Positions 1 to 35,657 of a stretch of DNA of 35,657 nt are shown one piece after another. Both the position numbers and the translations under genes were made by a program. The notes beneath the pieces were generated by a model, which saw only the letters and a list, made by a program, of their open reading frames with translations, had not been told where the DNA came from and ran no database searches. The stretch is from positions 1 through 35,657 of the IMG/VR virus record IMGVR_UViG_3300020472_000082, one strand, 5' to 3'. The stretch comes from a virus. The first letter of the stretch is position 1, and every line of letters starts with the position of its first letter.

Positions 1-332
1 TAGCTGGTGAAGGTAACAAAAACCCAACAGCTGCATCGGTACAAGCTCGTGGTCTTTTATTAGAAGGTAATAGAACTACTTTATTACAAAACGCAAAAAA
101 AAATAAGTTGGATAGCAGCGGTCTTAATGAGTTGGCCCAAGCAAATAAACAACTTGGTTTTAATGAAACAGAAGGTATGGGGCCAATCGAGTCTGTTAAG
201 TACCAGGTTACTAATCCTGAGTTTAAAAAAGATTTAAAGAAAACAGGTGAACGTCTAAGAAAAATACCGAGCTTTACTAATATTTTATTAAATGCTCTTG
301 GTGCAGGATCGGAAAATAAGTTGCTTGATTGA
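1..332 (+). CDS. C-terminal part of an unknown phage protein (cut by window edge)
   Basis: The frame is open from the first base (complete codons from position 3) to a TAA at 330-332, with no convincing start, so this is the 3' end of a gene that begins before the window. About 109 residues are visible. They are hydrophilic and look helical (NAKKNKLDSSGLNELAQ, then a Lys-rich stretch), with no motif I recognise. It lies two genes upstream of the portal gene, where podoviruses carry packaging or head genes, but I cannot call it terminase from this fragment. An internal TTG at 108 could start a 74-residue form, but the upstream codons read like the same protein. The next gene probably overlaps its end. 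Confidence 0.6.
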   Translation, partial: AGEGNKNPTAASVQARGLLLEGNRTTLLQNAKKNKLDSSGLNELAQANKQLGFNETEGMGPIESVKYQVTNPEFKKDLKKTGERLRKIPSFTNILLNALGAGSENKLLD

Positions 333-801
333 TATAATACAATCAAACGATCATATAGGGCTGTATAAGTTTTTAATTGAAAATAACTTTCCTGATATTA
401 AAGACCATACTGATCTTGTTTCTTACGCTACAATTTTTAGATTTATACATAACAAGGAAACAGCTGGTTATGTATGGATGTATGAATTGAAAGAAGAAGA
501 TGGAAGATTTCAATGTCATTTATGCATTGCAAATAAATATAAAGGAAAAATTTTAAACTTAAAAACCGTCAATAAGTTTTACAAGATGGCATTTGAAAAT
601 GGGGCAAACATTTTAGAATGTGATCCTGTTAAAGAAAATATTATTAAATTAAATAAACGGATAGGTTGGCAACAAAACACTGACCATTCTGTTGAACTAA
701 AATTACCATATATATGGAGGAACAATTATGGGAGTAGCAAAAAAATTAATAAAAAAGGTTATACCAAAGGAAATGTTACGGGCAGTCGTACCAACGCCTA
801 A
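292..801 (+). CDS. Possible GNAT-like acetyltransferase domain protein
   Basis: This is a 169-residue frame between the cut-off first gene and the portal-proximal genes. The layout resembles a small GNAT fold: a mid-protein block with Y-V-W-M-Y-E-L strands, a NKYKGK turn where acetyl-CoA-binding loops usually lie, a helix 'VNKFYKMAFENGANILE', and a C-terminal 'IIKLNKRIGWQQ' like the last GNAT helix and strand. This is fold-level resemblance by eye, not a firm match. The start is uncertain: the ATG at 292 overlaps the upstream gene by 41 bases and has no good ribosome binding site; GTG at 301 or TTG at 325 are alternatives. The last ~25 codons overlap the next gene, which has the better initiation signal. 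Confidence 0.5.
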   Translation: MLLVQDRKISCLIDIIQSNDHIGLYKFLIENNFPDIKDHTDLVSYATIFRFIHNKETAGYVWMYELKEEDGRFQCHLCIANKYKGKILNLKTVNKFYKMAFENGANILECDPVKENIIKLNKRIGWQQNTDHSVELKLPYIWRNNYGSSKKINKKGYTKGNVTGSRTNA

Positions 802-1057
802 CGTTGTTGAGCCTGAACCAGCACCTACACCACCACCTGCCCCTGTTGCACCACCACCTGCCCCTGTTGCACCTGCTCCTGTAGTGGCTTCACCACAAGT
901 TGCTGATCCAGCACCTGTTACTGAAGAAGCAATGGAAACTCAGGAAACAGATCAAGCGGTACAAAGAAAGAAAAAAGGTCGTAAGCCTCTTATCTTGACA
1001 TCTGCTCAAGGATTAGGCGGTTCACCTGACACATACTCACCAACTTTATTAGGTTAA
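728..1057 (+). CDS. Pro/Ala-rich portal-proximal phage protein
   Basis: This 109-residue protein starts at an ATG preceded by a good GGAGGA site (716-721). It has a basic N-terminus (KKLIKKVIPKEMLR), a low-complexity Pro/Ala/Val linker at about residues 27-65 with two near-identical PPPAPVA units, and a conserved-looking tail with KKKGRKPLILTSAQGLGG. Small proteins with a basic start, disordered middle and a Gly/Leu-rich end next to the portal gene are common in T7-like and related podoviruses, but their role is not established. It ends 3 bases before the portal start and was probably made with it. A virion or head-assembly role is inference from position only. Confidence 0.7.
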   Translation: MGVAKKLIKKVIPKEMLRAVVPTPNVVEPEPAPTPPPAPVAPPPAPVAPAPVVASPQVADPAPVTEEAMETQETDQAVQRKKKGRKPLILTSAQGLGGSPDTYSPTLLG

Positions 1058-1060
1058 TAT

Positions 1061-2656
1061 ATGAAAAATAAAACAGCAGAAATGCTGGTTGATCGTTTTC
1101 AAACGCTGAGAACGATGAGATCAACATGGGAAAGTCATTGGCAAGAAATAGCTGATTATATGCTTCCTCGTAAAGCAGACATTACACAACAAAGAACTCG
1201 TGGAGATAAGAGAACAGAACATATTTATGATGGTACTGCAATCCACTCCTTAGAATTATTAGGTGCAAGTTTACATGGTATGCTAACTAACGCAGCATCC
1301 CCCTGGTTCACTTTGCAATTTAAAGACTCTTTGTTAGCTGAAGATGATGATGCTCAAGAGTGGTTAGGCTCTGTTACTGAAGATATGTATGTAGCCTTTA
1401 ATCGTTCTAACTTTCAACAAGAAGTACAAGAGTTGTATCAAGATTTAATATCATTTGGTACTTCAGCTATGTTTGTAACCTCTGATGAAAATAATCTAGT
1501 TCGATTTAACACACGCCATATTAAAGAAATTTATATAAGTGAAAATGAAAAAGGGTTAGTTGATACTGTCTTTAGAAGATTTACAATTCCAGCTAGAGCT
1601 GCTGTTTCATTATTTGGTGAAACAAACGTGGGGCCTGGCATATTTAATAAATATAAAAAAGATGTTTTTGCTGATGTTGAATTACTTCATGTAGTTTCTC
1701 CACGAGATACTTATGACGCATCTAAAAAAGATAAAGGCAATATGCCTTTTAAATCATGTTACATAGATCCTGATGATATACATTTAATTTCAGAAGGAGG
1801 CTTCAATGAGTTTCCGTATGTTGTACCAAGATATTTAAAAGCAAGTTATGAGATCTATGGAAGATCTCCTGCAATGAATGCACTGCCTGATGTTAAGATG
1901 TTAAATAAAATGTCTGAAGTTACAATCAAAGCTGCACAAAAACAAATTGATCCACCTTTAATGGTTCCTGATGATGGCTTTATTTTACCTATTAGAACTG
2001 TACCTGGAGGATTAAACTTTTATCGATCAGGCTCAAGAGATCGAATTGAACCATTACAAACTGGAGCTAACAATCCGATAACAGTTAATATGATACAAGA
2101 TAGACAATTGGCTATTCAAAAAACTTTTTATGTAGATCAATTGTTAATGGCTCAAGGTGGTAATATGACTGCAACTGAGGTGTTACAACGAAACGAAGAA
2201 AAAATGAGATTGCTAGGCCCTGTGCTAGGAAGATTACAGTCCGAACTGCTCCAACCACTTATTGAACGAGTATTCAATATTTTAAATAGAGCTAATGTAT
2301 TCAAACCAGCACCTGAGATTATGCAAGGTCAAAATATAGAAATTGAATATGTCTCTCCTCTTGCTAAAGCACAGAGATCAGGAGACTTAAATGCTGTGAT
2401 GAGAGGCGTTGAAATCTTTGGGGCCATGTCACAGTTCTCACCTATTTTGGATTATTTAGATTCCGATGGACTTGCTAAATATATTCAAAAGACTTTGGGA
2501 TTACCAGCTAAAGTTATGAGATCAGATGCTGAAGTATCCCAAATTAGAAAACAAAGACAACAGCAACAACAACAGGCAGCTGAACAACAGCAAATGATGC
2601 AAGAGGCACAAGCAGTTGGATCAGCAGCACCAATGGTAAAAGCTGTTCAACAATAA
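1061..2656 (+). CDS. Portal protein (head-to-tail connector)
   Basis: The product (531 residues) is the portal, the dodecameric ring through which DNA is packaged and ejected. The N-terminus, with a basic helix followed by 'WQEIADYMLPRK', then 'HIYDGTAIHSLELLGASLHG' and 'NAASPWFTLQF', is characteristic of the T7 gp8 / podovirus head-tail connecting family (PF12236). Further typical blocks are YGRSPAMNALPDVKMLN at about residues 266-282 and 'MTATEVLQRNEEKMRLLGP' near 368-386. Length is normal for the family (about 500-560). The C-terminus is Gln-rich, probably a disordered tail inside the capsid. It follows the upstream gene by 3 bases with no strong Shine-Dalgarno, so coupled translation is likely. 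Confidence 0.97.
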   Translation: MKNKTAEMLVDRFQTLRTMRSTWESHWQEIADYMLPRKADITQQRTRGDKRTEHIYDGTAIHSLELLGASLHGMLTNAASPWFTLQFKDSLLAEDDDAQEWLGSVTEDMYVAFNRSNFQQEVQELYQDLISFGTSAMFVTSDENNLVRFNTRHIKEIYISENEKGLVDTVFRRFTIPARAAVSLFGETNVGPGIFNKYKKDVFADVELLHVVSPRDTYDASKKDKGNMPFKSCYIDPDDIHLISEGGFNEFPYVVPRYLKASYEIYGRSPAMNALPDVKMLNKMSEVTIKAAQKQIDPPLMVPDDGFILPIRTVPGGLNFYRSGSRDRIEPLQTGANNPITVNMIQDRQLAIQKTFYVDQLLMAQGGNMTATEVLQRNEEKMRLLGPVLGRLQSELLQPLIERVFNILNRANVFKPAPEIMQGQNIEIEYVSPLAKAQRSGDLNAVMRGVEIFGAMSQFSPILDYLDSDGLAKYIQKTLGLPAKVMRSDAEVSQIRKQRQQQQQQAAEQQQMMQEAQAVGSAAPMVKAVQQ

Positions 2657-2665
2657 GGAGGAAAC

Positions 2666-2905
2666 ATGGCTGATGAGCAACAAAATCAGACAATGCAAGA
2701 AGACCAGGTAAAACAACTGGTCACTGACTACAAGATAACATTTGGCACTGAACAAGGACAACGAGTATTAGAAGACTTACAAAATCGTTGTCATATTTAC
2801 AGAACGACAAATGTAAAAGGTGATGCCCACGAAAGTGCTTTTATGGAAGGACAACGTGCTGCAATACTTTTTATACTACAAATGACAAAGAAGGAGCTTA
2901 AATGA
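2666..2905 (+). CDS. Bbp19-like phage structural protein
   Basis: A 79-residue protein with a strong ribosome site (AAGGAGG at about 2655-2661). After a Gln-rich leader it carries a compact helical domain: 'FGTEQGQRVLEDLQNRCHIY', then 'AFMEGQRAAILFILQMTK'. The pattern of a Gly-rich turn, VLxDL, and a later EGxR with a hydrophobic helix matches small proteins like Bbp19 of Bordetella phage BPP-1, which sit directly after the portal in many podoviruses and are regarded as structural or assembly components. The function here is inferred from that family. Its stop codon overlaps the start of the next small gene (ATGA). Confidence 0.75.
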   Translation: MADEQQNQTMQEDQVKQLVTDYKITFGTEQGQRVLEDLQNRCHIYRTTNVKGDAHESAFMEGQRAAILFILQMTKKELK

Positions 2906-3021
2906 TTAAAGCATACACAGCTGCAAAAAAAATTTTCGATTTATGGTTAGCACTTAAAACCGAATGGAAAATAGCATCAGGGGTAGCACTCTTGATAATT
3001 TTAATAGTAATCTTTATATAA
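2902..3021 (+). CDS. 39-residue single-TM protein
   Basis: This tiny gene starts at an ATG sharing bases with the previous stop (ATGA), a classic coupling signal, and the upstream GGAGCTTAA gives a ribosome site. The product has an amphipathic, basic N-terminal part (MIKAYTAAKKIFDLWLALKT) and a C-terminal hydrophobic segment of about 15 residues (VALLIILIVIFI) that should span the membrane. I do not recognise a family. Position between the Bbp19-like and scaffold genes is conserved-looking spacing with no gap, which supports it being real. It might be a membrane-associated accessory made late; nothing in the sequence says more. Confidence 0.55.
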   Translation: MIKAYTAAKKIFDLWLALKTEWKIASGVALLIILIVIFI

Positions 3022-3033
3022 GGAGAAACAAAC

Positions 3034-3846
3034 ATGGCAGAAGAACAGGTAACGGCTGTCGAACAACAAAGCCAACCGTCTGAACAAACTGCTGCAACCG
3101 AAACAAGTTGGAGAGACAGTTTATCAGACGATTTAAAAACAAACGCATCATTACAAAAATTTAGTGATGTAGGAACACTAGCAAAAAGTTATATCAATGC
3201 TGAACAAATGATTGGCAAAGATAAAATGGTAGTGCCAGGAGTAAACACAACTGAAGATGAGTGGAACGACATCTATAATAAATTAGGTCGGCCACAAGAA
3301 CCAGGAGCTTATGAATTAAATCACAGTGTTGGTGAGGAATATCTGAATGCAGATATGCTAACAAGGTTTAAAGAAACGGCTCATAAGTATGGACTGTCAC
3401 CAAAACAAGCCCAAGGTGTTCTCGACCATTATCAAGACATAACCAATCAAGTTAATGTTGATAATGAAAATTCGGTAATGCTTACACAGCAAGAAAACGA
3501 AAGATCACTAAGAGAGGAATGGGGAAGAAGTTATGATGAGAATATTAATAAAGCCTCATCAATTGCTAAAACATTCCTGGGTGAAGAAATATTGACAACC
3601 AAACTAGCTGATGGATCTAACCTTGGAGACAACGCAGATTTAATCCGTGGATTAACAAAAATTGCTAATCTTGTCTCAGAAGATAAATTAGTTGGAGATA
3701 AAACATCAACTGTTGATACAGCCAATATTCAAAGTCAAATAAACACATTGACTGAATCAGGCGGTGCTTATTGGAACAAAATGGATCCAAACCATCAATC
3801 AACTGTAGATAAAGTTTTAGCCTTGAGGGAAATGCTCTCAAGCTAA
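3034..3846 (+). CDS. Capsid assembly scaffolding protein
   Basis: This 270-residue acidic, Gln/Glu-rich and largely helical protein sits directly upstream of the major capsid gene, the normal place for a scaffold. After an N-terminal disordered stretch comes 'SWRDSLSDDLKTNASLQKFSDVGTLAKSYINAEQMIGKDK' and 'DEWNDIYNKLGRPQEPGAYEL', a signature block of podovirus scaffolds. The rest is predicted coil and helix with a C-terminal 'KVLALREML' helix that in such proteins often contacts the shell. The start follows AAGGAG at 3020-3025. No protease motif is visible. Confidence 0.9.
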   Translation: MAEEQVTAVEQQSQPSEQTAATETSWRDSLSDDLKTNASLQKFSDVGTLAKSYINAEQMIGKDKMVVPGVNTTEDEWNDIYNKLGRPQEPGAYELNHSVGEEYLNADMLTRFKETAHKYGLSPKQAQGVLDHYQDITNQVNVDNENSVMLTQQENERSLREEWGRSYDENINKASSIAKTFLGEEILTTKLADGSNLGDNADLIRGLTKIANLVSEDKLVGDKTSTVDTANIQSQINTLTESGGAYWNKMDPNHQSTVDKVLALREMLSS

Positions 3847-3985
3847 TATTTGAACAACCGAGAGATCGGCTCAAGATGACAACAGGAAAAGACCGTCACC
3901 TATCAGGTGTAAAATGAAAGCCAACCCTGTAAAAAGGATAATTGACTGTAATTTTTCTTAACAACAACTAAACGAGGAGGACTCT
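3847..3985 (+). promoter_or_regulatory. Non-coding leader before the capsid gene, with possible RNA structure
   Basis: This 139-base gap is unusually long for this compact late region. A short perfect hairpin CACCT-ATC-AGGTG lies at 3897-3909, nested inside a possible ACAGG/CCTGT pairing (3882-3886 with 3926-3930) and a GGCT/AGCC pairing (3869-3872 with 3919-3922). A TTGACT at 3942-3947 looks like a -35 box but has no good -10 partner. The leader ends in a strong GAGGAGG ribosome site 5 bases before the capsid ATG. It could be a structured leader, a processing site or a promoter; the pairing was found by eye only. Confidence 0.35.
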
Positions 3986-4858
3986 ATGAGTTCACAAGTA
4001 ACAACTGCGTTTGTCCAACAATATAGTTCAAACGTAGCAATGTTGGCCCAACAAATGGGCAGCCGTCTTCGTGCCGCTGTTGATGTAGAAACAGTCACTG
4101 GTAAAAACGCTTACTTCGACCAAGTAGGCGTAACCGCTGCTGTGGAAAGAACATCTAGACACGCAGACACACCTCAGATCGATACGCCTCATTCTAGACG
4201 TAGGGTTTCCCTAGCCGACTACGAATGGGCTGACTTAATTGATGATCAGGATAAAGTTAGAATGTTAATTGATCCAACTTCTTCTTACGCAAAAGCTGCG
4301 GCTGCTGCAATGGGTAGAGCTATGGATGATGTTATCATTACTGCTTTAGGAGGAACAGCCTACACTGGAGAAACTGGCAGTACATCTACTGCTTTACCTT
4401 CAGGTAGTAAACACGCAACGTCTGACCAATCAGATGGACTTACAATTGCAAAATTAATTGCAGCTAAAAAGTTCTTTGATCTTGGTGACGTTGATCCATC
4501 AATCCCTAGATACATTGTATGTGGGGCAACACAGATTGCTGATCTACTTGGCACTACGCAAGTAACAAGTTCAGATTTTGCAACCGTCAAAGCTCTAGCT
4601 GCTGGTGATGTTGATTCCTTTATGGGTTTCAAATTCATCATGTCAAATAGACTTAGCTTAGACGCAACTAACACGGATGATAGACTTATCTATGCTTTCA
4701 CTCAAGATGCTATCAAATTGGCTGTTGGGAAAGACATCACTGCAAAGATTGATGTAAGACCTGACAAATCGTATGCTACTCAAGTGTACACATCTATGTC
4801 AATTGGAGCTACAAGAATGGAAGAAGAAAAAGTTTTCCAAATTCCGTGTGACGAATAA
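3986..4858 (+). CDS. Major capsid protein
   Basis: This 290-residue protein forms the head shell. It follows the scaffold gene and has a very strong ribosome site (GAGGAGG). Features typical of podovirus HK97-fold major capsid proteins are the N-terminal 'FVQQYSSNVAMLAQQMGSRL', the strand-turn 'RRRVSLADYEWADLIDDQDK', the helix 'SYAKAAAAAMGRAMDDVIITAL', and a late 'YAFTQDAIKLAVGKDI' near residues 231-247. Codon use is somewhat richer in C and G than its neighbours, as expected for the most highly expressed virion protein. A Gly/Thr-rich loop near residues 118-145 may correspond to the extended loop. Family assignment is secure by context and motif style. Confidence 0.95.
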   Translation: MSSQVTTAFVQQYSSNVAMLAQQMGSRLRAAVDVETVTGKNAYFDQVGVTAAVERTSRHADTPQIDTPHSRRRVSLADYEWADLIDDQDKVRMLIDPTSSYAKAAAAAMGRAMDDVIITALGGTAYTGETGSTSTALPSGSKHATSDQSDGLTIAKLIAAKKFFDLGDVDPSIPRYIVCGATQIADLLGTTQVTSSDFATVKALAAGDVDSFMGFKFIMSNRLSLDATNTDDRLIYAFTQDAIKLAVGKDITAKIDVRPDKSYATQVYTSMSIGATRMEEEKVFQIPCDE

Positions 4859-4874
4859 CATTAGGAGGTAAATT

Positions 4875-5354
4875 ATGGGTACTAAAAACTCAGATCTAGT
4901 TACTAATTTTGAAGCTGTACCACAGGTTCACAATAGTGCTGCCCTTCTACACGGTGTTGTTCGTGTAGCACAAGGAACTATAGCACTTGCTGCTGGTGAT
5001 AGTGATGATAACGATATTGTTATGTTAGCACCGATTCCAAGTAATGCTGTTGTATCTCAACTTTTTGTTGGATCTGACACATTAGGTGGATCGTGTACTT
5101 TCAATGTTGGAATCTACACTACTGCTGGAGTAGTTAAAGACGAAGATGTATTTGCTAGTGCAGTGGCTGACGCTGCTGCAATGGCCGATGTTCGTTTTGA
5201 AGCTGCTAACATCAATACAGCTGGTCAAAAAATGTATGAATTGGCTGGAGACAGTTCTGATCCAGGAGGTATGTACTATATAGCAGCTACTATGGCTGCT
5301 GATGGTGGTACTGCTGGTGATTTGTCTTTCAACATTCAATACGTTGTAAACTAG
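4875..5354 (+). CDS. Probable capsid decoration or minor head protein
   Basis: This 159-residue protein follows the capsid gene by 16 bases with an AGGAGG site at 4863-4868. It is rich in Ala, Gly, Val and Asp and looks all-beta: 'LLHGVVRVAQGTIALAAGDSDDNDIVMLAPIPSNAVV' then 'TFNVGIYTTAGVV' and a final 'AGDLSFNIQYVVN'. Small beta proteins like this immediately downstream of the capsid gene are common in marine phages and are usually virion components, often decoration or head-fibre proteins. The exact role is inference. It is the last gene before a strong hairpin, so it belongs to the capsid transcription block. Confidence 0.75.
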   Translation: MGTKNSDLVTNFEAVPQVHNSAALLHGVVRVAQGTIALAAGDSDDNDIVMLAPIPSNAVVSQLFVGSDTLGGSCTFNVGIYTTAGVVKDEDVFASAVADAAAMADVRFEAANINTAGQKMYELAGDSSDPGGMYYIAATMAADGGTAGDLSFNIQYVVN

Positions 5355-5362
5355 CATAAACT

Positions 5363-5390
5363 ATGGGGGCAGACGTTAGTCTGCCCTCAT
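5363..5390 (+). terminator. Strong hairpin after the capsid block, possible attenuating terminator
   Basis: A 12-pair stem (GGGGGCAGAC at 5365-5374 against GTCTGCCCTC at 5379-5388, extended by AT on each side) closes a GTTA loop, with one G-T wobble. The downstream bases (AACAATTAAG) are not T-rich, so it is not a textbook rho-independent terminator. In T7 a terminator also follows the capsid gene 10. Partial termination, RNA processing or mRNA protection of the capsid message are all possible. Confidence 0.6.
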
Positions 5391-5411
5391 AACAATTAAG
5401 AGATATTTTAT

Positions 5412-5978
5412 ATGGCATCACAAGTTGATATTTGTAATGGAGCTTTAAACCAATTAGGAGCTTCTACTATTATTAGTCTTACTGAAGACTCTAAAAACGC
5501 AAGAATTTTAAACCAACGATATGAAATGGTAAGAGATCGTGTTTTCCGAGAACATCCTTGGAACTGTTTAATTAAAAGAACTAAATTAGCACAAGACGCA
5601 GCTACACCTGCATACGAATACAGTTACCAATATACCCTCCCCTCAGATTGTCTCCGTGTTCTTAAAACTTATGAACAAAAAGATGATATAGATTTTAAGA
5701 TTGAAAACGGCAAACTTTTAACAGACGCTGGAACTGTTTATATTTTATATGTTGCTCGAATAACTGACACAATTATTTATGACACATCTTTAGTTGAAAC
5801 TTTATCATCTGCAATAGCATCGGATATTTGTTATGCCATTACAGGCTCAACAACTTTATGTGATATGATGGAAATGAAATACAAAGAAAAATTAAAAGAT
5901 GCTAGGTTCTCAGATGCCACTGAAGGTATGCCAGATGAACTAGATACTGACTATCCTTTTATATCTGCGAGGTACTAA
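5412..5978 (+). CDS. Tail tubular protein A (T7 gp11-like adaptor)
   Basis: This 188-residue protein is the adaptor ring between portal and nozzle. The N-terminus 'VDICNGALNQLGASTI' and 'ILNQRYEMVRDRVFREHPWNC' are hallmark blocks of the tail tubular A family, followed by 'YQYTLPSDCLRVLK' at about residues 72-85 and a C-terminal helix 'METKYKEKLKDAR'-type segment (here MEMKYKEKLKDAR). Length agrees with T7 gp11 (about 196). The gene ends exactly where the gp12-like gene starts (TAA-ATG), so the two tail genes are coupled. Confidence 0.95.
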   Translation: MASQVDICNGALNQLGASTIISLTEDSKNARILNQRYEMVRDRVFREHPWNCLIKRTKLAQDAATPAYEYSYQYTLPSDCLRVLKTYEQKDDIDFKIENGKLLTDAGTVYILYVARITDTIIYDTSLVETLSSAIASDICYAITGSTTLCDMMEMKYKEKLKDARFSDATEGMPDELDTDYPFISARY

Positions 5979-8507
5979 ATGCCAAGAGCTGCTCATGCAT
6001 TCTCTAACTTTACTGCTGGAGAACTATCACCACGATTAGATGGTCGAACAGATTTACAGAAATATTTTAACGGATGTAAAACACTTGAAAACATGGTGGT
6101 GCATCCTCATGGATCTGTAGCACGAAGACCAGGCACTAAATTTATTTCTGAAATTAAAACCAGTAGTGCAAAAACCAGACTTGTTCCTTTTGAGTTTTCT
6201 ACAACTCAAACGTATATTTTAGAGTTTGGTAATTTATATATTCGTTTCTATAAAGATAATGGAATTATAACTGAAGCTGCAAAAACAATAAGTGCAATTA
6301 CGAAAGCTAATCCAGGTGTAGTTACAGCATCATCCCATGGGTATAGTAATGGAGATTATGTTATTATCTCTGGCGTTGTTGGCATGACAGAATTAAATGG
6401 CCGACAATTTAAAGTGGCTAATAAAACAACCAACACATTTGAGTTGCAGGATATGGATGGTAATAATTTTAATACATCCTCTCTTACAACTTATGCATCA
6501 GCTGGTAGTGCTTATAAAATTTATCAAATCACAACAACCTACGCTACGGCTGATTTGTTTGATTTAAAATTTGCTCAATCTGCTGATGTTATGTATGTGG
6601 TGCATCCATCTTATGTAATTCGTAAGATTACTAGAACTGGACATACATCATGGTCAATAGCTAATGTTTCTATTAGTGGATCACCTAATCCGAACTTAAA
6701 TTCGGCAAGTGATAAATACCCATCATGCGTTAGTTTTTTTGAACAACGCCTGGTGTTTGGTAACAGTAATGATAATCCTCAGACCTTATGGTTTTCAAAG
6801 TCTGGTGATTATGAAAACTTTACTACAGGTACAGACTCTGATGATGCCATGATATTTACCATAGCATCTAACCAGGTTAATGCTATTCGTTACTTAGCTG
6901 CTTCTCGTTCCCTGCTTGTTGGAACTGTAGGTGGTGAATTTTTAGTTACGGGATCAGATACGGTTGATGGACTAACACCAACCAACATTAATATTCGTAG
7001 GCAATCAACGTATGGTTCTGCTAATATTGATGCTATTCCTGTTGGTAATGTTACGCTGTTTTTACAACGAGCTAAAAGAAAAATAAGAGAGTTGGTCTAT
7101 AACTACGATAGTGATAACTATGTGGCCCCAGATTTAACTATTCTTGCAGAACATATTACTGATAGTTTAATTACTGATATGGCATATCAACAAGAGCCAG
7201 ATTCAGTTTTATGGTGTACTCGAACAGATGGTGTGTTGATTGGTATGACCTATCAACGAACAGAAAATGTTATTGCCTGGCATCGACATATTATAGGTGG
7301 AAAATCGGATTCTGGTAAAACAACATTAACAAAGGCATTGGGCTTTACATCAAACAGCAGTAATGTTTCAACTACCAACAATACTATAACTATAAGTTCT
7401 CATGGCTTATCAACTGGAGATGTAGTTTCGTATTATGCAGCATCAAGTCCAATAGCAGGATTAAGACAAGATCGTTTTTACTATGCAATTGCAACAGATA
7501 GCAACACTTTAAAATTAGCTTTAACATCGGCAGATGCTACAGCAGGTACAGCAGTATCATTAACATCAACACCAAGCAGTGATACAACTCAGTACATTTA
7601 CAAAGGTGTAAATATTTTAAACAATACTTTTTATTCTGCTAGTCATGGTTTCGGTAATGATAGTTTTGTTTACTATTATCCTTCAGTGTCAGGAGATGCA
7701 TTAACAGGCATCTCAACTAACACAAAATATTATGTAGATGTTTTAGATGATAACCAGTTTAAATTATCAACATCATCTAACTTTGCAAGTTATGTTGATA
7801 TTACAGCAGTTGATACTACAGCTGCTACACACAAATGGCTAACACACGCAAAAGTTGAAACGGTTGCTGTTATTCCATCTGATAATAATGAAGATGAACT
7901 TTACATGATCGTAAACCGTTTTATTAACGGAAGCACTAGGCGTTATGTAGAATATTTAACACCATTTGATTATGGTGAAAGCCAACAAGATGCATTCTTT
8001 GTTGACAGTGGATTAACTTATAGTGGTGATGCTGATGCAACCATTTCTGGCTTAGATCATTTAGAAGGTGAAACAGTAGATGCCCTGGTTAATGGAGCAG
8101 CTCATTCACAAATAAGTGTTAGCTCTGGTGGCGTAACTTTAAGTAGTTCTGCTATGAAAGCACACATAGGATTAAATTATCCATCTGTATTGCAAACCAT
8201 GAGGGTAGAAGCAGGATCGGCTGATGGTACAGCACAAGGTAAAATAAAACGCATACACGATGTAACATTAAGATTACACAAAACCCTTGGTGCTGAGATT
8301 GGTGCAGATTTAGCTAACATGGAACGCATACCTTTTAGGGATAGTTCTATGTTAATGTCACAAGCAGTTGATTTGTTTACTGGTGATAAAGATGCAGAGT
8401 TTAGGGGAGATTTTGATAAAGCTGGTTATGTTTATGTTAGGCAAACAAGTCCGTTGCCATTAAACATCGTTGCTATTTACCCACGCTTAACAACATTTGA
8501 TGGATAA
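5979..8507 (+). CDS. Tail tubular protein B (T7 gp12-like nozzle)
   Basis: This 842-residue protein is the nozzle of the short tail. The start 'AFSNFTAGELSPRLDGRTDLQKYFNGCKTLENM' and 'HGSVARRPGTKFI' are diagnostic for the family, as are 'FEQRLVFGNSNDNPQTLWFSKSGDYENF' (about residues 252-280) and 'GSANIDAIPVGNVTLFLQRAKRKIREL'. It carries inserted beta modules, each with a SHG turn followed by a (N/T)xF(K/E)L strand: one near residues 105-185, two in tandem near 465-530 and 545-615. The C-terminus 'PLPLNIVAIYPRLTTFDG' is also typical. It overlaps the next start by 8 bases. Confidence 0.95.
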   Translation: MPRAAHAFSNFTAGELSPRLDGRTDLQKYFNGCKTLENMVVHPHGSVARRPGTKFISEIKTSSAKTRLVPFEFSTTQTYILEFGNLYIRFYKDNGIITEAAKTISAITKANPGVVTASSHGYSNGDYVIISGVVGMTELNGRQFKVANKTTNTFELQDMDGNNFNTSSLTTYASAGSAYKIYQITTTYATADLFDLKFAQSADVMYVVHPSYVIRKITRTGHTSWSIANVSISGSPNPNLNSASDKYPSCVSFFEQRLVFGNSNDNPQTLWFSKSGDYENFTTGTDSDDAMIFTIASNQVNAIRYLAASRSLLVGTVGGEFLVTGSDTVDGLTPTNINIRRQSTYGSANIDAIPVGNVTLFLQRAKRKIRELVYNYDSDNYVAPDLTILAEHITDSLITDMAYQQEPDSVLWCTRTDGVLIGMTYQRTENVIAWHRHIIGGKSDSGKTTLTKALGFTSNSSNVSTTNNTITISSHGLSTGDVVSYYAASSPIAGLRQDRFYYAIATDSNTLKLALTSADATAGTAVSLTSTPSSDTTQYIYKGVNILNNTFYSASHGFGNDSFVYYYPSVSGDALTGISTNTKYYVDVLDDNQFKLSTSSNFASYVDITAVDTTAATHKWLTHAKVETVAVIPSDNNEDELYMIVNRFINGSTRRYVEYLTPFDYGESQQDAFFVDSGLTYSGDADATISGLDHLEGETVDALVNGAAHSQISVSSGGVTLSSSAMKAHIGLNYPSVLQTMRVEAGSADGTAQGKIKRIHDVTLRLHKTLGAEIGADLANMERIPFRDSSMLMSQAVDLFTGDKDAEFRGDFDKAGYVYVRQTSPLPLNIVAIYPRLTTFDG

Positions 8508-8931
8508 ATATACAATCGAAAAATTTAAACCTGAACACGCAAATTACATATTGAGCTTTGGTGAGGTAGAAAACTACAGCAAAGAATATGATACTAAAGA
8601 TTTAGTGTGTGAAGATTCATGGACAGGATTTTATTTGGGCCAACCTATTGCTTGTGGTGGAATACAGCGTATGTGGGAAGGCGTTGCTGAAGTATGGATT
8701 ATTATTCAGCATGGTAAAAATAGGCATAAATTTTTTATGCTAAAAAATATTAAAAACAAATTAGAAGAAACAATTAAATTAAGAAATTACAAACGAGTTC
8801 AGTCAACCGTAAGAGCCGATTTTAATGAGGGTATTAAGTTTGCTGAATGGTTTGGAATGGAATCAGAAGGTCTTATGAAACAGTATGGGCCTGATGGTAA
8901 AGATTATTTAAGATTAGCAAGGATAGAATAA
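8500..8931 (+). CDS. T7 gp13-like protein, GNAT-fold
   Basis: This 143-residue protein lies right after the nozzle gene, the position of gene 13 in T7. 'SWTGFYLGQPIACGGIQRMWEGVAEVWIII' matches the gp13 / DUF2833 family, which has an acetyltransferase-like fold and affects T7 virion or ejection-protein assembly. The later block 'VQSTVRADFNEGIKFAEWFGMESEGLMKQYGPDGKDYLR' is the typical GNAT C-terminal half. I chose the ATG at 8500 over a TTG at 8497; both overlap the upstream gene, so initiation is by coupling. Acetyltransferase activity is not established for this family. Confidence 0.85.
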   Translation: MDKYTIEKFKPEHANYILSFGEVENYSKEYDTKDLVCEDSWTGFYLGQPIACGGIQRMWEGVAEVWIIIQHGKNRHKFFMLKNIKNKLEETIKLRNYKRVQSTVRADFNEGIKFAEWFGMESEGLMKQYGPDGKDYLRLARIE

Positions 8932-8932
8932 T

Positions 8933-9442
8933 ATGTCAGCACCTTTAGTTATTGCAGGAAGTACGGCAGGATCAGCATTACTTGGAGCATCAGCTCAGTA
9001 TAATGCTGGTAAACAAGCCGAAGCCACAGCACAATTTAATGCAGCTCAAATGAATAGAGATGCAGAACTTGCAGAGCAAGATGCGTTAAGAGTTCAAGAA
9101 ATAGCAGAGTTTGATTTAGATAGATTTCGTAGATCTATTCGTACACTACAATCAGATGTACGCCATGGTTATGCTAAAAGTGGCGTTGATATTTCTGAAG
9201 GTACACCGTTTGATGTGATCCAGGCAAATTACGAAATGGCAAAAGATGATGAGTATTTAATTCAATATGATGCCGATGTTCGTAAAGCAGCACTTTATAA
9301 TCAAGCTGAAGGTGCAAGGTTCCAGGCAAAAGCTGAAATCCAAATGGGCAAATATGCTAAAACTGGTGCTAAGTATAGAGCTATGGGAACTTTACTTGGT
9401 GGAGCAGCAGACGCTGGAGAACAATACATGATGTTAAGTTAG
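8933..9442 (+). CDS. Internal virion protein, T7 gp14-like
   Basis: This 169-residue protein has an Ala/Gly-rich hydrophobic N-terminus (LVIAGSTAGSALLGASAQY) followed by a long helical region rich in Ala, Gln, Glu ('QYNAGKQAEATAQFNAAQMNRDAEL') and 'SGVDISEGTPFDVIQANYEMAKDDEY'. The 'GS/ADG at an SEGTP turn after a coiled region' style is common to podovirus gp14-like ejection proteins, which enter the cell envelope during infection. Length (T7 gp14 is 196) and place between gp13-like and the large core proteins support the call. Start ATG at 8933 follows the previous stop by 1 base. Confidence 0.8.
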   Translation: MSAPLVIAGSTAGSALLGASAQYNAGKQAEATAQFNAAQMNRDAELAEQDALRVQEIAEFDLDRFRRSIRTLQSDVRHGYAKSGVDISEGTPFDVIQANYEMAKDDEYLIQYDADVRKAALYNQAEGARFQAKAEIQMGKYAKTGAKYRAMGTLLGGAADAGEQYMMLS

Positions 9443-9450
9443 GATAAAAT

Positions 9451-11076
9451 ATGGCAATTAAAGTTTACACTCCACAAGTAAATGTGAATAAACAGAGTTC
9501 ATTTATTGAATCACAAAAATTACCAAGAGATTATGGTCAAGATGTTTTTGAAGGCATCCAGGGTTTAGCTCAAGGAGCAAGTGATGTAGCAGAATTTTTT
9601 TTCCAAAAAGAACAGCTGAAACAAAAAACAGAAAAAGATAAAATTATTAATGATATTAGAGAGGAAAGTATAAGAGTTGAAAATGAAATGGATAATCCTA
9701 ATGGGGAATTTCAAGGTGACTTTACATCTTCTAATATGGATGAGTTTTTTGATAGTTATATGGATAACTATATTAAAGAACAAACTTTAAATTTATCAGG
9801 TAATTTTAAACAAGAGGTTATTAACACAGCAAACTCACAAATATTACAAGCAAAATCAAGAATAGGAACAACTCAAACCAACATATTAAAAAATGAAGCA
9901 TTAACAGGAGCTGTTCAAGCTATAAACAAAGCAATTGATGAAGTGGATTATAATAGTACAGCTTCTGTATCTATTACCTTTGATACTTTTAATAACGAAA
10001 TGGAAGCTATTGCTGGTCTTGGTTTATATGATGCCTTACAACTCGAAGAACTTAGAACAGATACACTTGGCCGTTTATTAGAAAAAGCCATTACTAGTAA
10101 AAGTCCTGTAACAGGTTATGTTGATTATGAAGAACTATTAACAGGAGAAAAAGTTGATCCTATTTTAAGTCCAATCCTGGCAATGTTGGAAAATGATTTA
10201 AAAGCCAGGGATGTTTTTGATGCCGTTAATATTGCAAAAATTAATCGAATTGAAAACGAACAAAATAATTTTAAAGCATCAGCATTAAATTGGGTAAATG
10301 AAAATCAAGACATTATTCAGGGGCTAAATTCAAACGATGCTATGGTTAGAGCTGAGTCTTGGAATCAAATACAAGCAGCTCATACATTAAATTTAATAAC
10401 AACAGATTTATATACTTCCTATGCAAATATAGCCAATTCCTTTGGATCATTTGCTGTAGTTGATGACATGGCAGTTATAATGGATCTACAAAATAAAATT
10501 AGCACGAAAACATTAACATTAGATGATTTAGCAGGTATTGACCGTTCAAAAATAACACAAGCTACTTACAACTCAATGTTTTCAACAGTAAATACATATC
10601 ATAATGCACAACAATCTGATGCTCGAACTTATTTGTATTCTATTTTTAATGTTGAAACAGCAATGTTAGATTCAAATAACTCAGATCATCAAGTCATATC
10701 TGCTATTATTAAAAAAGTTGATGGTGATTATGCTCAATATATGTTGGGTGATATGGAGGCATTAAATGCAGAATATCCTGATAAAGATATTTCTAAAATG
10801 CCGTTCAGTCAATTTTCTATTTATGCTGCCAACGAAGCATTTAAACAAGCAAAGAATGTTAGGATTAATGCTTTAATTGCTAAAGTAAAACAATTTAATG
10901 AATATTTCTTAGGCCCCGATTCACTCTATCCTTACCTTCCCCCTTTGAATGCTAAAAATATTAATAAATGGTTTCTTGAAGCAATAGAAAAAGGAATGCC
11001 TTTAGAGGATGAACAAGAGTTAAGAGGTATGTTTACGATATATAACGATTTATTAGATGGATGGACAAGTGAGTGA
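9451..11076 (+). CDS. Internal virion protein in the gp15 position
   Basis: This 541-residue protein is predicted almost entirely helical, with charged coiled segments ('FFFQKEQLKQKTEKDKIINDIREESIRVENEMD', residues about 49-81). It begins with 'IKVYTPQVNVN', a short N-terminal strand like those of many podovirus core proteins. No enzymatic motif is visible. Order after gp14-like and before two very large proteins places it as the gp15 equivalent, part of the ejectosome core. Sequence-level homology to T7 gp15 cannot be claimed by eye. It overlaps the next gene by 20 bases. Confidence 0.7.
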   Translation: MAIKVYTPQVNVNKQSSFIESQKLPRDYGQDVFEGIQGLAQGASDVAEFFFQKEQLKQKTEKDKIINDIREESIRVENEMDNPNGEFQGDFTSSNMDEFFDSYMDNYIKEQTLNLSGNFKQEVINTANSQILQAKSRIGTTQTNILKNEALTGAVQAINKAIDEVDYNSTASVSITFDTFNNEMEAIAGLGLYDALQLEELRTDTLGRLLEKAITSKSPVTGYVDYEELLTGEKVDPILSPILAMLENDLKARDVFDAVNIAKINRIENEQNNFKASALNWVNENQDIIQGLNSNDAMVRAESWNQIQAAHTLNLITTDLYTSYANIANSFGSFAVVDDMAVIMDLQNKISTKTLTLDDLAGIDRSKITQATYNSMFSTVNTYHNAQQSDARTYLYSIFNVETAMLDSNNSDHQVISAIIKKVDGDYAQYMLGDMEALNAEYPDKDISKMPFSQFSIYAANEAFKQAKNVRINALIAKVKQFNEYFLGPDSLYPYLPPLNAKNINKWFLEAIEKGMPLEDEQELRGMFTIYNDLLDGWTSE

Positions 11077-14000
11077 AATTAAATCATTACTTAATGACAT
11101 TGATCCTAACCCAGAGAAAACTCATAATGATTATATAAATACTCAATATGATGTTTCTGTTTACGAGTATGTCTATGATCCTAGCTCTAAAAATGTAAAA
11201 CCTAAAAAGTTAGATCTGTTTGGCACTCAAAACCCAAAAAGTATTTATTATGATCCATCTGGTGATCGTTTAGAAAATTATATTAAAGAACGCTATATAA
11301 ACGCACCAACAACAATTACAAAAACTATTGCATCAGAAACACCACGAGTAGCAGCTGATATAATAGATACAATATTTGAAGAATTTACTGACTTTGGAGA
11401 CAATGTTTTATTTTACATGAATAAGTATAATCCTACTCGTGCTATTCGTGAATACCCTCTACCTGATGAAAAAAATATTTATTTTAATCAGGAGACAGGT
11501 AAAGGAAATATAAGAACAGCTTGGGATTATTATAGAAATTTTGGTGGTTTAATCAGTGAGCAAACTATGCAATCTGCTGAACCCCAAACAGCAACAGGTG
11601 ATTTTACAGCTGATGTTGGAGCTTATTTAATTCCTTGGACTCAAGGAATGAAGATAGTTAAGACACCTGAGTTAATTAAAAAAGGGGGCAATTGGTTAGA
11701 TCAAGCATATAAATGGGCTATTTCAGGAGCTGCTGTAGATTTTATTTATGGAGCTGAAGAAACTGAGGATCAAGGGCTATTAACAAGTTTAACAGGATTT
11801 AGTGCAACAGAACAATCTGGTTTAAAACAATTGATGCATAATAGCTTTTTATCAGGTGAAGATGCAGAACAGTTTGCAAATCGTTTAGATTATTCAATTA
11901 GTGGAGGTATATCCAGTGGATTGTTTTCAGTTGGATTTAGTGGATTAGGTCATATATTTAAAAGTTCTTACTACACAGCATTTCCACAAAAAGCTGTTGA
12001 AGGTTTAAAAAAATCTTTTATTAGAGAACACGGTATAAAAGCTACTAAGTTTATAGAAAAATTAAATGAAAAAACTATTTCTCAATATGGTATGCCTGGC
12101 ATACCTGGCAAACGTGCTATTGAAGAATATGTTAGCCAACCAGTAGTTGCTAAATGGCTTGAGCAAAACTCAAAAATTTGGTTTAGAAAAAGAATAAAAG
12201 CAAATGATCTAATTAATTCTTTAAAGTCTAAAGAAGTTTTTTATCCACAACGTATTGGTAATGGTAATCCATTTGCAAACGGCTACCCAACTTTTAAAGA
12301 AAATATTTTAAAAATTTATAAAAGGATGTTGGCTAATCGAAATCCTTTAATGCCTTATCTTGCTGCTACTGGTGTATTAGGTTACGCTTTATTTCAACCT
12401 TCTGAAGCACAGGCAGGTGTACTTGATAAAGCTATACAAAGATATTTTGCAAAAGGAGGTCAAAAATTATTTACTCGTGGTTCTGGTAATAAACTTATTC
12501 CTGTAACCCATGATGATGTTTTAGCCATGCCAATGAACAAAGAGGTTTATATTCAACCTCAAGATGCTGAAGGTGAATGGGTTATTTACCAAAATAAAGA
12601 AGACTTCTTGGCATCAGAAGATGCTTTACCTGCAAATCCTATTGATCTTTTACCGAATGTTAAAGAAAGATATTATAATACTTTAGCACAAAAGATTGAG
12701 GGTATGAATTTTGAAACAATGCCTAAAGATCAGTTTATTAATACTATTAGTAATATGCAGGGTATTAGGAAAGAAGAAATTGAAACAACACAATTATTTG
12801 AATTTGTAGAAGCTGCTGAAGGGAATGTTATAAGTAAAAAAGATTTACTTAGCAATTGGTATGAAACTTCTCAAATTAAAGTAAGAACTCGATTAAGGGG
12901 ATCAGACACTGGTTCTGGTGAAATGGAAGAAGCCTATGGCCGTTTTGAAGACTGGATTACTCCAGGTGATTACGATAAATATAAAGAACACTTAATTACT
13001 TACAAACCTTTAACATCACCTGAAGTTACAGCTGAGTTTGAAAAGCGTAAATTAAATTTAAACGATATTGATTTAGACCTTGGTGGTCAAGATGGCACTT
13101 TTGTAGTGCGTAGAACTGGTAGTGCTGAAGTTGTAGATGAAGGTGATATGACAGGTCGAATTGCTGGGCCAACAGTCGATAAAATTATACAAGAAACAGG
13201 TTTATCAAGAGCAGAAGTTATAGCTTCTAATTTTTTTGAGCTTAATCCTAAATACGAACTTATATTAAAACAAGGGATGCTTGAACAAATTAATAAAGAT
13301 ATACTGGAAGAAATAAAAAAAGATTTTGGTTTTGAGTGGATGCATAGCCATTTTCGTACACCAAATCTATTAGCACATACTCGTAGTACAGAACGAGATA
13401 TTGATGGCAAACCTACTTTTTTTATAGAAGAAGTCCAATCCGATATGCACCAGGAAGGTATGAGACTAGGCTATCGTAATACAGATGAATACATAGCGTT
13501 AAAAAAAAGGCATGAAGAACTTATTGAATTGCTAGAGCCAGAAATACCAGGGCCTGACTACGAAAAATTTAGAATGGAATTTGCAGAAGTTTCAGGAAAA
13601 TTAGATCGTTTTAACGAAAGATTACCTGATGCCCCATTTAAGAATGAAAAGGATTGGGTATCTTTAGCATTAAAAGAAATGGTCTATTTTGCAGCATTAA
13701 GAGGTTACGACCAAATAGCCTGGACTTCTGGCCAAATGCAAAATGAACGGTATGGTATTGGTCAATACGTTGATGAGCTTATTGTAAAACCAGCAAATGA
13801 TCCTCATTATGAAGATGCATATATTTTAATAGGTAATCAAGGTGACAATACAGTTTTTAATGAAACTATTATAAGTCAAAATGAAAACCATGATGTCTTA
13901 GTAGAAACTGTCGGCAAGTCTTTAGCTGATAAAATACGCAAAGGTAAAAAGGAAGTACCAGAAGAATTTCAAAAATTTGGATTAAAGTTTAGTGGGTTAG

Positions 14001-14671
14001 ATCTGAATTTAAGTGGTGAAGGTAAAACTTTAGATCGTATTTATAATAAGTTAATTCCTTCTGTATTAGATAAACTTTATAAAAAAGATGGTGTTCAGAT
14101 TGGAACAACTAGTCTTGAAACAGCGGTAGATGCTAAACCTGCTCCGTTGGAAGAAATGCAAGATCTATTATTTCAGGAGGCAGGTGAGAGAGTTTATATC
14201 GATCAATTAAGTAAAGAATTAATAAAAGAGTATAATAAGAATAACCCTGATAATCAAGTTATTGAAAAAGAGGGTTATGAAATATGGGGCTTAGTTCAAG
14301 ATGATTTTGTTGTTGATGCTAAATTATTTGAAATTGCAGATTACAGCCAAATGAACTTACCTTTAGAAAAGCTAAGTGAAGTTAACAAAGGGTATCAACG
14401 AATACCACCACGCTTAAAGGGTGATACGCAAGATCGTGCTGTGGAGTATTTCCAGGATCAAGAAATGGATGCTATTTCTGAAGTAACGGATCAAATGTAC
14501 CAAGCCTATGTTGATGATTTTAAAGTAGAAGCTCAAGACTCTGTTGAACGGATGATTATGTACATGACTATCCCTGAAGCATTAAAAGACCGAGTATTAA
14601 AATTAGGGCAACCTCTTTTCGGAACGAACCCAAATAAATTAGGAACATACGAAAATAAAACTACACAATAG
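11057..14671 (+). CDS. Large internal virion / polyvalent-type protein with EVQSD domain
   Basis: This 1204-residue protein lies in the gp16 position. Residues about 428-454 hold a hydrophobic stretch ending in SEAQAG, possibly membrane-inserting. Residues about 760-905 contain a recurring phage domain: H-x-R near 'HTRSTERDIDGK', then FFIEEVQSDMHQEG, 'DAPFKNEKDWVSLALKEMV', and 'GYDQIAWTSGQMQNERYG'. This block is common in very large phage proteins (polyvalent-type proteins) and often precedes a C-terminal GQPLF motif, which is present here near residue 1185. Its biochemical role is not known to me. Ejection into the host with the DNA is inferred from position. ATG 11057 has a weak ribosome site; GTG 11069 is an alternative. 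Confidence 0.7.
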   Translation: MDGQVSEIKSLLNDIDPNPEKTHNDYINTQYDVSVYEYVYDPSSKNVKPKKLDLFGTQNPKSIYYDPSGDRLENYIKERYINAPTTITKTIASETPRVAADIIDTIFEEFTDFGDNVLFYMNKYNPTRAIREYPLPDEKNIYFNQETGKGNIRTAWDYYRNFGGLISEQTMQSAEPQTATGDFTADVGAYLIPWTQGMKIVKTPELIKKGGNWLDQAYKWAISGAAVDFIYGAEETEDQGLLTSLTGFSATEQSGLKQLMHNSFLSGEDAEQFANRLDYSISGGISSGLFSVGFSGLGHIFKSSYYTAFPQKAVEGLKKSFIREHGIKATKFIEKLNEKTISQYGMPGIPGKRAIEEYVSQPVVAKWLEQNSKIWFRKRIKANDLINSLKSKEVFYPQRIGNGNPFANGYPTFKENILKIYKRMLANRNPLMPYLAATGVLGYALFQPSEAQAGVLDKAIQRYFAKGGQKLFTRGSGNKLIPVTHDDVLAMPMNKEVYIQPQDAEGEWVIYQNKEDFLASEDALPANPIDLLPNVKERYYNTLAQKIEGMNFETMPKDQFINTISNMQGIRKEEIETTQLFEFVEAAEGNVISKKDLLSNWYETSQIKVRTRLRGSDTGSGEMEEAYGRFEDWITPGDYDKYKEHLITYKPLTSPEVTAEFEKRKLNLNDIDLDLGGQDGTFVVRRTGSAEVVDEGDMTGRIAGPTVDKIIQETGLSRAEVIASNFFELNPKYELILKQGMLEQINKDILEEIKKDFGFEWMHSHFRTPNLLAHTRSTERDIDGKPTFFIEEVQSDMHQEGMRLGYRNTDEYIALKKRHEELIELLEPEIPGPDYEKFRMEFAEVSGKLDRFNERLPDAPFKNEKDWVSLALKEMVYFAALRGYDQIAWTSGQMQNERYGIGQYVDELIVKPANDPHYEDAYILIGNQGDNTVFNETIISQNENHDVLVETVGKSLADKIRKGKKEVPEEFQKFGLKFSGLDLNLSGEGKTLDRIYNKLIPSVLDKLYKKDGVQIGTTSLETAVDAKPAPLEEMQDLLFQEAGERVYIDQLSKELIKEYNKNNPDNQVIEKEGYEIWGLVQDDFVVDAKLFEIADYSQMNLPLEKLSEVNKGYQRIPPRLKGDTQDRAVEYFQDQEMDAISEVTDQMYQAYVDDFKVEAQDSVERMIMYMTIPEALKDRVLKLGQPLFGTNPNKLGTYENKTTQ

Positions 14672-14701
14672 ACAATAAATCAATTATAGATAAATAAAAT
14701 T

Positions 14702-14728
14702 GGGGAACTGTGCGTTCCCTTTTTTTTT
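14702..14728 (+). terminator. Rho-independent terminator
   Basis: GGGAAC (14703-14708), loop TGTGC, GTTCCC (14714-14719), with one extra G-T pair, is followed directly by nine T residues (14720-14728). This is a textbook intrinsic terminator. The GGAG ribosome site of the next gene begins on the very next base (14729), so read-through messages carry the hairpin in their leader. Confidence 0.88.
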
Positions 14729-14737
14729 GGAGAAAAT

Positions 14738-17700
14738 ATGGCATTACCAACCGAACCCAAATCTCCTGAAGAAGTATTATCATTAGCAAATAAGAAGGAT
14801 ACAGAAGATTTAGTTCAGGTAGCTGGTGTATTTGATAAATCACTTCAGAAGATTATAACAGACGCTACAAAAAAAACTTTTGAAAAAACTGCTGAAAAAA
14901 TAGCACCTAAAACTGTTGAAAGATTAGATAAGGCAGCAAAGGTTAAAGCTGAAAAAGAAGCTGAAATAGAGGCTTCAGAAAAAGCAGTATTAGATGAAAT
15001 AACTTATGGTGTTGGTCAAGATGTAACAACACAAGTGGATGAGGCTGTTCAAGCACCACAAACTATTGCATCACAAATTAATTCGTTAGATGATCTTGAA
15101 GGCTATTTAACAAAAAATGCTGGTATTAATATTGCCAAACCTGAAAGCGTATCTTTAGATGAAACAGCTCAAAAATCTGTTGATGCCTTTTCTGATGAAA
15201 TGGAAATACCAAGTGTTGTCCTGGCACAAAATGGTATTTTAAATTCTGCTCAAGTAACTAAAGCGTTTGAAATGATGCGTAGTTTACAAGAACAAAATGT
15301 TAAAATTGCTGAATTAGTAAGTAATCCTGAAACTCGTACAGATGCATTAGAATTACAACTGCGTGAAGGATTAATGAAGGAAGCGTCTGTCCGTAAATAT
15401 TTTATGGGGGCTAGATCAGAAGTTGGAAGAACATTAAATATTTTTAAAAATCTTAAAAAGTTAGTAAATGATGATCCAAGTCTATTAACTTCTGAAACGA
15501 TACAAAAAGAGTTTGGTGGAGCTGGGCCAGATATAGCTAATGGTTATCTCAATGCCTTTAACACAAGCAACGGCAATCTTGCAAGAACTTCAATGTTTGC
15601 TGAAGGTGCTTGGTGGCAACGTGCTTGGGCAGGTGTTATGCACCATTATTATTTTAATATGTTGGCTAACCCTAAAACGCAGATAATTAACATTGTAGGC
15701 AATGCTAGTTTTGGAGCCATGTCTATGCCAGAGTATTATGTTGCTGGTTTATTTACATCACTAAACAGACAAGTTGCTAAACTACCTGCGTTAGTTGGTG
15801 GGAAAAAATTAAGTGAGTCATTATTAAAACAAATGCAAGGCAGTATTAATCGAACTGAAGCACAAGCTCGATTTATGGGATTAATGCACTCTATCCCTTA
15901 TGCGTTAAGATTAGGCGTTCACTCTTTTAAAACAGGACAACGATCCACAAGTCATAGCCAAATTGGTGATGATACTACTATGACTTTAATGGATAAGGTG
16001 TTTAGTAAAAACAGAGTCCCTGAAAGAACCAATGAGTTTGACGCTTTTACTGCAGATAAACTTATTCCATCTCCATTAAAAGATAAACCAGGAATGAATT
16101 ATCTTGGTAAATTTTTAGATTATTATGGAGCTATTACCAGTGTTCCTGGGCGTAGCTTATTGTCGGCTGATGAATTTTTTAAAGAAACAGCACGACAAAT
16201 GGAATTGTTTAGTCTTGCTGAAAGAGGAAGAATAGAAGCTATTGTAGCTGGACAGACAGCAGCTGAAGCAGAAAATGTGTTTATAGAAATATTAGCCAAT
16301 CCTGGTAACAATTTAAAAAACAGATTAGATCAAGCTGCTGATTATTTTACATTTCAAAACTCTTTAGATTTTATTGGACAAAATTTAAAAGGTGTTCAAT
16401 CTTTACCTGGTGGAAGATTAATTGTTCCGTTTTTTAATGTAATTTATAATATTGCTAAAGTTATATTTGGTTATGTTCCAGGGCCAAACTTAATTCCTTT
16501 AGCTGCTGAAGAATACAAGTTTTTTGCTAACGCATTGCAAGGAGCTTACCCTGAAACTATGGCTAAGTGGACAGGGATGAAAAAGGAATTTGAACGAGAT
16601 CCTACAAAAAGAACATTATGGGAAGCACGAGTTACAATGAGTGTAGGTATACTTATTGGTAGTTACCATTTATTAGAAAATGGTCATCTTATTGGCCCTG
16701 CTCCAAAAGATCCTGAAAATAGAGCTGCGTTTTATGATGCAAATAAAGTACCATTTTCATTTACATTTAAAAAAGGTAATTGGGAAGGCCCTAAGTTTGA
16801 TGAAAATGGATTACCACGAGGAGAACTTACTTACAGAAGATTTATAGGGTTTGAACCTATTGCAGGAATTTTAGGAACTCATATTGCAGCTATTGAAAAC
16901 ATGGCACGTTTTCAAGCACAAGATCCTGATGGCAATTTTGCTCAGTTTATTCCAATGGCTTTAGTGGCTGCATCGTATGATTATGCAACTGAGTGGCCAA
17001 TAATTAAAGGGTTTGCTACTTTAATGGAAACTTTTATGGGGCCATGGCATTCACGCATGAGTGATGATCCTGAAAATATAAAGTTTGAGCAATTACTTTC
17101 AGGAATTAGCACTAACATGATTGGTGGTGGAACGGTTGGACAACATATAGGAAATATAATGGATCCAACACTAAGAGTAAATCAACCTGCATTTGAACAA
17201 GATTTAGAAATATTTTTAGGAGATATTGTTGATCGTAAAGTAAACCCTAATTTCGGTCAGTATGATGACAGTACAGCTTATAATCAGTTTACTACTGTAA
17301 TAAATAAAACTTATGCAGCCTACGATACTGGCAATGCTCCTGCTCGAAAAGATATATTTGCTAAAGAATACAGTAAAGACTCTGGTAGAGGATGGATTGG
17401 TAATATTCGTAATTCTTTTTTACCGTTTTCTGTATTTGATCGAGAACAACCATCAGATCTGTATTTAGAATTATTAAGATTACATGAGGTTACAAAAGAT
17501 CTTCAAGGAGCTGGTGCATCAAATAAATTAATGAGGCCAAAGAAACACAGTCTTATGGGTGTTATTGGTTTAAATGAAATACAGACAGCTTTCTATTTTG
17601 ATCTTGTAGCTAACAAAAATAAAGAGTTAGTAATGCATGGTATTTTAATGCCATTAGAAAGGCGTTTAGAATTATTAACAAAGAGTCCAAATTATAGAAA

Positions 17701-17959
17701 ACCAAAAATATCAACTGCTTTCATTGAGTGGACTGATGGAACATTGGCTGGTTTAAAACAATATGGACAAGAAGATTTATATAGATTGCATTTAATAACA
17801 ACAGAAATTAATAAATATAAAACAGCAGCTACAGCTGCTTATATTCGATATGACCGTCAAAATGATGGCCCTATTTTTAAGGCGTTAAAAGAATACCAAC
17901 GAAAAACCAACTGGGAAAAACCAGATGAGTTTGACGAATTATTTATGTTAAAGAGGTAA
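14738..17959 (+). CDS. Very large virion protein, probable ejection protein
   Basis: This 1073-residue protein starts after the terminator with GGAG 5 bases before the ATG. The N-terminal ~120 residues are Lys/Glu/Ala-rich and coiled ('KTFEKTAEKIAPKTVERLDKAAKVKAEKEAEI' region). The middle has hydrophobic stretches that could insert in membranes: 'YYFNMLANPKTQIINIVGNASFG' around residues 305-327 and 'LIVPFFNVIYNIAKVIFGYVPGP' around 561-583. The block NPKTQIxNIxGN is one I associate with large proteins beside podovirus ejection genes. No lysozyme or transglycosylase active-site motif is evident. It ends 6 bases before the first tail-fibre gene. Role inferred as ejectosome or internal core. Confidence 0.65.
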   Translation: MALPTEPKSPEEVLSLANKKDTEDLVQVAGVFDKSLQKIITDATKKTFEKTAEKIAPKTVERLDKAAKVKAEKEAEIEASEKAVLDEITYGVGQDVTTQVDEAVQAPQTIASQINSLDDLEGYLTKNAGINIAKPESVSLDETAQKSVDAFSDEMEIPSVVLAQNGILNSAQVTKAFEMMRSLQEQNVKIAELVSNPETRTDALELQLREGLMKEASVRKYFMGARSEVGRTLNIFKNLKKLVNDDPSLLTSETIQKEFGGAGPDIANGYLNAFNTSNGNLARTSMFAEGAWWQRAWAGVMHHYYFNMLANPKTQIINIVGNASFGAMSMPEYYVAGLFTSLNRQVAKLPALVGGKKLSESLLKQMQGSINRTEAQARFMGLMHSIPYALRLGVHSFKTGQRSTSHSQIGDDTTMTLMDKVFSKNRVPERTNEFDAFTADKLIPSPLKDKPGMNYLGKFLDYYGAITSVPGRSLLSADEFFKETARQMELFSLAERGRIEAIVAGQTAAEAENVFIEILANPGNNLKNRLDQAADYFTFQNSLDFIGQNLKGVQSLPGGRLIVPFFNVIYNIAKVIFGYVPGPNLIPLAAEEYKFFANALQGAYPETMAKWTGMKKEFERDPTKRTLWEARVTMSVGILIGSYHLLENGHLIGPAPKDPENRAAFYDANKVPFSFTFKKGNWEGPKFDENGLPRGELTYRRFIGFEPIAGILGTHIAAIENMARFQAQDPDGNFAQFIPMALVAASYDYATEWPIIKGFATLMETFMGPWHSRMSDDPENIKFEQLLSGISTNMIGGGTVGQHIGNIMDPTLRVNQPAFEQDLEIFLGDIVDRKVNPNFGQYDDSTAYNQFTTVINKTYAAYDTGNAPARKDIFAKEYSKDSGRGWIGNIRNSFLPFSVFDREQPSDLYLELLRLHEVTKDLQGAGASNKLMRPKKHSLMGVIGLNEIQTAFYFDLVANKNKELVMHGILMPLERRLELLTKSPNYRKPKISTAFIEWTDGTLAGLKQYGQEDLYRLHLITTEINKYKTAATAAYIRYDRQNDGPIFKALKEYQRKTNWEKPDEFDELFMLKR

Positions 17960-17965
17960 GCACTT

Positions 17966-19960
17966 ATGACACTATCAACAACAACAGTATCACAGAGTTT
18001 TTCTGGGGATGGATCAACCGTTGCGTTTACATTCACCTTCCCTATCAACAGTACATCTGAGATAACTGTAATCGAAAGATCATCAACTGGTACTGAAACA
18101 GTAAAGAGTGAAGGTACAGGTTCTACTAATTATGGCATCGTAGATAACGGTGCATCGGGTGGAGTTGTGACTATGGTAACAGCTCCTGCTTCAGGTACAA
18201 CCCTGGTGATATTAAGAAATACAAATCTTACACAGGAAACTGATTATGTTGCCAATGATCCTTTCCTTGCCGAATCCCACGAGAGTGCTTTAGATAAACT
18301 GCAAATGCAGATCCAAGAAGTTCAAGAAGAAGTAGATCGATCTATTAAAATATCTCGAACTAATACAATGACTAGTAAAGAGTTTACTGAGAATGCTGCT
18401 AGTCGTGCTTCTAAAGTATTATCGTTTGATAGTTCTGGTGAATTATCTGTTACCAATGAGATTGGAAACTGGCAAGGCAATTGGGCTACCAGTACAGCTT
18501 ACTCTCTTAGAGATATTGTAAAACAAAATAGCAGCTCTGACTCTGCTACTTATAAAAATGTATATATATGTACAACAGCTCATAACTCAACTGGATCATA
18601 TTTAACTCAAAATGACACGTCTAATTGGGCGGTATTAGTTGAAACAGCAGCGTTTGATACGGTTTCAGAGTTAAGTGATACAACTATTTCAAGCGTTGCT
18701 TCTGGTAATGTCTTAATATATGACGGATCGGACAGTTGGGATAATAAAGCCATAAGTGGAGATGCAACTCTAGCATCAACTGGAGCTTTAACAATTGCTG
18801 CTGATGCAATTGAGAGTGGAATGTTGAATGACAACATTATCTCAGGACAAACTGCATTAACATCAGGTCTTGCTAGTACAGACGAATTAATATTCTCAGA
18901 TGCTGGATCTTTAAAAAGAATGGATGTTTCTGTTTTAACTACTTACAATGCAGCATTATCCGAAACCCTAACAAACAAAACATTAACTTCTCCAGTTCTT
19001 AATACTGGTGTTTCTGGTACGGCTGTTAAAGATGAAGATGATATGTCATCTGATAGTGCAACGCATTTAGCAACCCAACAATCTATTAAGGCTTATGTTG
19101 ATTCACAAATTGCTACAGAAGATACAATTGCTGAATTAAATGACACTACAATTTCTAGTGTAGCCTCTGCTAACATTTTAATCTATGACGGCTCTGATAG
19201 CTGGGATAACAAAGCTATATCAGGTGATGCTACAATCTCAGCAGCTGGTGCATTAACGATTGCTAGTGGTGCTGTTGAAACTGGAATGATTGCAGCTGAT
19301 GCTATCACAGGAGCTAAGATTGCAGATGATGCAATTAATTCTGAACACTATACAGACGGATCAATCGATACAGCTCACATAGCTGATCTACAAGTAACTA
19401 CAGCAAAGATTGCAGCCGATGCAATAACTGGAGCAAAGATAGCTGACGATGCACTTGATAGTGAGCATTATACTGATGGTAGTATTGACACAGCTCATAT
19501 AGCTGATAGCCAAGTTACCACAGCTAAGATTGCTGATGATAATGTTACCCAGGCTAAAATTGCAGATGATGCTGTTGGAGCAGATCAACTAGCAGCTAGT
19601 GCAGTAGTAACTGCATCTATTGTAGATGACAATGTAACTCAAGCAAAAATAGCAGATGATGCAGTAGGTGCTGACCAATTAGCAGCCAATGCTGTTGTTA
19701 ATGCAAGTGTAGCCTCTGGTGCTGCAATTGCTGATAGTAAACTAGCAACTATTTCAACTGCAAACAAAGTAAGTCTTGCAGCATTGGATATAGATGGTGG
19801 TACTGAGATTGGTGCTGACATCGTTGATGCAGACTTATTCATTATTGATGATGGTGCTGGAGGTACAAATAAAAAAGTCCTGGCATCAAGAATAAAAACA
19901 TACGCAGCAAGTTCAGGGGCAACAGCAGGATTTGCAGTTGCTATGGCAATAGCTTTATAA
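17966..19960 (+). CDS. Tail fibre with T7 gp17-like N-terminal attachment domain
   Basis: The first ~130 of 664 residues match the T7 tail-fibre attachment domain (PF03906 type): 'SGDGSTVAFTFTFPI', then 'DPFLAESHESALDKLQMQIQEVQEEVDRSIKI', the usual ESHExALDxLxMxxQE...DRSI signature. This anchors the fibre to the tail. The rest is a repetitive shaft: two copies of a ~52-residue unit (ELxDTTISSVAS...WDNKAISGDAT) and then tandem AKIADD / YTDGSIDTAHIAD repeats. There is no chaperone domain at the C-terminus; it ends in a hydrophobic 'AGFAVAMAIAL'. The receptor-binding part is probably provided by the genes downstream. Confidence 0.88.
   Translation: MTLSTTTVSQSFSGDGSTVAFTFTFPINSTSEITVIERSSTGTETVKSEGTGSTNYGIVDNGASGGVVTMVTAPASGTTLVILRNTNLTQETDYVANDPFLAESHESALDKLQMQIQEVQEEVDRSIKISRTNTMTSKEFTENAASRASKVLSFDSSGELSVTNEIGNWQGNWATSTAYSLRDIVKQNSSSDSATYKNVYICTTAHNSTGSYLTQNDTSNWAVLVETAAFDTVSELSDTTISSVASGNVLIYDGSDSWDNKAISGDATLASTGALTIAADAIESGMLNDNIISGQTALTSGLASTDELIFSDAGSLKRMDVSVLTTYNAALSETLTNKTLTSPVLNTGVSGTAVKDEDDMSSDSATHLATQQSIKAYVDSQIATEDTIAELNDTTISSVASANILIYDGSDSWDNKAISGDATISAAGALTIASGAVETGMIAADAITGAKIADDAINSEHYTDGSIDTAHIADLQVTTAKIAADAITGAKIADDALDSEHYTDGSIDTAHIADSQVTTAKIADDNVTQAKIADDAVGADQLAASAVVTASIVDDNVTQAKIADDAVGADQLAANAVVNASVASGAAIADSKLATISTANKVSLAALDIDGGTEIGADIVDADLFIIDDGAGGTNKKVLASRIKTYAASSGATAGFAVAMAIAL
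18668..19670 (+). repeat. Internal repeats of the tail-fibre shaft
   Basis: Two protein-level repeats lie at 18668-18823 and 19133-19288; they share ISSVAS, LIYDGSDSWDNKAISGDAT and GALTIA. From about 19297 to 19670 a shorter series follows, with two copies of a ~39-residue unit (DAITGAKIADDA...YTDGSIDTAHIAD) and several AKIADDAVGADQLAA units. At the DNA level the copies differ mostly at third codon positions, so they are old or selected against recombination. Confidence 0.8.
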
Positions 19961-19975
19961 ACAAGGAGAATAAAC

Positions 19976-20314
19976 ATGGCTCAAGATTTTAGAAGAGTCT
20001 TACAAGACGATCTGCCAACATCACACAACGATACCAATTCATTACTTTGGACTGGTGGAGATTATGATGCAGTTATAGGTATTAGATGCACAAACATTAC
20101 GTCAGCATCCGTAACTGTAGATGTATATGTCAGAAACTCTAGTACAGATTATTACATTGCAAAAGGTGCAAGTATTCCTCCAGGCGGTTCATTAGAACTT
20201 ATCCAGGGAGGAGCTAAGTTTGTTATGGCAAACGGTGACGTTTTATATGCCATTTCAAATACAGGCAGTGCTGTCGATGTAATTACGTCTGTTGTAGATA
20301 CAATCAGTTCATAG
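19976..20314 (+). CDS. Small beta-rich virion protein in the fibre cassette
   Basis: This 112-residue protein has an AAGGAGA site 8 bases before its ATG. It looks like a single all-beta domain: 'YDAVIGIRCTNITSASVTVDVYVRN', 'YIAKGASIPPGGSLELIQGGAKFVMANGDVLYAISNT'. The IPPGGS turn followed by a strand and a 'GDVLYA' block is seen in small accessory structural proteins of marine phages beside fibre genes. It could be a fibre adaptor or a baseplate-type trimer. No enzyme motif is present. Assignment as structural rests on position and composition. Confidence 0.65.
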   Translation: MAQDFRRVLQDDLPTSHNDTNSLLWTGGDYDAVIGIRCTNITSASVTVDVYVRNSSTDYYIAKGASIPPGGSLELIQGGAKFVMANGDVLYAISNTGSAVDVITSVVDTISS

Positions 20315-20323
20315 GAGAATAAT

Positions 20324-20503
20324 ATGGCAAGTTATAATGAGGTGGGTGGAAACCTATACATAGGTTCAGCCCCAGCATCAAATCAAATACCAGAGCATAG
20401 TGCAACTGTGAGTGATGACCAAGTAGTCGGCCATGCTGTCGTTGCTGGGCCATTTAGTATAGCTGCAACTGTAATAGTAGAAGGAGTGCTAGTAGTAATA
20501 TGA
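20324..20503 (+). CDS. 59-residue protein between fibre genes
   Basis: The ATG at 20324 follows GGAG (20314-20317) and the stop overlaps the next start (ATGA at 20500-20503), so it is well embedded in the operon. The product begins 'ASYNEVGGNLYIGSAPASNQ' and ends in a hydrophobic 'PFSIAATVIVEGVLVVI'. It has no Cys and no charge-rich segment. It may be a small tail or fibre component, or a membrane-associated peptide; I do not recognise a family. Two signals of coupling and absence of any gap support it being translated. Confidence 0.6.
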   Translation: MASYNEVGGNLYIGSAPASNQIPEHSATVSDDQVVGHAVVAGPFSIAATVIVEGVLVVI

Positions 20504-21723
20504 GTGGAATACAAATAGACGGAGTTAATAATAAAATTGACTTTGATGATGATGCAGATACCAGTATATCATCAGCTACTGATGATACGCTAGTAGTAGA
20601 AGTAGGTGGTAATACACTTGCAACTGCAACAGCTACATCTTTTACTATTAATGATTCAGGAGCGGCGGTAGATTTTAGAGTTGAAGGTGACACAAAACAA
20701 AATTTACTTTTTGTAGATGGTAGTGCGGACAAAGTAGGCATTAACACTAATGCCCCTGATATGTTTTTAGATATTACTGGAACTGTAACTGCTGGTGCAG
20801 GTAGTGATGAAAAACTACAACAATGGAACATAGACTCTGATAATGTAAAAGCTGAAATAGAATATATAGACGCAAGTGCTAACAGAGGATATGCCATCGG
20901 CACAAGCACTCAACACGATTTTTCTATACGCACTAACGATACTATTAGATTAAAAGTACATTATGGTGGTGATATAACTATAGGTAGAACTGCTGCTGAT
21001 CTAACAGTTGCAGGAATTAGTTTAGAGGCTGCTGGTACAGGCGGTTTTGTAAGAGACAATGGCCCGTGTGTTATAGCCAACAGATTATCCAATGACGGTG
21101 AAATTATTAGAATTGTTCAAGACGGAACAACTGAAGGAACTATTTCAACTAGTGGTAGCACTGTTTCTTATAATGCATTTACTGGTTCTCACTGGTCAAG
21201 ACTTGCTGATAACTCTAAACCAACAATTTTGCGTGGTACTATTATGGAATCATTAGATAGTATGATAAATTGGTATCAAGCTGTAAATTCCAATGGAACT
21301 GTTAAAAAAGAAATAGCTTTACCTAACGGTAAATCTGTTGGTGATGCTGTAACATTTACACATTATGGCACTGAATATACAGGTGTGTACGCTAAAGAAA
21401 ATGATGTAAAACACGTTCACTCTAAAATTTCAACTACAGCTGATAGCACTAGAGTTTACGGTGTATTTCATTGTTGGGGCCATGACAATATTGATGATGT
21501 AAACGACATGGAAATAGCACAAGTTGGAACATATATTATTAGAGTACACAAAGATGTAACTGTAGTTGCTGGTGATTTACTTGTATCAAATGGTGATGGC
21601 ACAGCTAAGAAACAAGATGATGATATTATAAGAAGCAAGACAGTTGCTAAAGTAAATTCAAATATAAAAGTAGAGACGTACAGTGACGGTAGTTATACCG
21701 TGCCTTGTACGTTGCATTGTTAG
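20500..21723 (+). CDS. Tail fibre or tail spike-type protein
   Basis: This 407-residue protein opens with a beta-repeat shaft ('IQIDGVNNKIDFDDDADTSISS', then 'NLLFVDGSADKVGINTNAP', a phrase very common in marine phage fibres that use S74-type or related C-termini). The second half ('YGTEYTGVYAKENDVKHVHSKIS', 'VYGVFHCW', 'TYIIRVHKDVTVVAGDLLVSNGDGTAKKQ') is a compact beta domain close to those at fibre tips, perhaps related to G2-type autoproteolytic chaperone domains, but I cannot confirm catalytic residues. Two cysteines lie near the very end (TLHC). It is coupled to the previous gene by an ATGA overlap. Confidence 0.7.
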   Translation: MSGIQIDGVNNKIDFDDDADTSISSATDDTLVVEVGGNTLATATATSFTINDSGAAVDFRVEGDTKQNLLFVDGSADKVGINTNAPDMFLDITGTVTAGAGSDEKLQQWNIDSDNVKAEIEYIDASANRGYAIGTSTQHDFSIRTNDTIRLKVHYGGDITIGRTAADLTVAGISLEAAGTGGFVRDNGPCVIANRLSNDGEIIRIVQDGTTEGTISTSGSTVSYNAFTGSHWSRLADNSKPTILRGTIMESLDSMINWYQAVNSNGTVKKEIALPNGKSVGDAVTFTHYGTEYTGVYAKENDVKHVHSKISTTADSTRVYGVFHCWGHDNIDDVNDMEIAQVGTYIIRVHKDVTVVAGDLLVSNGDGTAKKQDDDIIRSKTVAKVNSNIKVETYSDGSYTVPCTLHC

Positions 21724-21734
21724 AAGGATAATTT

Positions 21735-22601
21735 ATGACAAGTACAATTAAAGTAGATACGGTTTCTGAGTACACCTCGGCTAATGGTGTTACGATAGAT
21801 AGTCTTGGTATTAAAGATGGCAAGATAACAAACTTGATGAATGCTACATTAAGTGCTGCTGATCTAGGTGTTGGATTACACATTAAAACTGCTGATAGTA
21901 GTGGTGATGTTCACGCAACAGGAGATGAGCTTGTGTTAGAAAACTCTGGTGACTGTGGTATGACAATTTTAAGTGGCACAAGTAATCATGGTAGGATTAG
22001 TTTTGGTGATAGTGGTGATAATAATATTGGTTATATTACTTATGATCACGGATCTAATAATATGTCTTTTATAACTAATGCATCAACAGCATGGACAGTA
22101 ACATCAGGTGGTGATTTATTACCTGGTGCAACAGATCATGGTATTCATCTTGGCGTAACTACAGCTGGGGATGCTAACTTACTTGATGATTACGAAGAAG
22201 GAACATGGACACCAGTTGTTAAATCAAATGCAAATACAATATCTGGTGGAACAAGGTTAGCTACTTATACAAAAGTCGGCAGAATGGTTCATGTGTTTTT
22301 CTCTATAGCTGGAGGCACAACATCAGGAACAATAGATAACTCAGGAGATTTTTTTAGAATAGAAGGTTTACCTTTTACCTCAGCAAACGTTGCAGGAACT
22401 AGATATATTGGAACACAATATAACCACTATAATAATCCATCTACAACCGAAGAAAACGTTGTAGGTCTTGTTGGTCAAAACGCAACAGTAATTGAGTTTG
22501 TTGAACACGATGGAGGAGGCACTGGATATTCAGGAGCAAGACTTGATGCAGTGGGTTCAAACTCTTATGCTCAGTTTGCAGTGGTGTACTATGTTGAATA
22601 A
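21735..22601 (+). CDS. Fibre protein with VDTVSE-type N-terminus and putative receptor-binding tip
   Basis: The first ~30 residues (STIKVDTVSEYTSANGVTI) form a module that recurs in the fibre gene at 22908, so both probably dock on the same partner. A beta-repeat shaft (residues 35-130) follows. From 'LLDDYEEGTWTPVV' (about residue 152) to the end is a globular beta domain that in many phages terminates fibre-like proteins and is believed to bind receptor. Length is 288 residues. AAGGATAATTT precedes the ATG. No S74 motif is present. Confidence 0.75.
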   Translation: MTSTIKVDTVSEYTSANGVTIDSLGIKDGKITNLMNATLSAADLGVGLHIKTADSSGDVHATGDELVLENSGDCGMTILSGTSNHGRISFGDSGDNNIGYITYDHGSNNMSFITNASTAWTVTSGGDLLPGATDHGIHLGVTTAGDANLLDDYEEGTWTPVVKSNANTISGGTRLATYTKVGRMVHVFFSIAGGTTSGTIDNSGDFFRIEGLPFTSANVAGTRYIGTQYNHYNNPSTTEENVVGLVGQNATVIEFVEHDGGGTGYSGARLDAVGSNSYAQFAVVYYVE

Positions 22602-22619
22602 TTTTAAGGAGGAAACAAA

Positions 22620-22904
22620 ATGGCATTAACTAAAGAAACAGTAATACAACAAATAGAAATTGTAGGAGAACATAAGCACGTTCAAGTACGAACTGATACT
22701 GTTGTTAAAGAAGATGGAACTGAATTATCACGTTCTGTTCATCGTCACGTTTTACACTCAGGCAGTATTAGTGGTGACTCTAATACCTGGACTGATACAG
22801 ACATTTCTGGTGAACATACAGACGTACAAGCAATTGCAAATGCAGCCTGGACTGATTCTGTAAAAACCACATATAAAAACTGGCTGATAGCACAAAAAGG
22901 ATAA
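22620..22904 (+). CDS. 94-residue fibre-cassette protein
   Basis: A strong AAGGAGG site lies 8 bases upstream of the ATG. The protein is acidic and polar: 'IVGEHKHVQVRTDTVVKEDGTELSRSVHRHVLHSG' and a C-terminal helix 'SVKTTYKNWLIAQKG'. Short proteins of this kind (His-rich EHKxVQVRTDTVV then a beta strand and a short helix) are common among marine phage tail genes. Function is unknown. Its location between two fibres of shared architecture suggests a fibre chaperone, connector or minor tail subunit, but this is inference. Confidence 0.65.
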   Translation: MALTKETVIQQIEIVGEHKHVQVRTDTVVKEDGTELSRSVHRHVLHSGSISGDSNTWTDTDISGEHTDVQAIANAAWTDSVKTTYKNWLIAQKG

Positions 22905-22907
22905 TTT

Positions 22908-24128
22908 ATGAGTGAAATAAGAGTAGATACAATATCAGAAAAGACATCAGCTAATGGTGTATCTATTGATAGTGTAACATTAAAAGATGGTAATGTAGGA
23001 GCAGCAGGAACAGCTACTAGTGTTGCTGGTATTCCACTGTTTAGTGATACAACTAATGGTTCAATTTACACACACGATGTTTCAGGTACAGATAGCACTG
23101 CACAATATAATACTGCTTATGGTCTTACTGCTATGGATGCAATAACTACTGGAGATGATAATATTGCTATTGGTTATGGGGCTGCTGGTGCAATGACAAC
23201 AGGAAGTGATAATATAGCCATTGGAAGCAATGCTTTAGATGCAGAAGATACAGGAACACAAAATATTGCTATTGGATATAATGCTTTAACAGCAATGAAT
23301 TTTGATAGTGATGGAAATAATATTTGTATTGGGTATAAGGCTGGGGAGTCAATTACTTCAGGTCGTTGGAATATTGGAATTGGTACTGAGTCTATTGATG
23401 GTTTTGATACAGAGCATAGTAATCTTGGAATAGGTTTTAGAGCTTTAGGAGGTTCGATAGCAGGTGGAGAATATAATGTAGCTATTGGTAATAGTTCTGG
23501 GTTAGTTGTAACCTCTGGTGATAATAACACGTTTGTTGGTTATTATGCTGGATCAGCTGCTAATTCAGGTGATGCCAACACTTGTGTTGGAACAAATGCT
23601 GGTAATGTTATTACCACAAGTACCTCTAATACTTGCATAGGTATGGACACCGATCCTAGTTCTGCAACTAGTTCTGGACACGAAATTGTAATAGGAAAAA
23701 ACGCTGTTGGAAAAGGAACCAGTACTGGTTTTATAAGTGCAAATGGTGGAGCTAATTACGCAGGAAATAATTCTGCCAGTTGGTCGACTACATCCGATAG
23801 ACGAATCAAAAAAAACATTGAAAACAACAATACAGGTTTAGATAAACTAAAACAGATTCAGGTTCGTAATTTTGAATACCGATTACCAGAAGAAATTGAT
23901 CCTGAACTTCCTTCCCATGCTGCAATAGAAAAAGAAGGTATACAAGTTGGTGTAATTGCACAAGAAGTTATGGATATTTTACCAGATATAGTTAAACAAG
24001 AATCAACAGGATGTTATACAGTTGATCCCGATAACATAACTTGGTACTTGGTTAATGCCGTTCAAGAGTTGTCGGATCAAATTAAAACTCTACAAGAAGA
24101 AATAAATCTTCTAAAGGAGGGTAATTAA
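22908..24128 (+). CDS. Tail fibre with YadA-like repeats and S74 chaperone domain
   Basis: This 406-residue protein begins with the VDTISEKTSANGVSIDS docking module shared with the fibre at 21735. Residues about 85-250 are roughly ten repeats of 16-19 residues centred on N-x-x-(I/V)-G, like the beta-roll head of trimeric adhesins. From residue 296, SDRRIKKNIENN...LDKLKQIQVRNFEY...GVIAQEVMDILPDIV is a clear peptidase S74 intramolecular chaperone, which trims itself off after trimerisation by cutting just before the Ser of SDxRxK. The C-terminus is a coiled coil (LSDQIKTLQEEINLLKE). Gene starts 4 bases after the previous stop. Confidence 0.92.
   Translation: MSEIRVDTISEKTSANGVSIDSVTLKDGNVGAAGTATSVAGIPLFSDTTNGSIYTHDVSGTDSTAQYNTAYGLTAMDAITTGDDNIAIGYGAAGAMTTGSDNIAIGSNALDAEDTGTQNIAIGYNALTAMNFDSDGNNICIGYKAGESITSGRWNIGIGTESIDGFDTEHSNLGIGFRALGGSIAGGEYNVAIGNSSGLVVTSGDNNTFVGYYAGSAANSGDANTCVGTNAGNVITTSTSNTCIGMDTDPSSATSSGHEIVIGKNAVGKGTSTGFISANGGANYAGNNSASWSTTSDRRIKKNIENNNTGLDKLKQIQVRNFEYRLPEEIDPELPSHAAIEKEGIQVGVIAQEVMDILPDIVKQESTGCYTVDPDNITWYLVNAVQELSDQIKTLQEEINLLKEGN
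23160..23660 (+). repeat. Tandem NxxIG protein repeats (YadA-like)
   Basis: About ten units share N-(I/V/T/L)-x-(I/V)-G followed by a variable loop, for example NIAIGYGAAGAMTTGSD and NIAIGSNALDAEDTGTQ. The repeat is visible in protein and only weakly in DNA. It predicts a left-handed parallel beta-roll trimer. Confidence 0.8.
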
Positions 24129-24129
24129 T

Positions 24130-24444
24130 ATGTCACACGCAGACGATGCAACAAAAGCATGGGTATCAGCTATACCTAAAAAGAATGCTGATGGTAATGT
24201 GATTGAATGGAGAGTTAAGTATAAATATACTAAAGGAGATCATTTTCATATATTTGACAAAACTGAAAAGATTGACACACCATCAAAAGCACCTGACAAA
24301 TATACAAAAGCTGAGTTATTAACTCTAATGGATAAAGACCATTGGGATGATATGTTTAATAAGAAGTATACAGTATGGACAACTGATGCAGTGGTAGAAA
24401 CTGTTGATAATAGTTTTGATGTAAGCACATTGAGTGATAGTTAA
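24130..24444 (+). CDS. Conserved-style phage hypothetical after the S74 fibre
   Basis: This 104-residue protein starts 2 bases after the fibre stop; the fibre's last codons (AAGGAGGG) supply the ribosome site. It is polar with aromatic strands ('VIEWRVKYKYTKGDHFHIFDK') and a helix 'KYTKAELLTLMDKDHWDDMFNKKY'. No signal peptide, TM or catalytic motif is seen. It may be a tail-fibre assembly factor by position, since such genes often follow fibres, but I cannot confirm that. Its stop shares a base with the next start. Confidence 0.65.
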   Translation: MSHADDATKAWVSAIPKKNADGNVIEWRVKYKYTKGDHFHIFDKTEKIDTPSKAPDKYTKAELLTLMDKDHWDDMFNKKYTVWTTDAVVETVDNSFDVSTLSDS

Positions 24445-24641
24445 TGGAACAAGAAAACAGAGAAGCTATTATTCGTATAGAAGGTAAGCTAGAGCTGTTG
24501 GATGAAAAACTAACTAACCTGCGTGATAATCATATTTTTCATTTAGACTTAGAACTTAAAAAAACTAACAAATATATTTGGGCTATTAGCTCTGTTATTT
24601 TTGCAGGTCTTATAACTTTATTATACCGATCATTTATGTAA
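24444..24641 (+). CDS. Small coiled-coil plus C-terminal TM protein (XhlA- or holin-like)
   Basis: This 65-residue protein has an N-terminal heptad-type helix ('IIRIEGKLELLDEKLTNL'), a short basic hinge (KKTNK) and a C-terminal TM 'YIWAISSVIFAGLITLLY'. This is the layout of haemolysin XhlA-like or small lysis accessory proteins. It heads the lysis region (endolysin and 3-TM holin downstream). Starts at TAATG overlap with the upstream gene and ends flush with the next ATG. Role in lysis is inference from topology and context. Confidence 0.65.
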   Translation: MEQENREAIIRIEGKLELLDEKLTNLRDNHIFHLDLELKKTNKYIWAISSVIFAGLITLLYRSFM

Positions 24642-24965
24642 ATGGCATTGTCTAATACTCGTGGCTTGGTAGCTGAAGCGTTAGCATTAGCTCACCTTGC
24701 AAACGATCCTAACATTCTGTGCTTTACAGCTGCTGGAGGTTTAGGGCCGATAGATATTATTACTCTTAACAGAACTACTGGAGAGAGAAGATACTTTGAT
24801 GTGAAGTATGCATCAAAAAGAAAAAACCACAAACCAACACACAACCCAAACATTAACCGTTGCTTAACTAAAGCACAACAGGAGCTGCCTTTATTGGTAG
24901 AAATTATTTATGTCGATGATAACGGAAAAATCCTTATTCAACGAGAAACAAAATCAATGGAGTAA
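24642..24965 (+). CDS. PD-(D/E)XK nuclease, Holliday-junction-resolvase-like
   Basis: This 107-residue protein has the compact nuclease core: E12 in 'RGLVAEALALAHL', then GGLGPIDII with D38, and FDVKYASKR with D53 and K55, giving the P-D...D-x-K signature. The size fits a minimal restriction-endonuclease-fold domain such as archaeal-type Hjc resolvases or VRR-like nucleases. Placed among lysis genes, it may process concatemers or degrade host DNA. Its end overlaps the endolysin gene by 56 bases in another frame; both have strong family signals. Confidence 0.8.
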   Translation: MALSNTRGLVAEALALAHLANDPNILCFTAAGGLGPIDIITLNRTTGERRYFDVKYASKRKNHKPTHNPNINRCLTKAQQELPLLVEIIYVDDNGKILIQRETKSME

Positions 24966-25293
24966 TTTCTCTTATGAGGAATTAGCTTGTCAGCATACTG
25001 GTACTATGAATTTATCAGAAGATTTTTTGATAGCTCTGCAAGAGCTAAGAGATGCCTATGGTAAAGCCATGACAATTACGTCAGGTTATCGATCACCTGA
25101 GCATCCTATCGAAGCCAAGAAGTCCAGTCCAGGTTATCACTCTAAAGGTGCTGTTGATATAGCTGTTAGTGGTGAAGATGCGGTCAAGTTATTAACTCTA
25201 GCATTAAATCTTGGCTGGACAGGAATTGGAATTAATGTTCCATCGTTCTTGCATTTAGACAGACGAGATACTCCGACAATTTGGAAATACTAA
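24910..25293 (+). CDS. Endolysin, peptidase M15 family
   Basis: The 127-residue product carries the M15 zinc peptidase pattern 'GYRSPEHP...GYHSKGAVDIAV' with H77 and D83 as zinc ligands and H115 in FLHLDRR as the third. 'NFSYEELACQHTGTMNLSEDFLIALQELRDAYGKAMTITSGYRS' is the typical Peptidase_M15_3 (PF08291) N-terminus. Such proteins cleave peptidoglycan peptides to lyse the cell. No signal peptide is present, so a holin is needed; one lies at 25555. The start may be ATG 24910 or 24916; both overlap the nuclease gene. Confidence 0.9.
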   Translation: MSMITEKSLFNEKQNQWSNFSYEELACQHTGTMNLSEDFLIALQELRDAYGKAMTITSGYRSPEHPIEAKKSSPGYHSKGAVDIAVSGEDAVKLLTLALNLGWTGIGINVPSFLHLDRRDTPTIWKY

Positions 25294-25449
25294 ATGTATT
25301 GCATTAACTGCAACCATGAGTGCCATTGTAGTAACGGATCTAAATGTGCTGTTTGTCAGTGTATCAATTGTGAACATCCAAACGCCCTGGATGAATTTCA
25401 TAAAAGTTTAAATAAAGGATTTAAAGAAGCTATCGATGAGGAAAGCTAA
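25294..25449 (+). CDS. 51-residue cysteine-rich zinc-binding-type protein
   Basis: ATG follows the endolysin stop directly. Eight cysteines (C3, C6, C10, C12, C18, C21, C23, C26) plus two His in the first 28 residues form two CxxC-like pairs each, enough for two zinc sites. The C-terminal half is a charged helix (DEFHKSLNKGFKEAIDEE). Similar Cys-rich small proteins beside lysis genes occur in marine phages. Function is unknown. It overlaps the following gene by 14 bases. Confidence 0.7.
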   Translation: MYCINCNHECHCSNGSKCAVCQCINCEHPNALDEFHKSLNKGFKEAIDEES

Positions 25450-25555
25450 ATCATATCAGGCCCATGAACCAGGGCCAAAGAAACGTACATCAATTGGCAA
25501 CAGTATAAGAAGCCGACCAAAGAATAAACACACAAGGAGATTACGAGGAAAATAA
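25436..25555 (+). CDS. 39-residue basic phage peptide
   Basis: This tiny gene starts inside the previous one and shares its last A with the start of the holin gene (TAATG). The peptide is strongly basic: 'GPKKRTSIGNSIRSRPKNKHTRRLRGK'. The phrase GxSxRSRPxNKHxRR near a C-terminal RGxGR-like end is one I recognise as recurrent in phage small proteins of unknown role, sometimes near lysis or packaging genes. Nucleic-acid binding is plausible from charge. Confidence 0.65.
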   Translation: MRKAKSYQAHEPGPKKRTSIGNSIRSRPKNKHTRRLRGK

Positions 25556-25938
25556 TGTTACAAATGTTAATTAAACCCCTTTTAGGAGTGGCTAGTGATG
25601 CTATTGGTGGATACATGGAAACCAAAAAAGCAAAAGCTAAACAGAAATTAGTTAAGATAGAAGCTGAAACAGAAATTGTTAAACAGCAAATTAAAGGTGA
25701 GGTGGACTGGGATTTAGAAGCTATCAAAGGTAGTAAAGATTCATGGAAAGACGAGTACCTCACTATATTATTTTCAATCCCTCTGTTGCTTTGTTTTTTA
25801 CCATTTACTGTTGAGTATGTTGAACGAGGTTTTGCAGCTTTAGCTATGACACCTGATTGGTATAAATACACTCTGGGAGTAATCGTAAGTGCATCGTTTG
25901 GTATTAAAGGTGCTACAAAATTTTTTGGTAAAAAATGA
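25555..25938 (+). CDS. Holin, 3-TM GTA-type family
   Basis: This 127-residue protein matches the GTA_holin_3TM style: an amphipathic N-terminus 'PLLGVASDAIGGYMETKKAKAKQKL', a charged helix 'IKGEVDWDLEAIKGSKDSWKDEYLTILFSIPLLLCFLPF' (first TM near residues 71-84), then GFAALAMTPDWYKYTLGVIVSASFGIKG with the second TM near residues 105-116. It would form the membrane hole that releases the M15 endolysin. It is coupled to both neighbours (TAATG upstream, ATGA-type overlap downstream). Confidence 0.88.
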   Translation: MLQMLIKPLLGVASDAIGGYMETKKAKAKQKLVKIEAETEIVKQQIKGEVDWDLEAIKGSKDSWKDEYLTILFSIPLLLCFLPFTVEYVERGFAALAMTPDWYKYTLGVIVSASFGIKGATKFFGKK

Positions 25939-26168
25939 CCTGGAGCATAGCCGTAATGCTTGTGTTTGCAGGAACTGCTGAACCAACTATCCAATATTGG
26001 CAACACCAAACTTTCTTAGATAAAGAGCAATGCCATGAATACATTTTTCAAAATAAGGTTTCTTTAGTTGATAGCATCCTAGAAGATTTTAGAAATATTA
26101 ACGGTAAACAATTAAATGGATTTGAATTTTTTTGCCAGGGTAAAACAATAGAACTGGATCAAGTATGA
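25935..26168 (+). CDS. Small exported-type protein with two cysteines
   Basis: This 77-residue product has a hydrophobic start 'WSIAVMLVFAGTAEP', which could be a signal peptide with cleavage near AGTA-EP. The mature part has two cysteines (C33, C67) that could form a disulphide and acidic helices. It overlaps the holin by 4 bases and the next gene by 4 bases. In many marine phage lysis cassettes a small secreted Cys-containing protein follows the holin, perhaps spanin-like, but no lipobox is present, so Rz1 identity is not supported. Confidence 0.6.
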   Translation: MTWSIAVMLVFAGTAEPTIQYWQHQTFLDKEQCHEYIFQNKVSLVDSILEDFRNINGKQLNGFEFFCQGKTIELDQV

Positions 26169-26527
26169 AAATATCAGATAACACCTCAATATCCATGCCA
26201 GTCAGGAACTTACTTTCTATAATTTTTGCTGTGGCTTTAGGAGTATGGGCGTATTTTGGAATTGAGTCCAGGCTAAATACAGTAGAGACAGAGCTTAAAT
26301 TAATGAACGCTGATTTACTAAAAGCAGCAGAACAAAAACCCATAGATCAAGAGCAATATATCTTACTGGAATTTATGGGCAAGGAACATGAAAGACTTAA
26401 AACAGCTGTAGAAGAAAAGCTACCCATGATTGACAAGGTAGATATGCACTCTCAGTTTTTAGAAGAACGAGTAATAGATTTAGAACAACTAACAGACAAA
26501 CTTAGGAACGGAGTAACACATGATTAA
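26165..26527 (+). CDS. Possible i-spanin-like membrane coiled-coil protein
   Basis: This 120-residue protein has one N-terminal TM ('PVRNLLSIIFAVALGVWAYFGI', residues about 12-33) followed by a long helical region with heptad character ('LNTVETELKLMNADLLKAAE', 'FLEERVIDLEQLTDKL'). This N-in, single-TM, periplasmic coiled-coil topology suits an inner-membrane spanin (Rz) that disrupts the outer membrane in Gram-negative lysis. The call rests on topology and context only. It overlaps the following gene by 8 bases. Confidence 0.55.
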   Translation: MKISDNTSISMPVRNLLSIIFAVALGVWAYFGIESRLNTVETELKLMNADLLKAAEQKPIDQEQYILLEFMGKEHERLKTAVEEKLPMIDKVDMHSQFLEERVIDLEQLTDKLRNGVTHD

Positions 26528-26762
26528 GGTTGTCTTTGCTGTCTTAATGATAAGCAACGGAAATGTCATAGAATATGTTCCTACTGGTGCAGGGGCTAAG
26601 GGGATGTCTGCCTGTTTAGAGCAAAAAAGAAATGTTGAACGCAGTTCTAATGCTGAAAAACAAGAAGGCTTAATTATAAAATGTGAGGAATTAAAGGTCG
26701 AGCTTTGGGAAGATTGTACAGGTGATATTTGCAGAACAAAAATTAAAAGGATTGTTGAATGA
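26520..26762 (+). CDS. 80-residue protein with hydrophobic start and four cysteines
   Basis: The N-terminus 'MIKVVFAVLMISNGNV' is short and hydrophobic, followed by a polar domain with four cysteines (near residues 32, 55, 66 and 71). A secreted, disulphide-bonded domain is likely. It resembles the product at 25935 in layout. Family unknown. Embedded by overlap on both sides in the lysis-region operon (start 8 bases inside the previous gene, end in an ATGA overlap). Confidence 0.6.
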   Translation: MIKVVFAVLMISNGNVIEYVPTGAGAKGMSACLEQKRNVERSSNAEKQEGLIIKCEELKVELWEDCTGDICRTKIKRIVE

Positions 26763-26851
26763 TCCATCGATGGAACGGATTTAGGTGGCCTCCACACACC
26801 TATAAGATGGATATAGCCATCGTTATCCTAGTTTTTCTACTGCTATTATGA
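26759..26851 (+). CDS. 30-residue TM micropeptide
   Basis: ATG at 26759 shares bases with the previous stop (ATGA), and its own stop overlaps the next start (ATGA at 26848). The peptide has a basic, Trp-rich start (IHRWNGFRWPPHTYKM) and a hydrophobic C-terminal 'IAIVILVFLLLL' that should insert in the membrane. Double coupling argues that it is translated. It may be a tiny lysis accessory. No family recognised. Confidence 0.5.
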   Translation: MIHRWNGFRWPPHTYKMDIAIVILVFLLLL

Positions 26852-27042
26852 AAAAACCTAAGAACAGATTTATTGGTAAATGTGATATATGTGACAAAGA
26901 TTTATATGCTTTTGGAACCCCTTTTGTAGTCCAAGAGCATGACGTAATTTATAAAAAGTTTTTCTGCCACACTGCAAATCCCAAAACGGATTGCCTACAA
27001 AAACATTGGGATAAAGAAAAAGAAACATCCATTGTGGTATAA
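26848..27042 (+). CDS. 64-residue small zinc-binding-type protein
   Basis: Cysteines C12, C15, C40 and C49 with H41 form a CxxC...C...C pattern typical of a small treble-clef or zinc-ribbon ('KCDICDKDLYAFGT ... FFCHTANPKTDCLQKHW'). It is the last gene of the rightward late block before the attachment region. Function unknown; zinc binding is inferred from spacing. Start overlaps the preceding micropeptide stop. Confidence 0.6.
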   Translation: MKKPKNRFIGKCDICDKDLYAFGTPFVVQEHDVIYKKFFCHTANPKTDCLQKHWDKEKETSIVV

Positions 27043-27109
27043 TTTTAAAAAAATATTTTCCTATAGAGGTGCAAAATGGAGTGCAAAATGCCAATTTTTC
27101 CCAGAAAAC

Positions 27110-27133
27110 TGGTGCGGATAGAGGGACTCGAAC
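27110..27133 (-). other. attP core: 3' end of a tRNA gene (probably tRNA-Leu)
   Basis: Read on the minus strand, these 24 bases give GTTCGAGT (T-loop), CCCTC (T-stem 3' side), TATCCGC (acceptor 3' strand), A and CCA. The predicted partner acceptor strand GCGGATA and the TTCGAGTC...CCGCACCA ending suit a bacterial tRNA-Leu. The base pairing stops right after the T-loop (the T-stem 5' side is replaced by AT-rich sequence), so this is not a complete tRNA but the crossover identity segment that restores the host tRNA after integration. Confidence 0.85.
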
Positions 27134-27285
27134 TTTAAAAAATTTTCAATAGTAACCTTTATTTTCCGCAGAAAACCTACCTTATATCATTTTTGACACA
27201 TTACAACCCACCCAATAAAAATCCCCAAAAACTAACAAAAATAATCAATTAAAATTTATAACAAGTGCAGTGCAAGGTGCAGTTC

Positions 27286-27314
27286 TTGACTTTATACCGC
27301 AATGGTACTATCTA
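27286..27314 (+). promoter_or_regulatory. Putative integrase promoter
   Basis: TTGACT (27286-27291), 17-base spacer, TATCTA (27309-27314). Transcription would start near 27321, about 40 bases before the integrase ATG at 27363, which has AAGGAG at 27352-27357. The three rightmost RGTGCA repeats end just upstream of the -35, so integrase bound to arm sites could repress its own promoter. Confidence 0.5.
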
Positions 27315-27362
27315 TATTTGTGTAGCCAATTAAGCTACTTTGAAATCAAATAAGGAGTACGA

Positions 27363-28505
27363 ATGATAAGCGTTCAAGAAATAAAATCTAGGAATTGTTT
27401 TAGAGTTGTAGGCCCTAAAGGAGCTAAGACTTGGAACATTAATAAAATGGGTAGAAGACTGGCCAAGAAATTTGCTGAGAATTATGCTCGTGAACTTAAC
27501 GATGCAATTGAGGCTGATAATCTAGCAGCTGTATATGATGAGCATACTATTAAAGAAGGTATAGTTGCTTTCCACCAGGACTTTGAAGTATTAGTCCAAG
27601 AAGGTGAAAGAGATGATTGTTCAGCAAGGCAATATAAAAACCTTTTAAAACGCATTGAAGAATCGTCTTTTACTAACCATAGAATGAAGGCTTTTTTAAT
27701 GGTAGATGCTAAAGAACTTCAAAGAGAGCTTTTAACTAAATACAGTAGAGATGCTGTTAAGAAATCTATGAAGGCTTTAAAGTATGTGATGGTTAAAGCT
27801 GTTGAAAGAGGTTGGTTATCTTTTAACCCAATATCTGAATATAAGTTTAAAAACCAAGGTATGAATAGAGATGCTGCTGTAAAAAAAGATAGTGAAATTA
27901 AGATACCCACACCTATTGAAGTTAAATCTTTATTACAGGTTATGGATATTCAATGGAAAACCTTTTTTACTATCTTAGCAACCACTGGTCTTAGAGCTTC
28001 TGAGTTAAGAGGATTAGGTTGGAATGCAATAGATTTTGAAAACAACTGGATCCACGTTGGACAACAGGCAGACCAGAAGAACAGATTAACGAGTAAATTA
28101 AAGAATGAGAATGCTATCCGTAGCATTCCATTACTTGCTTCTACAAAAGCTGCATTAGTTAATTGGAAGAATGATCCTGATGCAGGTTTAAACTTAGTCT
28201 TTGAAACTGAGCATGGTAATCCTTATGCTCATGGCTTCGTATGGCAAAAATTGGAGTATTATAAGAAGTTGGCAGGTGTTAAATTTACTGGGGCCTTACA
28301 CTCATTTAGACACTACTATGCTTCCATCTTAATAGATGAGAATAAAAAAGGTAATATCTCTGTATTGCAAATCCCTGTGTTTCTTGGGCATGGTAGCTTT
28401 GATTTTACTTCAAGAGTTTATGGTCATTTATTAGAGAGTGCTATGGAACATAATACTTTAGTTAATAAATTATCTTCATCACCTAAATTAGAGCTAGTAG
28501 CATAA
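27363..28505 (+). CDS. int: Tyrosine site-specific integrase
   Basis: This 380-residue recombinase inserts the phage into the host tRNA gene whose 3' end is copied at 27110-27133. The N-terminal ~180 residues are the arm-binding and core-binding parts, including a SAM-like segment 'ARQYKNLLKRIEESSFTNHR'. The catalytic domain has R211 in 'TTGLRASELRGLGW', H313 and R316 in HSFRHYYAS, H343 in FLGHGS and the nucleophile Y353 in RVYGHL. All are in their expected order, so the enzyme looks intact. A good AAGGAG site precedes the ATG. It is on the strand opposite the neighbouring leftward operon, and it directly borders attP. Confidence 0.95.
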   Translation: MISVQEIKSRNCFRVVGPKGAKTWNINKMGRRLAKKFAENYARELNDAIEADNLAAVYDEHTIKEGIVAFHQDFEVLVQEGERDDCSARQYKNLLKRIEESSFTNHRMKAFLMVDAKELQRELLTKYSRDAVKKSMKALKYVMVKAVERGWLSFNPISEYKFKNQGMNRDAAVKKDSEIKIPTPIEVKSLLQVMDIQWKTFFTILATTGLRASELRGLGWNAIDFENNWIHVGQQADQKNRLTSKLKNENAIRSIPLLASTKAALVNWKNDPDAGLNLVFETEHGNPYAHGFVWQKLEYYKKLAGVKFTGALHSFRHYYASILIDENKKGNISVLQIPVFLGHGSFDFTSRVYGHLLESAMEHNTLVNKLSSSPKLELVA

Positions 28506-28585
28506 TGAACGAACAGGATCTTATTAAATTTATATTAGTTTGGGGAACAATTATTATTCTTAGTGCAATATTTGCAGCACTTTAA
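28505..28585 (+). CDS. 26-residue TM micropeptide after integrase
   Basis: ATG overlaps the integrase stop (TAATG), implying coupling. The peptide has a short polar start (MNEQDLIKF) and a single hydrophobic span (ILVWGTIIILSAIFAAL). It overlaps the end of the convergent methyltransferase gene by 4 bases. It is very short, so it could be chance, but its hydrophobic, charge-capped design and start-stop overlap resemble real phage micropeptides. Confidence 0.35.
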   Translation: MNEQDLIKFILVWGTIIILSAIFAAL

Positions 28586-29292
28586 CTTTGATTTATTCTT
28601 TGCTTTGATAGTTCATAGTTTTGTGGATTAATTTCAATACCAATAAAATCTAAATTATGTTCTTTACATACTACGCCTGTAGTTCCACTACCCATAAAAT
28701 TATCTAAAACTGTATCATTAGGTCTTGCTGCAACTTTTAAAATTCTTTCTACTAAAGCAGTAGGCATTTGGGTTGGATGCACTCTTTCACTTTTTTTTAT
28801 ATTGTGTGGCACATACCAAACACTTGATAGCGGATCGTGTATGTCTGTTTCCTGGTTTAAATAAATATCATCACCCTTTGATAAATGATAAATAATCTCA
28901 TAATCTAAATGAAACCTAGATTTTGTGCTGTCAAATGAACCCGCATACTTCCAAATAATAAAAGATTTAAAATTTAATTTTTGAAAACTATCAGAAAATT
29001 CAATCCAATGTGGCGTTCTCAAATTTTTTTTTAGCGTTTTGCTTTTAATGTTTAAAAAGATTTGTCCGTTGTTTTTCAAAATTCGGTAATACTCGGTAAA
29101 CACTTTATCTAAAAATTCTAAATAAAGTTTTAAAAATAACACATCTTTATTTTTTGCAACATATCCTGCACCAGTTATATCCTCATAAGGTGGGCTAGTT
29201 ATAATTAAATCTACTGAATTGTCTGGTAGCTTTGACATTTTATCTAAACAATCTCCAAGTATTAATTTTATTTCAGATCGTCTATCGTTCAT
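28582..29292 (-). CDS. DNA methyltransferase, SPPY type (N4-cytosine or N6-adenine)
   Basis: This 236-residue enzyme has the amino-methyltransferase motifs in beta-class order: catalytic TSPPY (residues 32-36) near the N-terminus and the SAM-binding FMGSGTT (199-205) near the C-terminus, preceded by 'HPTQMPTALVERIL' and followed by 'FIGIEINPQNYELSKQRI'. It belongs to PF01555. SPPY favours N4-cytosine methylation, though N6-adenine is possible. It is the last gene of the leftward operon and converges with integrase. A role in protection from host restriction is likely. No cognate endonuclease is adjacent. Confidence 0.9.
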   Translation of the reverse strand: MNDRRSEIKLILGDCLDKMSKLPDNSVDLIITSPPYEDITGAGYVAKNKDVLFLKLYLEFLDKVFTEYYRILKNNGQIFLNIKSKTLKKNLRTPHWIEFSDSFQKLNFKSFIIWKYAGSFDSTKSRFHLDYEIIYHLSKGDDIYLNQETDIHDPLSSVWYVPHNIKKSERVHPTQMPTALVERILKVAARPNDTVLDNFMGSGTTGVVCKEHNLDFIGIEINPQNYELSKQRINQS

Positions 29293-29313
29293 TTTATGGT
29301 AGATCCTGTACCC

Positions 29314-29568
29314 TTACTTACCTTGGATTCGTGCATCCTCGTGCAAATTTGAAAGCCTTTTTTCCTTTAAAAGCTCTATAATTTTGTCTTTTATAAGTTT
29401 TCTTACAATATCCTTTTCTCTTATAGGAAGGAGTAATTTTTTTGTGCCTGGATAAATGTCGTTAATTTCATCTGTCATAATTTTAGTTAATTGCTTTAGT
29501 CCATTATTAACATCCTTTAATTCTTCAGCTGTGTAATTAAACGCTTTGTAACAATTTTGCCTTGACAT
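29314..29568 (-). CDS. Small helical hypothetical of the leftward operon
   Basis: I place the start at the ATG at 29568 because it has a strong GAGAGGAAG site 5-12 bases upstream; an upstream ATG at 29613 would overlap the next gene by 77 bases and lacks a site. The 84-residue product begins SRQNCYKAFNYTAEELKDV and is charged and helical, with a Lys/Glu-rich end (KDKIIELLKEKRLSNLHEDAR). No family recognised. Its location among DNA-processing genes suggests an early accessory role. Confidence 0.55.
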   Translation of the reverse strand: MSRQNCYKAFNYTAEELKDVNNGLKQLTKIMTDEINDIYPGTKKLLLPIREKDIVRKLIKDKIIELLKEKRLSNLHEDARIQGK

Positions 29569-29746
29569 TTTTCTTCCTCTCTTTTGCTGCTTTTTGTTGA
29601 CATTGATAGCCACAATACTTTTTTTTCATTTGTACTTTGTGAACTATTTGGATTAAATCACCACAAACAATACACCTGGGGTTCATTTGGGCTTTAAACT
29701 TTTCCATATCCTCAATAAATTTTAATTCTTTTGCAAGATCTGCCAT
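29537..29746 (-). CDS. Small zinc-finger protein
   Basis: This 69-residue product has a helical N-terminus (LAKELKFIEDMEKFKAQM) and a zinc-finger half with C25, C28, C45 and C49 ('CIVCGDLIQIVHKVQMKKKYCGYQCQ', a CxxC-x16-CxxxC). A basic C-terminus (KAAKERKKNVKAKLLQ) supports DNA or RNA binding. It overlaps the following gene, and its start shares a base with the stop of the tiny gene upstream (TAATG). Confidence 0.65.
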   Translation of the reverse strand: MADLAKELKFIEDMEKFKAQMNPRCIVCGDLIQIVHKVQMKKKYCGYQCQQKAAKERKKNVKAKLLQSV

Positions 29747-29811
29747 TAAACGCCTCTAAATAATTTCTTTAAAAACTTAAAAAATCTCCATCGAGTAATT
29801 AACTCATCCAT
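29746..29811 (-). CDS. 21-residue basic micropeptide
   Basis: ATG at 29811 follows the preceding stop directly (TAA-ATG), with a GGAGG site inside the end of that gene. Its own stop overlaps the next start (TAATG). The peptide (MDELITRWRFFKFLKKLFRG) is amphipathic, basic and aromatic. It is very short, so it could be only a coupling device that carries ribosomes from one gene to the next. Confidence 0.4.
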   Translation of the reverse strand: MDELITRWRFFKFLKKLFRGV

Positions 29812-30168
29812 TTATAATGCCTCCAGGTTAGGATCTTTTATTAATTTATCTAAGACAGCTCCTCTAACAGTTATTGGAGAGCCGTCTGATTTTCTAAGTG
29901 AACGCTTACTCATTTGTTGTAGGCCCTCAGCAATATCTGAATAGGATTGCAACTGAGCTGTAATGTCATACCCTACTTCAACCAACATTGAGTAATGTAC
30001 TGTGCCATCTTTCATCTGTGGATGTAGCTTCACTACATTTATGTTTAAAGTTTCTGGGCAGTATTGTACTTCTAAGTAAACCTTTTGATTATCGTGATAT
30101 ATTGGCACTCGTACACATGGTCTTCTGTTGTGTTGTGTTGCAAATTGTTCAGGATAATGATTATCCAT
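29812..30168 (-). CDS. 118-residue phage hypothetical
   Basis: The product opens 'NHYPEQFATQHNRRPCVRVP' and has a beta-rich half ('VYLEVQYCPETLNINVVKLHPQMKDG') and a helical C-terminus ('YSDIAEGLQQMSKRSLRKSDGSPITVRGAVLDKLI'). I do not recognise the family. The start shares bases with the stop of the LexA-like gene (TAATG), so it is part of the same coupled operon. Confidence 0.65.
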   Translation of the reverse strand: MDNHYPEQFATQHNRRPCVRVPIYHDNQKVYLEVQYCPETLNINVVKLHPQMKDGTVHYSMLVEVGYDITAQLQSYSDIAEGLQQMSKRSLRKSDGSPITVRGAVLDKLIKDPNLEAL

Positions 30169-30368
30169 TACACTAACTCTAAAGATCTTTTTTTCTTCGG
30201 ATCAATTTTTATTTTTTTTAGGTAAACAAGTGCATCTACCATTTGTTTACTTGAACTTCTAGATTTCCACTCCATATACTTTGCTATCTCTGCAAAACTT
30301 GGGCTATAATCATTTTCTTCAATAAATTTTTTTATAAACTTTAAAACTTTTGCTTCATTTTTTGTCAT
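30168..30368 (-). CDS. Stand-alone LexA-type DNA-binding domain
   Basis: The 66 residues match the LexA N-terminal winged helix (PF01726): 'VLKFIKKFIEENDYSPSFAEIAKYMEWKSRSSSKQMVDALVYLKKIKI', ending with KRSLELV where LexA continues into its cleavable linker. The peptidase half is absent, so this protein cannot self-cleave. It could bind SOS-type or phage operators and compete with host LexA or act as a small regulator. Stop and start overlap its neighbours (ATGA and TAATG). Confidence 0.8.
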   Translation of the reverse strand: MTKNEAKVLKFIKKFIEENDYSPSFAEIAKYMEWKSRSSSKQMVDALVYLKKIKIDPKKKRSLELV

Positions 30369-30652
30369 TTAATAGGCTTCACTTTCTCTTGTTTCTCTTT
30401 TTCTTCTAACCGTTGGAGTATATCTCCCATAGCTGCGTAGTTGATAATGTCCAACCAGTTGTCTTTGTGATAAGTGACATCTGATCTGCTAAGTTTTTCC
30501 AAAATAATAATTTTACAAACTTTAGATCCAGGTATGGTTTGTTCCAAATACCCTGTAAACATCCTTGCTGTCTTTTTAAATCGTTTTGTAAAATCACCAT
30601 ATTGCGTATGTCTTTCCTCAAATACTTTTATTGCTTCTTCTAAAATTTTCAT
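30365..30652 (-). CDS. DUF6378-like phage protein
   Basis: This 95-residue protein has the pattern EAIKVFEERHTQYGDF, a central 'FTGYLEQTIPGSKVCKIIILEKLSR' and 'HKDNWLDIINYAAMGDIL', which is how DUF6378-type proteins of many phages read. Similar helical His/Asp-containing proteins are suggested to be related to nucleotide-binding MazG-like folds, but I cannot verify metal-binding residues here. It has no good ribosome site and is preceded by a hairpin at 30668-30695. Confidence 0.75.
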   Translation of the reverse strand: MKILEEAIKVFEERHTQYGDFTKRFKKTARMFTGYLEQTIPGSKVCKIIILEKLSRSDVTYHKDNWLDIINYAAMGDILQRLEEKEKQEKVKPIK

Positions 30653-30667
30653 AAATGTCTAACGGGT

Positions 30668-30695
30668 TTGGGATGCCTATTGCTAGACATCCCAA
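30668..30695 (-). other. Inverted repeat between SSB-like and DUF6378-like genes
   Basis: TTGGGATG and CATCCCAA form a perfect 8-pair stem with a 12-base loop in the only notable gap (50 bases) of the leftward operon. There is no following T-run, so simple termination is unlikely. It could be an RNA-processing or translational control hairpin. Confidence 0.45.
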
Positions 30696-30702
30696 GGGGG
30701 AG

Positions 30703-30945
30703 TTAAAAAGGAATCTTGTCATCCATTTGATCGTTCTTTGGTAAACCACCAGACGATTCAGTCTTCGGTTGAACTGATACAGATAAATGTGAAATTCCCT
30801 TTTTATCATCTTGCATCCAAGCTGATGCCCTAAAATTAGTATCACCGTTTATTGTTGCAGGGCCAGTGTACTTAGGGGGGTTCTGCTTATACTTTGACGC
30901 ATCAGCAGGGTACAACTTAATTGTTGCTACTCTTTCATTAGCCAT
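30703..30945 (-). CDS. Small SSB-like protein with acidic C-terminal tip
   Basis: This 80-residue protein has a beta-rich body ('PPKYTGPATINGDTNFRASAWMQDDKKGISHLSVSVQPK') and ends in MDDKIPF, which closely mimics the DDDIPF tip of bacterial single-strand DNA-binding proteins that recruits repair partners. It lies directly after the Sak-like annealing protein with an 8-base overlap, the usual neighbour of an SSB. The body is shorter than a full OB-fold SSB (about 110 residues), so it is probably a divergent or minimal form. The function is inferred. Confidence 0.7.
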   Translation of the reverse strand: MANERVATIKLYPADASKYKQNPPKYTGPATINGDTNFRASAWMQDDKKGISHLSVSVQPKTESSGGLPKNDQMDDKIPF

Positions 30946-31570
30946 TTTTTGTTTCTACTCCTTCCAGTAGTTTTTCTTGTTTGTATTGATAAGCTGTATA
31001 GATTTTGAAATACAAATCAGGGTTATCTTTTTCTAATTTTTCAACCCACTTTCCATTTCCGTTGCCCCATACAGTTTTTAGTTTGGCAACCTGTGAAGCA
31101 GAGCCAATAGCTTTTAATAGCTTGGCTGCTCTTTCTTCATCATCTTTAAAATTTTTAAAGCTAGTAACTGCTTCAGAATCTCGTGGTACATCCTCTCCAG
31201 CGTAGATGTAATGACCTAACCCAAACATTGCCAGGCATTTAGTTAAACATCTCATTTTAGTATTACTTATTTGTGTAGAAGATGGGTTTGAAACAGCTTG
31301 GTTTCTGTGATCCATAATAGCCAACCACATTTCCCTGGTAACTCCGTCTATAGTTACCTCACAAGCAACAGAACCTGTACCATTTTTATAATATAAAACA
31401 TCGTAATTATCCCACTCTTTAAATTTATATGTTGCTTTTGGGTAATGATCCATAATTAGCTCCCAAGCGTGTGACCAAGACAAATAAGTTAGGTTTCCTT
31501 TTGTTTCTACAAAGCTATTACAATCAATAGCAGCTAATTTTTTCCAAACTGTTTCTTCTTTTTTTGTCAT
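30938..31570 (-). CDS. Single-strand annealing recombinase, Sak/DUF1071 type
   Basis: This 210-residue protein contains 'LTYLSWSHAWELIMDHYP', 'EVTIDGVTREMWLAIMDHRNQAV' and 'NTKMRCLTKCLAMFGLGHYIYAGED', the diagnostic blocks of the DUF1071 (PF06378) group of Rad52-like annealing proteins. It pairs with the upstream exonuclease and downstream SSB to form a Red-like recombination module for phage replication and repair. Starts in an ATGA overlap with the exonuclease stop. Confidence 0.9.
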   Translation of the reverse strand: MTKKEETVWKKLAAIDCNSFVETKGNLTYLSWSHAWELIMDHYPKATYKFKEWDNYDVLYYKNGTGSVACEVTIDGVTREMWLAIMDHRNQAVSNPSSTQISNTKMRCLTKCLAMFGLGHYIYAGEDVPRDSEAVTSFKNFKDDEERAAKLLKAIGSASQVAKLKTVWGNGNGKWVEKLEKDNPDLYFKIYTAYQYKQEKLLEGVETKNG

Positions 31571-32532
31571 CCTTGAGCCTCCTTAAATATGCCCTCAGCT
31601 TTTGTTAATAATTCTTTACCTATATCCCAATAAAAAGATTCAAAATCATTTGATACTAGGCCCAATAATTTTATAGGATCTCCGTCTGCCTGAACCATTA
31701 AGCGTTCACGGGTACGAGCTTTAGATTTATAAAATTTTAAATGGTCTTTCATTGCTTTTTCAGTAAGCAAATCACAATTAGATGGATCAAAAATCTTATA
31801 TTCTTTTTCATTTACATAAACTAAAAATGGTCTTTTCTGAGTTGCTGCCCAATAACAAGAAGTCTGACGAGCTGCATCTAATTTAGGTTGTGTAACTGAT
31901 TGTGTGCTAAATCCACGAGTACCATCTTTTTTAATTTTTCCACGTCTCGGAGGTAATGTTTTAATCTCAACAACACAGGTATCGTTTTCTAAATCTGTTC
32001 TCATTAATAAATCTAAGTCTGTTTCTAAATTTAAGTAACGATTAGCCTCTGATTCAATTTCACCTGTTAAAGCTAAACTTTTAATAGCTTTGTGTAGGTT
32101 GTTTGCAAACTTATTAGCAATTGTTTTATGATAGTTGTGTTGTTCTAAATCTTTTTTATCTTCAATTGGATTATATTCATTGAGCATTTCTTGAACAAAT
32201 CGAAGACAATTACGAAAATTAATTTGTTTATTAGTAAATTTTTCTGAGTTGTTAGTCCAAATAATATGGGCATACATTAATGCAATTGCATTACCTATAG
32301 CCACTCCTAACCTCGGTTTTGATGTAAATGGAAAGTTTCTGCGTTCTTGTTGATTGCAACAAAGATATTTAAAACCCCAAAAACCATCAGGAAGATTTAG
32401 TTGACTAGGGCTGTGGTGATCTAATCCAAATCTAACAAAAGCCTCTAAAGATGGTTGACTTACTATTAGTTTTTTAAACTCTGCTAGTTCTGATTGTTCT
32501 TTCAGTTGCATAAATGTTTTACTCTTATTCAT
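31567..32532 (-). CDS. PD-(D/E)XK exonuclease, recombination partner
   Basis: This ~321-residue protein has the nuclease core 'YLNLETDLDLLMR' (D174) followed by 'VVEIKTLPPR' (E189, K191), then 'QPKLDAARQTSCYWAA', the RecB/Cas4/lambda-exo style D-ExK-Q/Y order. It is the first gene of the recombination operon and overlaps the Sak-like gene, as expected for a 5'-3' exonuclease that produces single strands for annealing. I prefer the ATG at 32532; a GTG at 32544 would add four residues. The N-terminal third (HHSPSQLNLP...) is unlike lambda exo. Confidence 0.85.
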   Translation of the reverse strand: MNKSKTFMQLKEQSELAEFKKLIVSQPSLEAFVRFGLDHHSPSQLNLPDGFWGFKYLCCNQQERRNFPFTSKPRLGVAIGNAIALMYAHIIWTNNSEKFTNKQINFRNCLRFVQEMLNEYNPIEDKKDLEQHNYHKTIANKFANNLHKAIKSLALTGEIESEANRYLNLETDLDLLMRTDLENDTCVVEIKTLPPRRGKIKKDGTRGFSTQSVTQPKLDAARQTSCYWAATQKRPFLVYVNEKEYKIFDPSNCDLLTEKAMKDHLKFYKSKARTRERLMVQADGDPIKLLGLVSNDFESFYWDIGKELLTKAEGIFKEAQG

Positions 32533-32558
32533 ATTTTGTATCACTTTAGACTACTTTC

Positions 32559-32592
32559 GTACATTAAAATGTACAGCACATTTTACGAACAA
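32559..32592 (-). promoter_or_regulatory. Putative leftward operon promoter with overlapping operators
   Basis: On the minus strand, TTGTTC (32592-32587), 18-base spacer, TTTAAT (32568-32563) would start transcription near 32556, about 24 bases before the exonuclease ATG. The palindrome GTACATT-AA-AATGTAC (32559-32574) overlaps the -10, and a TTACGAAC element (32583-32590) overlaps the -35. The repressor at 32666-33244 is a natural candidate to bind here. Confidence 0.45.
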
Positions 32593-32622
32593 AACAGTCA
32601 TGTGTGCATAAAAGCTACTTTT

Positions 32623-32644
32623 AATGATTTTACGAATCATTATA
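32623..32644 (-). promoter_or_regulatory. Second -10 box with overlapping inverted repeat
   Basis: AATGATT-TTACG-AATCATT (32623-32641) is a perfect 7-base inverted repeat. A consensus TATAAT on the minus strand (32644-32639) overlaps its edge, but the -35 region is poor. This could be an additional regulated promoter or an operator in the repressor's 3' region. Confidence 0.4.
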
Positions 32645-32665
32645 CGCAGTTTATATGCTAAATAT

Positions 32666-33244
32666 TTAGAGTCTTATTGGGTTGGGAGTTAATAATGCTC
32701 GGCTTTTTTGCATTGTCACAATCTTTTTAGCTGGAACAATTACCTCTGCATAAGTTTGATAATTACCTATCATTAGATCTTTTCCAAAAGGATCAACATA
32801 TCCATTAATATATCCAATATATTGCACTCCATTTTTAAGCGTAAACAGGGATGTGTTGCTTATAATTTTAGTAACATCAAATGGAATTGGTGTTGAAGTA
32901 AACACATAAACATACTCGTGATATGCTTTACCTTTAGTGCAAATGGCGTAAAATTGTGAGTTTTCCTGCCATTCACGAGGAACCTCTACTAAATAATTAG
33001 TATAAGTTTTTCTTACTGTAATATCATCGATACAACCTGTGGCTGAAATATATCTTTCAGCAGCTGTTTCGTAAAACTCTCTCCAATCAAATCCATATAA
33101 ATCTGCAATTAACTTAGCTTTACCAACAGATAGGTTTCGATGTCCATTTACAACCTTGCTAAAAGCCTCTCTACTAAAGTTTAGCTTCTTGCAAAGTTCT
33201 GTTTGATTTATGTTATATCTGTTAAGTGTCAATTTGACACTCAT
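32666..33244 (-). CDS. CI-like lysogeny repressor
   Basis: I start this 192-residue protein at the ATG at 33244 because GAAGGAGAT lies just upstream; an ATG at 33274 has no site. Residues about 5-55 form an XRE-type helix-turn-helix ('NQTELCKKLNFSREAFSKVVNGHRNLSVGKAKLIADLYGF'). The C-terminal part is beta-rich ('YAICTKGKAYHEYVYVFTS', 'GVQYIGYINGYVDPFGKDLMIG', 'YAEVIVPAKKIVTM') and should mediate dimerisation. I do not see a convincing LexA-type Ser/Lys cleavage dyad or Ala-Gly site. It is divergent from the Cro-like gene, as in lambdoid switches. Confidence 0.82.
   Translation of the reverse strand: MSVKLTLNRYNINQTELCKKLNFSREAFSKVVNGHRNLSVGKAKLIADLYGFDWREFYETAAERYISATGCIDDITVRKTYTNYLVEVPREWQENSQFYAICTKGKAYHEYVYVFTSTPIPFDVTKIISNTSLFTLKNGVQYIGYINGYVDPFGKDLMIGNYQTYAEVIVPAKKIVTMQKSRALLTPNPIRL
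33225..33241. promoter_or_regulatory. Perfect 17-base palindrome over the repressor start (candidate operator)
   Basis: AGTGTCAA-T-TTGACACT is an exact palindrome spanning the second to seventh codons of the repressor gene. Its half-site TGTCAA also occurs at 33324 in the divergent promoter region. A bound repressor or Cro here would block the repressor gene (autoregulation). Confidence 0.6.
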
Positions 33245-33301
33245 ATCTCCTTCAAACTGGCTGCTCTTCGTCATAGTCTATTGTGTATCCAATACGGCTA
33301 C

Positions 33302-33341
33302 ACTTTAATGTTCGTAATTTGTATGTCAATCTTTTATTGAC
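33302..33341. promoter_or_regulatory. Repressor promoter and switch operator region
   Basis: Leftward: TTGACA (33329-33324), 16-base spacer, TAAAGT (33307-33302), giving a ~50-base leader to the repressor ATG. A TTACGAAC element (minus strand, around 33310-33317) sits inside the spacer. Rightward: TTGACG at 33337-33342, with TACAAT at 33355-33360 at non-standard spacing. GTCAAT-CTTTT-ATTGAC (33325-33341) overlaps both -35 boxes, so one bound protein could control both directions. Confidence 0.55.
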
Positions 33342-33374
33342 GACACTAAATGGCTACAATAGCTTCAAAATATT

Positions 33375-33593
33375 ATGTTTTTGGAAGATTATCGGACACT
33401 AAATAAGCTAACTTATGAGAAATTAGCACTACATCTAGGGTTTTCAAATTCCACAGTGGCATTGAGATATTGTAATGGAAGCCGATTTCCTACCCCTAAT
33501 GCGTTAATAAAAATCGAAGATAAAACCAAAGCTGCTGTCACAGCTAACGATTTTGTAGCAAAAATGAGGGAAATGAATGAATGCTCAAAGTAA
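33375..33593 (+). CDS. Cro-like regulator
   Basis: This 72-residue helix-turn-helix protein ('LTYEKLALHLGFSNSTVALRYCNGSRFPTPNALIKIEDKT') is transcribed away from the repressor gene, the position of Cro. It has no dimerisation domain beyond the HTH, as expected for Cro. The ATG has no Shine-Dalgarno and lies about 15 bases after a TACAAT box, so the message may be leaderless or nearly so. Its end overlaps the methyltransferase gene by 13 bases. Confidence 0.8.
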   Translation: MFLEDYRTLNKLTYEKLALHLGFSNSTVALRYCNGSRFPTPNALIKIEDKTKAAVTANDFVAKMREMNECSK

Positions 33594-34438
33594 TAGATCT
33601 TTTTTCAGGCATTGGTGGTTTTGCTCTTGGATTAAAAAGCACAGGTTATTTCAAAACAGTTCAATTTGTCGAAAACGACAAATGGTGTCAAAAAATATTA
33701 GCCAAGAATTTTCCTGGAGTGCCAATACATGAAGATGTCAAAACATTCCAAGGGTATGACTCAGATGTTGTTGTTGGCGGATTCCCTTGTCAGCCCTTCT
33801 CGGTTGCAGGTAAACAACAAGCCATACAAGACGACAGACATCTGTGGCCCGATATGTTTAGAGTTATTAAAGAAACAAAACCTACCTGGGTTATTGGGGA
33901 GAATGTCAGAAATATTGTTAGCATCTCAGACGGCATGGTACTCGAACAAGTGTACATTGACTTGGAAAGTGAAGGTTACGAAGTCCAATCGTTTATTATA
34001 CCAGCTTCAGCAGTCAATGCTCCCCACCAACGATACCGAACATGGATTGTGGCCCACACCGAATGCATGGGATGGGAACAGAGGGCCACGCAGTCAGAAA
34101 AATTTGAGGGAAAAGCAACACCAAATAAATTTAATTACAGCAGTAAAAGACGCAGCATCGGAAAAGCCGGTGAAGATGTGGCCAACACCGAGAGCAGCAT
34201 TGGGTATGACGATGAAGCTGTCACAAGGGATGGCGGATCTTCGACACAAGAAGTATTTGGAAACGGAAGTAGCGTATCAGGAGAAGGCTCCTGGTGGCAC
34301 ACTGAACCCAACGTGGGTCGAGTGGCTCATGGGATACCCAATAGGGTGGACAGACTTAAAGGATTAGGCAATGCAATCGTACCACAAATTGCATATCAAA
34401 TTGGGAAAGCTATAAGAGATGCCGAAAAAGAAATTTAA
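33581..34438 (+). CDS. C5-cytosine DNA methyltransferase
   Basis: This 285-residue enzyme has motif I (DLFSGIGGFALGL), motif IV (GGFPCQPFSVAGKQ with catalytic C70), motif VI (GENV), motif VIII (APHQRYRTWIVA) and the late 'EPNVGRVAHGIPNRVDRLKGLGNAIVPQIA' (motifs IX-X). All are intact, so it should be active. The target-recognition part between motifs VIII and IX is short and rich in Ser/Gly. It overlaps the Cro-like gene and encodes a second long frame within it (33729-34367). Phage methyltransferases of this kind are usually thought to protect DNA from host restriction. Confidence 0.93.
   Translation: MLKVIDLFSGIGGFALGLKSTGYFKTVQFVENDKWCQKILAKNFPGVPIHEDVKTFQGYDSDVVVGGFPCQPFSVAGKQQAIQDDRHLWPDMFRVIKETKPTWVIGENVRNIVSISDGMVLEQVYIDLESEGYEVQSFIIPASAVNAPHQRYRTWIVAHTECMGWEQRATQSEKFEGKATPNKFNYSSKRRSIGKAGEDVANTESSIGYDDEAVTRDGGSSTQEVFGNGSSVSGEGSWWHTEPNVGRVAHGIPNRVDRLKGLGNAIVPQIAYQIGKAIRDAEKEI
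33729..34367 (+). CDS. Candidate overprinted gene inside the C5-methyltransferase (+1 frame)
   Basis: A 212-codon open frame lies wholly within the methyltransferase gene, same strand, shifted by +1. ATG 33729 has GGAG at 33716-33719. The product is not random-looking: 'TLTWKVKVTKSNRLLYQLQQ', then HGLWPTPNAWDGNRGPRSQ, MWPTPRA, and a C-terminal GGTLNPTWVEWLMGYPIGWT. I associate the repeated WPTP blocks and LNPxWVEWLMG(Y/F)P ending with proteins annotated near phage methyltransferases. It has one stop-free frame through the variable target-recognition region. It may instead be a by-product of how conserved methyltransferase codons read in this frame. Confidence 0.5.
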   Translation: MKMSKHSKGMTQMLLLADSLVSPSRLQVNNKPYKTTDICGPICLELLKKQNLPGLLGRMSEILLASQTAWYSNKCTLTWKVKVTKSNRLLYQLQQSMLPTNDTEHGLWPTPNAWDGNRGPRSQKNLREKQHQINLITAVKDAASEKPVKMWPTPRAALGMTMKLSQGMADLRHKKYLETEVAYQEKAPGGTLNPTWVEWLMGYPIGWTDLKD

Positions 34439-34691
34439 AATCGAAGATTATAGGCTTGTTCAGGTTAATTGGATCGATGCTATGGACAGTGAAACAGGTT
34501 GGCATAGTTTAAATAAATTAAAAAAAGCTCAACCAGAACCTGTTGTATCAGTTGGATGGATTATATCTGAGGATGATAAAAGAATAGTTGTTACAGGTGA
34601 TTTTTGTTCTGACGGTGAAACTGGTCGTGCAATTACTATTCCTAAAGATTGGTGTCAAAAAGTCACAAGGTTGGAAACAGCTAATGACTGA
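34419..34691 (+). CDS. Conserved-style phage hypothetical
   Basis: This 90-residue protein begins inside the methyltransferase 3' end and reads 'KIEDYRLVQVNWIDAMDSETGWHSL', 'VVSVGWIISEDDKRIVVTGDFC' and 'AITIPKDWCQKV'. A W/D-rich strand followed by a (V/I)GW(I/L) block is how a group of short phage proteins of unknown role reads. It seems a single beta-alpha domain. No enzymatic motif visible. Ends in an overlap with the next start (aATGacTGA). Confidence 0.7.
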   Translation: MPKKKFKIEDYRLVQVNWIDAMDSETGWHSLNKLKKAQPEPVVSVGWIISEDDKRIVVTGDFCSDGETGRAITIPKDWCQKVTRLETAND

Positions 34692-34959
34692 GTACATATC
34701 GGTAGGAAAAACTAATCCATTAGTAAAACAAGGTAAGTGTAAAAATTGTGGTGTTGCTCTTTATGGCTATAAATTTAAAAGGCGTTATGTGTGTGGGGAT
34801 TGTGAAGGCTCTAAAGGTGAGTATGCACGACCTATCCAGGATTATATTGTTAAAGCACCTGATCTAGATGATGAACGCAAAGAAATATTATTAAGCAATC
34901 AGATTGATGATTTAAAGCGTCAAGTTGCGTATTGGAAGGAGAAAGCTAATGCTAGTTGA
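34684..34959 (+). CDS. Zinc-ribbon protein with C-terminal helix
   Basis: I start at ATG 34684; a longer frame from 34588 lies inside the previous gene and reads as unrelated hydrophobic sequence. The 91-residue product has C19, C22, C37, C40 ('CKNCGVALYGYKFKRRYVCGDC') forming a zinc ribbon, then a charged C-terminal coiled helix 'KEILLSNQIDDLKRQVAYWKEKA'. DNA or RNA binding with dimerisation is plausible. It overlaps the next gene by 11 bases. Confidence 0.7.
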   Translation: MTEYISVGKTNPLVKQGKCKNCGVALYGYKFKRRYVCGDCEGSKGEYARPIQDYIVKAPDLDDERKEILLSNQIDDLKRQVAYWKEKANAS

Positions 34960-35437
34960 TCTTGAATGGTATGAGTACGACATGGCTGCATCAGTCGGCC
35001 TTAATCGTAAGGTACAATCAATTTTAAATGGGCATAGAGATCTCCATAATGTGAAATTTACGCCTATAACTGATGTGGGGTGGTCGGTGGTATCAGCCGT
35101 TGCAGAATATGCTGCTGCAAAGGCTTTAAATAAATCTTGGGATGGAGCTGTCAATACATTCTCAAGACCTGACCTACCAAATATTGAAATAAAATCACAA
35201 CAACATCACACTATTGATGACTATAAAAAACGAAACTTTCTTTTTCTAAAAAAAGACTGTGAAGATGACTTAAATCATTTGTTGGTGCTAATCCATTCTC
35301 ACTTACGTTATGAACTTGCAGGATACATTACTGGAGCTGAGGCTAAACAAGACAAGTTTTATTATGGTGTAAAAGGCAGACCATCAGGGTATGGCGTACC
35401 TATCGATGACTTACACAAGGACTTTGAGAGCCTGTGA
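34949..35437 (+). CDS. Restriction-endonuclease-fold protein
   Basis: I start at ATG 34949 (site AAGGAG at 34936-34941) and not at the TTG 34925. The 162-residue protein has the core E53 ('AVAEYAAAKAL'), D75 (SRPDLPNIEIKS), E80 and K82, the D-ExK pattern, and a late LAGYITGAEAKQDKFYY block. The order 'AxAEYxxAKxL...WDGxxNTF...PDL' resembles a family of marine phage nuclease-like proteins. It neighbours a methyltransferase but is too small and separate to be assumed its restriction partner. Confidence 0.75.
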   Translation: MLVDLEWYEYDMAASVGLNRKVQSILNGHRDLHNVKFTPITDVGWSVVSAVAEYAAAKALNKSWDGAVNTFSRPDLPNIEIKSQQHHTIDDYKKRNFLFLKKDCEDDLNHLLVLIHSHLRYELAGYITGAEAKQDKFYYGVKGRPSGYGVPIDDLHKDFESL

Positions 35438-35607
35438 GTGAGGGTGTAAAATTTATATTGTTGGGCCTAACAGCTGCCGTATGTGTTTTAAACCTTTATA
35501 TCTACACCACACACATGGATATGAATTGGTGTGAGGCTGAGGTCGATGTCTTACGTTTGAGTGTAGATAGGCTCATACAGTTACATGGAGTTGACTTAGG
35601 TGAGTAA
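35434..35607 (+). CDS. 57-residue single-TM protein
   Basis: GTG at 35434 overlaps the upstream stop (GTGA). The product has an N-terminal TM ('VKFILLGLTAAVCVLNLYIYT') and a charged C-terminal domain with a Cys ('MNWCEAEVDVLRLSVDRLIQLHG'). The layout suggests a small inner-membrane accessory with a periplasmic helix. Family unknown. Its end overlaps the next start by 8 bases. Confidence 0.6.
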   Translation: MSEGVKFILLGLTAAVCVLNLYIYTTHMDMNWCEAEVDVLRLSVDRLIQLHGVDLGE

Positions 35608-35657
35608 AACCCCATTAGAACTATTTATTCGTAAAGATATAAGCCCCGTTAGTAAGA
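35600..35657 (+). CDS. Start of an unknown gene, cut by the window edge
   Basis: GTG at 35600 overlaps the previous gene by 8 bases, with GGAG at 35587-35590. About 19 codons are visible (VSKTPLELFIRKDISPVSK). Too short to identify. In a circular map the genes further on should lead to packaging genes and then to the fragment at position 1. Confidence 0.5.
   Translation, partial: MSKTPLELFIRKDISPVSK

Follow-up and report, generated by a model that had tools for sequence, protein, structure and literature searches.

A viral C5-cytosine methyltransferase gene that probably carries its target-recognition part in a nested +1 frame

In the genomes of cells and DNA phages, long overlaps between genes on the same strand are considered rare. 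The window analyzed here, all 35,657 nucleotides of the IMG/VR virus record IMGVR_UViG_3300020472_000082, carries a C5-cytosine methyltransferase gene (alpha, frame 0) inside which a long reading frame (beta) is open in the +1 frame of the same strand. Is this nested frame an accident of the methyltransferase sequence, a separate protein, or a part of the enzyme? The answer that we consider quite likely is that one DNA stretch, read in two frames, encodes a two-polypeptide C5-cytosine DNA methyltransferase, in which beta holds the target-recognition region (TRD) and motif IX. The features are as follows; motifs, modules, and signals were assigned from the sequence, and any further basis is given in the line.

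33581-34438, plus strand: alpha, C5-cytosine methyltransferase of 285 aa with motifs I-VIII and X; motif IX is absent from its own frame
33596-33619, plus strand: alpha motif I (DLFSGIGG), SAM binding
33699-33701, plus strand: TAG that closes the +1 frame upstream of beta
33716-33719, plus strand: GGAG, Shine-Dalgarno-like, 9 nt upstream of the beta ATG at 33729
33729-34367, plus strand (+1 frame): beta, nested ORF of 212 aa wholly within the alpha gene (tblastn, PHROG 1008, substitution pattern)
33776-33802, plus strand: alpha motif IV (GGFPCQPFS), containing the catalytic cysteine
33951-34007, plus strand: beta CTLTWKVKVTKSNRLLYQL, a predicted beta hairpin; the DNA is constrained in both frames
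34028-34057, plus strand: alpha motif VIII (QRYRTWIVAH)
34047-34076, plus strand: first WPTP module of beta (LWPTPNAWDG)
34058-34297, plus strand: variable region; apparently a passive alpha linker in frame 0 and the putative target-recognition region of beta in +1
34176-34205, plus strand: second WPTP module of beta (MWPTPRAALG)
34302-34352, plus strand: putative beta motif IX (LNPTWVEWLMGYPIGWT); also supported by the L272 clade, where IX and X follow each other in frame
34361-34405, plus strand: alpha motif X (GLGNAIVPQIAYQIG); selection is back in frame 0 here

Alpha has the marks of a C5-cytosine DNA methyltransferase: motif I, the catalytic PCQ (IV), ENV (VI), QRxR (VIII), and GNxVxP (X). 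It matches PHROG 363 (1e-75) and Pfam PF00145 (9e-50, the match ending at profile position 182 of 324), and its match with M.HhaI spans motifs I-VIII. In the AF2 model of alpha, the catalytic core is mostly above pLDDT 90 and motif X is confidently folded; residues 175-240 are below 50 and predicted to be disordered, and no other structured segment lies between motifs VIII and X. A TRD and motif IX were not found in this polypeptide: its VIII-X stretch is unselected and disordered in frame 0, and motif IX lies in +1.

Beta consists of an N-terminal domain, the variable putative target-recognition region with its WPTP modules, and the C-terminal motif IX. The number of W/F/L-x-TP modules varies from 1 to 5 among beta proteins, which may be a sign of TRD modularity. 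We take LNPTWVEWLMGYP to be the probable motif IX, judging from where it lies and from a short motif; the DNA of motif IX (34302-34352) reads EPNVGRVAHGIPNRVDR in alpha. The pairwise match of the motif IX part with M.HhaI is weak on its own. The model of isolated beta was of low confidence (pLDDT 61, pTM 0.30), too uncertain for the PDB fold search, which returned no match, and no beta sequence matched a solved methyltransferase small domain in profile comparison. A similarity of the beta profile to Csf1 (Cas8, type IV-A; hmmsearch E.007) was rejected, with hhalign giving 0.4% probability against five aligned Csf1 proteins.

An earlier note on this DNA had described an ORF of 212 codons in the +1 frame, with its own GGAG and ATG, inside the methyltransferase gene. 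We confirmed this ORF at 33729-34367 in 33581-34438, and the double readings quoted there are exact (QRYRTWIVAH in one frame and TEHGLWPTPNAWDG in the other; PNVGRVAHGIP and LNPTWVEWLMGYPIGWT). In the alpha gene, the +1 frame stays open for up to 221 codons; shuffling of synonymous codons gave a mean longest stretch of 72.5, and none of the 500 shuffles reached the observed length. Among 179 distinct related genes, the median +1 open stretch is 262 against 95 after shuffling, with p<0.05 in 99% of them. A length so far beyond the codon-shuffled controls rules out a chance ORF, and the same arrangement in hundreds of contigs rules out a frameshift by sequencing error. The earlier note suggested a check of conserved +1 openness, and related methyltransferase genes do keep the +1 frame open, both in the shuffle test and at the relatives' loci.

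To see which frame is selected, substitutions were counted between relatives in 46 independent pairs with 70-98% identity, from contigs that were best matches and genes restricted to an intact alpha. The shares at frame-0 codon positions 1/2/3 were.21/.10/.69 in the non-overlapped start (codons 1-48),.30/.12/.58 in motifs IV-VIII,.69/.19/.12 in the variable region,.61/.15/.24 in the motif IX stretch, and.22/.13/.65 in motif X. Codon position 1 of frame 0 coincides with position 3 of the +1 frame, which places the selection on the variable region and motif IX in +1. Position 1 exceeded position 3 in 39 of the 40 informative pairs in the variable region (sign test p 7.5e-11), and position 3 exceeded position 1 in 40 of 41 pairs at the gene start. 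Amino-acid change in the variable region was.212 in frame 0 versus.058 in +1. Synonymous change, which the earlier note had proposed to examine, is reduced. In 10-codon windows, the change at 4-fold sites is.22-.34 over codons 1-50 but.07-.14 over codons 91-160; the values fall mostly to 0-.04 between codons 161 and 250 and return to.2-.3 past the end of beta. The gene of this record shows the same codon-position trend against its eight nearest relatives.

These patterns show beta to be a selected protein-coding frame, with the VIII-X region selected in +1 and not in frame 0, and motif IX probably located in beta. Selection acts on frame 0 only in codons 1-50, on both frames at about 90-160, essentially on +1 only at 160-255 (motif VIII to X), and again on frame 0 in motif X. 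By this codon-position pattern, alpha consists of motifs I-VIII and motif X with a passive linker, predicted to be disordered, between them. The claim of dual coding can be refined accordingly: in the variable region, +1 is the functional frame and frame 0 the passenger. Frame 0 is nevertheless kept open across the linker, in 176 of the 176 genes versus about 4% expected with the +1 protein fixed, these genes having been chosen for an intact alpha, which left out a few broken-alpha loci such as L191 and L286. In those few loci alpha is broken and beta intact, with a stop in the alpha linker at L191:94-951 and L286:1173-2204; an error could explain this, as could an alpha split that is tolerated.

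It could be argued that alpha alone is functional, and that codon bias and the shadow of a conserved frame-0 protein together produce the +1 conservation. Near motifs IV-VIII, some of the +1 similarity must indeed be a shadow of alpha. However, such a shadow requires free frame-0 third positions in the variable region, where 4-fold sites are nearly fixed. The substitutions there hit frame-0 position 1 and largely avoid position 3, whereas selection in frame 0 would do the reverse. Moreover, synonymous shuffles break the +1 frame, and the phT4A and HGTV-1 methyltransferases, analyzed likewise, have no excess +1 ORF. We consider this explanation extremely improbable.

If beta is a real protein, how is it made? 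A ribosomal frameshift into +1 after motif VIII would give an alpha-beta fusion (I-VIII, TRD, and IX) and no separately initiated beta. The selected frame does switch close to motif VIII, and split genes with TRD, IX, and X in +1 exist. Such a fusion would lose motif X, though, and beta is a separate gene in one relative, L268. The +1 frame is also constrained upstream of motif VIII (codons ~90-160), as seen in the 4-fold change there and in a +1 amino-acid change of about.10-.17 versus.27, and it is open before codon 60 in all 179 genes. A start codon preceded by a Shine-Dalgarno-like sequence occurs in the open +1 frame within codons 30-92 in 147 of the 179 genes versus 47 expected from synonymous shuffles, an expectation that already includes the requirement of an open +1 frame. 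These over-represented starts and the upstream +1 constraint favor internal initiation, and frameshifting is an unlikely source of beta.

The arrangement is widespread. When the 212-aa product alone was used in tblastn, it found 59 phage records, 57 of them over at least 80% of its length, and three plasmids; the sources include Lacticaseibacillus, Paenibacillus, marine, and Acinetobacter phages. At the IMG/VR loci retrieved with the +1 protein, both ORFs are present and beta follows alpha by one frame, save for a few loci that are rearranged or broken. A second locus set was retrieved by the alpha frame alone, which avoids selection by beta, and all 80 nearest relatives retrieved in this way have a +1 ORF with a significant beta-profile match. 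The same +1 register occurs in MAG contigs of Bacteroidota, Nitrospirota, Acidobacteriota, Planctomycetota, Gemmatimonadota, and others. In one class, that of a gammaproteobacterial MAG, beta was found in 12 of 369 genomes, nested in all 12, with alpha one frame behind. The WPTP proteins, which the earlier note placed near phage methyltransferases, lie inside the methyltransferase genes instead. Homologues outside an overlap, for which it suggested a search, are represented by one clear case, L268 (245 aa, from a Flavobacteriales MAG); otherwise beta is nearly always nested or overlapping. None of the outcomes that the note had set against its proposal, namely a lack of homologues outside overlapping annotations, stops in the +1 frame of close relatives, and free synonymous change, was observed.

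Natural rearrangements support the presence of the TRD and motif IX in beta, as judged from the sequences of relatives. In the L272 clade (41 contigs), LNPDWVEWLMGYP lies in alpha, immediately upstream of motif X, and changes freely at synonymous sites (.36-.40); Pfam PF00145 aligns to the end of this alpha. In this clade the TRD stretch, and no other, remains mainly under +1 selection, with a 4-fold change of mostly 0. By separating the TRD from motif IX, this clade identifies both. In L099 and L324, alpha terminates past motif VIII, leaving TRD, IX, and X to the +1 protein. Genes 89/88 of mycobacteriophage EagleEye (L483:1192-2206), placed apart from the L099/L324 pair in the tree, form an overlapping +1 split methyltransferase with motifs I-VIII followed by TRD-IX-X. 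These two adjacent genes are both annotated as DNA methyltransferase, in the annotation style of many mycobacteriophages. Lastly, L268:2446-3183 encodes a free-standing beta downstream of alpha (hhalign 99.4%, 6.5e-22), and a truncated nested beta is still present inside that alpha.

Beta could also be a real protein with a role other than specificity: as a regulator, as a nuclease partner, or as an anti-host protein docking via a motif IX-like sequence, for instance. This reading draws on Firmicutes phage methyltransferases with a frame-0 TRD, in which the nested N-terminal domain also occupies the +1 frame. These Firmicutes phage and plasmid C5-methyltransferases (L398-L478, e.g., L399:1586-2068 and L421:1541-2149) have complete frame-0 motifs, including TRD, IX, and X. 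Over motifs IV-VIII they carry a conserved nested +1 ORF of ~160-200 aa (PHROG 16143, labelled DNA methyltransferase), with a median of 162 codons versus 61 expected (p <.05 in 75 of 75), and position-3 change is halved in this region. Distant betas have a related N-terminal part (hhalign 96%), although the frame-0 protein that both share may account for some of this similarity as a shadow. Retention of the ORF suggests that the N-terminal part of beta has a role besides recognition. Against a non-specificity role for the whole of beta, its variable region sits exactly between motifs VIII and X, where alpha offers no other structured segment, and in the L272 clade the variable region is mainly +1-selected while IX and X are in frame 0. 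We therefore regard it as improbable that beta is not the specificity part. The suggestion of a second protein, possibly a target-recognition partner, is supported by the +1 selection in the variable region.

In the two-subunit enzyme that we propose, alpha would be the catalytic and SAM-binding polypeptide, with motifs I-VIII, an unstructured linker, and motif X. Beta, presumably made by internal initiation at its own GGAG-ATG within alpha, would supply the missing parts, the variable target-recognition region and motif IX. The two may assemble into an active heterodimer, with beta docking at the position held by the small domain of M.HhaI and deciding which sequence is methylated. The phage would then shield its DNA from host restriction with this methylase. 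Several neighboring genes were noted. Just upstream lie a divergent pair, an HTH repressor-like protein (32666-33274, minus strand) and a small HTH protein (33375-33593, plus strand) whose gene overlaps the methyltransferase start by 13 nt; the pair looks like a lysogeny-type switch. Downstream, 34949-35437 encodes a 162-aa protein assigned to PHROG 18407, a family of unknown function. Its IEIKSQ stretch is reminiscent of PD-(D/E)XK nucleases, and the protein could be a candidate partner nuclease.

Existing annotations treat the locus in different ways. Beta appears as an 'internal gene' in phage Diva, a truncated alpha and beta are given in marine phage KM23-C739, and alpha alone is given in R9.1. 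In Escherichia phage phiEc4 (L480:1085-1897), the 'putative methyltransferase' is the beta frame and the catalytic alpha frame is unannotated. PHROG 1008, labelled 'DNA methyltransferase', matches beta over nearly its whole length (residues 5-210, 1e-26), yet beta is without motifs I-VIII, which makes the label misleading for beta; it conceals the overlap of such proteins with a methyltransferase gene. The two-frame arrangement explains why a protein without the catalytic motifs sits in a methyltransferase-labelled family, and why gene callers name either frame, split the locus, or miss it. With the target-choosing part hidden in the +1 frame, gene finders would miss or mislabel half of an enzyme common in phages. 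If only the main frame is cloned or annotated, or if it is recoded synonymously, one would expect the specificity subunit to be destroyed.

More broadly, about 200 codons are doubly used across very wide phylogenetic distances, and selection is handed cleanly between the frames. We lean toward the view that these genes represent a large phage and bacterial class of C5-methyltransferases with a +1-nested DNA-specificity domain, in which TRD, IX, and X have been re-dealt between the frames several times. A nested N-terminal domain is retained even in methyltransferases with their own frame-0 TRD, and a nested partner protein may be general in many C5-methyltransferases.

For nested or overlapping phage methyltransferase genes, our literature search found nothing beyond the split methyltransferases mentioned in PMC3404938. 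M.HhaI and other monomeric C5-methyltransferases have the same overall motif order, and in the alignment of the L272 protein, LHPRECARVMGYP of M.HhaI corresponds to LNPTWVEWLMGYP of beta. The TRD and motif IX of M.HhaI are in one chain and one frame, whereas motif IX is here in a separate nested frame. M.AquI (CYCGRG) is a split C5-methyltransferase whose second polypeptide holds motif IX and some of the variable region (PMC3404938). L099, L324, and EagleEye show this kind of split. In M.AquI, motif X accompanies IX in the second polypeptide; this was found in L099, L324, and L483 and not at 33581-34438, where alpha has motif X and beta lies entirely within the alpha gene.

The small gene of M.EcoHK31I reportedly sits within the large one and is read in a different frame, and the same is reported for M.EaeI. 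Nesting of the small gene in an alternative frame is a feature shared with M.EcoHK31I. As described in PMC3404938, M.EcoHK31I (YGGCCR; Lee, Kam and Shaw 1995) has a large polypeptide with motifs I-VIII, X, and a predicted TRD, and a small one with motif IX. It is the nearest described enzyme, with the same division of I-VIII and X on the large and IX on the small polypeptide. The difference is in the TRD, which the substitution patterns place in the nested small subunit here and which is predicted in the large polypeptide of M.EcoHK31I in that account. If the published TRD prediction is simply mistaken, the phage enzyme would be an ordinary member of the M.EcoHK31I kind, and the new points would be the breadth of the arrangement, the hand-over between frames, and the rearrangements. 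A correction that can be tested follows: in M.EcoHK31I-like enzymes, the small nested subunit may be the one that holds the TRD.
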